Shown piece after piece: positions 1-64,000 of a stretch of DNA of 64,000 nucleotides. The position numbers and the translations under genes are program-made. The notes below the pieces were generated by a model. The model made no database searches. It was not told where the DNA came from and was given only the letters and a program-made list of their open reading frames with translations. The stretch covers positions 124,001 through 188,000 of the forward strand of contig NZ_PPEK01000002.1 in the NCBI RefSeq assembly GCF_002899715.1, given 5' to 3'. Origin of the DNA: Enteroscipio rubneri. GTDB lineage: Bacteria > Actinomycetota > Coriobacteriia > Coriobacteriales > Eggerthellaceae. The first letter of the stretch is position 1, and the number at the start of each line of letters is the position of its first letter.

Positions 1-47
1 TCCGCGCGTTGCTCTACTGCGCCGGCGCCTCCCTGCTGGTTTACTGA
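1..47 (+). CDS. 3' end of a truncated gene, possibly a membrane anchor subunit
   Basis: The first bases read in one frame as a short hydrophobic tail (RALLYCAGASLLVY) that ends at TGA 45-47. The rest of the gene lies before the window. A hydrophobic C-terminus directly upstream of a TorD-type chaperone and two NapG/NapH-like iron-sulfur proteins would fit a DmsC/NrfD-type quinol-interacting anchor of a DMSO-reductase-family enzyme. That is inference from context, because 14 residues cannot identify a family. Confidence 0.4.
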   Translation, partial: RALLYCAGASLLVY

Positions 48-123
48 CATTGAGCGATTCCGCGCGCCCGCCTGCCACGCGCACGGGCGCGCGGATACGC
101 GCGGCACCTGAGAGGATGCAGTT

Positions 124-810
124 ATGGAAGCAACGAATTTGGCGGAGCTTGACGACGCCATGCGCCATCGTATGGAGATGTACGCCTTGCTGGCGCGCCT
201 GTACCGCGAAGAAGTCGACGGGGATCTTCTGCAGATGCTGCAGGAAGGCGGCGTGACGGTCTCTGGGGACGCATCGCTTGACGAGGGATTGTATCTCATG
301 CGGCGCTATCTCGCATCGTCCGATGCATCGACGCTCGATCTGGCGAAAGACTACGCCAAGGTATTCTGCGGCGCCGCTTCGACCAACAAGACCGCGGCCT
401 ATCCCTACGAGTCGGTCTTCACGAGCGAGAAGGGCCTTCTCATGCAGGAGGCTCGCGACGAGGTGCTTGCGTGGTACCACCGTTACGGCCTCGGGCGAAG
501 CGAACGGTATCACGAGTGCGAGGACCACGTTGCGCTCGAGTTCGAGTTTTTCGCATTCCTCATCGGCAAGTATCTCGATGCGTCCGCGTCCGGGCAAGCG
601 GCCTCGGCCGAACAGCTGCTGGCCGCACAGCGGGATTTCATGCAGGGACACCTGGTCAATTGGGTGCCGGCGTTCTGCCGGCACGTGAACCTCCGAGCGA
701 AGACGGACTTCTATCGCGGCTTGGCGCAGTTGACGGCGGCCTACGTGAAGCGGGATTTCGCCGCATTGAAGGAGACGGCGGGCGCATTCGCGAGCGCGGA
801 GCGGTGCTAG
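124..810 (+). CDS. TorD/DmsD-family molybdoenzyme chaperone
   Basis: A 228-residue, mostly helical protein of the size of TorD/DmsD chaperones. These cytoplasmic proteins bind the twin-arginine signal peptide of a molybdopterin enzyme and hold it until cofactor is inserted. The start ATG follows a GAGAGGA ribosome site. The N-terminal stretch RMEMYALLARLYREEVDG is typical of the first helix of the family, and the E-x-x-D-H-V-A-L-E-F-E-F region near residue 140 matches the conserved E(x)DH motif. It sits 1 bp before the next iron-sulfur gene, so the two are probably one operon serving an enzyme encoded left of the window. It is not close to the nap genes, so its client is more likely the left-hand enzyme than NapA. 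Confidence 0.85.
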   Translation: MEATNLAELDDAMRHRMEMYALLARLYREEVDGDLLQMLQEGGVTVSGDASLDEGLYLMRRYLASSDASTLDLAKDYAKVFCGAASTNKTAAYPYESVFTSEKGLLMQEARDEVLAWYHRYGLGRSERYHECEDHVALEFEFFAFLIGKYLDASASGQAASAEQLLAAQRDFMQGHLVNWVPAFCRHVNLRAKTDFYRGLAQLTAAYVKRDFAALKETAGAFASAERC

Positions 811-811
811 C

Positions 812-1486
812 ATGGCTGGCGAAGCGGGCTCGGCGAAGCCGAAGGCGCCTCATGGCCCGAGCATGGGCCGCCGGGATTTCGTGTACGCAGCCGGCGCGAT
901 AGCGGGATTGGCGTGCGTGGGCGGCGCCGCGAAACTCGCGCCCGGAGACGAGAGTCTGATTCGACCGCCGGGAGGCGGCGACGAACAGGAGTTTTTTGCC
1001 CGGTGCACGCGCTGCGATCGCTGCCGCAGCGCGTGTCCCACCCGGGTCATCGCGCCGGCGACGCTCGAGGACGGACTGCTCTCAATTCGAAGCCCCAAGA
1101 TGAACTTCAAGTTGGGATGGTGCAATTTCTGCGGGGCGTGCGCCGAAGTCTGTCCGACCGGCGCGCTTGCGACGTCGGGCGGCGCGCGCTTCGCGTTCGA
1201 TCCGATGCCCGATGACGAGTTCTTCGAAACGTCGCTCGTGCTGGGGCATGCGGTTGTCAACGAAGACCGCTGCATCGCCTGGAAGGGGCAGAGCGCATGT
1301 GTTCTGTGCTCGCAGGCGTGTCCCTACGAAGCGATATCGCTTGACGAGTACGACAGGCCTGTGGTCGATGAGAACGCATGCAACGGCTGCGGGGTCTGCG
1401 AAAACCGCTGTCCGTCCTCCCGGCTGTTGAGCTATGGGGGAGGGGATGTGCGCGGCATCGAGGTGGAGCCTGCGCTCGTGCGCTGA
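812..1486 (+). CDS. NapG/MauM-like ferredoxin with twin-arginine signal
   Basis: A 224-residue protein with an N-terminal twin-arginine signal (GRRDFVYAAGAIAG, residues about 18-31) followed by four cysteine clusters for [4Fe-4S] centres: CTRCDRCRSACP, CNFCGACAEVCP, CVLCSQACP and CNGCGVCENRCP. This is the architecture of NapG, which passes electrons from a membrane quinol dehydrogenase to an exported reductase. The ATG at 812 has a weak ribosome site; ATG 863, just before the RR motif, would leave a shorter signal and is an alternative. It is placed between the chaperone and a NapH-like gene, so it probably serves the enzyme encoded upstream rather than nitrate reductase. Confidence 0.85.
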   Translation: MAGEAGSAKPKAPHGPSMGRRDFVYAAGAIAGLACVGGAAKLAPGDESLIRPPGGGDEQEFFARCTRCDRCRSACPTRVIAPATLEDGLLSIRSPKMNFKLGWCNFCGACAEVCPTGALATSGGARFAFDPMPDDEFFETSLVLGHAVVNEDRCIAWKGQSACVLCSQACPYEAISLDEYDRPVVDENACNGCGVCENRCPSSRLLSYGGGDVRGIEVEPALVR

Positions 1487-1520
1487 CGGAGCACCTCTCC
1501 TTCGAGAAAGAGTGCGTGTC

Positions 1521-2384
1521 ATGAAAAGAAAGATTCCGGTGACGTATCTCCGCGTGGCTGCCATGCTTTTGTTTTTTGCGCTCGTGCTTGTCGGGCTTGC
1601 GACGAACCTTGCGCCGGGTACCCCGTCCTCGTTCGGATTCGGCAGCATCGCGGCGATATGTCCGCTCGGCTCGCTTGAGGTGCTCATCGCATCGAAGACG
1701 TTCATCCCGCTGGCGGTGGCCTCCTTGGCGTGCCTGATCATCATCGCCTTCGTGCTGGGCAAGGTGTTCTGTGGCTGGGTCTGTCCCGTGCCCCTGTCCC
1801 TGCTGCTCGCCCCGAAAAAGGAGCGCGAGCTTTCCCGCGAGGCCGACGACGAGGACGGCGACCCCGTCTTGTCGCATCCTCATCCCGAGACGAGGGCGCG
1901 CCCTCGTTTTGATTCACGCTTCGCGGTGCTTTTGGGTGCGCTGGGTTCAACGGCGGTGTTCGGATTTCCGGTTTTCTGTCTTGTGTGCCCGATCGGCCTG
2001 ACGTTTTGCCTCGTCATCGGGCTGTGGCGGCTCATTGGTTTCAACGAGCCATCCTGGCTGCTCATCGTGTTCCCGCTGCTTCTCGCCCTCGAGCTGTTCG
2101 TGTTCAGAAGGTGGTGCCATAAGATATGCCCCCTGGGCGCGATCATGTCGCTCGCGAGCAGTCTGAACACGCGGCTGCGGCCCCATGTTGATCGAAGCAA
2201 GTGCCTGCGCACCACCGAGGGCATCGCCTGCACCCGATGCAAAGACGTCTGCTTTGAGGAAATCAACCTGCACGACGTTGACCATTCAAGGCCCCTGTGC
2301 GAATGCACGAAGTGCAAGGACTGCTCGTCGGTTTGCCCGGTCGGCGCCATCAGTTTCGGCAAGACGAAGCAGCCACGTCCTTAA
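1521..2384 (+). CDS. NapH-like membrane iron-sulfur protein
   Basis: 287 residues with four or so hydrophobic segments, the NapH-type cytoplasmic motif VFCGWVCPVPLS near residue 80, a second membrane-edge motif WCHKICPLGAIMS, and two C-terminal ferredoxin clusters (CTRCKDVC and CTKCKDCSSVCP). Such proteins oxidise menaquinol and feed electrons to a NapG partner. I place the start at ATG 1521 because the protein then begins MKRKIPVTYLRVAAMLLFF, a normal basic-then-hydrophobic start; the frame is open further upstream. A strong hairpin follows the stop, so this is the last gene of the operon. Confidence 0.85.
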   Translation: MKRKIPVTYLRVAAMLLFFALVLVGLATNLAPGTPSSFGFGSIAAICPLGSLEVLIASKTFIPLAVASLACLIIIAFVLGKVFCGWVCPVPLSLLLAPKKERELSREADDEDGDPVLSHPHPETRARPRFDSRFAVLLGALGSTAVFGFPVFCLVCPIGLTFCLVIGLWRLIGFNEPSWLLIVFPLLLALELFVFRRWCHKICPLGAIMSLASSLNTRLRPHVDRSKCLRTTEGIACTRCKDVCFEEINLHDVDHSRPLCECTKCKDCSSVCPVGAISFGKTKQPRP

Positions 2385-2423
2385 GACGCTGTCCGCTCAA
2401 ACGCCATAAATCCATACATGCAT

Positions 2424-2455
2424 GCTGTCTGCATACGCGCAGACAGCGGTTTTAC
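2424..2455 (+). terminator. Rho-independent terminator after the NapH-like gene
   Basis: A perfect 8-bp stem, GCTGTCTG (2424-2431) with CAGACAGC (2440-2447), is followed by GGTTTTA. It lies 40 bp after the stop codon. Confidence 0.65.
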
Positions 2456-2540
2456 GGCTGAAATCGGCCGTTCACCTTCGTGCTCGACATATCGGGCAGG
2501 TGGCGATCGAGAGACGCGGCTAGAATGGTGCGCGTTCGTG

Positions 2541-2568
2541 TTGTATCATCGTATTCGTGCCGTAATTG
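2541..2568 (+). promoter_or_regulatory. Candidate sigma-70-type promoter for gap
   Basis: TTGTAT (2541-2546) and TAATTG (2563-2568) are spaced 16 bp apart, about 30 bp before the gap start. The match is partial, so this is a candidate only. Confidence 0.35.
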
Positions 2569-2587
2569 AGTAAGAGTATCTTTATGA

Positions 2588-3601
<1,014 letters not shown>

Positions 3602-3628
3602 AAGATTTTAACCAAATCATGACGCTGC

Positions 3629-3729
3629 GGGGCACTGTGGCACCCGATCTTCGCACGATGCCGCGGACTCGCGTACCCAAGTACGCGTCGCCCGCGCCAT
3701 CCCGCGAACCTCGGGCACCACAGTGCCCC
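3629..3729. repeat. 101-bp nested imperfect palindrome between gap and pgk
   Basis: Four nested pairs of arms are visible: a perfect outer pair GGGGCACTGTGG (3629-3640) with CCACAGTGCCCC (3718-3729); CCCGATCTTCG (3643-3653) with CGAACCTCGGG (3705-3715), 9 of 11; GATGCCGCGG (3657-3666) with CCGCGCCATC (3692-3701), 9 of 10; and an apical perfect 7-bp stem CGCGTAC/GTACGCG (3670-3687) with loop CCAA. There is no U-tract, so it is not a simple terminator. It could be a dispersed intergenic repeat or an RNA processing/stability hairpin that sets the gap:pgk ratio. Confidence 0.8.
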
Positions 3730-3786
3730 TCGCTGTCTTACTAGTGCCAACCTGTTCGACAAAAGGAAAACCTTTAGGAGGGCCCC

Positions 3787-4974
<1,188 letters not shown>

Positions 4975-4980
4975 AAGATG

Positions 4981-5011
4981 TCCCGCACGGGGGCTTGCCC
5001 TCCATGCGGGA
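4981..5011 (+). other. Hairpin between pgk and tpiA
   Basis: TCCCGCA (4981-4987) pairs with TGCGGGA (5005-5011), with further G/C pairing inside (GGG...CCC). The ribosome site of tpiA lies just after it. It may tune tpiA translation or mRNA decay. Confidence 0.4.
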
Positions 5012-5035
5012 TGTTTCGATGGAAAGGAAGACCTA

Positions 5036-5796
5036 ATGGCACGCAAACCCATGATGGCGGGCAACTGGAAGATGAACAATACCGTGGCGGAAGCTGTGGT
5101 GCTCACGCAGGAGCTGTCCAATCGCTACAAAGGGTCATGGTCCGACCGCGCCGAGGTGGTAATCTGCCCGCCGTACGTCGACCTCAAACCGGCCGTGACC
5201 GTACTCGATTTCGACAAGACGAAAATCGCGGTGGGCGCGCAGAACGTATACTGGGAGCCGAAGGGCGCATTCACCGGCGAAATATCCATTCCCATGATCA
5301 AGGAGATCGGCTGTACGCACTGCATAGTTGGCCACTCGGAGCGCCGCGAGCTGTTCGGCGAGACGAACGAGGACGTCAATCGTAAGGTTAAGGCGTTGCT
5401 CGCGGCCAATATGACCCCCATCGTGTGCGTGGGCGAATCACTTGCGGTGCGCGACGAGGGCACCACTGACGAGTACGTCACCGCGCAAGTGCGTGCGGCC
5501 TTCGCGGGCGTCGAGCCCAACGATGTTGCGCGCAGCATCGTTGCTTACGAGCCCATCTGGGCCATCGGGACGGGTCGAACGGCGACGCCCGAGCAGGCTG
5601 AGACCGTGTGTGCCGCCATCCGCGTCACGCTCGCCGAACAGTTCGGTCCTGAGGCTGCGGAATGCGTCCGCATCCTGTACGGAGGCTCCGTCAATCCCGG
5701 CAATGTTGAGGGGCTCATGGCGAAGTCGGATATCGACGGGGGGCTCGTTGGGGGCGCAAGTTTGGATGCCGCCTCGTTCGCCCAGCTCGTCGAAGC

Positions 5797-5806
<10 letters not shown>
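5036..5806 (+). CDS. tpiA: Triosephosphate isomerase
   Basis: 256 residues; interconverts dihydroxyacetone phosphate and glyceraldehyde 3-phosphate. The start MARKPMMAGNWKMNNT holds the substrate Asn-Lys. The catalytic histidine is in CIVGHSERRELFGE, the catalytic glutamate in VAYEPIWAIGTGRTAT, and the phosphate loop in LYGGSVNPGN plus GGLVGGASLD. The ribosome site is GGAAAGGAAG. Its stop overlaps the upstream-most possible start of gpmI. Confidence 0.98.
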
Positions 5807-7449
<1,643 letters not shown>

Positions 7450-7495
7450 ATAACTCGCATACCGATATCACTTTGAACGAAAGAAGAGACCAACC

Positions 7496-7753
7496 TTGAA
7501 CCCGCTTCTCATCATCACGCTCATTCTGCTCGTCGTTTCGGGCGTCGGCCTCATCGTATTTATCCTGTTGCATTCCGGCAAGGGCACGGGAATCTCCGAT
7601 ATGATCGCCAGCTCGGTGTACTCCACGCAGACCGGCACGAGCATCGTCGAGAAGAACCTCGACCGCATCACCATCGTGTTCGCGATTGTGTTCATGCTGT
7701 CGCTCATTGTGCTCATGATCATCTACCCGCATGGCACGATCGCATCGAGCTAG
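7496..7753 (+). CDS. secG: Preprotein translocase subunit SecG
   Basis: 85 residues with two transmembrane helices (about 3-25 and 56-78) joined by a loop rich in G, S and T, including LLHSGKGTGISDMIASS, the SecG signature. It is the accessory third subunit of the SecYEG channel. The start codon is TTG (7496) after GAAAGAAGAGACC. Linkage of secG to gap-pgk-tpiA-gpm is common in bacteria, so this order is expected. Confidence 0.92.
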   Translation: MNPLLIITLILLVVSGVGLIVFILLHSGKGTGISDMIASSVYSTQTGTSIVEKNLDRITIVFAIVFMLSLIVLMIIYPHGTIASS

Positions 7754-7835
7754 ACGGCAAAATTGACGAAAAAGGTTCTTCACAAGGGGAGTCAGTTCGG
7801 GTAGAATAACCTGCGTTGCGCAAAGCGCGAGCAAT

Positions 7836-7924
7836 GTCGGAGTGGTGGAACGGCAGACACGCTAGCTTGAGGTGCTAGTGCCCACACAACGGGTGTGCGG
7901 GTTCAAATCCCGCCTCCGACACCA
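7836..7924 (+). tRNA. tRNA-Leu (anticodon GAG)
   Basis: Acceptor GTCGGAG (7836-7842) pairs with CTCCGAC (7914-7920), then discriminator A and encoded CCA. The anticodon arm CTAGC-TTGAGGT-GCTAG gives anticodon GAG. A variable arm makes it a class II tRNA, as expected for leucine. The T arm GCGGGTTCAAATCCCGC is canonical. Confidence 0.97.
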
Positions 7925-7934
7925 GCAAAATCGA

Positions 7935-7960
7935 AACACCTGCTTCTGCAGGTGTTTTTT
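7935..7960 (+). terminator. Rho-independent terminator after tRNA-Leu
   Basis: AACACCTGC (7935-7943) pairs with GCAGGTGTT (7948-7956) around loop TTCT and runs into six T residues. Confidence 0.93.
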
Positions 7961-8034
7961 GCATTCGGGCCCAAAACTCCTGCATCGCAGCCTCAGGTCC
8001 GCCCTGCGTTCTGCCGCCTGGTGCATTCGGTCCA

Positions 8035-8934
8035 TCACCGCGTATCTTCCGATAGGGTTTGGTGCGGCTTTCCGTCGTCAGTCGCGAAGTCGAGGAACGT
8101 GCGGACGATCGGAGACGGTTTGCGTCGTCGGTTCCAGGCGATTCTGATCTCTCGATATGCGGGGTGCTCGAGGTCGGTTGTAACGACCCGGTATGGGGCG
8201 CGCAGCAGGCTCAGCTCGTAATCGAGGCTTATGCCGAGTCCGCTTTCCACCATGGCTACGGCTACAGCGTCCTCGCGCACGCTGTAGTCGATGCGAGGGC
8301 GAATGCCATAGGCGCGGAAGTACGATCTGAATCGATTGCCGTCTCCCTCTTCGATCATAATGAAAGGATGCTTTTCGAATTCCGAAAGAGGGAGCGGGCA
8401 GTCTGTCGGACCGTCGAAATGCTCGGGAAGCACCGCGACGATTTTGTCGCGGAAGAAAAACCGGCTTTCGAACTTAGCATCGACCGGATCGACGAGAAAG
8501 CCAAGATCGACACGGCCCTCATGCAGCCAAGTCTCGATGTCGGAATAGGTGCCGTGCAGTATTTCGAAGTCGATCCCCGGATAGTCTGCTTTGAACGAGC
8601 CGATGATCCGGGGGAGTGCGTGGGTGGAAACACTGCTGAACGACCCGATACGCACCAGTCCCGTTTCCAAGCCTTTGCAGGCGTCGATCTGCTCATGAAG
8701 CGCTTCTTCGGCTGCGACGAGGTCTTGGACGAACGGAAGCAGCCTCTCGCCGTCCGACGTCAACGATACGCCGTTGCGGTTACGTGCGACGAAGGTCACG
8801 CCCCATTCTGCTTCGATCGAGTTCAGAAGATGGGTGATGCCCGATTGCGTGTAGCCGGTCTTCTCTGCGGCTTTCGTGAGGCTTCCGAGCCTCACGACTT
8901 CGATAAGCGTGCGATAGCGTCTGCTCATAAGCAT
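8035..8934 (-). CDS. LysR-family transcriptional regulator
   Basis: About 299 residues with an N-terminal winged helix-turn-helix (YRTLIEVVRLGSLTKAAEKT then YTQSGITHLLNSIE) and a substrate-binding domain. It acts as a cytoplasmic DNA-binding regulator, usually of a divergent gene plus itself. The second methionine, MSRRYRTL at 8928, is as good a start as the first. It is transcribed away from the EamA permease gene with about 107 bp between them, so that permease is the likely target. The ligand cannot be read from the sequence. Confidence 0.93.
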   Translation of the reverse strand: MLMSRRYRTLIEVVRLGSLTKAAEKTGYTQSGITHLLNSIEAEWGVTFVARNRNGVSLTSDGERLLPFVQDLVAAEEALHEQIDACKGLETGLVRIGSFSSVSTHALPRIIGSFKADYPGIDFEILHGTYSDIETWLHEGRVDLGFLVDPVDAKFESRFFFRDKIVAVLPEHFDGPTDCPLPLSEFEKHPFIMIEEGDGNRFRSYFRAYGIRPRIDYSVREDAVAVAMVESGLGISLDYELSLLRAPYRVVTTDLEHPAYREIRIAWNRRRKPSPIVRTFLDFATDDGKPHQTLSEDTR

Positions 8935-8942
8935 GCAGCTTT

Positions 8943-8968
8943 CTCATGAATAAAATTATAAACATGCG
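8943..8968. promoter_or_regulatory. AT-rich divergent operator/promoter region
   Basis: This stretch is very AT-rich for the genome. It contains a partly palindromic ATGAATAAAATTATAAACAT, a plausible LysR site between the divergent lysR-type and permease genes. No consensus for this subfamily can be checked here. Confidence 0.35.
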
Positions 8969-9041
8969 TTTCACAAATATACAGCAGCCGCTTACCATAT
9001 GTTTGGCAAAGATGCGGTCTATCGAAAAAAGGAGCAGCAGC

Positions 9042-9956
9042 ATGTCTCAGAGGAAGAGCGAGCTTGTGCTTATCAGTATCGCGATGGCATGGGGTCTTTC
9101 GTGGCTGTTCATGAAGATGGGCATCGAGAGACTCTCGCCGCTCGATATCGTGTTCCTGCGCTTCTCCGTCGCCTTCATCGCGGTCGCCGTCGTATTTCGC
9201 CGCCGGCTGCGCGGCATCTCGCGTTCCACGGCGCTCTGCGCCTGTGCGAGCGGAGCCGTCCTTTTCGGGGTGTGTACGAGCGTCCTGTACGGACTCGGCA
9301 CCACCATGGCCTCCACGGGCGGCTTCATAATCTCCGTCCAGGTGGTGTTCGTCGCTGTTTTTCAAGCCGTGCTCGTCAGGAAGCTGCCGCGGCTGGGGAT
9401 TGTGATAGCGGCCGCGCTCTGCATCTCGGGCGTGTGCTTCCTCACCGATGCGAATCCGCTCGACTTCGATGCCGGCTCGCTATGGATACTGCTTGCAGCT
9501 TCCCTCAATGCGGTGTACATCGTGTTCGTCGGCTCCGTCTCACATCGGGTGGACTCCTTTCAGCTTGGGGCGTTGCAGCTGGGCGTCGCGGCGCTTCTTG
9601 CAGGCGCAGGGACGGTATGCTTCGAAACGATCGTGCTTCCCGCGACGCCGCAGCAGTGGATCGCCGTTCTCGGGCTCGGGCTTCTGTGCAGCGCATACTG
9701 CTTCGTGATGCAGCCCGTCGCGCAGCAGAATTCGACGCCTGAACGCGCGGGCATCATCTGGTCGTCGGAAGCATTGTTCTCGGCGGTGTTCGCGTTCGTC
9801 TTGTTGGGCGAGCGGTTTGCGCCGCTCAACTACCTCGGTGCCGCGCTCATGATGTCCGGTGTGGCGATCGCCTTGACGGATTGGGATCGAGTGCGAATGC
9901 GGCTGCGCGCCCCGACCGCGTGCAGTGCGGTCGACGGCGCCGAAGCATCGCGTTGA
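9042..9956 (+). CDS. EamA/RhaT-family (DMT) permease
   Basis: 304 residues with about ten hydrophobic helices in two related halves, the drug/metabolite transporter layout. The start is set by AAGGAG (9030-9035) before ATG 9042, giving MSQRKSELVLISIAMAWGLS, where the last part is the typical first helix. The second half repeats it in GIIWSSEALFSAVFAFVLLGE, a hallmark of EamA proteins. The substrate is unknown; members export amino acids, nucleosides or toxins. The divergent LysR gene probably controls it. Confidence 0.9.
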   Translation: MSQRKSELVLISIAMAWGLSWLFMKMGIERLSPLDIVFLRFSVAFIAVAVVFRRRLRGISRSTALCACASGAVLFGVCTSVLYGLGTTMASTGGFIISVQVVFVAVFQAVLVRKLPRLGIVIAAALCISGVCFLTDANPLDFDAGSLWILLAASLNAVYIVFVGSVSHRVDSFQLGALQLGVAALLAGAGTVCFETIVLPATPQQWIAVLGLGLLCSAYCFVMQPVAQQNSTPERAGIIWSSEALFSAVFAFVLLGERFAPLNYLGAALMMSGVAIALTDWDRVRMRLRAPTACSAVDGAEASR

Positions 9957-10051
9957 TCGACTGGCCGAAGAGCGGCGAGGGCGGCGGCAAGGAGCAGGCG
10001 ACGGCTTGTCGCCGACAGCCTCATTTTCATCCGACGGTTTCGAAAGTGCGC

Positions 10052-10057
10052 TATGAT
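10052..10057 (+). promoter_or_regulatory. Candidate -10 box for the cation-efflux gene
   Basis: TATGAT lies 130 bp before the start codon at 10187. No good -35 box is seen 16-18 bp upstream. If it is used, the transcript has a leader of about 120 nt that contains several short GC-rich inverted repeats. Confidence 0.3.
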
Positions 10058-10186
10058 GGTCGGATCCGCCCGCATGTGGCCTTCGAGGTAAAGAGCGTCG
10101 CGCAACCCGTGCAGGCAGCCTGTCGGAGGGCCGGCCGCTTGCGAGGGACGGCGATTATTCCGTTCGAGCACGAAAGAGGACGCGCC

Positions 10187-11092
10187 ATGGCCAAGGCGTT
10201 CGCATCGAAAAATCCCGTATCGCAGCGTATGCGCTCCATCAGGCGCGTGCTCTGGATCGTCCTCATGCTCAACCTTGCCGTCGCTGCGGCGAAGTACGTC
10301 TACGGCGTGATCAGCGGTTCGGCTTCCATGCAGGCCGACGGTATTCACTCGGTGTTCGACTCTGCCGGCAACGTCGTTGGGTTGGTAGGCATCGCGCTCG
10401 CGGTGCGCCCGGCGGACGAGGGGCATCCTTACGGTCACGCCAAGTTCGAGACCTATGCGAGCCTCGCCATCGGCGCATTGCTGCTTCTGGCTGCCTTCGA
10501 GGTAGGCTCGAGCGCGATCGCGAAGCTTGTTTCCGGGGTCTTTACGGTCGAGGTCACGCCGATCTCTTTCGCTGTCATGATAGGAACGCTTGCAGTGAAC
10601 CTGGGCGTGACGACGTACGAGCGCCGCTGCGCGAAACGGCTTAAAAGCGAAGTGCTTGCGGCAGATGCCAATCACACGCTCTCCGACGCGCTCGTATCGG
10701 TGGGGGTTATCGTTGGACTCGTCGCGGTTTCGCTCGGATTTCCCATAGCCGATCCTATCATGGCGCTGGTGGTCACGCTTGCCATCCTCGCGACCGCCTA
10801 CGATGTCTTCAAGCATGCATTCGCCACGCTTTCAGATCATGCGCGCATTCCCGAGGACGATCTTCGGGCGACGGCCATGTCGATTGCGGGTGTGCGGGGC
10901 GCCCACCGAATCCGCACGCGCGGCACGGAGGGCGAGGTGTACGCCGATCTGCATGTGCTTGTGGCTCCTGACATGACGGTGGTTGCAGCCCATGAGCTGG
11001 CGGAAGCGGTCGAGTGCTCTGTCCAGCGGCGCTATCCGAATGTGGTAGAGGTTCTCGTGCACATCGAACCCGATGACGGCCATGAAGAGTAG
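10187..11092 (+). CDS. Cation diffusion facilitator (CDF) metal efflux protein
   Basis: 301 residues with six predicted membrane helices and a cytoplasmic C-terminal domain. The CDF signature is present: ADGIHSVFDSAGNVVGL in helix II supplies the S-x-x-H/D metal site, and ADANHTLSDALVSVGV in helix V gives the paired H-x-x-x-D. The motif HPYGHAKFE is typical. It exports divalent ions such as zinc, iron or manganese in exchange for protons; the metal cannot be assigned. The start ATG 10187 follows AAAGAGGA. The downstream HAD gene overlaps its end. Confidence 0.93.
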   Translation: MAKAFASKNPVSQRMRSIRRVLWIVLMLNLAVAAAKYVYGVISGSASMQADGIHSVFDSAGNVVGLVGIALAVRPADEGHPYGHAKFETYASLAIGALLLLAAFEVGSSAIAKLVSGVFTVEVTPISFAVMIGTLAVNLGVTTYERRCAKRLKSEVLAADANHTLSDALVSVGVIVGLVAVSLGFPIADPIMALVVTLAILATAYDVFKHAFATLSDHARIPEDDLRATAMSIAGVRGAHRIRTRGTEGEVYADLHVLVAPDMTVVAAHELAEAVECSVQRRYPNVVEVLVHIEPDDGHEE

Positions 11093-11786
11093 GACGATAC
11101 AAGCGGTGTGTTTCGACGTGGGCTCGACGCTCATCAGACCGTGTCCCTCGGTGGCTGAGACGATGGCGCGAGTGGCGGCGGAGCGCGGTCATGACCTCAC
11201 GGTGCGCGATTTCGAGCCGTATATGCCTGCGATGGACGCCTACTACGAGGCCGAATACTTGCGCGATGGCGACTTCTGGTGTTCGCACGAAGGGTCGACG
11301 GCCATCTGGCTCGATCAGTACCGCTACGTGTGCCATCTGGTCGGCATAGGACACGATGCTGACGGCATGGCTGGCGAGGTCCATGCGGCGTTCGAACGTT
11401 CCGACCACTGGGAAGCCTATCCCGATGTTCTGGGATGCCTGCGCGCGCTCAAGGAACTCGGGTTGCTGCTTGCCGTCGTCTCGAACTGGGACGCGGGTTT
11501 AGAAGATCTGCTGCGCGGCATGCAGCTGCTGCCGTACTTCGACGAAGTGGTGTCATCGGCAGTCGTGGGCTACCGCAAGCCCGATCCCGTCATATTCGAT
11601 CTCGCATGCGAGCGCTTGGGTGTCGGGGCGGCGCATGTTGCTCATATCGGCGACCGTCCTGACGCCGACGGCGACGGGGCTTCAGCCGCAGGAATCCGCC
11701 CCATCATCATCGACCGTCGCGATGCGGAAACCGACTGTCCTCACGTCCGCGTGAGAACCCTTTCGGACATTCCAAGCTTGCTGTAG
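11073..11786 (+). CDS. HAD-superfamily hydrolase
   Basis: 237 residues with all four HAD motifs: FDVGSTL (nucleophile Asp near residue 15, with glycine where many members have the second Asp), VVSNWDA (motif II serine), YRKPDPVIF (motif III lysine) and HIGDRPDADGDGASAAG (motif IV acid pair). The cap inserted after motif I is helical, as in subfamily IA phosphatases of the HDHD3/YjjG type. The likely role is hydrolysis of a small phosphorylated metabolite. It overlaps the CDF gene by 20 bp; ATG 11082 is an alternative start. Confidence 0.88.
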   Translation: MTAMKSRTIQAVCFDVGSTLIRPCPSVAETMARVAAERGHDLTVRDFEPYMPAMDAYYEAEYLRDGDFWCSHEGSTAIWLDQYRYVCHLVGIGHDADGMAGEVHAAFERSDHWEAYPDVLGCLRALKELGLLLAVVSNWDAGLEDLLRGMQLLPYFDEVVSSAVVGYRKPDPVIFDLACERLGVGAAHVAHIGDRPDADGDGASAAGIRPIIIDRRDAETDCPHVRVRTLSDIPSLL

Positions 11787-11878
11787 GTGATGCTTCACAC
11801 GTCGAAGCCCCCCGGCCGGTTCGGACGCCCGGGCCCGCCGGCAGCGAAAGAGCTCCAACGAGCAGGCGGCTCTTGCGG

Positions 11879-11927
11879 GCGGAGGCGCATGGGATGAGGG
11901 GCTTTCGCACCTGCTCGGCGCCTCCGC
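11879..11927. other. Hairpin in the convergent gap 11787-11967
   Basis: GCGGAGGCGC (11879-11888) pairs perfectly with GCGCCTCCGC (11918-11927). It lies between the convergent HAD and radical SAM genes and may act as a bidirectional transcript end, although no T-run follows. No gene is seen in the gap. Confidence 0.4.
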
Positions 11928-11967
11928 ACGTCCTCTCCCTGCGAGAGTCGCCTCGTAGGTTGCAGGT

Positions 11968-13356
11968 CTACTTGCGCCTTCCCGCGTTCGGGCCGCTCGT
12001 CCAGTGCCCCTCCTCCCAGAGGCTCTGCGCTACGGGCGCCCAGTGGTCGGCCGTAGCGTGCGTCTTGGCGCAGAGCGCTGCCGCGTCCTCCGGCTCTTCC
12101 AGGTCGGTAGAGTGCGCGCCCGAGGCAGCCACCATCTGGGCCAGGCGGTCTTTGTTGTCTAGCACGGGGCAGGGGCGCAGGTGGTTGTCGTTGAACGGCT
12201 GGTTGTCGTGGTAGGCCATGAACAGCGGCCGCTTGAGCGCTTCGAGGATAGGCGTGGTGCGGATGTTCGCGTCGGAGAAGTGGATGAACGCGCAGGGCTC
12301 GATGTCGCCGTTTGCATTGATGTGCAGGTAGCGCCGCCCGCCGGCGATGCAGCCTTGCGTGAACTCGCCGTCGTTCCAGAAGTCCATGGTGAAGATGGGC
12401 TTCGTCTTACGGAAGGCTCTGATCTGGCGGTACATGAACGCACGGTCCTCGGCTGTGGCAAGGAGGTCGGTCGGCGCCGAGGCCCCCACGGGCATGTAGG
12501 TGAAGAACCAGGCGAACTTTGCCCCGCGCGCCACGAGGTCGTCGATGAACGCCTCGCTGCCGATGGAGGCGGCGTTCTCGTGCGTGTAGCAGCATGACAC
12601 GCCGAAAGGCAGGCGGTGGCGCTTGAGCACGGCCATGGCGTGCACGACGGCCCGGTACGTGCCGGAGCCGCGGCGGGCGTCCGTGGCCTCCTCGAAGCCC
12701 TCCACCGAGATCGCGGGTATGAAGTTCCCCACGCGCAGCATGTCCTCGGCCAGCGTGTCGTCAATGAGGGTCGCGTTTGTGAACGCCGTGAACGCGCAGT
12801 CGTCATGCTTCTCGCACAGCCGGATGATGTCCCGCTTGCGCACGAGCGGTTCGCCGCCCGAGAACAGGTAGAAGAACACGCCCAGCTCCTTGCCCTGCTC
12901 CACGATGGAGTCCAGCTCCTCGAACGAGAGGTTCAGCCGATCGCCGTACTCGGCAGCCCAGCAGCCGGTGCAGTGCAGGTTGCAGGCGCTCGTGGGGTCC
13001 ACGAGCATGGCCCACGGCACGTTGCAGCCGTGCTCGGCCGCTGCGGCGTCCTGGCGGCGCAGGCCGATGAGGCTTGCGTTCACGAGGAAGTTCTCGATCG
13101 CCTTCTCGCGCACGCCGGGATCGATATCGGTCCACAGGCTTCTTAGTAACGTCATCCAGTTGTTGTCGGGATCGTCGATTACCTGGTGGAACAAAGCACG
13201 TTGCTCCACCAGGTAATCGTTGGGCATCAGCACGTCCACGGCCCTGAGGATCTTGGGCAGCTGCACATCCGGGTCGCCCCCTTGCACGTATCCGAGGATG
13301 GTTCGCGCGATCGCTGCCTGCGCGCTTTCGGCCAGCGTCTTCTTCGTTTCCGCCAT
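11968..13356 (-). CDS. Radical SAM protein with SPASM-like C-terminus
   Basis: 462 residues. The radical SAM cysteines are in DPTSACNLHCTGCWAAEYGD near residue 130 (C-x3-C-x2-C), and the GGEP SAM-binding motif is in FYLFSGGEPLVRKRDI. C-terminal cysteines (GCIAGGRRYLHINANGDIEPC and LRPCPVLDN) resemble a SPASM/twitch auxiliary cluster domain. About 120 N-terminal residues precede the core, which is longer than minimal members. The partner peptide or substrate is unknown, and no short peptide gene is seen next to it. It is followed by a convergent gap and preceded by a 207-bp gap. Confidence 0.88.
   Translation of the reverse strand: MAETKKTLAESAQAAIARTILGYVQGGDPDVQLPKILRAVDVLMPNDYLVEQRALFHQVIDDPDNNWMTLLRSLWTDIDPGVREKAIENFLVNASLIGLRRQDAAAAEHGCNVPWAMLVDPTSACNLHCTGCWAAEYGDRLNLSFEELDSIVEQGKELGVFFYLFSGGEPLVRKRDIIRLCEKHDDCAFTAFTNATLIDDTLAEDMLRVGNFIPAISVEGFEEATDARRGSGTYRAVVHAMAVLKRHRLPFGVSCCYTHENAASIGSEAFIDDLVARGAKFAWFFTYMPVGASAPTDLLATAEDRAFMYRQIRAFRKTKPIFTMDFWNDGEFTQGCIAGGRRYLHINANGDIEPCAFIHFSDANIRTTPILEALKRPLFMAYHDNQPFNDNHLRPCPVLDNKDRLAQMVAASGAHSTDLEEPEDAAALCAKTHATADHWAPVAQSLWEEGHWTSGPNAGRRK
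13177..13218. repeat. Perfect 14-bp inverted repeat inside the radical SAM gene
   Basis: GATTACCTGGTGGA (13177-13190) and TCCACCAGGTAATC (13205-13218) are exact reverse complements separated by 14 bp. They fall inside codons near residue 50 of the radical SAM protein, so they would form a strong stem in that mRNA. Confidence 0.85.
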
Positions 13357-13419
13357 GTACCGCTCCTTTGTTGTAGAACCCCGTTCGCCCCAAGGGCCGT
13401 GCTGCGCGCCCGTCGCAGC

Positions 13420-13445
13420 GAAGGCCGCCGTAAACGGCGGCCTTC
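13420..13445 (-). terminator. Hairpin, probable transcript end of the SNF transporter gene
   Basis: GAAGGCCGCC (13420-13429) pairs perfectly with GGCGGCCTTC (13436-13445) around a 6-nt loop. It is in the 207-bp gap between two minus-strand genes, downstream of the transporter. It lacks a clear U-tract. Confidence 0.5.
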
Positions 13446-13563
13446 AATATCGACCGGGCACGTCGGTTTTTCGATACAGCAGTATAAAAACGATGTTTTA
13501 CACGAGCATTGCAAAGGCGGATCGTTCAACGAATCGTAACGCGCACGTGAAGATGCGTCTGCG

Positions 13564-15012
13564 TTAGACCATCCCGAGCCACACGGCGATCTTCGGAACG
13601 TAGCCCATCGCAAAAATCGCCAGGATGAGCGCTGGGATGCCGAATTTAAGCCATAACCGTGACCAGGCTGGGAATCTTGCGCCTTTGCCGGCGTCTGCTT
13701 CAGCCAGAAAATTATCCCAACCCCAACCGCTCTTTGTGACACAGAACAAGACGAAAAACAGGCTGCCGAGCGGCAACAGGTTGTTTGAGACGATAAAGTC
13801 CTCGATGGATTGGATGTCGCCAAGAGCGGGCACGGTCACGCCGGAGAGCACGTTGAATCCGAGGGCGCACGGCAAGCTGAGCACCGTAACGATACCGGCC
13901 GTGCGTGCAACGGCTGTTCGGCGCGTCCAGCCCCACTTGTCCATCGACCAGCTTATGAGGTTCTCGAACACCGCGATGATGGTGGACAGCGCGGCGAAGC
14001 TCATGAACACGAAGAACAACGCGCCCCACAGCTGGCCGAGCGGCATTTGGTTGAATACGCTGGGCAACGTGACGAACACGAGGCCCGGCCCGCTGTCAGG
14101 CTCCACCGCGAATGCGAAGCATGCCGGGAAGATAATGAGGCCAGCCATGAGCGCTACGGCTGTGTCCAGCCCGCAGATGCGCAGCGCCTCGCCGGTGAGC
14201 GAGCGCTCCTTGCCGATATAGCTTCCGAAGATCTCCATGGCGGCGATGCCCAGCGACAACGTGAAGAACGCCTGGCCCATGGCTGCGAATACCGCGTTGC
14301 CGAACGTGGCCCATTGTTCTGCAGCCGTTGCGCCTGCAAACAATTTGCCGAAGTCCGGAACGAGGTAGAACGCAAGGCCCTCCAACCCTCCCGGCAGCGT
14401 GACGGCGCGTATCACGAGCAGCGCCATGATGCCCAGCAGGCACACCATCATCGCTTTCGTGATGCGCTCGACGCCCTTCTGGAGTCCCAGGTTGCACACG
14501 AGGAAGCCCAGCACGATGACCACGAGCATCCATCCCACGAGTTCAGTGGGATTCGCCAGCATGCCGTTGAACACGGCGCCGACGCCCGCGCTGTCCAGGC
14601 CGTTGAACGCTCCCGTGCCCATCTTCACCACGAACGACAGCATCCAGCCGCCCACCGTGGTGTAGAACATCATGAGCACCATGCACCCGATGTAGCCCCA
14701 CCATGAGAACCAGTGCCATCTACCTGACGGCTGCAGCGTGTCAAAGGCCTTCGCCGCGCTCTTTTGGCTGGCGCGCCCCACGGCGAACTCCATTACCATG
14801 ACGGGAAGCCCCAGGATGACAAGGAACACGAGGTACATGAGCACGAAGGCCGCGCCGCCGTATTCCCCCGTGATGTAGGGGAAGCGCCACACGTTGCCCA
14901 GGCCGATAGCGCATCCTGCCGATATCAGGATGAATCCCAATCGCGACCCGAACCGCTCCCGTTCGCCGGTCGTCTCGATCTTCTCGGCTCCGGCGGCTTC
15001 TGCTCTCGCCAT
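13564..15012 (-). CDS. Sodium:neurotransmitter symporter (SNF/NSS) family transporter
   Basis: 482 residues with about 11-12 transmembrane helices. The NSS signature GCAIGLGNVWRFPYITGEYGG in helix 1 forms the sodium and substrate site. Bacterial members import amino acids such as tryptophan, tyrosine or leucine with sodium. The start is ATG 15012, preceded by GAAGGGA; the frame is open upstream, but those residues are unlike the family. The substrate is not assignable. It stands alone between the radical SAM gene and a tRNA cluster. Confidence 0.93.
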   Translation of the reverse strand: MARAEAAGAEKIETTGERERFGSRLGFILISAGCAIGLGNVWRFPYITGEYGGAAFVLMYLVFLVILGLPVMVMEFAVGRASQKSAAKAFDTLQPSGRWHWFSWWGYIGCMVLMMFYTTVGGWMLSFVVKMGTGAFNGLDSAGVGAVFNGMLANPTELVGWMLVVIVLGFLVCNLGLQKGVERITKAMMVCLLGIMALLVIRAVTLPGGLEGLAFYLVPDFGKLFAGATAAEQWATFGNAVFAAMGQAFFTLSLGIAAMEIFGSYIGKERSLTGEALRICGLDTAVALMAGLIIFPACFAFAVEPDSGPGLVFVTLPSVFNQMPLGQLWGALFFVFMSFAALSTIIAVFENLISWSMDKWGWTRRTAVARTAGIVTVLSLPCALGFNVLSGVTVPALGDIQSIEDFIVSNNLLPLGSLFFVLFCVTKSGWGWDNFLAEADAGKGARFPAWSRLWLKFGIPALILAIFAMGYVPKIAVWLGMV

Positions 15013-15200
15013 ACCACGTCCCTTCGCAGCTTGTCTTGTACAAGATTGCCCTGTTGGCAAAACGTTGCAATTGTACAGCAAACAGATTCGGAAGGGGAGG
15101 CGGATAGGGGAAGGACGGGGAGCGGCGGAGTCGGGGAGGACGGGGGCTTCTCGCTCGCATATCAGTCAGAAGCTTCTCGATGGTTCGAGAACGACGGAAT

Positions 15201-15237
15201 GAAAGAAAAACCCGCCGCGCGTTGCCGCATGGCGGGT
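15201..15237 (-). terminator. Terminator after the tRNA-Gly/Cys cluster
   Basis: On the minus strand ACCCGCC (from 15237) pairs with GGCGGGT (to 15210) and is followed by TTTTCTTTC. It lies 10 bp downstream of the last tRNA. Confidence 0.75.
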
Positions 15238-15247
15238 CATGGTTTCG

Positions 15248-15323
<76 letters not shown>

Positions 15324-15365
15324 TTATAGGGCTGTACAACATTCGCAGGCACAAAGGAAAGCGAA

Positions 15366-15439
15366 TGGAGGCGACGCCCGGATTCGAACCGGGGGTGAAG
15401 GCTTTGCAGGCCTCTGCCTTACCACTTGGCCACGTCGCC
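15366..15439 (-). tRNA. tRNA-Cys (anticodon GCA)
   Basis: Minus strand: acceptor GGCGACG pairs with CGTCGCC, discriminator T, CCA encoded. The anticodon loop CTGCAAA gives GCA. It lies between the two tRNA-Gly copies. Confidence 0.97.
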
Positions 15440-15454
15440 ACGCAGCGATCCGTC

Positions 15455-15494
15455 ATGAAAAGGCCGGTCAAACCAAGTACGAATGACCGGCCTT
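15455..15494 (-). terminator. Terminator-like hairpin between tRNA-Gly copy 2 and tRNA-Cys
   Basis: An 11-bp perfect stem, AAGGCCGGTCA (15460-15470) with TGACCGGCCTT (15484-15494), is followed on the minus strand by TTTTC. It sits inside the tRNA cluster, so part of transcription may stop after the first tRNA-Gly. Confidence 0.65.
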
Positions 15495-15504
15495 GCACTG
15501 ACGA

Positions 15505-15580
<76 letters not shown>

Positions 15581-15593
15581 ATCGCGAGGAAAT

Positions 15594-15622
15594 ATGATAT
15601 CCGAACGTACCGGGGCGCGCAA
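15594..15622 (-). promoter_or_regulatory. Promoter of the tRNA cluster
   Basis: On the minus strand TTGCGC (15622-15617) and TATCAT (15599-15594) are 17 bp apart. The -10 box ends 13 bp before the first base of tRNA-Gly copy 2. Confidence 0.6.
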
Positions 15623-15772
15623 GTCCTTTTTTCAATTCGGTAGAAAATCAGGTTTCGGAGCCGGTCCGTGTGTCGTCGGTGCGGCAGTCGGGCGGAACGT
15701 GCTCTGGCTTGGGCTTGATGCCGGTTCGCCTTCGGCGAGAGCGTTTCGGTTCAGGGCCGCGCCTATCCACAA

Positions 15773-17068
15773 CTATAGCCCCGCAGGACCGAAGGAGGGC
15801 TCTTCGATGGACTCGGGAGCTTCGCCATCGAAGCAGCGGACCCAGTTCATCTCGACAAAGCGCTCGACGTCCTCGCTGCTGTAGCCGAGTTCCTCCATGA
15901 CGGCGGCGGTGTCGTAGCCTACTGGCTTCGCGCGCGTGATGACCGGGTCGCCCACGCTTTTCAGTCGCACGGGCGTCGTGGTGATGGCATGCTCGCCGAT
16001 GCTGTCGTAGCGGATGGGCCGAAGGATGTCATTGGCGTAAGCTTCCTCATCGCGCATCACGTCGTCCATGGTGTTGCACATCGCATAGGGGACGTCTTTC
16101 TCCTTGAAAAGAGCCTCCCAGTACGCCCAGTCGTGTTGCGAGAAGGCATCGGCCATCATTTGGATGACGGTGCGCACCTCTCCGTTTGCATTGATATGGG
16201 CGCAGTTTGCGAAGCGTTCGTCCTCGGCGTACTCCTCGAGGCCGATCAGGCGCATGACGAAGGGATACCATGCATCGTACGATCCGTAGCAGATGAGGAA
16301 CCACACGCCATCGGACGTCTGGTAGGCGTTGTTGGTGGGGCAGGGGGCCTCTTTGCGGTTCTTCGGGAACGGCACGCCGAAGGGTTGGGAGACGACGGGT
16401 ACTTGCATGGCCCACAGCGCCATATGGTGCAGGTTCACGGTGACCAGGTCGCCGACGCCGGTTTTTTCCGCACGCCAGAGCGCGCTCATAAGGCCCATGC
16501 CGAGCGCGATGCTCGCGTTCCAATCGCCGAACGCCGCCGGCATATTGCCGGGCTGGAAGTGCTCGTCATCCTGCGGAATGGACATCAAAAGCCCACCGCG
16601 TGCCGAGTAGCAGGTGGCGTCGAAACCCTTGGCGTCCTTCATGGGGCCGCGTTCGCCGTAGCCGCGCATCTGGCCATAAACAAGTTTGGGGTACTTCTCA
16701 TGCAGGGTCTTGTAGTCGTAGCCGAGCCGCTGGAGCGACGGATTGCGAAGGCTCGTCACGAAGATGTCCGCTTTGTCCAACAACTTCGACATGATTTCTC
16801 GTCCGCCTTCCGTGCGCATGTCGAGCGAAAGGAATCGCTTGTTGGCGTTGCTCATATCGAAAGCGGGGTTGTCCATGCCGAGCTCGGGCATGCCGAAGCC
16901 CGGCCCGTCCATGCGATGAAGGTTGCCCGAAAGCGTCTCCACCTTGTACACGGTGGCTCCGAGTTCGCCGAGTTGCCGTGGACAAGCTGGCATGGCAACG
17001 TAATCGCCCAGTTCGACGACGACGAGGCCCTCGAGACCGCGAGGGACGGTTTCTGGTCGTTCGGTCAT
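15773..17068 (-). CDS. CaiB/BaiF-type (class III) CoA-transferase
   Basis: 431 residues, the normal size. Class III enzymes move CoA between carboxylic acids through an aspartyl-CoA anhydride. The N-terminal domain reads LEGLVVVELGDYVAMPACPRQLGELGATVYKVE, a close match to the family start (usually DL-(T/S)-x-V-(L/V)-E-(L/F)...P). The later GDLVTVNLHHMALWAMQVPV and DDVMRDEEAYAND segments are also typical. The start is ATG 17068, 6 bp after AAAGGAG. The acid substrate is unknown; class III enzymes handle carnitine, oxalate, bile acids and aromatic acids. It stands alone, with a tRNA upstream on the other strand. Confidence 0.9.
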   Translation of the reverse strand: MTERPETVPRGLEGLVVVELGDYVAMPACPRQLGELGATVYKVETLSGNLHRMDGPGFGMPELGMDNPAFDMSNANKRFLSLDMRTEGGREIMSKLLDKADIFVTSLRNPSLQRLGYDYKTLHEKYPKLVYGQMRGYGERGPMKDAKGFDATCYSARGGLLMSIPQDDEHFQPGNMPAAFGDWNASIALGMGLMSALWRAEKTGVGDLVTVNLHHMALWAMQVPVVSQPFGVPFPKNRKEAPCPTNNAYQTSDGVWFLICYGSYDAWYPFVMRLIGLEEYAEDERFANCAHINANGEVRTVIQMMADAFSQHDWAYWEALFKEKDVPYAMCNTMDDVMRDEEAYANDILRPIRYDSIGEHAITTTPVRLKSVGDPVITRAKPVGYDTAAVMEELGYSSEDVERFVEMNWVRCFDGEAPESIEEPSFGPAGL

Positions 17069-17394
17069 GTCCATCTCCTTTGCATTGGCACACGTTTCTA
17101 AACCATGGAGACAGTATAGGCGAGGGGCGGCGCCACGTCTCTGAGAGATGGCTGGATCTCTCCGGAAGCTCGACAACGAGCGAGTTCGAGGTTCGTGAGA
17201 GGCGCACAGGGCATCCCGAGCTTCAAAGGATCTGCATGCGGCCGATCGTTGCGTTGTTGAATCGGGGAGAGGGATGATGCGTTGCGGCATGCGAGGTGGC
17301 TGCTGAATTTTTTAAAAACGGTCTTTGCCGCGCGGCTTCGTTCTGGTAGACTGTCTCCTTGCTGATGCGAAAACGCATCGCACTTCATCAGCAT
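17069..17394. other. 326-bp gap between the CoA-transferase and tRNA-Val
   Basis: No gene is supported here. It holds a candidate minus-strand -10 box TATACT (17118-17113), about 45 bp before the CoA-transferase start, and the tRNA-Val promoter at its right end. Confidence 0.5.
17325..17352 (+). promoter_or_regulatory. Promoter of tRNA-Val
   Basis: TTGCCG (17325-17330) and TAGACT (17347-17352) are spaced 16 bp apart, 42 bp before the tRNA. An A/T-rich stretch (AATTTTTTAAAAA) just upstream could be an UP element. Confidence 0.6.
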
Positions 17395-17469
<75 letters not shown>

Positions 17470-17480
17470 TGCATATGATA

Positions 17481-17510
17481 GCCGGGAACCTCAGGTTCCC
17501 GGCTTTTTTA
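17481..17510 (+). terminator. Terminator after tRNA-Val
   Basis: GCCGGGAAC (17481-17489) and GTTCCCGGC (17495-17503) form a perfect stem with a CTCAG loop, followed by TTTTTTAT. Confidence 0.95.
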
Positions 17511-17631
17511 TCGGCCGAACCCTGGGCGGTTTGCCTCCGGCGGCAAAAAGCGAATTCGATACGGAGGCGAGCATCGTTCTGTCCGGATGGACTCGAAGTG
17601 CCCGGCTTGCAACCGCCCGCTCAGGTGTCGG

Positions 17632-17775
17632 CTAATCCTTTTTCTCGAACTCATGGTGCCCGCAGTTGGGGCAGGCGGGCAACGCCTCGGTCTCGCTTGT
17701 GATGCGGACGATGTACCCGCAGTTCTTGCAGCGGTACGATCCCTCGCCCGGCTTGTCTCCAGTCTTGTACTCCAT
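17632..17775 (-). CDS. 47-residue zinc-ribbon protein
   Basis: A small gene too short for usual length cut-offs. It translates to a 47-residue protein starting MEYKTGDKPGEGSYRCKNCG and ending HHEFEKKD. Two C-x2-C knuckles, CKNCG (residues 16-20) and CPNCG (35-39), are 19 residues apart, the layout of a rubredoxin-like or zinc-ribbon fold. AAAGGAG lies 7 bp before the ATG. Related tiny zinc-ribbon proteins exist in many anaerobes, function unknown. It is separate from its neighbours: tRNA-Val on one side and the sensor kinase on the other strand. Confidence 0.85.
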   Translation of the reverse strand: MEYKTGDKPGEGSYRCKNCGYIVRITSETEALPACPNCGHHEFEKKD

Positions 17776-17893
17776 GAAAAGCTCCTTTCATCGGGTGCGT
17801 GCAGCCGAAAGACTATCACGCTCGTATTCCCGTCGGGCAGCGGTCGGAACCCGGATGCGCGACGGTTTGTTGACGGCGGGATCCTGGCCGACC

Positions 17894-17922
17894 GTGCAAA
17901 ACAGCTCGACTTGGGGGATAAT
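17894..17922 (+). promoter_or_regulatory. Candidate promoter of the sensor kinase gene
   Basis: GTGCAA (17894-17899) and GATAAT (17917-17922) are 17 bp apart, about 60 bp before the start codon. The -35 match is weak. Confidence 0.3.
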
Positions 17923-17980
17923 GGGTTGTCGAAGGGGAGCGCGACATACCCTGTGCTGCGACAGAGGGAAGGAGGGCGAG

Positions 17981-19177
17981 GTGGGCGCCTCGAATTTCAG
18001 CGACTATGTCCTGGCGGGTAAAGATGAGACGTATGCGGAGGCGGTCGCTGCCCTGAGGACGCGCCATGGTTTCGATTTTGTCGCGCTCGGCCTTACAGCA
18101 TTCATCGGCGCGCCGCTCAAATGGGTGTACAGCGCTGGCGCGACAGGGGAGCGCTATCGTCGCATCGTGCTCGCACCCGGTCACGGTATCGGCGGCATCG
18201 TGATCAAAGCGGGCAAGCCGATGATGTTCATCGACATCGATGAAGAAATCGATCCGCGGGAATACTCGTCGTATCCCATCGTTTTCGCCGAGGATTTGCG
18301 CAGCTTCTGCGCACTGCCGCTCATGCAGGAAGGACGCGTGGTCGCCGCGTTGCTCTGCGCGTACCGCTCGGTGAGCAGTCGTCACGAAAAGGCCTACCGG
18401 CGGCTGATCGAAGATCTGGGCGGTCAGATGTGCGATCTGGACGTCGTGTCCGCCGACTTCATGGATTTCGAGCGCATCGCGTCCGGGAAACGTGCGGATT
18501 CCGCGCGTAACCCCATATACGTTCGTTCGGAGCTCTCGCGCGTCATCGCCGCACAGGAGGATGAGCGCAAGCGTATTTCACGTGAACTGCACGACGGCAT
18601 CGCTCAGGAGTTGCTGGCCGTTTCGTTTTTGCTCAAGCGTCTTGATGCCCACGTTGACAGCGAAGGTGCCGCGCTCGTCTTCAACGCGGCGAACGACATC
18701 GATCGCATTCTAGATGAACTGCATAACATATCGGTGGAGCTCAGGCCCTTGGCGCTCGATCATCTGGGCTTCGTTGCGGCGTTGCGTTCCCAGGCGGCGG
18801 TATTCGAAAAGACTTACGGTGCTGAGATTTTGTTCGCGGGTGGTCTCTCGTGCGACCGGTTCGACCAGGCGCTTGAGACGCAGGCGTACCGCATTTGCCA
18901 AGAGGCCATTCTGAACGCGTGCAAGTATTCCGACACCGATCGCATCTATGTAACGCTTGAGGACTCCGATGGTTGGCTGCACGTGAGCGTGGTGGATCAT
19001 GGTTGCGGGTTCAATGCCGATGAGCCTGAGATCAAGGGGAGCGGATGCGGGATGCTCGGCATGCAGGAGCGCGCCAATATAATAGGAGCGACGTTGGACG
19101 TTGCGTCGGGGCAGGATGGGACGAAGGTTACGCTCGTTGCTCCGATGCATGCGACGGAAGGCAAGGAGGGGGCATGA
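17981..19177 (+). CDS. GAF-domain sensor histidine kinase (NarX/DegS type)
   Basis: 398 residues from GTG 17981, which follows AAGGAGGG. There is no membrane segment, so it is a cytoplasmic sensor. Residues about 15-150 form a GAF domain. A HisKA_3 dimerisation domain then carries the phospho-acceptor in DERKRISRELHDGIAQELL. The HATPase domain shows the N-box (YRICQEAILNACKYSD) and VVDHGCGFN and GCGMLGMQERA nucleotide loops. It overlaps the response regulator gene by 4 bp (ATGA). The convergent nap operon ends 60 bp beyond that regulator, so control of nitrate or redox metabolism is an attractive inference. The GAF ligand is unknown. It has no cysteine cluster of the NreB type. Confidence 0.9.
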   Translation: MGASNFSDYVLAGKDETYAEAVAALRTRHGFDFVALGLTAFIGAPLKWVYSAGATGERYRRIVLAPGHGIGGIVIKAGKPMMFIDIDEEIDPREYSSYPIVFAEDLRSFCALPLMQEGRVVAALLCAYRSVSSRHEKAYRRLIEDLGGQMCDLDVVSADFMDFERIASGKRADSARNPIYVRSELSRVIAAQEDERKRISRELHDGIAQELLAVSFLLKRLDAHVDSEGAALVFNAANDIDRILDELHNISVELRPLALDHLGFVAALRSQAAVFEKTYGAEILFAGGLSCDRFDQALETQAYRICQEAILNACKYSDTDRIYVTLEDSDGWLHVSVVDHGCGFNADEPEIKGSGCGMLGMQERANIIGATLDVASGQDGTKVTLVAPMHATEGKEGA

Positions 19178-19818
19178 TACGCATCATGCTGGCCGACGAC
19201 CACGAGGTGGTGCGTGCGGGCTTCAAGATGATACTCGAGCAAGATCCCGAGCTCGAAGTGGTGGCAGAGGCCGCCGATGGAGCCCAAGCGTACGCGGTGG
19301 CGGCGCGCGAGAAGCCCGATATCCTCCTTATGGATATCTCCATGCCGCCGGGGCAGAGCGGGCTTGTCGCATGTGAAAAGATTGCCAAGGACTTTCCTGC
19401 AACCAAGGTCATCGTTCTCACAATGTTCGCCGAGCCGGAGTATCTCTTCTACACCCTGCGCGGTGGCGCATCGGGTTACGTATTGAAGAACTCAACCTCC
19501 GAGGAGCTTATCGCTGCGGTTCGCGCCGTGGCCGGCGGAGGCAGTTACATCCATCCTAAGATGGCAGCTCTCCTCACAAAGCACCTCGTGGACGGCGGCG
19601 AAGAGCATGATCGCTCGTACCAGCAGCTATCGAATCGCGAACTGGAGATATTGCAGCTGTTGGCCAAGGGCTTCACGAACAAGGAGATATCGGAGCAAAT
19701 CTACCTATCCGTGAAAACCGTCGAGGCGCATCGCAGCAAGATCTACCAAAAACTCGGTTTCAAGACCCGAGCCGACCTCGTAGACTACGCGCTGCGCCAC
19801 AAGCTGCTCAACGTGTAA
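19174..19818 (+). CDS. NarL/LuxR-family response regulator
   Basis: 214 residues. The receiver domain has acidic D8/D9, phospho-acceptor D54 in LLMDISMPP, T in VLTMFAEP and lysine in GYVLKNST. The C-terminal LuxR-type helix-turn-helix is complete: LSNRELEILQLLAKGFTNKE then SVKTVEAHRSKIYQKLGFKT. The start ATG 19174 is preceded by AAGGAGGGGGC and overlaps the kinase stop. It is the obvious partner of the GAF kinase. The nap operon points toward it, so any regulation of nap acts on that operon's far promoter near 24.9 kb. Confidence 0.95.
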   Translation: MIRIMLADDHEVVRAGFKMILEQDPELEVVAEAADGAQAYAVAAREKPDILLMDISMPPGQSGLVACEKIAKDFPATKVIVLTMFAEPEYLFYTLRGGASGYVLKNSTSEELIAAVRAVAGGGSYIHPKMAALLTKHLVDGGEEHDRSYQQLSNRELEILQLLAKGFTNKEISEQIYLSVKTVEAHRSKIYQKLGFKTRADLVDYALRHKLLNV

Positions 19819-19879
19819 AAACGCTCAGGAGCACGCGCATTCGGTCTCCGCCTCTGCCCGTTACGGGAGCATGCGGCCT

Positions 19880-20788
19880 TTACGCTTGCTCGGCCGCGGG
19901 TTCCTCCGTCTCCGCAGGCTTCGCACCGCGGCCGAGCCCGAAGGAGAGCGCTTTGGTGGGGCAGGCGTCGATGCAGGCGCCACATGCCATGCAGTCTCCT
20001 GCGCGGACGACTGCATCCTCGCCTGCGAGCGCGGGCTCGAGGATGACCGGATCCGCCAGGCAGGAGCGCTTGCAGGCGTTGCAGTGGATGCAGGCCTCCT
20101 GATCGAGTTTGACGTTTACCAGGCCTGCGCGTCCAAGCGCCTCGTAGAAGCCTCCCAGCGGACAGAGCGCGCGGCACCATACGCGATGACCCCAGAACAG
20201 CTCAGCGAGCATGATGGCGGCCAGCATCCACAGTCCCGTGACCGCGCCGAACAGCACCCCCTTGTTGAGCGCGCTGATGGGCGAGAACGCCTCGAATACG
20301 GGAACGCTCGTGAGGGCCGAGAGTGCAAGCACGCCCAATGCGATCCAGAGCTTAGCCCGGCGTGGAACGGGCGCCTCGCGCACTTCGATGCCCAGCTTGC
20401 GTCTGAATGCGTCCTCGATCTCCAGCACGAGATTGACCGGGCATACCCATCCGCAGAATGCTCGTCCTCTGATCAGGCCGTATACTAACACTATTGGCAG
20501 CGCGGCCAGCAGCCACTCGACCGGCGCAGTCTTCGAGGCGACGATGACCTGCAGGACCCCGAATGGGTCTAGAAGGGCGAGCCCGCCGACGGAGGAGGAG
20601 GAAAGGCTGCCGAAGAAGGACAGGTCGGCAGGAGTGGAGAGCGGGTCGTCGCCGCCGACGGAAGCCCCGAACAGGCTCCAGCCCGCTATGAGCACCGGTG
20701 CGGCAAACAGCGCTATTGCCGCCACCTGCACGATGTGGCGGAACCAGGTCCAGCGAAACGAGCGAGACGCATCCGGGGTGGCGCTCAT
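19880..20788 (-). CDS. napH: Quinol dehydrogenase membrane component NapH
   Basis: 302 residues with four membrane helices, a long loop between helices 1 and 2, the membrane-edge motifs AFCGWVCPVNLVLEIED and WCRALCPLGGFYEAL, and two C-terminal [4Fe-4S] ferredoxin motifs (CIHCNACKRSC and CMACGACIDACP). NapH oxidises menaquinol and passes electrons to NapG. Its start overlaps the napD stop by 4 bp (ATGA). It is the last gene of napGABDH. The acidic AEQA-rich tail is non-conserved. Confidence 0.92.
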   Translation of the reverse strand: MSATPDASRSFRWTWFRHIVQVAAIALFAAPVLIAGWSLFGASVGGDDPLSTPADLSFFGSLSSSSVGGLALLDPFGVLQVIVASKTAPVEWLLAALPIVLVYGLIRGRAFCGWVCPVNLVLEIEDAFRRKLGIEVREAPVPRRAKLWIALGVLALSALTSVPVFEAFSPISALNKGVLFGAVTGLWMLAAIMLAELFWGHRVWCRALCPLGGFYEALGRAGLVNVKLDQEACIHCNACKRSCLADPVILEPALAGEDAVVRAGDCMACGACIDACPTKALSFGLGRGAKPAETEEPAAEQA

Positions 20789-21042
20789 CGCGATCCGGCC
20801 TCGGCGAGGGTGGGGTCGTCTTCGAAGTTGGCGTACACGAGGTTGATGCCCGTGACGCCGGGAATGTCGATGAAACCGCTCGCGATGGCATGCGAATCAT
20901 CGACGGTCTCAGCTTCGATGGTGACGACGATCTTGTAACCGTTCGTCTCGTGCACCTCGACGCCCGCGCGCTCTGCGAGCTCGGCCGACACCTTGTCGGT
21001 GCACTCGGGCTTCGTCTCCACGACCAGACTCGATATTACCAT
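20785..21042 (-). CDS. napD: NapA signal-peptide-binding chaperone NapD
   Basis: 85 residues. The start MVISSLVVETKPECTDKVSAEL and the later GYKIVVTIEAETVDDSHA match the small ferredoxin-like NapD fold, which binds the NapA twin-arginine signal and delays export until the molybdenum cofactor is loaded. GAGGAG precedes the ATG. It overlaps napH, which suggests coupled translation. A strong hairpin separates it from napB. Confidence 0.92.
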   Translation of the reverse strand: MVISSLVVETKPECTDKVSAELAERAGVEVHETNGYKIVVTIEAETVDDSHAIASGFIDIPGVTGINLVYANFEDDPTLAEAGSR

Positions 21043-21103
21043 GATGCTCCTCGCCTTCGTACTTGTTGCTTCCGGTATCCGTGGGTCGGACCGGAGAGGG
21101 AAG

Positions 21104-21132
21104 GACCGGGAGGGTTGTGCGCCCTCCCGGTC
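21104..21132 (-). other. Hairpin between napB and napD
   Basis: GACCGGGAGGG (21104-21114) and CCCTCCCGGTC (21122-21132) form a perfect 11-bp GC-rich stem with a 7-nt loop. No U-tract follows on the nap strand. It may protect the upstream napGAB message or partly reduce napDH expression. Confidence 0.65.
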
Positions 21133-21177
21133 TGCGCGTCCAAAGGCCTTCGGGCCGATGGGGCGCTCGGGCTCTCG

Positions 21178-21519
21178 CTATCCCTGCACGTGGCAGGTAA
21201 TGCACTGCGTGCGGGTGGGTTCGAGTTCCTTCGAATTCGAACCGCCGTCCGCGTAATGGTCCTCAGGCAGCGCGACCGATCCGTTGAGCATGGGATTCGC
21301 CTGATCGTTCGCACCGTGGCAGCCATAGCATCCGTTCGCGCCGAGACTGTCGAAGCGTCCATCGTGCGTGGCGGGCATGAGCGGCGCGGCCCCTTCGGGG
21401 ATGCTTGCGTTGACGTCCGCTTTTGCCGGCTCGCTGCTGCAGCCTGCCACGGCGCCCAGCCCCGCGGCCATCGTCATGACGAGGGCCGCCGTAATCAAAG
21501 ACTTCTTCATCGGTTTCAC
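21178..21519 (-). CDS. napB: NapB-like di-haem cytochrome c, probable lipoprotein
   Basis: 113 residues. An N-terminal helix ends in a lipobox-like AVAG-C27, so after signal peptidase II cleavage it would be lipid-anchored. Two haem c sites follow: C64-YG-C67-H68 and C106-IT-C109-H110. H52 and H88 are candidate sixth ligands. NapB takes electrons from the quinol side and delivers them to NapA. It is shorter than proteobacterial NapB (about 150 residues) and, unlike that soluble protein, appears anchored. It overlaps the napA stop by 4 bp. Confidence 0.85.
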   Translation of the reverse strand: MKPMKKSLITAALVMTMAAGLGAVAGCSSEPAKADVNASIPEGAAPLMPATHDGRFDSLGANGCYGCHGANDQANPMLNGSVALPEDHYADGGSNSKELEPTRTQCITCHVQG

Positions 21520-24080
21520 CCCTCGATCTTCGCGATGGACACGCAGGTCTTCTTGTAGTCGGGTTCCTTGGACAGCGGGCAGTACGTGTCCTGCACGGCC
21601 AGGTTGATAAGTGTTTCCTCTGCGAAGAAGGGAGCGAACACCGTGCCTGCTGGCGGTTGGGTGCGCCCGGCTGTGGACACCTTAATGTCGAATTCTCCGA
21701 ACCGCGATGTCACTTTGACCATGTCGCCGTCCTTCACGCCCAGTGCAGTACAGTCCTCCTGGCTCATGTTGAGCAGTGCCTCGGGCAGCGCTCGGTCAAG
21801 CTCGGGTATGCGGCGCGTCATGGTGCCGGTGTGCCAGTGCTCGAGCAAACGGCCGGTGACGAAGTAGAACGGGAACTCGCTGTCGGGCGTTTCCGCTGGC
21901 GGTTCGTAAGGGCGGAACACCACCGAGGGCTTGGATTTTGCGGATTTGTAGAAGCTGACGTCGTTCGCAAGTCCGGGGGTGCCATACTGGGCGACGCCCA
22001 CCTCGTCGAAGCCGTCTTCCTGCGCCCCGTTCGAGAAGCGCCACTTCGTGGGCAGCCACGTGCCGTCGACTTCGCGCACGGGCCAGGTAAGGCCGTGGTG
22101 GGCCAGGTACTCGTCATAGGGAGCAAGCTGCTTGGCCTCCATCTTCAGCTTGCCTTCGAACGTCCCGTCGGCATTGTCGTTGATAGCCTTGGCTTTTTCG
22201 TTCATGCTCGGGTTCGAGAAGATGCGGTACTCCTCCCAGATAGCCCGGTTCGTCTCGCGATCGTCGCCCTTGAAGTCAGCGGCATCCTTGTCGTAGATGA
22301 AGCCGAAGAGGTGGTCGAAGGCGTCCTCGCCGTCGATCTGCTCGCCGTCGAGGACGCGGCGCGCCACTTCCATGATGGCCCACAGATCCCACTTGGCCTC
22401 TCCCGGAGGATCGACGGCCTTCTCGAATACAGAACTGCGACGCTCGGCGTTTCCGAACTGGCCCTCGCGCTCGACCCACAGCGCTACGGGGAACACCACA
22501 TCGGCGTACTTGGTGGACATCGTCGGATACACCTCGTTCACCACGATGAACGTGTCGAAGATGCCCTGGTTGTCCTCGCCCTTGCCGAGGAAACGCGTGA
22601 GGTTGGGCATGGACTGGGCCCAGTTGTTGTGTGCCGTCCACAGAAAGCCGAGATTGCCCTTGGACATCTCGCGGAATATCTTCACCGTGTGCATGCCGGG
22701 CTTCTGAATTTCGTCAAGGTAGCCTTCCGGAAGATCCCAGATGGCTTCGGTGTAGCGGCGGTGCTGGGGGTTCTTCACCACGAGGTCGGCCGGTAGACGG
22801 TGCGAGAACGTGCCCACCTCGCGCGCCGTTCCACAAGCGGAGGGTTGTCCGGTGAGCGAGAAGGGCCCGCAACCCGGCTTGGCGATTTTGCCGGAAAGCA
22901 GGTGGATGTTGTACAGATTGTGGTTCATCCACGTGCCGCGATTGTGCTGGTTCACGCCCATCGTCCACAGCGACATGACTTTGGCATCCTTGTCCGCGAA
23001 CACCTTGGCGAGTTCTTCGAGGTCCTCGACGGGCACTCCGGAGAGCTCGGAGGTGTATTCGAACGTGTAAGGCGCCAGGCGTGCCGCGAACTCGTCGAAC
23101 GTGATAGGGGCGACATCGTCCACCGTCTTGCCGACATCGGAGGCGTCGTAGCCGTCGTCGGTGGCATTGCCGATGTTCTCTGTGCCTTGTTTGAACTGGA
23201 GGTGGTCGTTCACGAACGCCTCGTCGTAGAGCTTGTTTTGCACCAGGTAGTTGGCGATGCAGTTGGCGATGGCCAAATCGGTGTTGGGCTTGAAGAGCAT
23301 GGTCTTGTCGGCGCTCTCGCTCGTGCGGGTTTTGATGGTGCCCAAGTCGTAATGCCTGACCCCCTCGCCGGAGAGCTTGCGGGCAGTCAGGCGCGAGTAG
23401 AGCATCGGATGTGCTTCGGCCATGTTCGCGCCCCAGGTAACGAACACGTCGGCGTTGTCGAAATCCTCGTAGCAGCCGGCGGGTTCGTCGGTCTGGAACA
23501 CGTTCATGAAGCCCACGACGGCGCTGGCCATGCACAAACGCGCGTTGGGATCGATGTTGTTGGACAGCAGTCCCGCTTTCCAGAACTTTGCGGTGCAGTA
23601 GCCTTCGGTGATGGGCTGTTGGCCGCTTCCCCAGAACGCCAGGCGGTTCTTGTCGTTCTTCCATGTTTCCTTGAGCTTGGACGACACGAGTTCGAGCGCC
23701 TCGTCCCACGTCGCTTCGCGCAAACCCTCGTCGGTGCCCTTTGTGGAGCTGTCATCGCGGATGAGGGGTACGGTCAAGCGGTCTTCGCCGTACAGGATCT
23801 TCGCTAAGTAGTACCCTTTGACGCAGTTGAGGCCGCGATTCGACTGGTTGTCCGGGTCGCCCGTGACACTGATGAGCTTGTTGTCCTTCACCTCGCAGAT
23901 GACGCCGCAGCCGCATCCGCAGAACCGGCAAACGGCCGTGTACTTCTGACCTTCGCCTGCCGCGCCCGCCGTTGCGTTTCCGCTTGAGCAGCCCATAAGC
24001 GACGACATCGTTCCCGCCGCTGCGGCGCTTGCCAGCGCGACGGCCGTCGCTTTGACGAATCCTCGTCTTGAGATGTCCAT
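21516..24080 (-). CDS. napA: Nitrate reductase catalytic subunit NapA (molybdopterin, Tat-exported)
   Basis: 854 residues from ATG 24080, preceded by AAGGAGGGG; ATG 24119 (GAGGAAACC before it) would add 13 residues. The twin-arginine motif SRRGFVK is at residues 4-10. A possible lipobox, LMG-C31, follows, so mature NapA could be lipid-anchored. The [4Fe-4S] ligands are C51, C54, C58 and C86, with K88 next, the electron-relay lysine of the family. The predicted molybdenum ligand is C183 in DPNARLCMASAV. A cysteine ligand, with no serine or selenocysteine, supports a Nap-type nitrate reductase. Formate dehydrogenase or assimilatory reductase roles are less likely given the flanking napB, napD, napG and napH. 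Confidence 0.93.
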   Translation of the reverse strand: MDISRRGFVKATAVALASAAAAGTMSSLMGCSSGNATAGAAGEGQKYTAVCRFCGCGCGVICEVKDNKLISVTGDPDNQSNRGLNCVKGYYLAKILYGEDRLTVPLIRDDSSTKGTDEGLREATWDEALELVSSKLKETWKNDKNRLAFWGSGQQPITEGYCTAKFWKAGLLSNNIDPNARLCMASAVVGFMNVFQTDEPAGCYEDFDNADVFVTWGANMAEAHPMLYSRLTARKLSGEGVRHYDLGTIKTRTSESADKTMLFKPNTDLAIANCIANYLVQNKLYDEAFVNDHLQFKQGTENIGNATDDGYDASDVGKTVDDVAPITFDEFAARLAPYTFEYTSELSGVPVEDLEELAKVFADKDAKVMSLWTMGVNQHNRGTWMNHNLYNIHLLSGKIAKPGCGPFSLTGQPSACGTAREVGTFSHRLPADLVVKNPQHRRYTEAIWDLPEGYLDEIQKPGMHTVKIFREMSKGNLGFLWTAHNNWAQSMPNLTRFLGKGEDNQGIFDTFIVVNEVYPTMSTKYADVVFPVALWVEREGQFGNAERRSSVFEKAVDPPGEAKWDLWAIMEVARRVLDGEQIDGEDAFDHLFGFIYDKDAADFKGDDRETNRAIWEEYRIFSNPSMNEKAKAINDNADGTFEGKLKMEAKQLAPYDEYLAHHGLTWPVREVDGTWLPTKWRFSNGAQEDGFDEVGVAQYGTPGLANDVSFYKSAKSKPSVVFRPYEPPAETPDSEFPFYFVTGRLLEHWHTGTMTRRIPELDRALPEALLNMSQEDCTALGVKDGDMVKVTSRFGEFDIKVSTAGRTQPPAGTVFAPFFAEETLINLAVQDTYCPLSKEPDYKKTCVSIAKIEG

Positions 24081-24184
24081 GACACCCCTCCTTCTGTTCC
24101 CGTCGTTCTGTTCGTCCATGGTTTCCTCGTCCTTCAACGGTTCTGAGCCGTTCTTGCAGGCCGCGATTCGCTGCGCAGCAGCCG

Positions 24185-24793
24185 TCAAGCCTCGCCTCCG
24201 TCCGCACGTTCGGCATCCGTTGCGATGCGGATGGGTACCTCGGGTTCGCTTACCACGCAACGCTCCACGCACAACCCGCATCCAACGCATTGCTTCTCGT
24301 CGATGACAGGGGCGAACACCGAATGGATGGCGTCGCCTTCGCGGAGGCGATAGTCGATTGCGATGGCCTTGTCGATAAGGGGGCAGACGCGATAGCACAC
24401 CTCGCAGCGCATGCCCTGGAAAGCGATGCAGGCGTCCTCGTCGATGACGGCGACGCCCATGCGGACGTCAGAACGCTCGTCGATGTCGCGCAGTGCGCCG
24501 GTCGGGCATGCTGCGACGCAGGGGAAGTCCTCGCAGAGGCGGCAGGCCTGAGAACGTGCATCGACGATCGGCGTGCCCACAGCCATGCCCACGTCGCTGC
24601 CGGCGGGCCGGATGGCGAGGTAGGGGCAGGCCTGCATGCATGCGCCGCACTTGATGCAGTGCGCCGAGAAATCCGATTCTCCGTGTGCTCCGGGGGGCCG
24701 CAGCAAGAAGGTCTCGCCGCGCGTTGCGCAGTATGCGGCTTGGAGCACGACCATTGCTGCCGATGCGCCTGCTACGATGCTCGATATCCTCAT
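24185..24793 (-). CDS. napG: Ferredoxin-type protein NapG
   Basis: 202 residues from ATG 24793 (AAGGAGGAG before it). A hydrophobic N-terminus (ISSIVAGASAAMVVLQAAYC) could be an uncleaved membrane anchor or a Sec signal; there is no clear RR motif, unlike the NapG-like protein at 0.8 kb. Four ferredoxin clusters follow: CIKCGACMQACP, CRLCEDFPCVAACP, CEVCYRVCP and CVGCGLCVERC. It should carry electrons from NapH to NapB/NapA. It is the first gene of the nap operon. Confidence 0.9.
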   Translation of the reverse strand: MRISSIVAGASAAMVVLQAAYCATRGETFLLRPPGAHGESDFSAHCIKCGACMQACPYLAIRPAGSDVGMAVGTPIVDARSQACRLCEDFPCVAACPTGALRDIDERSDVRMGVAVIDEDACIAFQGMRCEVCYRVCPLIDKAIAIDYRLREGDAIHSVFAPVIDEKQCVGCGLCVERCVVSEPEVPIRIATDAERADGGEA

Positions 24794-24872
24794 GCACTCC
24801 TCCTTGTCGAAATGAATCATGCACCTGCGGGCGCTTTGCGCCTATCGGGGTATGCGCGGGGAAGGAGAAGGC

Positions 24873-24930
24873 AAAACCCTTCATAGGGGAAGGGTTTTAT
24901 TCTATTTTTAGTTAAGAATAATATTGACGT
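24873..24930 (-). promoter_or_regulatory. nap operon leader: AT-rich region and hairpin
   Basis: Read on the minus strand, an AT-rich stretch (24930-24899, containing TATTAT and TAGAAT) is followed by a perfect 10-bp stem of AAAACCCTTC with GAAGGGTTTT (24873-24898). The start of napG lies 80 bp further on. The AT stretch is the most likely promoter region. The hairpin could be a leader element, or a terminator for the opposite strand because T-rich sequence follows it there. I could not find a good FNR or NarL consensus. Confidence 0.45.
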
Positions 24931-25002
24931 GGGAAGAGGCGAGGTTATCTGCAGGGCGGAACGAGGATCGTGCAGTGCAGGTTATCTTCGCATGGAAGCA
25001 CA

Positions 25003-25038
25003 CAAAACGCCGGACTCGCCGAGGCGTCCGGCGTTTTG
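25003..25038 (-). terminator. Terminator after the one-TM protein gene
   Basis: CAAAACGCCGGA (25003-25014) pairs with TCCGGCGTTTTG (25027-25038), a perfect 12-bp stem with flanking A and T runs, working in either direction. Confidence 0.85.
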
Positions 25039-25059
25039 CCGGTCGAGTCGTGGAGGGCT

Positions 25060-25830
25060 TTACGCGGTTATGCGCACGCCGACATACGTGGCGCTTTCGG
25101 GCAGTCCGGATATGCTGTAGACCTCGGAAAGCGCGATGGCCGAGACGCGCCACGAGTACGTCGTGCCGTTCACGTCGATGGATCCGGCGCGGAAGGTGTT
25201 GCCCGCCTCGTCAACAGCCGTCTCGCTCGCCGTGGATACGTCGAAGCCCTCCGCCGCGATGGCGGCTTCGACAGCGGCATCGACGCCTCCAGATGAAAAA
25301 TCGGTGTAGCGCAGGCGCATGCCCAACGCGTTCTCGCGTTCGACCGTGAACGTCCATGACCCGTTGAGCAGGCGCGCGGCGTCGGGCGCATCGAGGTTCG
25401 CGACGCCTTGCTGGTAAAGCAGGCCCGCCTCCGCCAAGCTCACATCGGAAGGCAGCTTGACGAGTTCGAAACCGGCGCCGTCCTCCGAGGGCGAGGGCTC
25501 GTAAGTGGTGAAACCTGCATCGGCGAAGGACTGCTTGATCGAGGCGTCGTCAAGCTGGATGAGCGACGGCAAGCTCGGCAGATCGTAGGTCACTTCGCGT
25601 GCGAGGTTCTCCTCAACGCTCGCCTGGGAACGCGCCGCGCTGCCCTGTATGGAATCCAGCACGTTGAACAGCAGCACGCCGCCAATGAGAGCGGCGATCG
25701 CTACGAAAACGGCCATGAGAGCCAGCTGGCGTCGGGGCATATCGAGCGGTCTGAGCAGGCCGCTGCCGTCCAGGTAGCGAATCGGTCCTTCGTTGTCGAT
25801 GTATTCTTTTCTCTGTGGCTCGAATAGCAT
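25060..25830 (-). CDS. Hypothetical membrane-anchored protein
   Basis: 256 residues, not recognised. A basic N-terminal segment of about 30 residues is followed by one transmembrane helix (LALMAVFVAIAALIGGVLLF, about 36-55). The remaining 200 residues, acidic and rich in A, S, D and T, would be outside the cell. The two halves of the outer part each contain a short hydrophobic-strand pattern, but no catalytic motif or cysteine is seen. The start has a recognisable but weak ribosome site (GCAGGAGTCGCA). It is a single gene with its own terminator, upstream of nap on the same strand. Confidence 0.75.
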   Translation of the reverse strand: MLFEPQRKEYIDNEGPIRYLDGSGLLRPLDMPRRQLALMAVFVAIAALIGGVLLFNVLDSIQGSAARSQASVEENLAREVTYDLPSLPSLIQLDDASIKQSFADAGFTTYEPSPSEDGAGFELVKLPSDVSLAEAGLLYQQGVANLDAPDAARLLNGSWTFTVERENALGMRLRYTDFSSGGVDAAVEAAIAAEGFDVSTASETAVDEAGNTFRAGSIDVNGTTYSWRVSAIALSEVYSISGLPESATYVGVRITA

Positions 25831-26047
25831 TGCGACTCCTGCTGCGGTTCTCGTTTCGTGTGGGCACGTCGTGCGTTCTGCGCATTATAGCATTGCCGGG
25901 CAGAAGCCCTTCTGCGGAATGCGCCCAGCCAAAGCCGGGCGCATTCCGATGCCCGGTGGACGACGTGGGCGCTGCAAGGGTCTATGCCCTGGCAGGTCGA
26001 GATCGCCGCGAAAGGAGACGGGGTTGTGTGCTTTGCCCGGTTCCGCA
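25831..26047. other. Gap with GC-rich inverted repeats upstream of the riboswitch
   Basis: No gene is supported. Several short inverted repeats such as GGAATGCGCCC...GGGCGCATTCC (25917-25949) are present. The latter is a perfect 11-bp stem and may serve as an upstream transcript end on the plus strand. Confidence 0.5.
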
Positions 26048-26076
26048 TTGTGGAGCTGCTCGCCTCGTGTTAGGAT
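26048..26076 (+). promoter_or_regulatory. Promoter for the terC leader
   Basis: TTGTGG (26048-26053) and TAGGAT (26071-26076) are 17 bp apart, with TG in the extended -10 position (TGT before TAGGAT). Transcription would start close to the 5' edge of the predicted riboswitch. Confidence 0.55.
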
Positions 26077-26078
26077 AC

Positions 26079-26177
26079 GTCTCGCCCGTGGGGGAGTAGT
26101 TGGCATGCGGCGCAGAGCGCATGCGGCACGTTCAACATCATGGCCTGAACAGCCTGGCGTGTCTGAAATAACGAGAC
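26079..26177 (+). promoter_or_regulatory. Probable yybP-ykoY (manganese) riboswitch upstream of terC
   Basis: The leader contains the family's hallmark GGGGAGTAG (26091-26099), followed by a perfect hairpin GCATGCG/CGCATGC (26103-26124). A second arm has CACG/CGTG, and GAAATAACG lies between GTCT and AGAC near the 3' side. A closing helix can form between GTCTCG (26079-26084) and CGAGAC (26172-26177). That 3' strand overlaps the first arm of the terminator at 26174, so closing the aptamer would prevent termination. Members of this family bind Mn2+ and often precede terC or other manganese exporters, as here. The identification rests on motif, gene context and arrangement; no covariance search was possible. 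Confidence 0.75.
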
Positions 26178-26225
26178 TCACGGCGCCGCTGCACGATCGT
26201 GCAGCGGCGCCGTGAGTCTTTTTTT
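26174..26225 (+). terminator. Riboswitch expression-platform terminator
   Basis: A perfect 46-bp palindrome (23-bp arms, 26174-26196 and 26197-26219) is followed by seven T residues counting the last arm base. Its 5' arm shares bases with the riboswitch closing helix. It is the strongest terminator in the window and sits 47 bp before the terC start codon. Confidence 0.93.
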
Positions 26226-26272
26226 ATGGAGATGCCCCGGCGGTGAAGCGGACAAGACAGAAGGAGCATTCG

Positions 26273-27373
26273 GTGGACCTTTCGATTTTCACGACGCCTG
26301 AAGCATGGATCAGCTTGGTGACGCTTTTATTCCTCGAGATCGTGCTCGGGGTTGACAACCTCGTGTTCATCTCGATCACGACGAACCGCCTGCCGGCGGA
26401 CAAGCAGCATATCGGCCGTAAGATGGGCCTTGCCGGCGCGCTTCTCATGCGCATCCTGTTCTTGTGCTTTGCCTCGTATCTTGTGCATATGACAACGACT
26501 CTGTTCTCCGTGAATCTCGGCGCATATGAGCACGGCTTCTCGGTGCGCGATCTCGTCTTGCTTGCTGGTGGCGCGTACCTCATATACAAGGGCATCGATG
26601 AGCTGCGCGATACGCTCAAGCTCACCGAGCTCAAGGCCGAGCACTGCGAGGAGCACAAGGCGCTGCACATGATAGGCCTGCCGCAGGCCGTGGGCACCAT
26701 CATGGTCATGGACCTGGTATTCTCAATCGACTCGGTCATCACGGCCGTGGGACTGGCCGACCACCTCATCATCATGATCATCGCTGTCATGCTGGCCGTG
26801 ATACTCATGATGATTTTTATTGATCCTATCTCCGACTTCATCAACGGGCATCCCGAAATGAAGATGCTCGCTCTCACATTTATCGTGGCTATCGGTGCGC
26901 TTCTGGTCATGGACGCAGCCGGGTTCCACACCGGTATCGAACTGCTTCACATGCCGCTCGAGAAGCTTATTGTGTACTTCGCCATGGTGTTCTGCATCGT
27001 GCTTGAACTCATCCAGATGCGCTACAATGCGAACGTTCTCGCATGGCGCAAGGAGCGTTGGAAGAACGAGACGGCTGCGCAGATCGAAAGCGTGCGCACC
27101 GGGATGCTCGAGGAGCTGCGCCGCGACGCTGCCGAGCAGGACAAGGTCTCGAAGCAGGCCGATGGGCGAGCCGAGCGCATCACACCGGTCATCATCGGCA
27201 ACAACGTGTACGTCATGATGCCAATGGACGGGGAGGACGCCGCCTCGTTCAAACAGCTCATGCTCGAGTCTGCTCAAGCTACGAGTGCATTCGCCGATCC
27301 GCTTGAGATCGAAGCCGAGACCGTGGAGGATGCGGGTTCGGAACCGTCGTACGAGGTGCCCGAGAAGAAGTGA
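26273..27373 (+). CDS. TerC-family integral membrane protein (probable Mn exporter)
   Basis: 366 residues from GTG 26273, 6 bp after AAGGAG. The N-terminal two-thirds carries eight or so transmembrane helices with the TerC signatures EIVLGVDNLVFISITTNRLP and VMDLVFSIDSVITAVGLAD, whose aspartates lie in the membrane core. An acidic cytoplasmic tail of about 90 residues follows. TerC proteins have been linked to tellurite resistance, to manganese export, and to metal supply for secreted enzymes. The upstream yybP-ykoY-like leader favours manganese efflux. Confidence 0.92.
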   Translation: MDLSIFTTPEAWISLVTLLFLEIVLGVDNLVFISITTNRLPADKQHIGRKMGLAGALLMRILFLCFASYLVHMTTTLFSVNLGAYEHGFSVRDLVLLAGGAYLIYKGIDELRDTLKLTELKAEHCEEHKALHMIGLPQAVGTIMVMDLVFSIDSVITAVGLADHLIIMIIAVMLAVILMMIFIDPISDFINGHPEMKMLALTFIVAIGALLVMDAAGFHTGIELLHMPLEKLIVYFAMVFCIVLELIQMRYNANVLAWRKERWKNETAAQIESVRTGMLEELRRDAAEQDKVSKQADGRAERITPVIIGNNVYVMMPMDGEDAASFKQLMLESAQATSAFADPLEIEAETVEDAGSEPSYEVPEKK

Positions 27374-27395
27374 GTTGTCCGGATGGGGCCCTCCG

Positions 27396-28304
27396 TCACG
27401 CTCCGAAGAGCTCGTAGCCTTCCTCGGAGACGAAGAAGCGCGCGGCGCGCGGAAGGATGCGAGCCGAGAAGGGCGTCGTAAGCCGTGTGGCTTCTCCGTC
27501 GTACTGCACTTCCATGGGCGGGTCGGCTACAACGTGCACGGTGCGGGCGCGGTGCAGCTCGAGGGCTTCGGTGCGGTCGGGGAAGTCGCCGCCGCGGTCG
27601 AGCAGCCCGGCAAGCACTGCGGGGATGAGCTCGAAGGCGTTCTGGGCTTTAAGCACCACGACGTCGAATACGCCATCGCGCGGTTCGTTCTCGTGGGTGA
27701 CCGTGATGTCGAACTGAATTTTCGAGAAGTTGACAAGCAGGATGCCCAGTCCTTCGCTCTCGATGGTGGTGTCGTCCAGCTCGATGGAGAAACGGGATTT
27801 CTGCGGCAGAGGGTTCGCGATGGCTGCAGAGAGGTAGGCCATTGGACCGAACAGACGCTTGGCCGGTTCGGCTCCGTGCATGATAGCGGCATCATAGCCG
27901 GCTCCGGCCATGATGCCGAACCCGAACCTTCTGCCAGCCACTTCGATCTCGCCGAGGTCGAAGTCGAGCGTTCGTCCCTCGCGAACCATCTTTGCCAGGG
28001 CGTGGGGTTCCATCGGCGAGGCGAGGTTGAGCGTTAGCAGATTTGCCGTGCCGGCGGGGAACGGAAGGATGGGGATGCCGGAATTTGCCAACAGGTAGCT
28101 GACCGTCGCCACGGTGCCGTCTCCGCCGCTTGCCACCACGGCGTCGAAGCCTTCGGCACCGGCGAGCAGAGCGCCGACGTCGGTTGTGCCGTCGGTTGAG
28201 CGCAGACACACCTCGTCGCCGTCACGGGCGAAGGATCGTACGAAGTCGTAGACGGCCCCTTCGCCGAAGCCCGATGCAAGGTTGTTGATGACGAGCAGTT
28301 TCAC
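27396..28304 (-). CDS. Diacylglycerol/lipid kinase family protein
   Basis: 302 residues from GTG 28304, after GAAAGGGA. The N-terminal kinase domain has the glycine-rich VVASGGDGTVATVSYLL motif near residue 65 and PFPAGTANLLTLNL, both hallmarks of the DAGK/YegS/BmrU family. The C-terminal beta-sandwich has DGVFDVVVLK and VQYDGEATRL. It phosphorylates diacylglycerol or a related lipid using ATP. In Gram-positive bacteria this recycles diacylglycerol from lipoteichoic-acid-type synthesis; that role is an inference. It converges with terC 22 bp away and is divergent from the ribonuclease D gene. Confidence 0.93.
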   Translation of the reverse strand: MKLLVINNLASGFGEGAVYDFVRSFARDGDEVCLRSTDGTTDVGALLAGAEGFDAVVASGGDGTVATVSYLLANSGIPILPFPAGTANLLTLNLASPMEPHALAKMVREGRTLDFDLGEIEVAGRRFGFGIMAGAGYDAAIMHGAEPAKRLFGPMAYLSAAIANPLPQKSRFSIELDDTTIESEGLGILLVNFSKIQFDITVTHENEPRDGVFDVVVLKAQNAFELIPAVLAGLLDRGGDFPDRTEALELHRARTVHVVADPPMEVQYDGEATRLTTPFSARILPRAARFFVSEEGYELFGA

Positions 28305-28376
28305 AGATTCCCTTTCAGTTGCTATGATGGCATGGTACAACATGGAGCGAGAGTCGCACAAGGTAAGGAACAATCG

Positions 28377-29525
28377 GTGTACATAGCAAACCAGGAAGAT
28401 TTTGCGGCGTTCGCCGAGCGCGCCGCTCGTTCGAGCGTGCTCGCCATCGACACGGAGTTTCTGCGCGAGAAGACCTATTATGCAAAGCTGTGCCTCATCC
28501 AGCTTGCCACCGATGACGAGACGGCTATCGTGGACCCGTTCGCGGTGGACGATCTCGGCATACTCGCCCCGCTGCTCCTGAACGAGAACGTCGTGAAACT
28601 ATTCCACGCCGGCAGTCAGGATCTCGAGATTCTACTGCGCGAGGTGGGCGTTCTGCCGAAGCCCATCTTTGACACGCAGACGGCGGCGGCGCTTCTGGGC
28701 CATACCCAGCAGATCGGATATGCGGCCCTCGTGCATGCCGAATGCGGGGTCACGCTCAAGAAAATCGACTCGTTTACCGACTGGTCGCGTCGGCCGCTCT
28801 CCGATTCACAGCTCGACTACGCCGCCGACGACGTCGTGTATCTGCCGCGCATGTACGAGCGCATGCGCGCAGAACTCGAGCGCAGGGGCCGGCTCGCATG
28901 GTTGGCGCGAGACTTCGAGGATATGAGCGACCCGGCGAAATACGCAGCCGACGAGCGCGGCCGCTATCGACGCCTCAAGCGCGTCTCGCAGCTGTCTCGC
29001 CGTCAGCTCTCGGCTGCGCGCGAAGTGGCGGCATGGCGGGAGCTGGAAGCCCAACGGCGAGACGTGCCGCGCAAGTGGGTGATCACCGACGAGCAGATCG
29101 TCGAGGCTTGCAAGCGCGAAGCGCGCACCATCGACGAGCTGTTCATGGTGCGCGGCATGCGCGAGCGACTGTCCACGCGCGATGCGCGTGCGGTGGTGGC
29201 GCTCATGGTTACGGCGCTCGACGCTCCGCCCGAGACCTGGCCCGAACCCGATCGGTGCGCCAAGAGCGAGCCGAACGTCGATGCGCAGCTCGATCTCATG
29301 ACCGCCATCGTGCGTCTGCGCGCTAAGGAAAGCGGGGTGGCGATCCCGACCCTTGCAAGCCATGATGATCTGGCCCGTGTCGCGCGAGGCTACCGCGAGG
29401 GCGTTGACCTTTTGCGCGGTTGGCGACGCTCGCTGGTGGGCGAGGAGCTGCTCGATCTCCTCGACGGCAAGATTCGCTTGAGCCTGGACGGCGCCGAGCT
29501 GAACGTGGAGCGTCGGGAGGCGTGA
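28377..29525 (+). CDS. rnd: Ribonuclease D
   Basis: 382 residues from GTG 28377 (AAGGAA before it). The three DEDD exonuclease motifs are present: LAIDTEFLRE (Exo I, D and E), KLFHAGSQDLEIL (Exo II, D) and SQLDYAADDVVYL (Exo III, Y and D). An HRDC domain follows (residues about 215-290), the usual bacterial RNase D arrangement, with the rest of the second HRDC-like region after it. It trims tRNA 3' ends in the cytoplasm. Only 72 bp separate it from the divergent lipid kinase gene, so both promoters must overlap there. Confidence 0.94.
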   Translation: MYIANQEDFAAFAERAARSSVLAIDTEFLREKTYYAKLCLIQLATDDETAIVDPFAVDDLGILAPLLLNENVVKLFHAGSQDLEILLREVGVLPKPIFDTQTAAALLGHTQQIGYAALVHAECGVTLKKIDSFTDWSRRPLSDSQLDYAADDVVYLPRMYERMRAELERRGRLAWLARDFEDMSDPAKYAADERGRYRRLKRVSQLSRRQLSAAREVAAWRELEAQRRDVPRKWVITDEQIVEACKREARTIDELFMVRGMRERLSTRDARAVVALMVTALDAPPETWPEPDRCAKSEPNVDAQLDLMTAIVRLRAKESGVAIPTLASHDDLARVARGYREGVDLLRGWRRSLVGEELLDLLDGKIRLSLDGAELNVERREA

Positions 29526-29713
29526 TCGGTTCGGCGGGCCGGGAGCTTGCGGCCGATGCGCGCCGGGCGGTGTCGTTCAAGTTTCGGGAACCGCGTCGAT
29601 AGGAGGGGCCTCGCGTTGCCACCGCGATGCCGAATCGTGGCTGTTTCGTGAACGAAAGTTACGGAAGTTTGACGCTCGGGCCCGGCCTCCCGGGGGCCTG
29701 TGCGGCGCTCCAG

Positions 29714-29719
29714 TATAAT
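29714..29719 (+). promoter_or_regulatory. Consensus -10 box before the zinc peptidase gene
   Basis: A perfect TATAAT lies 68 bp upstream of the start codon. No good -35 hexamer is seen at 16-18 bp. Confidence 0.55.
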
Positions 29720-29787
29720 ACGGAATCGTACGTGGAATGCAGTCCGAGAGGCTGCGGAGTCTACCCCTTTGAAGGAGTGTTCGACCT

Positions 29788-30459
29788 ATGTTCGGATTGA
29801 GCTCGGGCTACCTGCTGCTGATCCTGGTGACGTTGGCCATCGGCGGCTTCGCGACCTGGTATGTGAACTCTCAACTCAAAAAGTACAAAAGGGTGCCCAT
29901 CTCCACGGGGATGACCGGCGCCGAGGCGGCGCGCCGCATGTTGCAGTACTATGGCATCTCGGGTGTGGAGGTGCGCCGTGGCGGACCCGGCCAGGACTTT
30001 TTCGATCCGCGCACGAACTCCGTTACGCTTGGGCCGGATTCCTTCGAAGGCCGATCGATCACGGCGACGGCGACTGCGTGCCACGAAGTGGGACATGCCT
30101 ACCAGTACGCCCAGGGGTACGCGCCCATGAAGATTCGCGGCGCGCTCGTGCCCGTGGTGAATCTGGCCTCGAACGCCTGGATGTTCCTGCTGCTGATTGG
30201 CATCGTCATGCAGTTGACCGGCCTCATCGACCTTGCCATTATTCTCTATGCGTTCGCGGTGCTGTTCCAGATCGTCACGCTGCCGGTCGAGTTCGACGCT
30301 TCCCGCCGCGCAATGGTCTACATGCAGGCGACGGCTCTGCCTCAGGCGGAGCAAAGCGGCGCGTTCAGCGTGCTGCGCGCCTGCGCGCTCACCTACGTCG
30401 CCGCTGCTCTCACCTCCATCTTGCAGCTGCTGTGGCTCCTCGGCCAGCGTCAGGACTAG
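29788..30459 (+). CDS. Membrane zinc metallopeptidase, YugP-like
   Basis: 223 residues of the neutral zinc metallopeptidase family (Pfam Zn_peptidase_2). An N-terminal helix (YLLLILVTLAIGGFATWYVN) is followed by a domain with the zinc motif TACHEVGHAYQYAQGY (H-E-x-x-H near residue 98) and then three more hydrophobic helices. A conserved VEFDASRRA near residue 170 likely supplies the third ligand region. The biological substrate is unknown in the family. The ribosome site is GAAGGAG. xseA begins a few bases after its stop, so it may be co-transcribed with xseAB. Confidence 0.92.
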   Translation: MFGLSSGYLLLILVTLAIGGFATWYVNSQLKKYKRVPISTGMTGAEAARRMLQYYGISGVEVRRGGPGQDFFDPRTNSVTLGPDSFEGRSITATATACHEVGHAYQYAQGYAPMKIRGALVPVVNLASNAWMFLLLIGIVMQLTGLIDLAIILYAFAVLFQIVTLPVEFDASRRAMVYMQATALPQAEQSGAFSVLRACALTYVAAALTSILQLLWLLGQRQD

Positions 30460-30464
30460 CAGGC

Positions 30465-31925
30465 GTGATTGTGAGGGCTTCGGAGGAAGGGGAGCGGGCG
30501 GCGGCGCTCGGCGACGCGCTCGCACGCGCGCGGGCGGCAACCTCGCGCGGCGCAGTCGTCGACGACAGGTCCGATCAGCCGCTTAGCGTGTCGGCGGCGA
30601 TGGCGCTTGCAAAGGGCGCGCTCGAGGGCGTGGCCGTGCGTTTGGTGGGCGAGGTGTCCGAGGTGTCGAACAAGCCCGGGTACAAGGCCGTGTACTTCAC
30701 CGTGAAGGACAAGAGCGCGGCGCTTCCCTGCATGATGTGGAACAACCGGTTCCGGGCTGCGGGAGTGCCGCTGCGCGTAGGGCAGCTTGTGGAGCTGGCC
30801 GGACAGTTCACGCTGTTCGCACCCAAGGGGCGCATGAATTTCGACGTGGTCTCGCTCAAGCTGGCGGGCGAGGGCGATCTTCGGCTCAAGGTTGCCGAGC
30901 TCGCGCGAAAGCTCGAGGCCGAAGGGCTCATGGACGCAGCCCGTAAGCGGCCGCTTCCGATTTATCCGGACGTCGTCGGACTGGTCACATCGCCGCGCGG
31001 TGCCGCCGTCCACGACGTGCTGCGCACGCTGCGCCGCCGGTTTCCGCTTGCGCGCGTGCTTTTGGCAGGCGTGGCCGTGGAGGGCGCCGCCGCGCCTGCG
31101 GGCATCATGGAGGGGATGCGTCAGGTGGTGGCAGCCGGGGCCGAAGTGGTGCTCGTCGTAAGGGGCGGCGGCTCTTTCGAGGACCTGATGACGTTTAGCG
31201 ACGAGCGGCTCGCGCGTACCATCGCACGCTGCCCCGTGCCGGTGGTGACGGGCATCGGGCACGAGCCGGACACCACCATCGCCGATATGGTAGCCGACGT
31301 GCGTGCTTCGACGCCGACCGCAGCAGCCGAGGCCGTCAGCCCTGCGCGCGAGAGCCTCGAACGGCATTTTTCAGCGCGGGCGCGAACGCTTGCCGCCTGT
31401 GCCGGGCGTGCGGTCGAACGTGCGGGCGCAGACGTGCGCCGTTGCGCGACGAGACCGCTGTTCTGCGATGCACAAACGGTGTTTGCCGCCGAAGCGCAGA
31501 CGCTCGATATGATGGGCGACCGCCTGTCCAGGGCGCTGCCCGCAAATCTTGAGCGCGACAGAGGGCTGGTCGTGCGTCAGCGCGAGCGGCTTGCGCGCGT
31601 CATGCCGGCGGCAGTGGAGCGCGAAGGCGCGCGAATGGCGCGCTGCCGCGAGCGTTTGGTCGCCTGCGGGGGTTCGATCGTGCCGCGGTTCTCGCAGCAG
31701 GCGGCTGTGGGCGCCGCGCGCTTGCACGACCTCTCGCCTCTCGCCGTGATCGCGCGCGGCTACGCCGTCGCGCGCACGGCTGCCGGGACCGTAGTCAAGA
31801 GCGTGGAGGATGTTACTGCGGGCGACACGGTGGACGTGTCCGTGACCGATGGCGTGCTGAATTGCCGCGTCGAGCGTACGCGGCGTGTCGATACGGAAAC
31901 AGTCGAGTGGGAGGATGCCGTATGA
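30465..31925 (+). CDS. xseA: Exodeoxyribonuclease VII large subunit
   Basis: About 486 residues. Exo VII degrades single-stranded DNA from both ends. The protein shows the N-terminal OB-fold (LSVSAAMALAKGALEG, VRLVGEVSEVSNKPGYKAV, MMWNNRF), the catalytic domain signature YPDVVGLVTSPRGAAVHDVL and VVLVVRGGGSFEDLMTFSDE, then GHEPDTTIADMVADVRASTPT, and a helical C-terminus. The start is uncertain. GTG 30465 and GTG 30471 are close, both with weak ribosome sites; the first is listed. Its stop overlaps xseB by 4 bp. Confidence 0.95.
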   Translation: MIVRASEEGERAAALGDALARARAATSRGAVVDDRSDQPLSVSAAMALAKGALEGVAVRLVGEVSEVSNKPGYKAVYFTVKDKSAALPCMMWNNRFRAAGVPLRVGQLVELAGQFTLFAPKGRMNFDVVSLKLAGEGDLRLKVAELARKLEAEGLMDAARKRPLPIYPDVVGLVTSPRGAAVHDVLRTLRRRFPLARVLLAGVAVEGAAAPAGIMEGMRQVVAAGAEVVLVVRGGGSFEDLMTFSDERLARTIARCPVPVVTGIGHEPDTTIADMVADVRASTPTAAAEAVSPARESLERHFSARARTLAACAGRAVERAGADVRRCATRPLFCDAQTVFAAEAQTLDMMGDRLSRALPANLERDRGLVVRQRERLARVMPAAVEREGARMARCRERLVACGGSIVPRFSQQAAVGAARLHDLSPLAVIARGYAVARTAAGTVVKSVEDVTAGDTVDVSVTDGVLNCRVERTRRVDTETVEWEDAV

Positions 31926-32179
31926 AGGAGCAGGAGGACGCGAGTCCTATCGATGAGCTGACGTTTCGCGAGGCTATGGCCGAGTTGGATGGTATCGTGC
32001 GCGTGCTCGAGAGTAACACGCTGGAGCTGGAAGACAGCCTGCAAAGCTACGAGCGCGGCGTGGCCTTGCTCGCGTCGCTGCAAGGCCGTCTTGCCGAGGC
32101 CCAGCAGAAGGTGGACGTGCTGATGGGCGAGCTCGCGGCCGATGCCGACGACGCCTCGCGGGATGCTACGCTTTCGTAA
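31922..32179 (+). CDS. xseB: Exodeoxyribonuclease VII small subunit
   Basis: 85 residues, the normal size. LTFREAMAELDGIVRVLE, then LELEDSLQSYERGVALL, form the two-helix hairpin typical of XseB, which wraps the XseA coiled coil. The ATG overlaps the xseA stop (ATGA), indicating coupled translation. Confidence 0.95.
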   Translation: MKEQEDASPIDELTFREAMAELDGIVRVLESNTLELEDSLQSYERGVALLASLQGRLAEAQQKVDVLMGELAADADDASRDATLS

Positions 32180-32281
32180 GCTTCCTCGTCCACGGGGCCG
32201 TTGCCGGAGGAGAAAGAGGGCGTGCTAACCGGGCTTTTTCGGTGAGCGGCATGCCACTGACCGAATCAAGTGGTGGAAGCC

Positions 32282-32310
32282 TTTTAACGACCACAGGCCT
32301 TACCTACAAT
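32282..32310 (+). promoter_or_regulatory. Candidate promoter of ackA
   Basis: TTTTAA (32282-32287) and TACAAT (32305-32310) are 17 bp apart, about 38 bp before the start. The -35 hexamer is a weak match. Confidence 0.4.
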
Positions 32311-32348
32311 TGTCTTTCGAGCGAACGACAGGTTAAGGAGGCAGGCCG

Positions 32349-33590
32349 TTGAACGTACTTGTCATCAATGCGGGATCATCTTCCTTGAAGTACCAGCTGG
32401 TCAATCTGGAGCGCAAAGAACTGATCGCGAAAGGCATTTGCGAGCGCGTCGGATCGAACAGCGCCTTCCACAAGCATGGCCTCGACGAGAACGAGGTGGT
32501 TATCGATGCCAAGATGGCGGATCACGATGACGCCATCGCCCTCGTGCTGGAATCGCTCACGAGCGGATCTGCAAAAGCCATCGACTCGCTTGACGAGATC
32601 GATGCGGTGGGGCACCGCATAGTGCAGGGCGGCAAGTACTTCGATCGCTCGGTGCTCATCGATGAGGACGTCGTTGCGAAGATTGACGAACTCGCGGAAC
32701 TCGCCCCCTTGCACAACAAAGCCGCGCTGATGGGCATACGCGCCTGCCAGAAGCATATGCCCAGCGTCCCCATGGTGGCCGTGTTCGACACGTCGTTTTT
32801 CCAGACGCTGCCTCCGAAGGCGTACATGTACCCCTTGCCCTACGAGTTGTACGAGAAGTACGCCATTCGCAAGTACGGTGCGCATGGCACGTCGCACCGC
32901 TACATCGCGGAGCGGGCCGCCGCCGTCCTCGACGAGCCGATCGAGGACTTGAAGCTCATCACGTGCCACCTGGGCAACGGATGCTCCATGGCGGCAATCG
33001 ACCACGGTGTGGCCGTGGACACCTCGATGGGGCTGACGCCGCTCGATGGCCTCATGATGGGCACGCGCTGCGGCGCCATCGATCCGGCCATCGTGCCGTT
33101 TATCATGGAGCACGAAGGCCTTTCCACTGCCGAGGTCAACGATCTCATGAACAAAAAATCGGGCCTGCTGGGCATCTCGGGCATCTCCAACGATCTGCGC
33201 AGCGTTCGCGACGCGTCCGAAAAGGGCGACGAGCGCGCCATGCTCGCTTACGATATGTACTCGAACTCCGTGAAGAAGTATATCGGCAGTTACATAGCGG
33301 TCATGGGCGGTGTGGACGCCATCGTGCTCACGGCTGGCGTCGGCGAGAACTGCAAGAAGATGCGCCGCATGATTTTCTCGGGCCTGCAGCCGCTCGGCAT
33401 TATCCTTGACGAGGAAAAGAACCGCGCTCGCGGTTTCGAGCGCGAGATTTCATCGGAGAACTCGCAGGTGAAGATCATCATCATCCCCACGAACGAAGAG
33501 TACATGATCGCACGCGACACCTATGACATCCTGCATGAGAAGGTGGGTGTCGAGGGCGGCGTCTTGGATGAGGTGCCGATGCTTGCATAG
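32349..33590 (+). CDS. ackA: Acetate kinase
   Basis: 413 residues with a TTG start after AAGGAGGCAGGCCG. The acetate/sugar kinase/Hsc70 fold is evident: VLVINAGSSSLKYQLVNLE, VGHRIVQGGKYF, FDTSFFQTLPPKAYMYPLP (signature 2), KYGAHGTSHRY and LITCHLGNGCSMAAIDHGV. It makes ATP and acetate from acetyl phosphate. The pta gene lies 1.5 kb away on the other strand with two genes between, an unusual separation for this pair. Confidence 0.97.
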   Translation: MNVLVINAGSSSLKYQLVNLERKELIAKGICERVGSNSAFHKHGLDENEVVIDAKMADHDDAIALVLESLTSGSAKAIDSLDEIDAVGHRIVQGGKYFDRSVLIDEDVVAKIDELAELAPLHNKAALMGIRACQKHMPSVPMVAVFDTSFFQTLPPKAYMYPLPYELYEKYAIRKYGAHGTSHRYIAERAAAVLDEPIEDLKLITCHLGNGCSMAAIDHGVAVDTSMGLTPLDGLMMGTRCGAIDPAIVPFIMEHEGLSTAEVNDLMNKKSGLLGISGISNDLRSVRDASEKGDERAMLAYDMYSNSVKKYIGSYIAVMGGVDAIVLTAGVGENCKKMRRMIFSGLQPLGIILDEEKNRARGFEREISSENSQVKIIIIPTNEEYMIARDTYDILHEKVGVEGGVLDEVPMLA

Positions 33591-33657
33591 GCGGCTGGAA
33601 CGAAGAAGCGCGAAGGGCGCGTTGTAAGCCTTCGAAGAAGCGCGAGCGAACGTTCGA

Positions 33658-33697
33658 ACAACCATCGGCGGCCATGCGGTCGCCGATGGTTGTTTTC
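33658..33697 (+). terminator. Bidirectional terminator between ackA and the HIT gene
   Basis: ACAACCATCGGCG (33658-33670) and CGCCGATGGTTGT (33681-33693) form a perfect 13-bp stem, with a T-run on the plus side and an A/T flank on the other. Confidence 0.9.
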
Positions 33698-33746
33698 ATG
33701 CTCTGTTTCCAGTTTTCGGAGCCGTTCGATGCGGCTCTTCTGCGGC

Positions 33747-34106
33747 TTATTCCGCCCGCTGGGAGTTCTCGAAGGTGAAGCGTCCCATCTTCACGCCTCC
33801 AAGAAGATGGATGTGGAGGTGGGATACCGTGGCCGCCGAATCCTCGCCGGTGTTGATGACGCAGCGGAAGCCGGACTCGCCGACGCCTTTGAGATCGGCC
33901 ACGTTCGGCGCGACGGACAGAAGGTGGCCCAGCACGTTGGCGGGCACGTCGTCCTGAAGGTTGTCGTAGTGCTTCTTGGGAACGATCAAGGTATGCACCG
34001 GGGCTTCTGGCTCGATGTCGTCGAACGCGAAGCACACATCGTCCTCGTACACCTTTCTGGCTGGTATCTCACCGGAAATCAACTTACAGAACAAGCAGTC
34101 GCTCAT
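33747..34106 (-). CDS. HIT-family protein (HinT-like)
   Basis: 119 residues. CLFCKLISGEIPARKVYED at the N-terminus and the histidine triad HLHIHLLGG near residue 98 are diagnostic. VPKKHYDNL and INTGEDSAATVSHLH are also typical of the HinT branch, a nucleoside phosphoramidase or adenylyl hydrolase. The two N-terminal cysteines in the C-x2-C pattern are common in this group. A TACAAT box lies 50 bp upstream on its strand (34163-34158). Confidence 0.94.
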   Translation of the reverse strand: MSDCLFCKLISGEIPARKVYEDDVCFAFDDIEPEAPVHTLIVPKKHYDNLQDDVPANVLGHLLSVAPNVADLKGVGESGFRCVINTGEDSAATVSHLHIHLLGGVKMGRFTFENSQRAE

Positions 34107-34420
34107 GGTCCGAAACCTTTCTTCTCGCGATAGGGCGTGCCTCGGGGGCGCCTGAATATTGTACCCCGGCTCGCAGCGCTGGACGAGTCGGTTTCCGGTT
34201 TGCGCTTGCTGCGTGCTGAAAAGAGGGTCGATAGGGCCGCCTGTGCGGCGTCCGCCGCAGAAGCGGGACCGAGCATAGCGCTCTGTTGTCCCGGCGATGC
34301 GAACACCGCAGGGCGCTTACATGGCGATGCCAGGCTGATTGCGGATGCGGGTTCCAGCGCGCTCCAGATCTCCAAGACGGTAGAGTTGAGGTATCTGCGA
34401 ACCATCGAAAGGAGTCCCGC
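34107..34420. other. 314-bp gap upstream of the DUF1269-type gene
   Basis: No coding region is supported. The only readable element is a candidate -10 box for the HIT gene (TACAAT, minus strand, 34163-34158). The right end holds the AAAGGAG ribosome site of the next gene. Confidence 0.5.
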
Positions 34421-34909
34421 ATGAGTACGCTTTTAGTGCTCGGATACCCGAGCGAGGCGGAAGCAACGTCCGCCTATCAAAAGATCCTCGATCTTGACAA
34501 GAACCTTATTGTAAGCCTGCAATCGATCGCCGTCGTGGCCCGTCGCGCCGACGGCAAGTACGACGTCGTCACGCCTGGCTCGAAGGTGGGGACCTCGGCC
34601 GTTTGGGGTCTGTTCTGGGGCGCCCTGTTCGGCCTTTTGTTCTTCGTGCCGGTCTTCGGGGCTGCGCTCGGAGCCGGCATCGGGGCGCTTACCGGCGCTA
34701 TCGTGAAGCGCGGCGTCGACAAGGACTTCCAGGAGCGCGTCCGCAACCTGCTTTCCTCCGATGACAGCGCTGCCGTGTTCATGGTGGTCGACGAAATGAC
34801 CACCGATAAATTCGTCGACGCCATTAAGCCGTTCGGCGGCGAGGTGCTGCAGACTTCTCTCTCTGTGAAGGATGAAGAGGAGCTCAAGCACGCCCTGTTC
34901 AAGGGGTAG
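34421..34909 (+). CDS. DUF1269-family membrane protein
   Basis: 162 residues. The start MSTLLVLGYPSEAEATSAYQ and the central glycine-rich double helix (WGLFWGALFGLLFFVPVFGA, then GAGIGALTGAIVKRGVD) match the DUF1269/membrane-protein family whose outer domains resemble a nucleotide- or DUF-type fold. The C-terminal KPFGGEVLQTSLSVKDEEEL is typical. The function is unknown. The start follows AAAGGAG by 7 bp. Confidence 0.85.
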   Translation: MSTLLVLGYPSEAEATSAYQKILDLDKNLIVSLQSIAVVARRADGKYDVVTPGSKVGTSAVWGLFWGALFGLLFFVPVFGAALGAGIGALTGAIVKRGVDKDFQERVRNLLSSDDSAAVFMVVDEMTTDKFVDAIKPFGGEVLQTSLSVKDEEELKHALFKG

Positions 34910-34956
34910 GTAACGGCTTTCAGCCGAATGGCTGGGCCTTCCGGCAAAACGAACGA

Positions 34957-34997
34957 GCGGGACTGGAACGAGGATTTCCAGTCCCGCCTTTGTTTTT
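34957..34997 (+). terminator. Terminator after the DUF1269-type gene
   Basis: GCGGGACTGGA (34957-34967) pairs with TCCAGTCCCGC (34977-34987), followed by CTTTGTTTTT. Confidence 0.93.
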
Positions 34998-35060
34998 CGC
35001 TTGCGGCGCCGCACCGCGCCGGCGCGGCAGCGAGCAGATCGGACCGGCTCGTCTTGGCCG

Positions 35061-36062
35061 CTATTCGGCTTTCATAGCCTGACACTGCACGCAGGTGATG
35101 GCGATGACGCCCACGATGTCGTCGGCCGTGCAGCCGCGCGACAGGTCGTTCACGGGCTTGGCTATGCCTTGCGTGACGGGACCGTAGGCTTCGGCATGTG
35201 CGAGGCGCTGCACGAGCTTGTAGCCGATGTTACCGGCGTCAAGGTCGGGGAACACGAGCACGTTGGCGCGGCCTGCTACAGGTGAGTCCGGCGCCTTCGA
35301 TGCGCCCACGGAGGGCACGATGGCGGCGTCGAGCTGCAACTCGCCGTCGAGGGCCATCTGCGGCGCGAGCTCCTTTGCGAGCGCGACCGCCTCGATCACC
35401 TTGTCGCGGTCGGCGTTGGCCACAGTCGAGCCATGTGTAGAATGGGAGAGCATGGCGACGGCCGGCTCGGTGCCCATGAGCGTGCTCCACGAGCGGCCGG
35501 AGTTGACGGCAATGTGCGCGAGCTTTTCGGCGTCGGGCTGGATCTCCAGTCCGCAGTCGCTGAAGAGAAACGTCCCGTTCTGTCCCAAATCGCAATTCGG
35601 GACGACCATGACGAAAAACGAGCTGACGAGCTTCACGCCCGGCGCGGTCTTGAGAATCTGCAGCGCAGCGCGCAGCACGTCGGAAGTGGCATGGCAGGCG
35701 CCGCATACCATGCCGTCGGCATGCCCGAGCTTCACCATCATGGTTCCGAAGTACAGCACGTCGTCGACGAGGCCGAGCGCTTTCTCTTCGGTCATCCCCT
35801 TGGCACGACGCAACTCGAAGAGGGCCGCGGCGAACGCCTCGCGCTCGGGGGCCGTGCGAGGATCGATGATGCGCGCGCCGTCGAGCGCGTAGCTGCTGGC
35901 CTCGATGGCGGCGGCATCGCCGAGGATGACGAGGTTCGCCACATCGTCGGCGAGGATGCGTTCGGCCGCGGCGAGCGTGCGCTCGTCATCGCCTTCCGCC
36001 AGGACGATCGTCTGGCGGTCGGCTTTGGCGCGGGCAAGCATGGAATCGAGGAATGAACTCAT
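35061..36062 (-). CDS. pta: Phosphate acetyltransferase
   Basis: 333 residues, the short single-domain form. It converts acetyl-CoA to acetyl phosphate, feeding ackA. The start is ATG 36062 (MSSFLDSMLARAKADRQTIV). TIVLAEGDDERTLAAAERI, MVKLGHADGMVCGACHATSD and AQMALDGELQLDAAIVPSVG-type segments match the phosphate acetyl/butyryltransferase fold. The C-terminal NDLSRGCTADDIVGVIAITC is diagnostic. A phosphate butyryltransferase is less likely given this C-terminus. Confidence 0.96.
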   Translation of the reverse strand: MSSFLDSMLARAKADRQTIVLAEGDDERTLAAAERILADDVANLVILGDAAAIEASSYALDGARIIDPRTAPEREAFAAALFELRRAKGMTEEKALGLVDDVLYFGTMMVKLGHADGMVCGACHATSDVLRAALQILKTAPGVKLVSSFFVMVVPNCDLGQNGTFLFSDCGLEIQPDAEKLAHIAVNSGRSWSTLMGTEPAVAMLSHSTHGSTVANADRDKVIEAVALAKELAPQMALDGELQLDAAIVPSVGASKAPDSPVAGRANVLVFPDLDAGNIGYKLVQRLAHAEAYGPVTQGIAKPVNDLSRGCTADDIVGVIAITCVQCQAMKAE

Positions 36063-36264
36063 GGAAAGCCTTTCTCTCATCGACTGGGCGACGCTACCTG
36101 TGCATTCGCTCCTGGTTTTGTCCACTTTGTATGATAATCCACGCACCCTGTTCGCTTGCCGGTAAAATAGCTTCCGGCGCGTTTCGGCGGGCAAGAAGCC
36201 TGCTTGCTTATACGTTTGAGAGAGGGGCAGCTTCGAAGCTGCCGTGGACGAGGAAGGTTGCCTC

Positions 36265-37479
36265 ATGGGAGTTCGGTACTGCGACTTCAAGGATATTGAC
36301 AGGGGAGACTTCGACGCAGTGGTCGTCGGCAGCGGGTTTGCGGGCGGCGTGGTGGCGCGCGAGCTGGCCGAGCGCGGCGGCCAGCGGGTGCTCGTGATCG
36401 AGAAGCGCTCCCACATCGGCGGCAACATGTACGACGAGGCCGACGACGCCGGCATCCTCGTCCATCGCTACGGACCGCATATTTTCCACACCAACGACAA
36501 GCGTGCGTTCGACTACGTGCGCCGCTTCACCGAGTGGCGCGACTACCAGCACGAGGTGCTGGCCGATTGGTACGGCACGTACCTGCCGGTGCCGTTCAAC
36601 AAGAACTCGATGGAGATTGCTTTCGGCAAGGAGAAGGCGGCGCGCCTCACGGAGAAGCTCATCGAAACATTCGGCGACGAGCGCAAGGTGACCATCACCG
36701 AGCTGCGCGCCCAAGACGACCCCGAGCTGTCCGAGATCGCCGACTTCATCTACAAGAACGTGTTCCTCTACTACACGCAGAAGCAGTGGGGCCTTACGCC
36801 CGAGGAGGTCGACCCCTCTGTCACGGCGCGCGTGCCCGTGTTCGTGTCACGCGACAATCGCTACTTCCAGGATGCATACCAGGGCATGCCGGCCGAGGGC
36901 TATACGCCGCTGTTCGAGCGCATGCTCGATCACGAGAACATCCAGGTGTGCCTGGACACCGAAGCTGAGAACGTGTTCGAGCTGGAGTTCGAGAGCAGCG
37001 ACGAGAGCGCCCCGCTGTCCGCGATCCTCATCAAGAGCGCGCCGTTCGAGGGCCCCATCGTCTACACCGGTCCGCTCGATGAGCTGTTTCTGTCGCGCTT
37101 CGGCCGTCTGCCGTACCGCAGCTTGGACTTCGTGTACGAGACGCACGACGCCGAGCACATGCTGCCCTGCGGCACGGTGAACTTCACCGTGACCGAGGAC
37201 TACACGCGCATCACCGAATTCAAGTACCTCACGGGCCAGAAGAGCGACAAGACCACCATCATGAAGGAGTACAGCCGCTCCTACGACGATCCGAAGCGGC
37301 AGATCCCGTACTACGCCATCGTCGGCGATGAGAACGCCGCTCACTACGAGCGCTATCGCGAGCTTACGAAGTCGCTGCCGAACTTCCACCCGCTCGGACG
37401 CTTGGCCGAGTACCGGTATTACAACATGGACGTCATCATCGGGCGAGCGCTCGCGCTTGCCGACGAGCTGGTGGGGTAG
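36265..37479 (+). CDS. glf: UDP-galactopyranose mutase
   Basis: 404 residues from ATG 36265 (GAGGAAGG before it). The FAD-binding motif FDAVVVGSGFAGGVVAREL is near the N-terminus. HIGGNMYDEADDAGILVHRY, YGPHIFHTNDKRAFDYV and PVPFNKNSM are diagnostic for Glf. It converts UDP-galactopyranose to UDP-galactofuranose, the donor for galactofuranose-containing surface glycans. A GT2 glycosyltransferase follows after 4 bp, so the two probably act in one surface-polysaccharide pathway. The C-terminal YYNMDVIIGRALALADEL matches the family end. Confidence 0.96.
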   Translation: MGVRYCDFKDIDRGDFDAVVVGSGFAGGVVARELAERGGQRVLVIEKRSHIGGNMYDEADDAGILVHRYGPHIFHTNDKRAFDYVRRFTEWRDYQHEVLADWYGTYLPVPFNKNSMEIAFGKEKAARLTEKLIETFGDERKVTITELRAQDDPELSEIADFIYKNVFLYYTQKQWGLTPEEVDPSVTARVPVFVSRDNRYFQDAYQGMPAEGYTPLFERMLDHENIQVCLDTEAENVFELEFESSDESAPLSAILIKSAPFEGPIVYTGPLDELFLSRFGRLPYRSLDFVYETHDAEHMLPCGTVNFTVTEDYTRITEFKYLTGQKSDKTTIMKEYSRSYDDPKRQIPYYAIVGDENAAHYERYRELTKSLPNFHPLGRLAEYRYYNMDVIIGRALALADELVG

Positions 37480-37483
37480 GATC

Positions 37484-38506
37484 GTGAAGACCATCTCGTT
37501 CGCGGTGCCCTGCTACAATTCGGCTGCATATATGGATGCATGCATCGAATCGCTTTTGAAATGCGGCGACGATATCGAAATCATCATCGTCGATGACGGG
37601 TCGACGAAGGACGACACCCCGGCCAAGGCGGACGAATGGGCGCAGCGGCATCCGGGCATCGTCAAGACCGTGCACCAGGAAAACGGCGGCCACGGCGAAG
37701 CGGTGAACACGGGTCTTGCGAATGCGACCGGTTTGTACTTCAAAGTGGTCGACTCTGACGACTGGCTCGACGAGGTCGCCATGCGCGACATCATGGCGTA
37801 TCTGCGCCGCCAGGCGGAGCTGCCCGCCCCCACTGACCTTGTCATCGGCAACTACGTGTACGAAAAGGTGTCGGAAGGCTCGCGCACCGTCATGCACTAC
37901 CGCAACGTGTTTCCCGAGGGCCGCGAGTTCGGCTGGGACGAGGTGGGGCACTTCGGTCAGAGCCAGTACCTGCTCATGCACTCGGTGATCTACCGCGCCG
38001 AGCTTCTGCGCGAAATCGGTCTCCAGCTGCCGAAGCACACGTTCTACGTGGACAACCTCTTCGTGTACGTGCCGCTGCCGCACGTGAGGACCATCTACTA
38101 TCGCGATGTGGACATGTACCGCTACTTCATCGGCCGCGAAGACCAAAGCGTGAACGAAAGCGTCATGAAGGGCCGCATCGACCAGCAGCTGCGCGTGACG
38201 CGCCTCATGATCGACGCGGTGCGCCTGCCCGACGCAGTTCCCGAGAAGCGCCTCGAGCGCTACATGGAGAACTACCTGTCCATGATGATGTGCATCTGCT
38301 CCATCTTCCTGCGCATGATCGACACCGACGAAGCCGAGGACAAGCGCGAGGGCATTTGGGACTATCTCAAGGAGAAGAACCCTGAGGTGTACCGGCGCAT
38401 TCGCCGCAGCGTGTTGAACATGGGCACGAACCTGCCCACCGGACTCGGCCGCAAGATAGGCATCACCGGCTACCGCATGGCCCAGAAGATTTTCAAGTTC
38501 AATTAG
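37484..38506 (+). CDS. Family 2 glycosyltransferase
   Basis: 340 residues from GTG 37484. The GT-A start is clear: TISFAVPCYNSAAYMDACIE, IEIIIVDDGSTKDDT (nucleotide-sugar aspartates) and KVVDSDDWLDEVAM (D-x-D-like metal site). The C-terminal half is helical. It is next to glf and probably transfers galactofuranose or another sugar to a cell-surface glycan; the acceptor is unknown. No other glycan genes are nearby. Confidence 0.92.
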   Translation: MKTISFAVPCYNSAAYMDACIESLLKCGDDIEIIIVDDGSTKDDTPAKADEWAQRHPGIVKTVHQENGGHGEAVNTGLANATGLYFKVVDSDDWLDEVAMRDIMAYLRRQAELPAPTDLVIGNYVYEKVSEGSRTVMHYRNVFPEGREFGWDEVGHFGQSQYLLMHSVIYRAELLREIGLQLPKHTFYVDNLFVYVPLPHVRTIYYRDVDMYRYFIGREDQSVNESVMKGRIDQQLRVTRLMIDAVRLPDAVPEKRLERYMENYLSMMMCICSIFLRMIDTDEAEDKREGIWDYLKEKNPEVYRRIRRSVLNMGTNLPTGLGRKIGITGYRMAQKIFKFN

Positions 38507-38508
38507 CA

Positions 38509-38534
38509 GGAAGGCGGCCCGCGGGCCGCCTTCC
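38509..38534 (+). terminator. Perfect palindrome after the glycosyltransferase
   Basis: GGAAGGCGGCCCG (38509-38521) and CGGGCCGCCTTCC (38522-38534) are exact reverse complements with no loop. No T-run follows, so it may be a weaker or factor-assisted transcript end between convergent genes. Confidence 0.55.
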
Positions 38535-38557
38535 CCCATCCCCGGGGGAGCGCGGCG

Positions 38558-38896
38558 CTACTTCCGGCGGACGAACTCGTAAAAGGCGAAGATGATAGAG
38601 ACGACGGTGAGCACGCACACGATGAGCTCCGCCATGTTGTTCGCGTAGTCGGTCTGGTCGGGGTAGAGCGCGCCGACGACGAGGAAGCCGGTGCACCAGA
38701 TGAGCCCGAGGGCAAGGATCGTGCCGGTGATGAACCGCATGGCTACGGAGCCGGCCTTCCAGAGCCGTTGATAGCCGACTATCGTCTTTTCCGAATAGGA
38801 TCGCGTGCGATTCAGCCGATACTTCATTCCGCCGGCAGCGACGCCGAGGACGGTGCCGGCGGACAAAGCCGCGCAAAGGGTAATGATCACATGCAT
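38558..38896 (-). CDS. Small three-TM membrane protein, unknown
   Basis: 112 residues. Hydrophobic segments lie at about 5-23, 50-75 and 88-107, separated by a basic loop (KYRLNRTRSYSEKTIVGYQRLWK). It starts MHVIITLCAALSAG. No recognised family motif is present. It lies between the convergent glycosyltransferase and the OPT transporter on the same strand as the latter, which is upstream. Confidence 0.75.
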   Translation of the reverse strand: MHVIITLCAALSAGTVLGVAAGGMKYRLNRTRSYSEKTIVGYQRLWKAGSVAMRFITGTILALGLIWCTGFLVVGALYPDQTDYANNMAELIVCVLTVVSIIFAFYEFVRRK

Positions 38897-39029
38897 GGAC
38901 GGGAACTCCGCTCACTGTAGGCTCGGGACGAGCGCGCCGCGCTCGTCCCGGCATGGTATCACGAATCACCCCAGCTCCGTGAGCCGTATCGCAGGCGGGG
39001 CGTATCTTCGGGGCTGTTCGGCAGCTCGT

Positions 39030-40736
39030 CTACGCTCCGAGGCCCGTGGCCACGGCTGCGAAGGCCACAAGCACGCCGATGATGGATTCACCGCCCAAAA
39101 GGCCGCTCGACACGACGAGTCCTGTTTCGTTCTGCTCCTTCTCGCGCGACGCGCGCTCTTCGGGTGCGAGCTTTGCGCGATGGCGTTTGCATACGGCGTC
39201 GTAGACGACCTTTGCCATGGCGCCCAGAAATGCGGTGAGGGACATATAGAACGGCAGATAGATGCCCAACCCCAACATCATCGCAGGGAAACCGACCAGG
39301 TAGAGCAGAAATCCGCCAGCAAGCCCGATAGCGAACGCGGGAACCGAGGGAATGCCCGACACCATGGTGGCCACGACTGACGCTTGCGCCGACACGAACG
39401 AGGCGGTGGGGCCGAACGCCTCGGGGCCGTATGCGCCCAAAAGCACGGCCATGACGGCGACGGCCACGAAGGCGCCGAGCACCGCGCCGACTGCTTGGCC
39501 GATCCACTGGGCCTTCGGCGAGGTGCCCAGGACATGGCCTGCGTGGAAGTCGTTCATAACATCGCCGGCCAAACCGCACGCCACGGCCACGATGCCGGCC
39601 ACAAAGAACAACTGCACCTGCGGCAGATCGGAGACGGCCGCCACTGCGAGAAGCACGATAAGGCCGAATATTTCCATGGGGTCTATACCCGTCTGTCCGA
39701 CGCTTTGAGCGCTCATGGCCGTGGCTACCCAGGCCAGCAGCACCACGATGAGGGACGGCAGGGGGCCGAGGCCCAGACCGAAGCAGATGACGAGAGCGAC
39801 GGCAGCTACGGCGCAGGCAGCGATGCCGGCGCTCACGCGCAAGCGACGGAGCTTCGAGCCGCCCTCTGCGGGCGCGTCATCGTCGACTGCCCGCAGTGAG
39901 ACGGAGCCCTTCGTGTCGCGCAGCATGCGGATGGCCTTCGGCAGGATGTTCTTGAAGATGACGCCCAGTCCTGCACCCATCATGACGCCCATGCCGAGGC
40001 TTGAGACGATGCCCTGACCGCTTGCCACATCCCATAGCCCCGCAGCCGAACCGCCCACGATGATGCCGAAATTGCCCAGCAGCGCACCGGCGAACCACAC
40101 CGTCACCGCGCCCGTTCCTACGAGGAAGCCTACCGCGAGCAGCATCGGCGAGTTGTAGATGCCGAACATGACGCCGGGAATGGAAACGTTGCCAAGCAGC
40201 ATCGCGGGAATGGCGCCGAACCAATCGCGCAGCGCGGTGTACGCGCCGGCCAGGCCCATCGATCCGAACAGCTTCCAACCCGTCTTGCCGCCGGCGTCGC
40301 CTGCGATGAGCGTTTGAGCAGCCGCTTCGCCGATGGGGTACTCAAGCTCCGCGTCCTCGATGAAGTGGCGGCGCAGCAGCACCGTGCACACCAGGCCGAG
40401 CACCACGCCCGCCAGAGCGACGAGCAGCATTTCGAAGATGCTTGTCGCATCGGCGAAGCCGAGCATCCAGATGCCGGGTATGGTGAAGGCAAGTCCGCCT
40501 GCCACCATGGCGCCGGCCGACATGACCGTATGGGTGACGTTCGCCTCGTTGAGGCTGGCGCGTCCGCGGCTGATCGCTTTGAGGAAGAACAGCGATATGA
40601 TGGCCGCGAACACGATGGGCCAAGGAAGCGCCCCCATCTTGAGGGCCGTGTACACCGACGCCGCGGTGATGATGATGCAACCGACGCAGCCGATAAGCAG
40701 ACCGCGCAGCGTCAGCTGCCCTTTGACAGAATCCAT
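39030..40736 (-). CDS. Oligopeptide transporter (OPT) family protein
   Basis: 568 residues from ATG 40736 (AAGGAG before it) with about 14-16 membrane helices. LRGLLIGCVGCIIITAASVY then TALKMGALPWPIVFAAIISL is the normal OPT/YSL start. Later EYPIGEAAAQTLIAGD, QTGIDPMEIFG and DVMNDFHAGHVLGTSPKAQ are characteristic. Bacterial members are thought to import small peptides or metal chelates; the substrate is unknown. It is isolated, with a long upstream gap shared with the divergent coaX gene. Confidence 0.92.
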   Translation of the reverse strand: MDSVKGQLTLRGLLIGCVGCIIITAASVYTALKMGALPWPIVFAAIISLFFLKAISRGRASLNEANVTHTVMSAGAMVAGGLAFTIPGIWMLGFADATSIFEMLLVALAGVVLGLVCTVLLRRHFIEDAELEYPIGEAAAQTLIAGDAGGKTGWKLFGSMGLAGAYTALRDWFGAIPAMLLGNVSIPGVMFGIYNSPMLLAVGFLVGTGAVTVWFAGALLGNFGIIVGGSAAGLWDVASGQGIVSSLGMGVMMGAGLGVIFKNILPKAIRMLRDTKGSVSLRAVDDDAPAEGGSKLRRLRVSAGIAACAVAAVALVICFGLGLGPLPSLIVVLLAWVATAMSAQSVGQTGIDPMEIFGLIVLLAVAAVSDLPQVQLFFVAGIVAVACGLAGDVMNDFHAGHVLGTSPKAQWIGQAVGAVLGAFVAVAVMAVLLGAYGPEAFGPTASFVSAQASVVATMVSGIPSVPAFAIGLAGGFLLYLVGFPAMMLGLGIYLPFYMSLTAFLGAMAKVVYDAVCKRHRAKLAPEERASREKEQNETGLVVSSGLLGGESIIGVLVAFAAVATGLGA

Positions 40737-40807
40737 TTTCGAGCTCCTTCTCGCATATCCGCTTCCCCTTGTCTCGGGAAGTCGGGTTACTGAACGGGCG
40801 CATACAG

Positions 40808-40813
40808 TATAAT
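40808..40813 (+). promoter_or_regulatory. -10 box before coaX
   Basis: A perfect TATAAT lies 57 bp before GTG 40870. TTACTG is 15 bp upstream, slightly too close for a good -35. Confidence 0.5.
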
Positions 40814-40869
40814 CATCCGCAGGTGCCGGCACAACGGCGATTTCGAAAAAGGACGCGCGACGGAAGGCG

Positions 40870-41754
40870 GTGGCGATGGGCGGCATACGGAAGGCGGTGG
40901 CCGACGCGGATTGCCCGGAGGCCGTGGTGGAGGCAAAGCGGCCTCGGCGGACGGCCGATGGTCCCGTGCTCGCCGTGGACGTGGGCAACTCGGTGACGAA
41001 CCTGGGCCTGTTCGAGGGCGGGGAGCTGGCTGCGACATGGACTGCGACTACCTCCGAACTCCTCACGACCGATGAGGCCTGGGCGATTGCAGCGTCCTTT
41101 CTGCGCCTTGTCGAGGACGGAGCGCTGTCCGAGATCGGCGGGGCGGTGCGTCTGCGCGATGGCATCGTCGCCTCGGTCGTACCTGATCTTACCGACTCAT
41201 GGGTAACTGCGATCAGCCGGATGAGCGGGCGCAGGCCCCTTGTCGTGGGTCCCGGCTTGAAAACCGGCCTAAAAATGCGCTACAACGACCCTGGTCAGCT
41301 GGGCGCCGACCGCATCGCCGACCTCGTGGCCGCCAAGGGTTCTTATGCGCATCCTCTGATCGTGGTCGATTTCGGCACGACGACTAATTTCGAGGTCGTC
41401 GATCCCGAAGGCGCGTTCATCGGAGGCGCTATCGCGCCCGGCTTAAAGCTGTGCGCGAAGGCCCTTGCCGACGCCGCCGCGCGTCTTCCCGTGGTGGAGC
41501 TCATCGCCCCAGCCTCCATGGTGGGGAAGAACACACGCGAAGCAATGCAGGCAGGCATCGTCATGGGCGAGATCGCCCGCATCGACGGCCTTATTGACCT
41601 GATGTGGGGCGAACTGGGGTACGAGACCGACGTGGTGGCGACGGGATCCGATGCCGACATGCTCGCGGCGCTCTCGAAGCGCATCCGCAGGGTGGACGAG
41701 CATCTCACTTTGCGAGGTCTTGCTTTGCTGCATGCCATGAACCGCCGTGATTGA
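40870..41754 (+). CDS. coaX: Type III pantothenate kinase
   Basis: 294 residues. VLAVDVGNSVTNLGLFEGG is the phosphate-1 motif, GADRIADLVAA the pantothenate-site motif and PLIVVDFGTTTNFEVVDPEG the phosphate-2 motif with its DFGTTT. IGGAIAPGLKL follows. It makes 4'-phosphopantothenate for CoA. About 30 charged residues precede the normal start; translation may instead begin at an internal GTG near VLAVDVG. GTG 40870 and ATG 40876 both follow GAAGG. The longer form is listed because it has the better ribosome site. Confidence 0.92.
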   Translation: MAMGGIRKAVADADCPEAVVEAKRPRRTADGPVLAVDVGNSVTNLGLFEGGELAATWTATTSELLTTDEAWAIAASFLRLVEDGALSEIGGAVRLRDGIVASVVPDLTDSWVTAISRMSGRRPLVVGPGLKTGLKMRYNDPGQLGADRIADLVAAKGSYAHPLIVVDFGTTTNFEVVDPEGAFIGGAIAPGLKLCAKALADAAARLPVVELIAPASMVGKNTREAMQAGIVMGEIARIDGLIDLMWGELGYETDVVATGSDADMLAALSKRIRRVDEHLTLRGLALLHAMNRRD

Positions 41755-41821
41755 CTATGTGTGCGAAGCCGCTGCGAGCGAGCGTTCGCCGAGTTGCGTG
41801 ACGGTATCCGCGTCCGCGTGG

Positions 41822-42367
41822 TTACCAGCCGGCTTCGCGCAGGGTCACGCCGTCGAGCGACTTGAGGGCGAACGCGCCATGATCGTACACGGCGTAGCTC
41901 GCTGAGCCATCCTTCGGTATGGATGTGCTGCCCGGGTTGACGAAAAGCACGCCGTTGCGACGATCGAGCGACTTCACATGGGTATGGCCGGTCAGAAGCG
42001 CGCTGCCGGGTGCGAGCGCGGGCGATTCGTCGGGTGCGAAGCGCGGCACGTGGCCGTGTGAGAGGAGCAGTTCGTGGTCGTCGATTTCCATGAGGGCGTA
42101 GTCGGCCATGCAGGGAAAGGCGAGCACCATCTGATCCACTTCGGCATCGCAGTTGCCGCGTACGGCCACGATGCGATCCGCCCATTCGTTCAGGATCGGT
42201 ACGACCTCCTTGGGAGCGTATCCATCGGGCAGGTCGTTGCGGGGGCCATGGTAGAGCAGATCGCCTAAAAGCACGATGCGGTCGGGTGTCTCCGCCTCGA
42301 CGCGCGTTGCGAGTGCGCGCACGGCCGATGCCGATCCGTGCAGATCGGATGCAATAACAAGCTTCAC
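41822..42367 (-). CDS. YfcE-like metallophosphoesterase
   Basis: 181 residues. The di-metal motifs are complete: SDLHGS (D-x-H), LGDLLYHGPRND (G-D-x(n)-G), VRGNCD (G-N-x-D), LLSHGH and GHTHVK. NPGSTSIPK is typical of the YfcE branch, which hydrolyses phosphodiesters in vitro with unknown cellular substrate. A GGAGCACCGTG element precedes the start. It is next to the dGTPase on the same strand but with 41 bp between them. Confidence 0.93.
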   Translation of the reverse strand: MKLVIASDLHGSASAVRALATRVEAETPDRIVLLGDLLYHGPRNDLPDGYAPKEVVPILNEWADRIVAVRGNCDAEVDQMVLAFPCMADYALMEIDDHELLLSHGHVPRFAPDESPALAPGSALLTGHTHVKSLDRRNGVLFVNPGSTSIPKDGSASYAVYDHGAFALKSLDGVTLREAGW

Positions 42368-42408
42368 GGTGCTCCTTCCTCGAGTCGGGCTTCAGGTGGG
42401 CGCGAATG

Positions 42409-43632
42409 CTACAGGTCGGCGCAGTAGCCGCTGGCGATGATGTGCTTGTCGCTTCGTGGGAACAGGTGCGCGTAGAGGGCCATGAAGTAGCTGTCGGTCA
42501 TGGAGGCCAAGTAATCGACGACGATCTGATTCGCTTCGGTGCGCAGATACCCTTCGGGTGTCACGCTGCGCGACTTCGCGCATAGGCTCGCCACGTGGTG
42601 CCTGAATACCGGCGAGGCTTCGTCGCCCGTTTCCAGATCGCGCAGCAGCCGGTCGTAGAGTTCTTCGAACATCTCTTCCACGATGTTGCCCGCGCCGCAC
42701 ACCATGCCTTCTCGTTCGTAGATGAACTCGTAGTTCTGGCGCTTGGCGCGCTTGAGATCGGCGAACGCCTCTTCGCTCATAGCGATGCGATCGGTTCCAT
42801 AGGAGTTGTTGACGATGTCGACGGTCAGGTTGTTGATGATGCGCGCGTTGTCGCGGCCGATGTAGTCGCTTTCGAACGCGTCAAGCGAGTCCAGCACGCC
42901 CATATCGAGCGCATCGGTACGATCCTTGCCCACGTAGGCGATCATGTCGGAGACGCGTACGACACAGCCCTCCAGCGTGGAGGGGCGCAGCTCCTTGATG
43001 GCATGCTCGTCGGCCGCGCAGGCTTCCACGAGCGCGTCAAGCTGCTCGAAGGCGGCCGTATCGCCGGTGCGCAGCACCTGTCGGGCGAACTCGCCGTTAT
43101 GGCACAGCACGCCATCGAGCGTTTGCAAGCTCACGTTGCGACGGTACAGTCGATCGAGCACGCGCACGGAATGCACGTTGTGGTTGAAATAACGTCCCGT
43201 TCGCTCATGGTAGCACTTGCTCAGGAAACGCTCGCCGGCGTGGCCGAACGGCGTATGGCCCACGTCATGGCCGAGGGCGATGGCCTCGATGAGCTCGCAG
43301 TTGAGACCCAGAAGCGAGCCGATGCCGCGTGCGACGCGGCTCACGAGCTGCACATGTAGGCCCCGTCGGCAGATGTCGTCGTTCTCAACGAAGGAGAACA
43401 CCTGGGTTTTGCCAGCGTATCGGTTGTAGGCCGGCACGTTCAGGATCTTCTCGATATCGCGCGCGAACGCAGGCCGAGCGAGCGTCGCATCGTCGTGGAG
43501 ATTGGGTTCGCGCCGCACGACGTCCGCATCGTCGAAAGCGTGCGGATTCGCGCGCCCCGAGGCCCGATCGGCGCGGATGGCTGCTTCGATCTCGGGGTCG
43601 AGCGTGCGGTACGGGATGGGTGCGTGTTCCAT
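42409..43632 (-). CDS. Deoxyguanosinetriphosphate triphosphohydrolase-like (HD domain)
   Basis: 407 residues from ATG 43632 (AGAGGACGCCGC before it). The HD-domain metal residues are visible in QLVSRVARGIG and AIALGHDVGHTPFGHAGE, with a third site in FNHNVHSVRVLDRL. NRYAGKTQVFSF is the dGTPase-family N-terminal motif. Such enzymes remove triphosphate from dNTPs, adjusting the dNTP pool. Strict dGTP specificity cannot be concluded. The C-terminal helical part is normal. Confidence 0.92.
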   Translation of the reverse strand: MEHAPIPYRTLDPEIEAAIRADRASGRANPHAFDDADVVRREPNLHDDATLARPAFARDIEKILNVPAYNRYAGKTQVFSFVENDDICRRGLHVQLVSRVARGIGSLLGLNCELIEAIALGHDVGHTPFGHAGERFLSKCYHERTGRYFNHNVHSVRVLDRLYRRNVSLQTLDGVLCHNGEFARQVLRTGDTAAFEQLDALVEACAADEHAIKELRPSTLEGCVVRVSDMIAYVGKDRTDALDMGVLDSLDAFESDYIGRDNARIINNLTVDIVNNSYGTDRIAMSEEAFADLKRAKRQNYEFIYEREGMVCGAGNIVEEMFEELYDRLLRDLETGDEASPVFRHHVASLCAKSRSVTPEGYLRTEANQIVVDYLASMTDSYFMALYAHLFPRSDKHIIASGYCADL

Positions 43633-43750
43633 GCGGCGTCCTCTTTCGTTGCGATCGAGGACATTGTAGCGCACAGCGGTACCCGTTGGGACGCTAGAGC
43701 ATGAGAGCGCCCGAAGAGCCGGTTGCGGGCGTTCGGGAGGCCCGCTCCAC

Positions 43751-44917
43751 TCAATACCGATACAATGCTGCGATGCCGCTATCGCCAGGGACGTTTTCGG
43801 GGGGAAGCTCGTAAACCTCGGCGTCCTGCGCGAGCGCGGCTCGCACGAAGCCGTCGGCCAGCTCGGGTCCCTGGAAGCGGCCGTGTGGCTCGCGCTCGAA
43901 CAGGTACACCTCGCCGGTCTCGTCGTTGAAACCGCCGGGAATATAGGCCCCTTCGGTCAAGAACAGCGCCCGTACCTTGCGCTCGACCAGCGCGAGTCCG
44001 ATTGTCTCGAGGTTGGTCGTTGCGCGGTTGTGCGCCTCTGCGTCGCCGAACCCGTTCAGCAGTCTGCCTGCTCGTGCGGCGCGTTCGCGCTCGAGCACGC
44101 CTTTCGCTGCATCCAACAGCTCGGGCGCCTCGAGTCCGCCAATGTCCTTCTCAATGCCTTCGTCGAGCAAATGAGGGATCGTTGAGATGCGGCGGAACGC
44201 GGTTTGATGCTCGGGCAAGCTCACGAGGATCACGGGCAGATCGGTTCCTCGCACAAGATGGTCGGTCACCACTTCATTCACATGCTGGAAGAACTTGCCC
44301 GCCTCCTCCTTGCGTACTTCCTTGCGCGACTTGTAGCCGTGGTAGGGCGGCAGATGGTTCTCAAGCGATGAGTAGTCCAGCGCTCCTTCATGGCCGTCGT
44401 ACACGAGCGGGAACTCTTCGCTGAACTCATCGAGCACATCGGCGGGAAGTTCCACGCGGTCGAGTGAGCCGAAGTCGCCGCGCACGAAAGCGAAGCGGTC
44501 GGCCGACAGTCCAAGAAGGAAGTAGCGCGAACCGAACTGTAATTCGCGCAGCAAGGGGCGCGTGTAGAATCGTTCGCCCACGAATACGAGCGGACCTGCA
44601 GCGTAGTCCATTCGGTACAGGTAGACTTGGTCGTTGCTCGCGAGCACGGCAAGGCTTCCGCCGGACGCGCCGCCTGCAAGGTCTTCGAGGTGCATGGCGA
44701 CCTCGTCGAGACGCCCATCGAGGTTGGCGTGCTCGCGATGCTCGTACTCCTGGGCGAGTTTACTGCGCACCTCTTCCACGAGGTTCTTGAACTGGACGCG
44801 ATCCTCCTCGGCGCCGGCGCGGCCGTGTAGGGGCAGGTAGATCGATGCAAGCGGGGGATTCGCATGCTCGAAGAGGGCCGAGTCGAAATTCGCAAGTGTC
44901 GAAATGCCGTCTTCCAT
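43751..44917 (-). CDS. baeRF-like (bacterial archaeo-eukaryotic release-factor-type) protein
   Basis: 388 residues. The N-terminal half (AGPLVFVGERFYTRPLLREL, FGSRYFLLGLSADRFAFVRG) and the C-terminal half (ERKVRALFLTEGAYIPGGFN) resemble the two RNase H-like and eL30/pelota-type domains of bacterial proteins related to archaeal and eukaryotic release factors. No GGQ motif is seen, so peptidyl-tRNA hydrolysis as in a release factor is not supported. Roles in ribosome rescue or stress have been proposed for such proteins. The assignment is from memory of the family's pattern. It is a single gene on its strand. Confidence 0.75.
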   Translation of the reverse strand: MEDGISTLANFDSALFEHANPPLASIYLPLHGRAGAEEDRVQFKNLVEEVRSKLAQEYEHREHANLDGRLDEVAMHLEDLAGGASGGSLAVLASNDQVYLYRMDYAAGPLVFVGERFYTRPLLRELQFGSRYFLLGLSADRFAFVRGDFGSLDRVELPADVLDEFSEEFPLVYDGHEGALDYSSLENHLPPYHGYKSRKEVRKEEAGKFFQHVNEVVTDHLVRGTDLPVILVSLPEHQTAFRRISTIPHLLDEGIEKDIGGLEAPELLDAAKGVLERERAARAGRLLNGFGDAEAHNRATTNLETIGLALVERKVRALFLTEGAYIPGGFNDETGEVYLFEREPHGRFQGPELADGFVRAALAQDAEVYELPPENVPGDSGIAALYRY

Positions 44918-45147
44918 TGTAGTAACCTCCGTGTCGGGTGCCGTGCGCGTCGAGAAGCCGCGCCGTGTTCGCAGGCTTCCAGCATACCAGCGGACTCGGA
45001 TGCGAGCGCACCCGCAGCCTTCTTGTCAGCGCGCGGTTGGCGACCCGGCATTGAGGTCGCCGCTTTCGCCTGACGGTTCGGCTGGAAGCGTGCGGGCTTG
45101 CGCTATACTGTGCGAAACCGTGCGGCACGATGAAGGGAGGGCGGCGC
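44918..45147. other. 230-bp divergent gap
   Basis: It separates the baeRF-type gene from a small membrane-protein gene on the other strand. A TATACT box (45104-45109) lies 38 bp before the latter's start; no good -35 is seen. No other gene is supported. Confidence 0.5.
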
Positions 45148-45339
45148 ATGAAGGATCGGAGCGGAGTGTACGCGGCCATCGCGGTGCTGAGCTTCATCAT
45201 GATGGCGGTCAGCTTGGCATGGGCGTACGCGAACGCGGGAGAGGGCGGTGTTGGCCTGGGAGAGCTGCTGCCCTCCATTGGCCTGGGGGTCTTGTTCTTG
45301 GTGAATATTGTGCTCTCGAAGCAGAACAGGCGGAGGTAG
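45148..45339 (+). CDS. 63-residue two-TM membrane protein
   Basis: MKDRSGVYAAIAVLSFIMMA begins a first helix (about 7-27). A short loop EGGVGLGELLP precedes the second (about 38-55), ending in a basic KQNRRR tail. Strong ribosome site AAGGGAGG before ATG 45148. The function is unknown. It lies 10 bp before dnaG and may be co-transcribed. Confidence 0.75.
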   Translation: MKDRSGVYAAIAVLSFIMMAVSLAWAYANAGEGGVGLGELLPSIGLGVLFLVNIVLSKQNRRR

Positions 45340-45349
45340 AGGCTTCTTC

Positions 45350-47233
45350 ATGGCGGGAACCATCAGCGAGGAGGACATCCAGAAGGTTCGCGAGGCATCC
45401 GATCTCGTGGCGGTTATCGGCGAGCGCTCTCCGGTGAAGCAGCGCGGACGCGACTTCTGGTGCTGCTGCCCTTTGCACAACGAGAAGACCCCTTCGTTCA
45501 AGATCGACCCCTCCACGCAGCTGTGGCACTGCTTCGGCTGCGGCGAGGGCGGGGATGTGTTCTCCTTCATCATGAAGACGGAGGACCTGTCGTTTCCCGA
45601 GGCGGTTCGGCGGCTGGCGGATCGAGCGCACATCGACATCGCCGTCGCCGACGGCCGGCCGGGCATCGGCGGCAATCGCAAGGCGCGCCTCAAGGCGGTC
45701 TGCGCCGAGACGGCCGCGTTCTACCATCGCCAGCTTATGCGCGACCCCGGACCCGACGCTTCGTCGGCACGCAGGTACCTGAGCGCGCGCGGTTTGGGCG
45801 GCGACGTGCCGAAAACCTGGCAGCTTGGGTTTGCCCCTGGTCGCGGCCAGCTCGTGCGGCACCTTTCTGCGGCGGGATTCAATGCCGAGGAGATGTCGCA
45901 GGCCAACGTCGCGCTTGTCGGCAAAGGCGACGGCAAGCTGCGCGACCGCTTCTACAACCGCATCATGTTCCCCATCAACGACCCGCAGGGCGAGTGCATC
46001 GCCTTCGGCGGCCGCGTGGTGGGCAAGGGGGAACCGAAGTACCTGAACTCTCAGGAGACGCCGCTGTTCCACAAGTCGCAGGTTCTGTACGGCATGGACA
46101 AGGCGAAAGCCGCCATGGCATCGACGGGCGTGGCCGTGGTGGTGGAGGGCTACACCGACGTGATCGCGCTGCACGAGGCGGGCGTGAAGAACGCCGTGGC
46201 GACGCTCGGCACCGCGCTGACCATGCGCCACATCCGGCTGCTGTCGCGTCATGCTCGGCACCGTATCGTGTACCTGTTCGACGGCGACGAGGCGGGGCAG
46301 CGCGCCGCCGATCGCGCACTCGCGTTCATCGACGATTCCATGACGCCCGAAGCGGGCAAGAGCCGTATCGAGTTGGCTGCCGTTACGCTGCCGGACAACC
46401 TCGACCCGGCCGACTTTGTGGCTCAGCGCGGTGCCGACGAACTGCAGGAGCTCATCGCATGCGCCCAACCGCTGCTGAAGTACGGCATCGAGCGCCGCCT
46501 GGCTCGCCACGACCTCGGACGTGCTGAAGGGCGCGCTGCGGCACTGGTCGATGCGCTACAGGTGCTGGCCCCCATCAAGGACTCCATGCTCGCGCGCGAT
46601 TATGCTGTGCAGATCGCCACGAGCGTGCGGGCTCGCGAGCAGGATGTGATCGACCAGCTGGCGCGCCTCAAGCCTCCTCGCGCGGAGGACGACGGTCCTG
46701 CGGAGGAGCGTTCTGACGGGCCGGCGGCGGATCCGGGATCGGTTGCCGAGGCTGGCGCAGATCTGCCTCGGGCCGAGCTCAACCGGCTCCGCTTCGAGCG
46801 CGAATTGCTGAGCCTTGCGGCTCAGCGCCCCGACCTCGCGCTGCGCCATGCCGATGCGCTGGCGCAGACGCAGTGGCATGGACGGGCGCATGCACTCGTC
46901 GCGCAGAGTTTGCTCGACACGCTTGCGGAGAACCCCGCCGCCCCCGCCGCGCTTGTTGTCACGAGGGCGGCGCAGGCGCTTCCTGCGGCCGCGAGCATCT
47001 TGACCTCGGGATCCATGACCGATGCGGCCGAGCCCGATACATTGGCGGCCTTCCTTGTGGAGGAGCTTGCCATCGGCGATGTCGAAGATGCTGTAGCCGC
47101 GCTGAAGGCCCGGCTCGCCGATCCTGCGCGCATGCCCGCCGACGAGTACGAGATGCTCTACGAGGCCGTGGCCGCCATGCAGAAGGATCTAGGGCGTCGG
47201 CGTCAGAACCACCGGCCGCTCGCTTCCTCGTAA
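45350..47233 (+). CDS. dnaG: DNA primase
   Basis: 627 residues from ATG 45350. The zinc-binding domain (WCCCPLHNEKTPSFKIDPS and WHCFGCGEGGDVFSF), the RNA polymerase-like domain (RFYNRIMFPINDPQGECIAF, then RVVGKGEPKYLNSQETPLF) and the TOPRIM acidic motifs (VVVEGYTDVIALHEAG, YLFDGDEAGQRAADRAL) are in the canonical order. The C-terminal 170 residues are variable and bind helicase in other bacteria. It primes Okazaki fragments. An rpoD gene, common next to dnaG, is not found here. Confidence 0.97.
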   Translation: MAGTISEEDIQKVREASDLVAVIGERSPVKQRGRDFWCCCPLHNEKTPSFKIDPSTQLWHCFGCGEGGDVFSFIMKTEDLSFPEAVRRLADRAHIDIAVADGRPGIGGNRKARLKAVCAETAAFYHRQLMRDPGPDASSARRYLSARGLGGDVPKTWQLGFAPGRGQLVRHLSAAGFNAEEMSQANVALVGKGDGKLRDRFYNRIMFPINDPQGECIAFGGRVVGKGEPKYLNSQETPLFHKSQVLYGMDKAKAAMASTGVAVVVEGYTDVIALHEAGVKNAVATLGTALTMRHIRLLSRHARHRIVYLFDGDEAGQRAADRALAFIDDSMTPEAGKSRIELAAVTLPDNLDPADFVAQRGADELQELIACAQPLLKYGIERRLARHDLGRAEGRAAALVDALQVLAPIKDSMLARDYAVQIATSVRAREQDVIDQLARLKPPRAEDDGPAEERSDGPAADPGSVAEAGADLPRAELNRLRFERELLSLAAQRPDLALRHADALAQTQWHGRAHALVAQSLLDTLAENPAAPAALVVTRAAQALPAAASILTSGSMTDAAEPDTLAAFLVEELAIGDVEDAVAALKARLADPARMPADEYEMLYEAVAAMQKDLGRRRQNHRPLASS

Positions 47234-47280
47234 AAGGCAGCTGCTCGGTCGGGCCGCGGGACGTGCTCGCTTTTTCGACC

Positions 47281-47949
47281 TCAACAGAATTCGATGCGGG
47301 GGAGCGGCACGTCGTGGGCTTCGACGGGCAGATTGTCGAACCTCTGCTCGGCGAACGCTATGCCCATAACGATCGCGTCGTCGCGCAGATTCCCAAGGAA
47401 CCGGTCGTAATTCCCGCCGCCGTATCCAAGGCGGCAGCCGTTGTCGTCGAAGGCGACAAGCGGTACCGCCATCACATCGATGTCGCAGGGGTCGACGGCC
47501 CGCAACGGCGCGAGAGCAGGATCGCATGAGGCGATGGCTTTGGCGGGCGCTGCGATGAACGCCGCCTCGCGCGCGTCGAAGGTCGCCCGGTCCACTTCGA
47601 AGAACGTCATACGAACCCGCGCGGATGTGGCTGACGGACGGGTCGGATCGGGCGCGCCGGCGGCCTCGGCGGCGCGCATCATACAGGGCACGCACACGCG
47701 GCAGCCGCGCTCAAGCGCTTCGTGCACGAAGGTCGCCAGGTCGGGCTCGCTTCCCATGGCGCAGTATACGGCGACGAGCGCACCGGGCCGCAGGGCCTGC
47801 GCGCAGCATGTCGTGAGCCGTGTGCACAGCTCCTCGCTTCGGCGCGCGCGTTCGTCGGGAGGTATGGCGTCGCGCAGGGCGAGCGCGCGGGCGCGGGCGC
47901 CCGCCTTCTTCCGGGTTGCTGCATCCGATGTTTCGGCAGGTCTGTTCAT
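47281..47949 (-). CDS. 5-formyltetrahydrofolate cyclo-ligase
   Basis: 222 residues from ATG 47949. The C-terminal core MAVPLVAFDDNGCRLGYGGGNYDRFL is the diagnostic substrate and phosphate loop. The N-terminal helix with RARALALRDAIPPDERARRSE is typical. It converts 5-formyl-THF to 5,10-methenyl-THF with ATP. The ribosome site is weak, and an in-frame extension exists upstream. It converges with dnaG across 47 bp. Confidence 0.92.
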   Translation of the reverse strand: MNRPAETSDAATRKKAGARARALALRDAIPPDERARRSEELCTRLTTCCAQALRPGALVAVYCAMGSEPDLATFVHEALERGCRVCVPCMMRAAEAAGAPDPTRPSATSARVRMTFFEVDRATFDAREAAFIAAPAKAIASCDPALAPLRAVDPCDIDVMAVPLVAFDDNGCRLGYGGGNYDRFLGNLRDDAIVMGIAFAEQRFDNLPVEAHDVPLPRIEFC

Positions 47950-48137
47950 GTCGGCCAGTATAGCAGCAAGCGGTCTTCGAAACGGCATACGGCGCCGGAT
48001 CCGCACGGCGCACGCGCCGGCTGGACGCGGGGACGCCTCTGTGCGGCACGAGTGCCATGAGCAGCGGAAGGCCCGGGCAGCCCGCCTTGGTCGGCGGTGG
48101 GATATGGTATGCTCTAGCACGACAGAAAGGAGGCGCC

Positions 48138-48566
48138 ATGAGCCCCTTCGTTTGGCTGATCGTTGCCGCGGTTATGGCTGTGGTCGAGATTGCTTCGCTC
48201 AGCCTTATAACCATGTGGTTCGTCGTCGGCGCGCTTGCCGCCTTCGCGGCGAATCTGTGCGCCGTCGATCCCTTCGTTCAGATCGCGGTGTTCTTAGCCG
48301 TGTCGGTGCTGTGCCTGGTCGTGCTGCGGCCCGTCTTCGTGAAATACCGAGACCGCGGCAAGCTCGAAGAGCCCACCGTCGTCGGCCAGGAGGCCGTCGT
48401 GCGAGAGGCTGTCGATAACGACCGCTTCGTCGGCCGCGTTGAGACGGCCGACCACATGACCTGGGCTGCTCGCTCAGCCGATGGGATGCCTATCCCGGCT
48501 GGCGAGAATGTGGTGGTGGTCGGGCAGGAGAGCGTCAAACTCATCGTCGAAAGGAAACCGTCATGA
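48138..48566 (+). CDS. NfeD-family membrane protein
   Basis: 142 residues from ATG 48138 (AAGGAGG). Two or three N-terminal helices (FVWLIVAAVMAVVEIASLSL; VVGALAAFAANLC; AVFLAVSVLCLVVLRPVF) are followed by an OB-fold C-terminal domain with GQEAVVREAVDNDRFVGRVE and MPIPAGENVVVVGQESVKL. NfeD partners SPFH/stomatin proteins in membrane microdomains. The next gene is such a protein, overlapping by 4 bp, which supports a functional pair. Confidence 0.93.
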   Translation: MSPFVWLIVAAVMAVVEIASLSLITMWFVVGALAAFAANLCAVDPFVQIAVFLAVSVLCLVVLRPVFVKYRDRGKLEEPTVVGQEAVVREAVDNDRFVGRVETADHMTWAARSADGMPIPAGENVVVVGQESVKLIVERKPS

Positions 48567-49492
48567 TCTTTCTCATCGTGCTCGTGGTGCTCGTGGTGCT
48601 GTTCAGCGTCACGTGCATCAAGATTGTCCCGCAGGCCGAGGCCGCCGTCGTCGAGCGCCTGGGTTCGTACCTGACCACCTGGAGCAACGGCCTGCATGTG
48701 AAGGTGCCGTTCATTGACCGGGTGCGTCCCTATGTGACCCTCAAGGAGCAGGTGGCCGACTTTCCTCCCCAGCCCGTCATCACGAAGGACAACGTGACCA
48801 TGTCCATCGACTCGGTCGTGTTCTTCAAGATCATGGATCCGAAGCTCTACACCTACGGCGTGGAGAACCCGCTCGTCGCCATAGAGAACCTGGCGGCAAC
48901 CACGCTGCGCAACATCATCGGCGACTTGGAGCTGGATACCACGCTCGTATCGCGCGACACCATCAACGCCAAGATGCGCTCCATCCTGGATGAGGCCACC
49001 GATGCCTGGGGCATCAAGGTGAACCGGGTGGAGGTCAAGAACATTACGCCGCCGGCCGCCATCCAGCAGGCCATGGAGAAGCAGATGAAAGCTGAGCGGG
49101 AGAAGCGCGAGGCCATTCTTCTGGCAGAAGGCGAGAAGCAGTCGGCCATCACCGTGGCCGAGGGCAACAAGCAGGCTCAGATCCTGGCTGCCGAAGCGGA
49201 GAAACAGGCCGTGATCCTGGCCGCCGAGGCCGAGAAGGAGAAGCAGATTCGCGAGGCCGAAGGCGAGGCGTCGGCCATCCTGAACGTGCAGCAGGCTACC
49301 GCCGACGGCATCCGCATGGTGCGCGAGGCCGGCGCCGATTCGGCAGTGCTCACGCTGCAGGCCTTCGAGGCTCTGAAGAGCGTTGCCAACGGACGGGCGA
49401 CGAAGCTCATCATCCCCTCCGAGATCCAGGGCATGGCGGGTTTGGCCGCCAGCCTCAAGGAGATCGTCGTCGACGACGAGCAGGGCAAGTAG
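48563..49492 (+). CDS. SPFH/stomatin-like protein (QmcA type)
   Basis: 309 residues. An N-terminal membrane segment (FLIVLVVLVVLFSVTCIKIV) precedes the SPFH domain (EAAVVERLGSYLTTWSNGLH, PQPVITKDNVTMSIDSVVFF) and a long coiled coil of AE/EK repeats (LLAEGEKQSAITVAEGNKQA). The C-terminus is TLQAFEALKSVANGRATKLI. It is expected to form membrane-bound oligomers. Its ATG overlaps nfeD (ATGA). Confidence 0.94.
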   Translation: MIFLIVLVVLVVLFSVTCIKIVPQAEAAVVERLGSYLTTWSNGLHVKVPFIDRVRPYVTLKEQVADFPPQPVITKDNVTMSIDSVVFFKIMDPKLYTYGVENPLVAIENLAATTLRNIIGDLELDTTLVSRDTINAKMRSILDEATDAWGIKVNRVEVKNITPPAAIQQAMEKQMKAEREKREAILLAEGEKQSAITVAEGNKQAQILAAEAEKQAVILAAEAEKEKQIREAEGEASAILNVQQATADGIRMVREAGADSAVLTLQAFEALKSVANGRATKLIIPSEIQGMAGLAASLKEIVVDDEQGK

Positions 49493-49684
49493 GACGAGCG
49501 ATTGCAGGTGTGCGCGGAAAGCGTCGTGCACGCCTGTACGCCTGCCTTCTGACCTCGCGTTCTATGGAGCTTTTCCGCAGGCCACTGGACAATGTTCACT
49601 CAAGAACGGACAATGGGGCCATGACCGCATCCGCGGCGCGTACGGCGCCGCGTTTCCTTATGAAGAGCGAAGGACGTGCTGAAC

Positions 49685-50230
49685 GTGATCACTATCGTGC
49701 AATCGCCCGATCCGGTGCTGAACACGGTGTGCGAACCGTGTGATCTGGATGATCGAGGCCTCAAGAAGCTGGCCAAGCAGATGGCCAAGGCCATGTATAA
49801 GAACGACGGCTGCGGCATCGCCGCGCCGCAGGTGGGCGTGACCAAGCGCCTCGTGGTTATTGACTGCGACCAGGACGAAACGGGTGCGCAGAACCCCCTC
49901 GTGCTCGTGAACCCTGTACTCGTGTCCACCGAAGGCGATCCGATCGTGCTGGGCGAGGGGTGTCTGTCCTGTCCCGGTATTTCGGTGTCCATTGCCCGCC
50001 CGCCCTTTGCGCGCGTACGCTATTTCGACCTTGATGGAGAAGAATGGGAAGTGGAAGGCGACGGGCTGCTTGGGCGCTGTCTGCAGCACGAGCTTGACCA
50101 TCTCGACGGCATCACCATGTTCGAGCGGTGCGACCCCGTGACGCGTCTGCAGGCGCTGCGCGACTACGAGGTGGCGCTTGCGGCTGGGGCGCGCCCCGGC
50201 GAGACGTCGCTCGATCCGCAGGTGCGCTGA
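49685..50230 (+). CDS. def: Peptide deformylase
   Basis: About 181 residues. The three family motifs are intact: GCGIAAPQVG (motif I), EGCLSCPG (motif II with the metal cysteine) and LQHELDHLDG (motif III, H-E-x-x-D/H). It removes the formyl group from nascent proteins. GTG 49685 is chosen because AAGGA lies 10 bp before it; GTG 49676 is in frame but only 1 bp after that site. It is next to fmt and rsmB, a common order. Confidence 0.95.
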   Translation: MITIVQSPDPVLNTVCEPCDLDDRGLKKLAKQMAKAMYKNDGCGIAAPQVGVTKRLVVIDCDQDETGAQNPLVLVNPVLVSTEGDPIVLGEGCLSCPGISVSIARPPFARVRYFDLDGEEWEVEGDGLLGRCLQHELDHLDGITMFERCDPVTRLQALRDYEVALAAGARPGETSLDPQVR

Positions 50231-50232
50231 TC

Positions 50233-51186
50233 ATGCGCGTCGTGTTCATGGGCACGCCTGCGTTCGCCGCTGCGATTCTAGACAATCTCGTGCAGCAGCA
50301 CGAGGTTGTGGCTGTTTACACGCGTCCCGACGCGGTGCGCGGCCGCGGCAGGCGTCTGGCGCCTTCGCCGGTAAAGGAAGCGGCTCTCCGCTATGGGATC
50401 GAAGTCCGCGCGCCGCGCACGCTGCGCGCTGCCGACGTTCAATGCGAGCTGGCCGCGCTTGAGCCGGACGTCATCTGCGTGGCCGCCTACGGCGCCATCC
50501 TGCCACCCGAGGTGCTGGCTATTCCCACGTACGGTTGCTTGAACGTACACGCATCCCTGCTGCCCCGTTGGCGCGGAGCCGCTCCTATCGAACGCGCCGT
50601 TCTCGCAGGAGACGAGGCAACCGGCGTGTGCATCATGCGCATGGAGGAAGGTCTCGATACGGGAGCGTACTGCGTTTGCCGCAAAGCCGACGTTGCCAAT
50701 AAGAGCGCGGGGGAGTTGACTGATGAGCTGGCTGATCTCGGATCGCATGCGCTGTTGACGGCGCTCGTCCATGTGGAGCGAGGGGCGGCCGACTGGAAGG
50801 AACAGGACGAGACGCAGGCGACCTACGCCTCCAAGATCGAGAAAGGGGAGCTCGATCTGCACCCTGGCGATGGGGCGGCTGTGCTGGTCCGCAAAGTACG
50901 CGCCTCGAGCGAGGCGCACCCGGCGCGCGCCGTCGTCGCGGGGCGCGCGGTGACCGTGCGGACTCTGAGCGAACCAGGAGACGAGGAAGGCCGCCGGGTT
51001 GCCGCTGGCATGGAACCGGGGGAGGTGCGCTTCGCTGCGAGGCGGTTGCTGCTGGGCGCCTCGGACGGTGCCGTGGAGGTCCTGTCTCTCAAACCGGATG
51101 GCAAGCAGGAGATGGACGCGAAGGCGTTTGCGGCTGGCATACAGGGCATCAAGACCGGCTCGACGTGGGAGGGCCTCCATGGCTGA
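50233..51186 (+). CDS. fmt: Methionyl-tRNA formyltransferase
   Basis: 317 residues from ATG 50233. MRVVFMGTPAFAAAILDNLV is the usual start, and LNVHASLLPRWRGAAPIERA holds the catalytic asparagine and histidine with the SLLP motif. A C-terminal OB domain (ARAVVAGRAVTVRTLSEPGD onward) is present. It lies 2 bp after def and overlaps rsmB by 8 bp, so def-fmt-rsmB are probably one unit. Confidence 0.96.
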   Translation: MRVVFMGTPAFAAAILDNLVQQHEVVAVYTRPDAVRGRGRRLAPSPVKEAALRYGIEVRAPRTLRAADVQCELAALEPDVICVAAYGAILPPEVLAIPTYGCLNVHASLLPRWRGAAPIERAVLAGDEATGVCIMRMEEGLDTGAYCVCRKADVANKSAGELTDELADLGSHALLTALVHVERGAADWKEQDETQATYASKIEKGELDLHPGDGAAVLVRKVRASSEAHPARAVVAGRAVTVRTLSEPGDEEGRRVAAGMEPGEVRFAARRLLLGASDGAVEVLSLKPDGKQEMDAKAFAAGIQGIKTGSTWEGLHG

Positions 51187-52645
51187 TCACCGCGATGCCT
51201 CTCGCGCAGACGCGCCCCGCGCATCGCGCCCCCGTGGCGGCCGGCCCTCGAAAAGCCCGCAGGACGCGCAACGCGCGCCTCGTTCCGCCATGCACTCGAA
51301 GGTGAGTCCGGCGCGCCTCGCGGCGCTCGAAGCGGTGCGCCTGGTGCGCGAACGCGATGCATTCGCGCAGGATATTATTGCGAAGCGCATCGATTCTTCC
51401 GATCTTGAGCCCGAGGATCGTGCGTTCGCCACGAAGCTTGTGCTGGGAGCGGTGAGCGCGCAAGGGACTCTCGACGAGATCGTCGACCGAGCGCTGCGAA
51501 GTCCGTCAGACGTGCAGCCCGACGTGCGCGATGCCCTGCGCCTGGGAGCCTATGAAATCGTATTCCTCGACAAGTCGCCCCATGCGGCTGTCGATCAAGG
51601 CGTCGAGCTCGTGCGCTCGATTGCGCCGCGAGCGGCGGGTCTCGCCAATGCAGTGCTGCGCAAGATCGTCATGCTGAAGGCGTCGTTTCCCTTCGGCGAT
51701 CCCGCGCGCGATTCAGAGGCGCTCGCGCGCCTGCATGCGTTTCCTGCATGGTTGACGCGCAGACTTGTCGCCGATCTCGGCCTTGAGGACGCCCTTGCCT
51801 TCATGCGGGCCTCGAACCAGCCCGCACCGTTGTTTGTGGCCGTGAACGCCGTGAAGACGTGCGACGAAGATGTGCTGGCAGTCTTTGAAAAAGCTGGAGA
51901 AGGCATCGAGCCTGCCAGCATCGGCGAGGTGAGCGTGCCGGGCTGCTATCTCGTGTCCGACGGCCGTTCGCTGCTCGTGCCAGAGCTTCGACGGCTGCTC
52001 GCGCAGGGCAGGCTGCTCGTGTCGGACGCCGCTTCCCAGCTCGTGGCTTCCTCGGTGCTGCCGGAGATAAAGCCTGGCTCGTTTTTGGAGATCGGAGCCG
52101 GCCGCGCCACGAAGACGATTCTGCTTCAAAGCGACGCCTGTCGCACGTACGGCGCTCAGATAGAGCGGTATGCGACGCTGGATAACCACGAATTCAAGAC
52201 GAGGATCCTGCTCGATCGCGTTGCGCAGTACGATGTTCGGGTATCCGAGGCGCTGACGGGAAACGCACTCAATTTGGGAGCGGTCGTGGGCGAGAGGCTC
52301 TTCGATGCCGTATTCGTCGATGCGCCCTGCTCGGGCTTGGGCACGCTGCGCCGCCATCCCGAGATCCGTTGGCGTTTGAAGCCCGAGTCCATCGCTTCGT
52401 TCGCCCGCACGCAGCTCGCGCTGCTTGAAGAGGCTGCTGGGCATGTCGCACGCGGCGGCATACTGGCCTACGCCACGTGCACGGTGACGAACGAGGAGAA
52501 CAGCGGCGTGGTGCAGTCGTTCCTTTCGAGCGAAGCGGGTGCGAGGTTCAAGCTTGTTCCTATCGCAGGCCGCTCGTGCGTGGCGACGCGGCTGCTCGCC
52601 GGATCCTCGGACGCCCATTTCGCAGTTCGATTCATTCGCACGTAG
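51179..52645 (+). CDS. rsmB: 16S rRNA (cytosine-967-C5)-methyltransferase RsmB
   Basis: 488 residues from ATG 51179, including a basic Arg/Ser-rich leader of about 40 residues that looks unstructured. An N-terminal NusB-like domain (LAALEAVRLVRERDAFAQDI; LRLGAYEIVFLDKSPHAAVD) precedes the SAM methyltransferase core: LEIGAGRATKTILLQS, VFVDAPCSGLGTLRRHPEIRW and LAYATCTVTNEENSGVV. The two catalytic cysteines of m5C methyltransferases are in DAPCSG and ATCT. The leader and the first motif (IGAGRATK rather than AAPGGKT) are unusual for RsmB. Confidence 0.93.
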   Translation: MADHRDASRADAPRASRPRGGRPSKSPQDAQRAPRSAMHSKVSPARLAALEAVRLVRERDAFAQDIIAKRIDSSDLEPEDRAFATKLVLGAVSAQGTLDEIVDRALRSPSDVQPDVRDALRLGAYEIVFLDKSPHAAVDQGVELVRSIAPRAAGLANAVLRKIVMLKASFPFGDPARDSEALARLHAFPAWLTRRLVADLGLEDALAFMRASNQPAPLFVAVNAVKTCDEDVLAVFEKAGEGIEPASIGEVSVPGCYLVSDGRSLLVPELRRLLAQGRLLVSDAASQLVASSVLPEIKPGSFLEIGAGRATKTILLQSDACRTYGAQIERYATLDNHEFKTRILLDRVAQYDVRVSEALTGNALNLGAVVGERLFDAVFVDAPCSGLGTLRRHPEIRWRLKPESIASFARTQLALLEEAAGHVARGGILAYATCTVTNEENSGVVQSFLSSEAGARFKLVPIAGRSCVATRLLAGSSDAHFAVRFIRT

Positions 52646-52701
52646 CGACGTGGTAGAATCGCCGCGATGTGAGGACGGTAAACCCCGAAGGAAGGAGCCC
52701 C

Positions 52702-53673
52702 ATGCACCCCGCGCGTCTTCTGGATATGCTCGCCGTCGCTGAGAAAGCGGCCATCGCTTCGGCAAACTGGATCGGGAGAGGCGATAAGACGGCGGCAGAT
52801 CAAGCGGCCACGACAGCTATGCGCGACGCCTTCAACGACCTTGATATATGCGGGCGGATCGTCATCGGCGAAGGCGAGCGCGACGAGGCTCCCATGCTCT
52901 TCATCGGCGAGGAGCTGGGGCTTGGCGGGGAAGAACTTGATATTGCGGTCGATCCCCTCGAGGGCACGAATCTGTGCGCGTTCGGCAAGCCCAACGCGCT
53001 CACGACCGTTGCGGTGGCGCCACGAGGAACGCTGTTGTACGCGCCCGACACCTACATGGACAAGATCGCCGCCGGGCCCGCCTGTACGGGCGTAGTCGGT
53101 ATTGACAAGGCGCCGGCCGAGAACGTGGCCGCCGTTGCCAGAACGCTCGGCAAGTCCGTGGAAGACGTGGTCGTATGCATTCTCGATCGCCCGCGCCATC
53201 AAGATCTGATAGCCGCCGTGCGCGCAGCCGGCGCGCGCATACGCCTCATAGACGACGGAGACGTATTCGGAGCCATCGCGACGGCGGTGCCGGGGACGGG
53301 CATTGATCTGTACCTTGGTTCGGGCGGCGCTCCCGAGGGAGTGCTTGCCTGTACGGGCCTCAAAGCCATCGGCGGCGTGTTCGAAGGGCGTTTGCGCTTC
53401 GACCTGGACGAGGACGGCGAGGAGAAGCGCTGTCGGGCCGAGCAGACGGCCGAGGTGGACCTTGACGGCGTGCTGACCATGGATATGCTTGTGCGATCTG
53501 ACGATGCGGCCTTCGTCGCGTGCGGCGTGACTGACGGCGAAATGGTTTCTGGGGTGACGAGGGCTGACGGTTCGATCGTCACCGAGTGCGTTCTCATGAA
53601 TGCAGCTGATCGGACTGTGCGTTTTGTCAAGACGTGCCATCGCGGAGAAACCGGCGCGGTACGATTCAGGTAG
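52702..53673 (+). CDS. glpX: Class II fructose-1,6-bisphosphatase
   Basis: 323 residues from ATG 52702 (GAAGGAG). AANWIGRGDKTAADQAATTA-like start, IVIGEGERDEAPMLFIGEEL, AVDPLEGTNLCAFGKPNALT and DRPRHQDLIAAVRAAGAR are the conserved GlpX blocks with metal-binding aspartates and glutamates. It hydrolyses fructose 1,6-bisphosphate for gluconeogenesis. Together with the glycolytic operon it implies sugar synthesis from 2- and 3-carbon acids. An -10-like TAGAAT lies in the 56-bp gap before it. Confidence 0.95.
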   Translation: MHPARLLDMLAVAEKAAIASANWIGRGDKTAADQAATTAMRDAFNDLDICGRIVIGEGERDEAPMLFIGEELGLGGEELDIAVDPLEGTNLCAFGKPNALTTVAVAPRGTLLYAPDTYMDKIAAGPACTGVVGIDKAPAENVAAVARTLGKSVEDVVVCILDRPRHQDLIAAVRAAGARIRLIDDGDVFGAIATAVPGTGIDLYLGSGGAPEGVLACTGLKAIGGVFEGRLRFDLDEDGEEKRCRAEQTAEVDLDGVLTMDMLVRSDDAAFVACGVTDGEMVSGVTRADGSIVTECVLMNAADRTVRFVKTCHRGETGAVRFR

Positions 53674-53766
53674 CCGCGAGCGGAACCGCCGCTCGCGGAG
53701 AGTGCGGGTATTTTCTCCAAAAACGCTCGAATGGGAGCAGTTTGCTATACAATAGGAGCGTTTTTT
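53674..53766 (+). terminator. Two hairpins after glpX, the second with a T-run
   Basis: CCGCGAGCGG (53674-53683) pairs with CCGCTCGCGG (53689-53698). Further on, AAAAACGCTC (53719-53728) pairs with GAGCGTTTTT (53756-53765), ending in T6. The second looks like a terminator with a long loop that also contains TATACAAT (53746-53753), a possible -10 for the XRE-cupin gene. Confidence 0.55.
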
Positions 53767-53826
53767 CACCAGGAGGCGCCTGAGCATCGGTGTCTTCGCG
53801 AGCTATGAGAAGGAGGTCCAGCGACT

Positions 53827-54411
53827 GTGGAGCCGAACATCAAAGAGGTGGCGGGGCGCATTCGGGCGCTGCGCGAGGACCTCGACATCACCATGCAGGA
53901 AATGGCCAACGCCACGGGGCGGTCCGTTTCTGAATACGCCGCTCAGGAGTCGGGCGAGCAGGATCTGTCGTTCACGTTTTTATACAAATGCGCCGACCGT
54001 TTGGGCGTTGACGTCATCGAGCTTCTGACCGGCGAGAATCCGCATCTGTCGGGATACTCGCTCACACGTGCCGCCGATGGTCTGTCCATCAAGCGCCGTG
54101 CGGGCTTCGAGTACCTGCATAAGGCCCCGCACTTCAAGAACAAGCTTGCCGAGCCGTTTCTGGTCACGGCTCCGTTTTTGGAGGAAGAGCAGAACGAGCC
54201 CATTCACCTGTCCTACCATGTGGGCCAGGAGCTCGACTTCATCATCTCCGGCAAGATGCGCTTCGCCTACGAGGATCATATCGAAGAGCTCGAGGCGGGA
54301 GATCTGCTCATGTACGATTCGGGCCGCGGTCACGGCATGATTGCAACGGGCGGCGAGCCGTGCACGTTTCTCGCCATCGTCATGAAGCCCCATGGAGAGA
54401 CGATTATCTAG
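53827..54411 (+). CDS. XRE-cupin transcriptional regulator 1
   Basis: 194 residues from GTG 53827 (AAGGAGG before it). An XRE helix-turn-helix (GRIRALREDLDITMQEMANA, then SVSEYAAQESGEQDLSFTFL) is followed by a cupin sensor domain (HLSYHVGQELDFIISGKMRF, DLLMYDSGRGHGMIATGGEP). Cupin-linked XRE regulators respond to small organic ligands. It directly precedes an acyl-CoA synthetase gene. A second XRE-cupin/synthetase pair follows at 59.9 kb. Confidence 0.93.
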   Translation: MEPNIKEVAGRIRALREDLDITMQEMANATGRSVSEYAAQESGEQDLSFTFLYKCADRLGVDVIELLTGENPHLSGYSLTRAADGLSIKRRAGFEYLHKAPHFKNKLAEPFLVTAPFLEEEQNEPIHLSYHVGQELDFIISGKMRFAYEDHIEELEAGDLLMYDSGRGHGMIATGGEPCTFLAIVMKPHGETII

Positions 54412-54533
54412 GCGCTGCCGCCGTTTCCGTTCCGCAGGTGCGCAACGGGCCTTCGGTTAGCGCCGTATACCGTATCGTTTTATCCGTCCAGCGGCCGTGC
54501 TGCCGCATCGCATATCAGAGGGAAGAAACCAAT

Positions 54534-56315
54534 ATGAGAGACATCAATCTCCGCTTCGTCGAAGAAACCTACGACGAGGAAGGGTTGCTCGTCGATTTTG
54601 TCGTGAAGTGCCCTGCGAATTTCAACTTCGGCTACGACGTGGTCGACGACATCGCCGAGAACGATCCTGACCGCCGCGCCATGGTGTGGTGCAACCCCGA
54701 GGGCGAGGAGCACGTCTTCACGTTCGCCGACATGAAGCGCTGGTCGGATAAGACGGCCAACTTCTTGGCCGAAGCGGGCATCGGCCGCGGCGACATGGTG
54801 ATGGTCATCTTGCGCCGCCATTACCAGTTCTGGTTCGTGGCGACGGCGCTCGCGAAGCTGGGTGCCGTCATGGTGCCGGCCACCTTCATGCTCAAGGAAC
54901 ACGATCTGGAATATCGCTTGAACGGCGCGTCGATCAAGGCTATCATCGCCACCTCTCTCGGCGATATCGCCGACGTGGTGGACAACGTGGATGCGGCATG
55001 CCCGACGCTCGAGGCGAAGATACTCGTGAATGGAGCGGGCGGCGGGCTCACGCCCGAGGACGCGGACGGCAACCTCGTGTTCCCCGATGACGGTCTGCCG
55101 CTGGGCGCGGCCCTGTCCGGTCCGGACGGCATCTGCGCCGCGCCCGTTGAGCGCGCGGGCTGGCTCGATTTCAACACGGGCGTGCGCACCGCCTCCGCAG
55201 ACTTCGCGCGTGTGCCCACGTTGGCGTCCGACCCCATGCTCATGTACTTCTCGTCCGGCACGTCGGGCAATCCCAAGATGGTGCTCCATGATTCCGAGTA
55301 CGCTATCGCGCACCTCGTGACGGCCAAGCACTGGCACAATGTGCAGCCTGACGGACTCCATTTCACCATCGCTGATACGGGCTGGGGCAAGGCCGTGTGG
55401 GGTAAGTACTACGGCCAGTGGCTCATGGAAGCGTGCGTGTTCACGTACGACTTCGATCGTTTCCATCCCGCCGAGATCCTCTCGCTCATCAGCAAGTACG
55501 GCATCACGACGCTCTGCTGTCCGCCCACGATGTACCGCATGATGATGGCCGAGGACGTGGACGCCTTCGATCTGTCCACGCTCGTGTACTCGACGACGGC
55601 GGGCGAGGCGCTGAACCCCGATCTGTTCGACTTCTGGAAGGAACACACGGGGCTCACCATCTACGAGGGTTTCGGCCAGACCGAAACGCCGCTCACCATT
55701 GCGAACCTCACGGGGTCGGTGCCGCGTCCGGGCTCCATGGGAAAGCCGGTGCCGCTGTACAACGTGGAGATCCAGCGCGAAGACGGCACCCGTTGCGATA
55801 CGGGAGAGACCGGCGAGGTATGCATCGACATCCACCAGAAGGCTCCCGGCATCATGCTCGAATACTACCGCGATGCAGAAAAGACCGAAGCGGCCATGTG
55901 TGATGGCTGGTACCATACCGGCGATACCGCCTGGTGCGACGAGGATGGCTACTTCTGGTACGTGGGCAGGAACGACGACGTCATCAAGTCGAGCGGCTAT
56001 CGCATCGGTCCCTTCGAGATCGAGAGCGTGCTCCTGGAGCACGAGGCCGTACGCGAGTGCGCCGTCACTGGCGTGCCCGATCCCACGCGCGGCAAGGCAG
56101 TGAAGGCCACCGTTGTGCTGGCCGAGGGCTTCTCCGGCTCCTCCGAGCTCACGCGCGAGCTGCAGGCTTGGGTGAAGCACCGGACCGCGCCGTACAAGTA
56201 TCCCCGCATCGTGGAGTATGTAGACGCGCTGCCCAAGACCGTGAACGGCAAGATCCGCCGCGCTGCCATCCGCCAGGAAGACGAAGCGGCTAAAACCCCC
56301 GAGGGTCTGGTGTGA
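54534..56315 (+). CDS. AMP-forming acyl-CoA synthetase 1
   Basis: 593 residues from ATG 54534. The ANL-superfamily motifs are clear: MYFSSGTSGNPKMVLHDS (phosphate loop A3), FGQTETPLT (A5), GWYHTGDTAWCDEDGYFWYVG (A7), GRNDDVIKSSGYRIGPFEIE (A8) and PKTVNGKIRRAAIR (A10 lysine). The N-terminal ANFNFGYDVVDDIAENDPDR resembles the medium-chain/ACSM and acetyl-CoA synthetase group. It activates a carboxylic acid, or runs in reverse to give ATP. The substrate is not readable. The next ATPase gene overlaps it by 4 bp. Confidence 0.93.
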   Translation: MRDINLRFVEETYDEEGLLVDFVVKCPANFNFGYDVVDDIAENDPDRRAMVWCNPEGEEHVFTFADMKRWSDKTANFLAEAGIGRGDMVMVILRRHYQFWFVATALAKLGAVMVPATFMLKEHDLEYRLNGASIKAIIATSLGDIADVVDNVDAACPTLEAKILVNGAGGGLTPEDADGNLVFPDDGLPLGAALSGPDGICAAPVERAGWLDFNTGVRTASADFARVPTLASDPMLMYFSSGTSGNPKMVLHDSEYAIAHLVTAKHWHNVQPDGLHFTIADTGWGKAVWGKYYGQWLMEACVFTYDFDRFHPAEILSLISKYGITTLCCPPTMYRMMMAEDVDAFDLSTLVYSTTAGEALNPDLFDFWKEHTGLTIYEGFGQTETPLTIANLTGSVPRPGSMGKPVPLYNVEIQREDGTRCDTGETGEVCIDIHQKAPGIMLEYYRDAEKTEAAMCDGWYHTGDTAWCDEDGYFWYVGRNDDVIKSSGYRIGPFEIESVLLEHEAVRECAVTGVPDPTRGKAVKATVVLAEGFSGSSELTRELQAWVKHRTAPYKYPRIVEYVDALPKTVNGKIRRAAIRQEDEAAKTPEGLV

Positions 56316-57073
56316 TCGCGTCTGCTCCCGTTATTGTCGTGTGCGGGCACTATGGGGTGGGCAAGACCAATTTTGCCATCAACCTGGCGCTCGATGCAGC
56401 AGCGGACGGGCATGACGTGACGTTGGCCGATCTGGACGTGGTGAACCCGTATTTTCGCTCGAGCGATTATCGATCGTTGCTGGAAGGACGCGGCGTGCAG
56501 GTGGTCGCACCGGTCATGGCGGGCACTACGCTAGACGCTCCGAGCATATCCGGCCGGGTGTCGACCGAGATCGAGCAGGCGCAGGCTTCGAGACTTCCCG
56601 AGGCCGCCGAGTTTTGCAGGTCGAACGATCCGGCCGCGGCAGCCCGCCATCTGTGCGAGCGGGTGCTGATCATCGACGCGGGAGGCGACGATGCGGGGGC
56701 AACGGCGCTCGGTCGGTTTGCGCCCGCCATCGATCGAGCTCCATACGAGATGCTCTACGTGGTCAATGCTCGACGCAACCTCACGCAGCAGCCCGAGGAG
56801 GCTGCGGCCGTGCTTCGCGAGATCGAGGCGAAGGCGCGTCTCGCAGCCACCGCCGTCGTGAACAACACGCATTTGAAGCAGGACACCGACGAGCAGACGA
56901 TTGCGCGCGGGGTGCCCTTCGCGCGTGCTGTGGCCGACAAGCTGGGCCTGCCGGTTGCGTGCACCACTGTGCCCACTCGGCTCGTCGACCGGGAAAGTGG
57001 GCTCTTTGGGCCGAATAAGACTCCGGAAACGCTCTATCCTGTGCAAGTATATGTACGCACGCCCTGGGAATGA
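56312..57073 (+). CDS. MinD/ParA-like P-loop ATPase
   Basis: 253 residues. IVVCGHYGVGKTNFAINLAL is a deviant Walker A (G-H-Y-G-V-G-K-T-N), followed by VTLADLDVVNPYFRSSD (Walker A') and VLIIDAGGDDAGATAL (Walker B). The GTG start overlaps the synthetase stop (GTGA). No transmembrane segment or cysteine pair is present. It is conserved beside 2-oxoacid:ferredoxin oxidoreductases in related anaerobes as far as I recall. It could insert a metal cluster or act as a regulator; the role is unknown. Confidence 0.85.
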   Translation: MIASAPVIVVCGHYGVGKTNFAINLALDAAADGHDVTLADLDVVNPYFRSSDYRSLLEGRGVQVVAPVMAGTTLDAPSISGRVSTEIEQAQASRLPEAAEFCRSNDPAAAARHLCERVLIIDAGGDDAGATALGRFAPAIDRAPYEMLYVVNARRNLTQQPEEAAAVLREIEAKARLAATAVVNNTHLKQDTDEQTIARGVPFARAVADKLGLPVACTTVPTRLVDRESGLFGPNKTPETLYPVQVYVRTPWE

Positions 57074-57165
57074 CGCAGGGCTGCATTCCGCGTTCGCTGC
57101 GACGAGCGATCGCGGGCGGGGCCTGCGCCGCCGCGCAGGTGCACGAAGACGAGGAAGGTTCCAGA

Positions 57166-57372
57166 ATGCCGAGGATCATAGTAGACGATCATTTCTGCAA
57201 GGGGTGCGGTCTGTGCGTCGACTCATGCCCCACGCATATCATCGAGCTCGATCAAGCCAGGATCACCGCCAAGGGCTACCATCCGGCGACGTTGATCGAC
57301 GAGGAGCGGTGCACGGGCTGCATGTCGTGCGCCCTCATGTGCCCGGACGTCGCGATTACGGTTGAGAGGTAG
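57166..57372 (+). CDS. 2-oxoacid:ferredoxin oxidoreductase delta (ferredoxin-like) subunit
   Basis: 68 residues from ATG 57166 (GAGGAAGG). Two [4Fe-4S] motifs, CKGCGLCVDSCP and CTGCMSCALMCP, identify the delta subunit, which wires the thiamine-site electron to an external ferredoxin. It is followed after 3 bp by the alpha gene, giving the order delta-alpha-beta-gamma, as in korDABC. Confidence 0.93.
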   Translation: MPRIIVDDHFCKGCGLCVDSCPTHIIELDQARITAKGYHPATLIDEERCTGCMSCALMCPDVAITVER

Positions 57373-57375
57373 ATC

Positions 57376-58440
57376 ATGGCTGAGAAAGTGTTGATGAAAG
57401 GCAACGAGGTCATGGCCGAGAGCGCCATCCGCGCAGGATGTCGCTTCTTCTTCGGCTATCCCATCACGCCGCAGACCGAGCTTGCGGCCTACATGTCCAA
57501 GCGCATGCCAAAGGTAGGTGGCACCTACCTGCAGGCCGAGAGCGAAATCGCGGCAATCAATATGGTATACGGCGCCTCCTGCGCCGGCGCGCGCGTGATG
57601 ACGTCCTCCTCCTCGCCGGGCATCTCGCTCAAGGGAGAGGGCATCTCCTACATGGCCGGCTGCGATCTGCCGGGCGTGATCGTGAACGTCCAACGCGGGG
57701 GCCCGGGGCTCGGCGGCATCCAGCCGTCTCAATCAGACTACTGGCAGGCCACGCGCGCGACCGGCCACGGCGACTTCCACGTCATGGTGTACGCGCCCTC
57801 AACGGTGCAGGAGATGGCCGATTATGCGTTCCTCGCCTTCGACAAGGCAGATGAATATCGCATCCCCGTCATGCTTTTGGCCGATGGCATGCTCGGCCAG
57901 ATGATGGAGCCGGTGGTTTTGCCCGAACCGAAGGGGGAGCTGCCCGAGAAGCCGTGGGCGACGAGCGGTCACAAGAACAAGCGTGCTCACAACATCATGG
58001 ACTCGCTCTACCTGACGGCGGAGGAGCTTGAAGATCTCAACGTTGCGCGCTTCGAGCGCTATCAGAGCATCCTGCGCGACGAGCAGCGAGCCGAGCTGTT
58101 CATGACGGACGATGCCGATATCGTGCTCGCGGCATACGGCGCGTCCGCCCGTATCGCTCGCAGCGCGGTCGTCGCTGCGCGCGAGAAGGGCATCAAAGCC
58201 GGCCTTGTGCGCCCCATTACCCTCTGGCCGTTCCCGACGGATGCGTTCGAGCAGGTCATGTCTCATGCGAAGCTGTTCCTTACGGTCGAGATGAGCATGG
58301 GCCAGATGGTGGACGACGTGCGTTTGGCATCTGCAGGAAGGGTGCCGGTCGAGTTCTTCGGCCGCACGGGCGGCATCATCCCCACGCCGGTGGAGGTGCT
58401 GGCCAGGATCGAGGAGCTTTCAGGAAAGGTTGGTGCGTAG
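57376..58440 (+). CDS. 2-oxoacid:ferredoxin oxidoreductase alpha subunit (VorB-like)
   Basis: 354 residues. Alpha domain I carries GNEVMAESAIRAGCRFFFGY then PITPQTELAAYMSKRM and QAESEIAAINMVYGASCAGA. SSSSPGISLKGEGISYMAG is typical of the KorA/VorB group. It likely oxidises 2-oxoglutarate, branched-chain or aromatic 2-oxoacids, giving acyl-CoA, CO2 and reduced ferredoxin. Aryl or branched-chain substrates are an inference. The start follows the ferredoxin gene closely. Confidence 0.93.
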   Translation: MAEKVLMKGNEVMAESAIRAGCRFFFGYPITPQTELAAYMSKRMPKVGGTYLQAESEIAAINMVYGASCAGARVMTSSSSPGISLKGEGISYMAGCDLPGVIVNVQRGGPGLGGIQPSQSDYWQATRATGHGDFHVMVYAPSTVQEMADYAFLAFDKADEYRIPVMLLADGMLGQMMEPVVLPEPKGELPEKPWATSGHKNKRAHNIMDSLYLTAEELEDLNVARFERYQSILRDEQRAELFMTDDADIVLAAYGASARIARSAVVAAREKGIKAGLVRPITLWPFPTDAFEQVMSHAKLFLTVEMSMGQMVDDVRLASAGRVPVEFFGRTGGIIPTPVEVLARIEELSGKVGA

Positions 58441-58441
58441 C

Positions 58442-59281
58442 ATGAGCGCAGAAGCAAAGGTTGTGTTCCAGCGCCCGCACGCGCTGCTTCCCGTGGTGAC
58501 GAACTACTGTCCCGGATGCCCGCACGGCATCGTGCATAGGCTTGTGGCTGAGTGTATCGACGAGCTCGGCGTCGAGGGGGACACCGTGGGCATCGCCCCG
58601 GTGGGCTGCGCCGTCACTTCGCCGGACTTCTTCGGCTGCGACATGATCGAGGCTGCGCATGGGCGCGCGCCGGCGGTCGCAACGGCCGTGAAGCGCGTGC
58701 ACCCGGACAATGTGGTGTTTGCCTACCAGGGCGATGGAGATCTCGCCTCCATTGGCATGGCTGAGACCATCCATGCGGCCACGCGCGGCGAGAACATTAC
58801 GGTCATTTTCATCAACAACGCCATCTATGGTATGACGGGTGGTCAAATGGCTCCCACAAGCCTGCCGAACCAGGTGACGCAGACCTCGCCCTACGGGCGC
58901 GATGTGGCGACGGCGGGCTATCCTATACGTGTGTGCGAGCTTTTGAGCTCGCTCGACGGCGTGGCCTACCTTGAGCGCGTGACCGTCGACTGTCCCAAGA
59001 ACGTGCGCAAGGCGAAAAAGTCCATCATGAAGGCGTTCCGCAACCAGGTGGACGGCGTGGGATACTCGCTCGTTGAGGTTGTGTCCACCTGTCCAACGAA
59101 CTGGGGCCTCACGCCGCAAGATTCATTCGATTGGATGCGCGAGAATATGCTTCCGTACTACCCGCTGGGCGTGTACAAAGATGTCGTAGCCGACGGCTTC
59201 GCCAACGCCGCCGAAGCGGCCGCAGCGCGCAATGCGGACTGTCCGGTTGCGCACCCTGCGACGGAAGGGGGCCTGCGATGA
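58442..59281 (+). CDS. 2-oxoacid:ferredoxin oxidoreductase beta (TPP) subunit
   Basis: 279 residues from ATG 58442, one base after the alpha stop. NYCPGCPHGIVHRLVAECID carries the N-terminal C-P-G-C-x-H-G motif of KorB/VorA. The thiamine diphosphate site is in VVFAYQGDGDLASIGMAET and VIFINNAIYGMTGGQMAPTS. It supplies the decarboxylation step. Its last codon overlaps the gamma gene start (ATGA). Confidence 0.94.
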   Translation: MSAEAKVVFQRPHALLPVVTNYCPGCPHGIVHRLVAECIDELGVEGDTVGIAPVGCAVTSPDFFGCDMIEAAHGRAPAVATAVKRVHPDNVVFAYQGDGDLASIGMAETIHAATRGENITVIFINNAIYGMTGGQMAPTSLPNQVTQTSPYGRDVATAGYPIRVCELLSSLDGVAYLERVTVDCPKNVRKAKKSIMKAFRNQVDGVGYSLVEVVSTCPTNWGLTPQDSFDWMRENMLPYYPLGVYKDVVADGFANAAEAAAARNADCPVAHPATEGGLR

Positions 59282-59814
59282 GCCGCACCATGAACGCCGT
59301 TCTCGCCGGCTTCGGCGGCCAGGGCATCCTGTTCGCCGGCAAGATCATCGCCATCGCGGGACTCATCGAGGATCGCGAGGTGTCGTGGCTGCCCTCCTAT
59401 GGGCCCGAGATGCGCGGCGGTACCGCGAACTGCAGCGTGTGCGTGGCCGACGACCCCATCGGCAGCCCGCTCGTGCTGCGTCCTGACGTGCTCGTGGTCA
59501 TGAACCAGCCCTCCCTCGACAAATTCGAGGGTAGCGTGCAGCCTGGTGGCATCGTTGTAGCGGACTCGACGCTCGTACAACGCATTCCCGCCATCCCCAA
59601 CGTGAAGGTATGCGCCGTGCCCGCGACGAAGCTCGCCGAGGAAAACGGCTACAAGGCCCTTGCGAACGTGATTCTGGTGGGCAAGCTGTTCGCGGAGACG
59701 CACTTCTGTTCCGAGGAGACCATTCGTGCCGCCGTCGAGCAGTGCGTACCCGCCAGCAAGAAAGCGAAGCTGCCGTCTAACCTCGCGGCACTGGAGATCG
59801 GCATGAACGCGTAG
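59278..59814 (+). CDS. 2-oxoacid:ferredoxin oxidoreductase gamma subunit
   Basis: 178 residues from ATG 59278. NAVLAGFGGQGILFAGKIIA is the classic start of the gamma domain, and YGPEMRGGTANCSVCVADDP is its conserved middle. It completes the four-subunit enzyme (delta, alpha, beta, gamma). It is followed by the second XRE-cupin regulator after 51 bp. Confidence 0.94.
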   Translation: MSRTMNAVLAGFGGQGILFAGKIIAIAGLIEDREVSWLPSYGPEMRGGTANCSVCVADDPIGSPLVLRPDVLVVMNQPSLDKFEGSVQPGGIVVADSTLVQRIPAIPNVKVCAVPATKLAEENGYKALANVILVGKLFAETHFCSEETIRAAVEQCVPASKKAKLPSNLAALEIGMNA

Positions 59815-59865
59815 GGTTCATTTTCTGCAGACGGACCTGCGAGCAGGACGGGTGAAAGGACGAAC

Positions 59866-60417
59866 ATGGTAGCTGAACTTGTCGAGATCGGCCTGCGCAT
59901 CCAAGGCTTGCGCGAGGCATGCGATGTGACGCGCGAGGAGATGGCGCGCGAGTTGGGCGTGCCGCTTGAGAAGTACATCCACTGGGAAGAGACGGGCGAC
60001 GATGTGCCCATCTCTGCGATCTATCATATGGCGCATCATTTTGGCGTTGAATTCACCGAGATCCTCACAGGCACAGCGGCCAAGCTGGACACCTATCAGG
60101 TTGTGCGCAACGGCGAGGGACGCGAGGTCGATCGCTATCCGGGATATCATTTCGAGGATCTGGCCTGGCGCTACTCGGGTAAGATCATGCAACCGCTGCT
60201 GGTGGTGCTCGATCCCACCGACGAGCCAGCGAAGCTCGTGACCCACACCGGTCAGGAGTTCAACTTGGTGCTGGAGGGCACGGTCGTGGTCACGTGGGCG
60301 GACAAAGAGTTCGAATTGAACGCCGGCGACAGCATCTACTTCAATCCCGAGCATCCGCACGGGCAGCGCTGCGGTGGCGATGTGCCCGCCAAGTTCGTAA
60401 CCATCATTGCGGAGTAA
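59866..60417 (+). CDS. XRE-cupin transcriptional regulator 2
   Basis: 183 residues. HTH (IGLRIQGLREACDVTREEMA, then RELGVPLEKYIHWEETGDDV) followed by a cupin domain (VTHTGQEFNLVLEGTVVVTW, IYFNPEHPHGQRCGGDVPAK). It has the same domain order and size as the first regulator but is only moderately similar, so the two probably respond to different ligands. It precedes the second acyl-CoA synthetase across a structured 214-bp gap. The ribosome site is GAAAGGACGA. Confidence 0.92.
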   Translation: MVAELVEIGLRIQGLREACDVTREEMARELGVPLEKYIHWEETGDDVPISAIYHMAHHFGVEFTEILTGTAAKLDTYQVVRNGEGREVDRYPGYHFEDLAWRYSGKIMQPLLVVLDPTDEPAKLVTHTGQEFNLVLEGTVVVTWADKEFELNAGDSIYFNPEHPHGQRCGGDVPAKFVTIIAE

Positions 60418-60435
60418 GATCCAACATGCGAGTTC

Positions 60436-60553
60436 GGGACGGGAGGCGGCCAGGGGTGCCGTGCTCGAACGGTCCTGAGCTCGCGCGAAAGTTCCCACAG
60501 AGGCTTTCGGCTCGTGCGGAACTGCGCACGGCGCCCTCGCCCCCTCCCGTCCC
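60436..60553. repeat. 118-bp nested imperfect palindrome upstream of acyl-CoA synthetase 2
   Basis: GGGACGGGAGG (60436-60446) pairs perfectly with CCTCCCGTCCC (60543-60553). Inside, GGGTGCCGT (60454-60462) pairs with ACGGCGCCC (60528-60536) with one G-T pair, and GTTCC (60491-60495) with GGAAC (60518-60522). An alternative apical stem CGAAAG/CTTTCG (60486-60509) also exists. It may be a structured leader or a dispersed repeat. Confidence 0.7.
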
Positions 60554-60631
60554 GGCGTGCCGGTTCGGTTGACCAGAAGCGATGGTGAGAACTTGTCGGG
60601 CGGTTCTTGAGCCCTTTTGCAGACCTGCGAG

Positions 60632-62326
60632 ATGAGAGAGAAAGATACGATCGTGAACCATATCCTGAAAAAGTACTGCCCTCGCATCGAGTTCGACTCC
60701 TACGAGGACTTCTTCGAGAACTTCCAGATAAACGTGCCCGAGGCGTTCAACTTCGGCTTCGACGTGGTGGACGAGTGGGCGCGCGTCGAGCCCGGGAAGC
60801 GCGCGCTCGTGTGGTGCGACGATCACGACCATGAGCGCACGTTCACGTTCACCGACCTGTCGCGCCTGTCGAACCAGGCGGCCAACGCATTTCGCAAGCT
60901 CGGCATCGGCAAGGGCGACGTGGTGATGATGATCCTGCGCCGCCGCTGGGAGTATTGGGTGTGCGCCGTGGCGCTGTGCAAGCTGGGTGCTACCATCATC
61001 CCGGCGTCGTTGCAGCTCACGAAGAAGGACATCGCGTACCGCGCCAACTCTGCGCAGGTGAAGATGATGGTGTGCGTGGACGATGACTACGTGTGCACGC
61101 AGACCGAGGAGGCGCTGCCCGAATCGCCTTCCATTGAGAACCGCATCATCGTGGCGGGCGAGCGCCCGGGCTGGACGCCGTTCGACGAGCTGATCGTCGG
61201 CGAGTCCGACGAGTTCGAGCGCCCGTGCGGCGAGGCCGGCGTCACGAGCAAGGACACCATGCTCATCTACTTCACGTCGGGCACCACCGGCATGGCGAAG
61301 GCTGTGTGCCACAACTTCGCGCATCCGTTGGGACACATCATCACGGCGAAGTACTGGCAGCAGGTGGAGGAGGACACGCTGCACATGAGCGTGACCGATT
61401 CCGGCTGGGCGAAGTTCGGCTGGGGCAAGATCTACGGCCAGTGGATCGCCGGCGCCACCATCTTCGCCTACGACATGGACAAGTTCGTGCCCACGAAGCT
61501 GCTGCAGAAGATTCAGGACTACCGGCTGACCACGTTCTGCGCGCCGCCGACGATGTACCGCTTCATGCTGCAGGAGGACGTGGGCGCCTACGACCTGTCG
61601 AGCGTGCACAACTTCGCCACGGCGGGCGAGCCGCTGAACGCCGAGGTGACCATCGCGTGGAAGCGCCTGACGGGCAAGAACATCCGCGAGGGCTTCGGCC
61701 AGACCGAGGGCCCGGTGCTCCTGGCCACGTTCCCGTGGATCGAGCCGCGCCCGGGCTCCATGGGCAAGCCCTCGCCGCTGCTGAACATCAAGCTGCTCGA
61801 CGAAGAGGGCATCGAGGTGCCCGACGGCGAGGAGGGCGCCATCTGCGTCACGGGCCTCAAGGAGGCGTACCCGCCGGGGCTGTTCACGGGCTACTACCGC
61901 GAGCCGGAGCGCACGCGCGAGGCCGTGGGCGGGGAGTACTACAACCTGCACGACATGGCGTGGCGCGACTCGGACGGTTACTGCTTCTTCGTGGGCCGCA
62001 ACGACGACGTGATCAAGTGCTCGGGCTACCGCATCGGCCCCTTCGAGGTGGAGAGCGCGCTCATCGAGCACGACGCCGTGGTGGAATGTGCCGTCACGGC
62101 CGCGCCCGACCCCATCCGAGGCAAGGTGGTGAAAGCCACAATCGTGCTGGCAAAGGGTTGGGAGCCGAGCGACGAGCTGGTCAAGGAGCTGCAGAACCAC
62201 GTGAAGAAGACGACGGCGCCGTACAAGTACCCGCGCATCGTCGAGTTCGTGGACGAGCTGCCGAAGACCATCGGCGGCAAGATCAAGCGCAAGCTCATCC
62301 GCAACAACGACGGCATCGAGGACTAG
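60632..62326 (+). CDS. AMP-forming acyl-CoA synthetase 2
   Basis: 564 residues from ATG 60632; TTG 60617 and GTG 60653 are other in-frame starts and the ribosome site is weak. It has IYFTSGTTGMAKAVCHNFAH (A3), FGQTEGPVLLAT (A5), HDMAWRDSDGYCFFVGRNDD (A7-A8), DVIKCSGYRIGPFEVESALI and PKTIGGKIKRKLIR (A10 lysine). It is a paralogue of synthetase 1, but the N-terminus and acid pocket differ, so a different acid is likely. Codon use is strongly C/G biased. It is the last gene of the oxoacid block. Confidence 0.93.
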   Translation: MREKDTIVNHILKKYCPRIEFDSYEDFFENFQINVPEAFNFGFDVVDEWARVEPGKRALVWCDDHDHERTFTFTDLSRLSNQAANAFRKLGIGKGDVVMMILRRRWEYWVCAVALCKLGATIIPASLQLTKKDIAYRANSAQVKMMVCVDDDYVCTQTEEALPESPSIENRIIVAGERPGWTPFDELIVGESDEFERPCGEAGVTSKDTMLIYFTSGTTGMAKAVCHNFAHPLGHIITAKYWQQVEEDTLHMSVTDSGWAKFGWGKIYGQWIAGATIFAYDMDKFVPTKLLQKIQDYRLTTFCAPPTMYRFMLQEDVGAYDLSSVHNFATAGEPLNAEVTIAWKRLTGKNIREGFGQTEGPVLLATFPWIEPRPGSMGKPSPLLNIKLLDEEGIEVPDGEEGAICVTGLKEAYPPGLFTGYYREPERTREAVGGEYYNLHDMAWRDSDGYCFFVGRNDDVIKCSGYRIGPFEVESALIEHDAVVECAVTAAPDPIRGKVVKATIVLAKGWEPSDELVKELQNHVKKTTAPYKYPRIVEFVDELPKTIGGKIKRKLIRNNDGIED

Positions 62327-62511
62327 CGAGAGGGCGCCTGCGGGCGCCCCCAGCGCTGGCGGCGCATTTGTTTTCGAACCCAACGTTCCGACTCCTTCTT
62401 CGCCATGACGGAGGGGCTGCGCGTCGCAAGGATGATTCAGAAGGCGCGTTTCGGGGACGAAAACTGTACGCTTCGGGCGACAATGCACGCACGTGGCTGT
62501 AAGAAGGGCGG

Positions 62512-63366
62512 ATGATGAGGGATTCTGTGGAAATGTTCGCCTTGTTCAAGGATGTCGTACGGTCTGACGAGCGGATTCGCACCATGACGTTGGAAGGGAG
62601 TCGCGTTAACCCCGCCGTGACACCCGATGCGTGGCAGGATTACGATCTTACGTTCTTGGTGACGGACGTGGGGAGCTTCACGCGCTCCGATGAGTGGCTC
62701 GCGCGTTTCGGTGACATCGTGCTCATGCAGAAACCGGAGGCGATGGAGCTGTTCCCGCCCGATTTCCCCACAGGGTGGTTCTCGTACCTCATGTTGTTCT
62801 CGGATGGAGTGAAGATCGACCTCACCCTGATTCCCTGCGAGGATTGGGGCGAGTATTTCGCGTCGGACTCGCTGATCCGCGTGCTATACGACAAAGACGG
62901 GATCTGCCCGTCGCTGCCTGAACCGACGGATGAGCGGTTCTGGTTGCAAAAGCCGCCTTCGGCGCATGTCCGCGATTGCGCAAACGAGTTCTATTTTGCT
63001 TGCACGTATGCGGCGCGGGGGCTGCTGCGCGACGAGCTGCTATTCGCGAATTGGACGTTCGAGCAGATCTTGCGCATCGAGCTGCTACGGATGCTCGAGT
63101 ACGTTGCCGGAACGCGCAACGGCTTCCCGCTGAACACGGGCAAGCACGACAAATGGCTGCCCCGGTTCTTGACGGCCGACGAGCAAGCGGGCCTGCTCGC
63201 GACGTACCGACTCGATTCTGTCGACGCGACATGGAATGCTTTGCGCTCGGCGATGGACCTGTTCGAGCGCGCCATGGTGGAGACATGCGACTCGCTCGGC
63301 TACGATCGTCCGGACGATGGCTCGAAAACGTCAGTGTACATCGACGCACTGGAGGGCCTTCAATAG
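62512..63366 (+). CDS. Aminoglycoside 6-adenylyltransferase (AadE/ANT(6)-like)
   Basis: 284 residues, the usual length. [20 protein letters not shown] then LTFLVTDV is the nucleotidyltransferase core (G-S-R, then D-x-D-type acids), and [13 protein letters not shown] supplies the third acid. [20 protein letters not shown] is typical of the streptomycin adenylyltransferase family. Members modify streptomycin, but housekeeping homologues exist, so resistance is not shown. ATG 62512 and ATG 62515 are adjacent; a GAAGGG site precedes them. No mobile element is nearby. Confidence 0.85.
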
Positions 63367-63590
63367 CCTGCTGCGCATGTCGGCTGCACGTGCGCTTGCG
63401 TTTCCGCCTGCCTATCGGAAGATGGTATTGTCGAACGCGTACTCGGCGCATATCGCCCTCGTGCGCTTCCTCCTACGATCATGCAACAATGCGAGACGGG
63501 CGCTATCATGCGCGAATCGAGCCGGGTAAGGTTGATCTGTCAAACGACCAAGGCCGCCACGCGGCGAGGTGGCGAATTAGGAGGACGCAT
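63367..63590. other. 224-bp gap before the aldo/keto reductase
   Basis: No coding sequence is supported. It ends with the strong ribosome site TTAGGAGGA for the next gene. A short inverted repeat (GCCGCCACGCGGCGAGGTGGCG, about 63553-63574) is present. Confidence 0.5.
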
Positions 63591-64000
63591 ATGGCAAACC
63601 TGCAGAGTCCGCGCGATACGATCGCGCTGCGCAACGGATACGAGATACCCTGCATCGGATTCGGCACGTGGAAGATGCCGGATGGCGAGACGGGTTTGGA
63701 AGCTGTTCATCAAGCGCTTTCTGACGGCTACCGTCACATCGATACGGCGGCAGCCTACGATAACGAGGAAACAGTGGGTAAGGCGCTCGCCACGGCGGGT
63801 ATCCCGCGCGAGGAACTGTTCGTCACCACGAAGGTGTGGAACTCGGACCGCGGTTATGATGCGACGCTCAAGGCGTTCGAGGAGTCGCGCAGGAAGCTCC
63901 ACCTTGACTACGTAGACCTGTACCTCATACACTGGCCGGCGGCTCGCGGCGCCGATGCCGACTGGCAACGCACGAACCAGGAGACGTGGCGTGCGCTCGA
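63591..64000 (+). CDS. Aldo/keto reductase, truncated by the window end
   Basis: The first 136 residues are visible. [20 protein letters not shown] begins, then [19 protein letters not shown]. The catalytic tetrad is evident: D in [17 protein letters not shown] with its Y, K in FVTTKVWN and H in [10 protein letters not shown]. It matches the AKR5-like NADPH-dependent group (2,5-diketo-gluconate or methylglyoxal reductases). The start follows TAGGAGGA. The 3' part, which includes the cofactor-specificity region, is outside the window. Confidence 0.93.

Follow-up and report, generated by a model that had tools for sequence, protein, structure and literature searches.

Organization of the nap operon

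The window, i.e., the whole stretch of 64,000 nucleotides from Enteroscipio rubneri that was analyzed here (contig NZ_PPEK01000002.1, positions 124,001 to 188,000), carries five nap genes on its minus strand at 19880–24793. Their order, 5′ to 3′ napG-A-B-D-H, is kept across the family loci compared. Eggerthellaceae are monoderm; the usual picture of Nap is that of a soluble enzyme in the periplasm of diderm bacteria. The features of the operon and of the adjoining regulatory genes are as follows.

17666..19177, plus strand: sensor histidine kinase with an N-terminal NreA-like GAF region (92.7 bits against NreA, below the cut-off of 175)
19174..19818, plus strand: LuxR-type response regulator, overlapping the kinase gene (family profile matches)
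19880..20788, minus strand: napH, membrane quinol dehydrogenase ferredoxin subunit (TIGR02163, 213.0 bits, cut-off 213.05)
20785..21042, minus strand: napD, NapA maturation and Tat proofreading chaperone (PF03927, 74.3 bits, cut-off 28)
21178..21510, minus strand: napB, dihaem cytochrome c subunit, 110 residues (PF03892; single copy in the genome)
21190..21204, minus strand: NapB haem motif 2, CITCH, residues 103–107
21316..21330, minus strand: NapB haem motif 1, CYGCH, residues 61–65 (two CXXCH motifs in 54/54 family NapBs)
21439..21450, minus strand: NapB lipobox V-A-G-C24 at a Sec-type signal (lipobox-type Cys in 61/62 readable stand-alone NapBs)
21516..24080, minus strand: napA, catalytic molybdopterin/[4Fe-4S] subunit, 854 residues (NapA profile and alignment with solved structures)
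23988..23999, minus strand: NapA lipobox L-M-G-C31 (Cys kept in 68/75 coriobacterial orthologues)
24051..24071, minus strand: NapA twin-arginine motif SRRGFVK, residues 4–10 (RR, F8 and K10 invariant in 60 relatives)
24185..24793, minus strand: napG, ferredoxin-type subunit with 17 Cys (best family NapG; AGGAGG precedes ATG 24793)

Reading frames and family scores agree with an earlier note on this DNA that napG and napH are present and NapF absent; within the operon (19880–24793) we found neither NapC nor NapF. NapG scored 203.8 bits with the NapG model (cut-off 269), and NapH reached 217.4 bits (cut-off 234) with one model besides the TIGR02163 value listed above; NapG and NapH were still the best-scoring families for the two proteins.

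The kinase and regulator genes converge on the nap operon. The true start of the kinase likely lies further in, at about 17970, and its homologue adjoins nap in 32/79 loci, two of them being only 34% identical. Its GAF region resembles the staphylococcal nitrate sensor NreA, and the protein is a possible NreA–kinase fusion. It is a probable nitrate-responsive regulator.

NapA identity and signal region

NapA passed the equivalog model NF010055 (910 bits, cut-off 904, residues 1–851) and scored 881.9 bits with TIGR01706, below the cut-off of 930.55. Residues 49–852 aligned with the solved NapA structures 3ml1, 2nya, and 1ogy, and the Cys residues of the [4Fe-4S] and catalytic sites are retained when compared with 3ml1 and 2nya (CRFCG-GCGV, CVKGY, NNIDPNAR-CMASA). 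Translation starts at ATG 24080 with AGGAGG upstream, and the N-terminus, beginning with MDISRRGFVK, reads MDISRRGFVKATAVALASAAAAGTMSSLMG-C31 up to the lipobox Cys. The description of NapA as a Tat signal followed by LMG-C31 was thus borne out in frame, coordinates, and residues. Both LMGC in NapA and VAGC in NapB fit a PROSITE-type lipobox pattern after a signal peptide.

A lipobox in a single sequence is suggestive only, because shuffles that retained the Cys gave a lipobox in 17% of trials for the NapA signal and in 5% for that of NapB. It becomes convincing because the Cys is conserved among variable neighboring residues: in an alignment of 60 family NapAs, C31 is 92% conserved compared with 3% for M29 and 2% for N35. 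A conservation check on this Cys, set beforehand and run in Coriobacteriia, found it kept in 68/75 full-length orthologues. As diderm controls we used five proteobacterial plasmid NapAs, in which no Cys precedes the first FeS motif.

According to a tree of the catalytic core, the seven Cys-less NapAs represent at least three losses, i.e., in genus g10 (L103, L106, L108, and L109), in L154/L155, and in L086. The genome of L086 is near-identical to that of L112, from which it differs by TGC to TAC (C to Y) at the NapA lipobox Cys, which makes this pair a natural knock-out of the NapA anchor. Since the Cys was lost in these three lineages and the nap gene was kept, the predicted NapA anchor is dispensable there.

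NapB identity, start site, and lipobox

With PF03892, NapB scored 28.7 bits (cut-off 25.1) and together with its two CXXCH motifs this assigns it to the NapB family of dihaem cytochromes. It is divergent, because it reached only 22.2 bits with NCBIfam PRK11586, far below 230. The best start is ATG 21510, with GAGGGG eight bases upstream, from which the signal up to the lipobox Cys reads MKKSLITAALVMTMAAGLGAVAG-C24 (ending in GLGAVAGC). The earlier note had given the site as AVAG-C27; the lipobox Cys stands, but the numbering does not, as C27 needs an overlapping upstream GTG and the ATG start gives C24.

Among 65 NapB matches, 61 have a lipobox-type Cys, one falls on an assembly N-gap, two are NapA–NapB fusions, and one has a membrane helix; hence the Cys is conserved in 61 of the 62 readable stand-alone proteins. 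These counts were made with an overlapping lipobox pattern, since the strict non-overlapping pattern undercounts (46/54). The exception is the NapB at L152:4569-4273 (minus strand), which has an N-terminal membrane helix instead of a lipobox and, by this predicted helix, stays anchored by other means. The two fusions are single reading frames with a C-terminal dihaem domain (L154:4245-7094, minus strand, 952 residues; L155:3133-6027, plus strand, 965 residues); they are without a NapA lipobox, and neither napG nor napH adjoins them.

Nap in relatives

NapA orthologues were found in 79/138 family genomes. A class-wide search detected Nap also in families of this order other than Eggerthellaceae, and a sample of 396 genomes of the phylum contained none outside Eggerthellaceae. 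A search aimed at Bacillota, for DNA encoding TDEPAGCY with A/T at the third codon positions, hit coriobacterial genomes only. Seven family loci are without napB (L090, L093, L094, L096, L097, L098, and L099), and PF03892 has no match in their genomes; the NapA of all seven keeps the lipobox. In some relatives, AxA-type sites without a Cys are found.

Probable lipid anchoring as a trait of the lineage

The genome encodes both TatC (183.6 bits) and LspA (110.9 bits). The presence of these two proteins, the conservation of the Cys in NapA and in NapB, and its absence from the five proteobacterial NapAs make lipid anchoring well supported, and NapA and NapB are very likely both lipid-anchored proteins.

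We read by eye the N-termini of 15 Tat-signal molybdoenzymes in this genome, and eight of them, NapA included, have a lipobox-type Cys at the signal end. Because seven other molybdoenzymes share Tat-plus-lipobox, NapA is one of many; judged from these predicted signals, the arrangement is a house style of the genome or lineage and not an adaptation specific to Nap. What the earlier note had called a coherent monoderm adaptation of Nap is partly supported. It is plausible that anchoring is tied to the absence of an outer membrane. The genes, the Tat motif, the lipoboxes with their conservation, the haem motifs, and the TatC, LspA, and Ccm genes are seen directly in the sequences, from which we infer lipidation, surface location, the order of the electron carriers, and the compensation for a missing periplasm.

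A further Tat-lipobox molybdoenzyme was seen at L174:2020-6901 (plus strand, contig C10), where it is followed by a ferredoxin-like region and then by a tetrahaem NapC-like membrane cytochrome.

NapG lacks a twin-arginine motif

No twin-arginine precedes the hydrophobic segment of the NapG in the window. The same holds for 70/74 coriobacterial NapGs, with L102, L105, L108, and L109 keeping one. The N-terminal hydrophobic segment has a median Kyte–Doolittle value of 1.84 over 17 residues among coriobacterial NapGs, all of which contain 16 or more Cys; the FeS Cys are all retained in the NapGs without the motif. As NapG would carry many FeS clusters, the missing Tat motif matters, since the export route or the side of the membrane is at stake. 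NapG may be cytoplasmic or may be exported via an unusual route, and because 70/74 NapGs, that of the window included, are without the signal, it is doubtful that NapG acts outside the membrane. That NapG works at the cytoplasmic face is, in our estimate, a minority prospect.

A second NapG/NapH-like pair occurs in the window at 812–2384. As a substitute for NapGH it was set aside, since the pair is part of a TorD/molybdoenzyme cluster and has far lower NapG and NapH scores. This cluster (124–2384, plus strand) consists of a TorD-like chaperone, a NapG/NapF-like ferredoxin with a clear twin-arginine signal (GRRDFV), and a NapH-like protein, and it is located 3′ of a Tat molybdoenzyme just beyond the window edge.

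A divergent NapC-like cytochrome is encoded elsewhere in the genome

PF03264 (NapC/NirT) gave zero matches over the whole genome, yet this model is insensitive for the divergent type found here. At C1:251150-251863, next to ccmE, ccmF, and a gene for a CcmA-like ATPase, a homology search located the gene for a NapC-like multihaem cytochrome that is anchored in the membrane and has five CX2-4CH motifs. This cytochrome is 54% identical to the cytochrome from nap operons of relatives, and both cytochromes stay below the PF03264 cut-off. In view of this match we dropped the reading that the genome has no NapC, which the PF03264 result would suggest. The statement of the earlier note that there is no NapC holds for the operon and for PF03264 but needs qualifying for the genome; it is fair to say that a putative NapC-like donor is available to the cell and that NapC absence can be claimed at the operon level only.

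Homologues of the NapC-like cytochrome adjoin nap in 26/79 loci: 19 near napH, and seven directly 5′ of napG, namely in the napB-less loci, where it looks as if NapB had been swapped for a NapC-like donor. The haem motifs of the cytochrome in these seven loci are CX3CH, CX2CH, CX4CH, CX2CH, and CX2CH. In 46/79 loci, counted at the nap locus only, napB is present and the NapC-like cytochrome is not nearby. Several relatives have nap, the NapC-like cytochrome, and ccmE-ccmF together in one stretch.

The NrfA family was not found in the genome, so the nap route probably ends with nitrite, which would be released.

Model of a tethered Nap and alternative explanations

Taken as a whole, the data are best explained by a respiratory Nap that is held on the outside of the monoderm cytoplasmic membrane by lipid tethers, a model that we hold with considerable confidence on the predicted signals and gene content. 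NapA would receive its cofactors and fold in the cytoplasm with NapD, and would then be exported via Tat; a lipid would be attached at C31, and signal peptidase II would cleave the signal. NapB would take the Sec route, with lipidation at C24, and would receive its two haems on the outside from the Ccm system, whose genes lie elsewhere. In the membrane, NapH/NapG would oxidize menaquinol, possibly alongside the NapC-like multihaem cytochrome encoded apart from the operon, and electrons would pass to NapB and on to NapA, where nitrate would be reduced to nitrite outside the cell.

This tethering might be only apparent, with both lipoboxes being look-alikes and NapA and NapB being cut by signal peptidase I to become soluble or wall-associated. 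The signals are alanine-rich and form a lipobox on shuffling at the frequencies given above, and AxA-type sites occur in some relatives, but the Cys is conserved in both proteins over dozens of genera and the diderm NapA controls have no free Cys of this kind; we therefore regard this explanation as very improbable. Somewhat better placed, though still unlikely, is that only NapB is functionally lipid-anchored and that the NapA Cys is a tolerated relic, with NapA being held via NapB, NapH, or a retained signal peptide. It would account for the three lineages that keep nap without the NapA Cys, for the C to Y difference between the otherwise near-identical L086 and L112, and for a lipobox or helix in every readable stand-alone NapB. 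Against it, the NapA Cys is kept in 68/75 orthologues within a fast-changing segment, which argues for selection, and it persists in the seven family loci that have no NapB to hold NapA.

A third alternative is compatible with lipid anchoring and concerns the electron supply, i.e., the NapC-like cytochrome near ccm, and not NapGH, would perform the main quinol-to-NapB step, with NapG being cytoplasmic. The cytochrome is encoded in this genome, its homologues adjoin nap in a third of the loci or share a stretch with nap and ccmE-ccmF, where napB is missing in the family they sit immediately 5′ of napG, and NapG is without a Tat motif. However, in the genome of the window the cytochrome gene lies outside the nap operon, most loci have napB and no such cytochrome nearby, nearly every operon keeps napG and napH, and the Nap of Wolinella works without NapC through NapGH, as the literature cited in PMC3475470 and PMC12780646 has it. 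We consider this alternative a real but lesser possibility. Rather more tentatively, the electron path of Nap in Coriobacteriia may have been rebuilt as a whole, with a NapG minus Tat on the cytoplasmic side or inserted otherwise, an outer-face NapC-like cytochrome, and lipid-tethered NapB and NapA, from which relatives drop NapB, anchor it by a helix, or fuse it to NapA.

For the tethered Nap favored here, nature already provides comparisons: some close relatives have the NapA Cys and others do not, NapB is present in some and missing in others, and a NapA–NapB fusion occurs as well. Such differences would allow direct tests of what the anchor, NapGH, and the NapC-like cytochrome each contribute.

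Comparison with known systems

A monoderm napG-A-B-D operon without NapC is already published (PMC3475470). Heylen and Keltjens (2012, PMC3475470) described the nap operon of Bacillus azotoformans as napG1-A-B-D-G2 without NapC. Like the operon analyzed here, it belongs to a monoderm host and is without NapC and NapF; its NapA comes closest to that of an Eggerthella (61% reported), and its NapG1, for which an Eggerthella NapG is the nearest relative (57% identity), has no Tat signal and was placed in the cytoplasm by these authors. Unlike here, a second NapG with a Tat signal is part of the operon and napH is located elsewhere. The B. azotoformans NapA was assigned a Tat signal and its NapB a signal sequence, and with LipoP in use neither was called a lipoprotein (PMC3475470), which counts against anchoring.

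Wolinella succinogenes (work by Simon and Kern, as cited in PMC3475470 and PMC12780646) likewise oxidizes menaquinol via NapGH without NapC. In contrast to the system analyzed here, it is a diderm, its NapG is treated as periplasmic (PMC3475470), and no lipid anchor is described there.

Tat-exported lipoproteins are known, e.g., Rv0132c of Mycobacterium tuberculosis (PMC3478262), and that paper also cites work on Shewanella DMSO respiration and on Streptomyces. As in NapA, a twin-arginine motif is followed by a lipobox in Rv0132c, a folded cofactor protein on the cell envelope. It is, however, a different enzyme and was tested by fractionation, whereas NapA and NapB are known here from their sequences.

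In the literature that we searched, we found no report of lipid-anchored NapA or NapB or of an Eggerthella NapA lipoprotein. The closest precedent in idea comes from Gram-positive denitrifiers, where NirK, NrfA, and NosC were predicted to be lipoproteins and their diderm counterparts are soluble (PMC3475470). The same idea, proposed there for other enzymes, is here extended to NapA and NapB in Coriobacteriia, and their putative lipid tethering in gut monoderms would exemplify a way for a respiratory enzyme of the periplasm to function in cells that have none.
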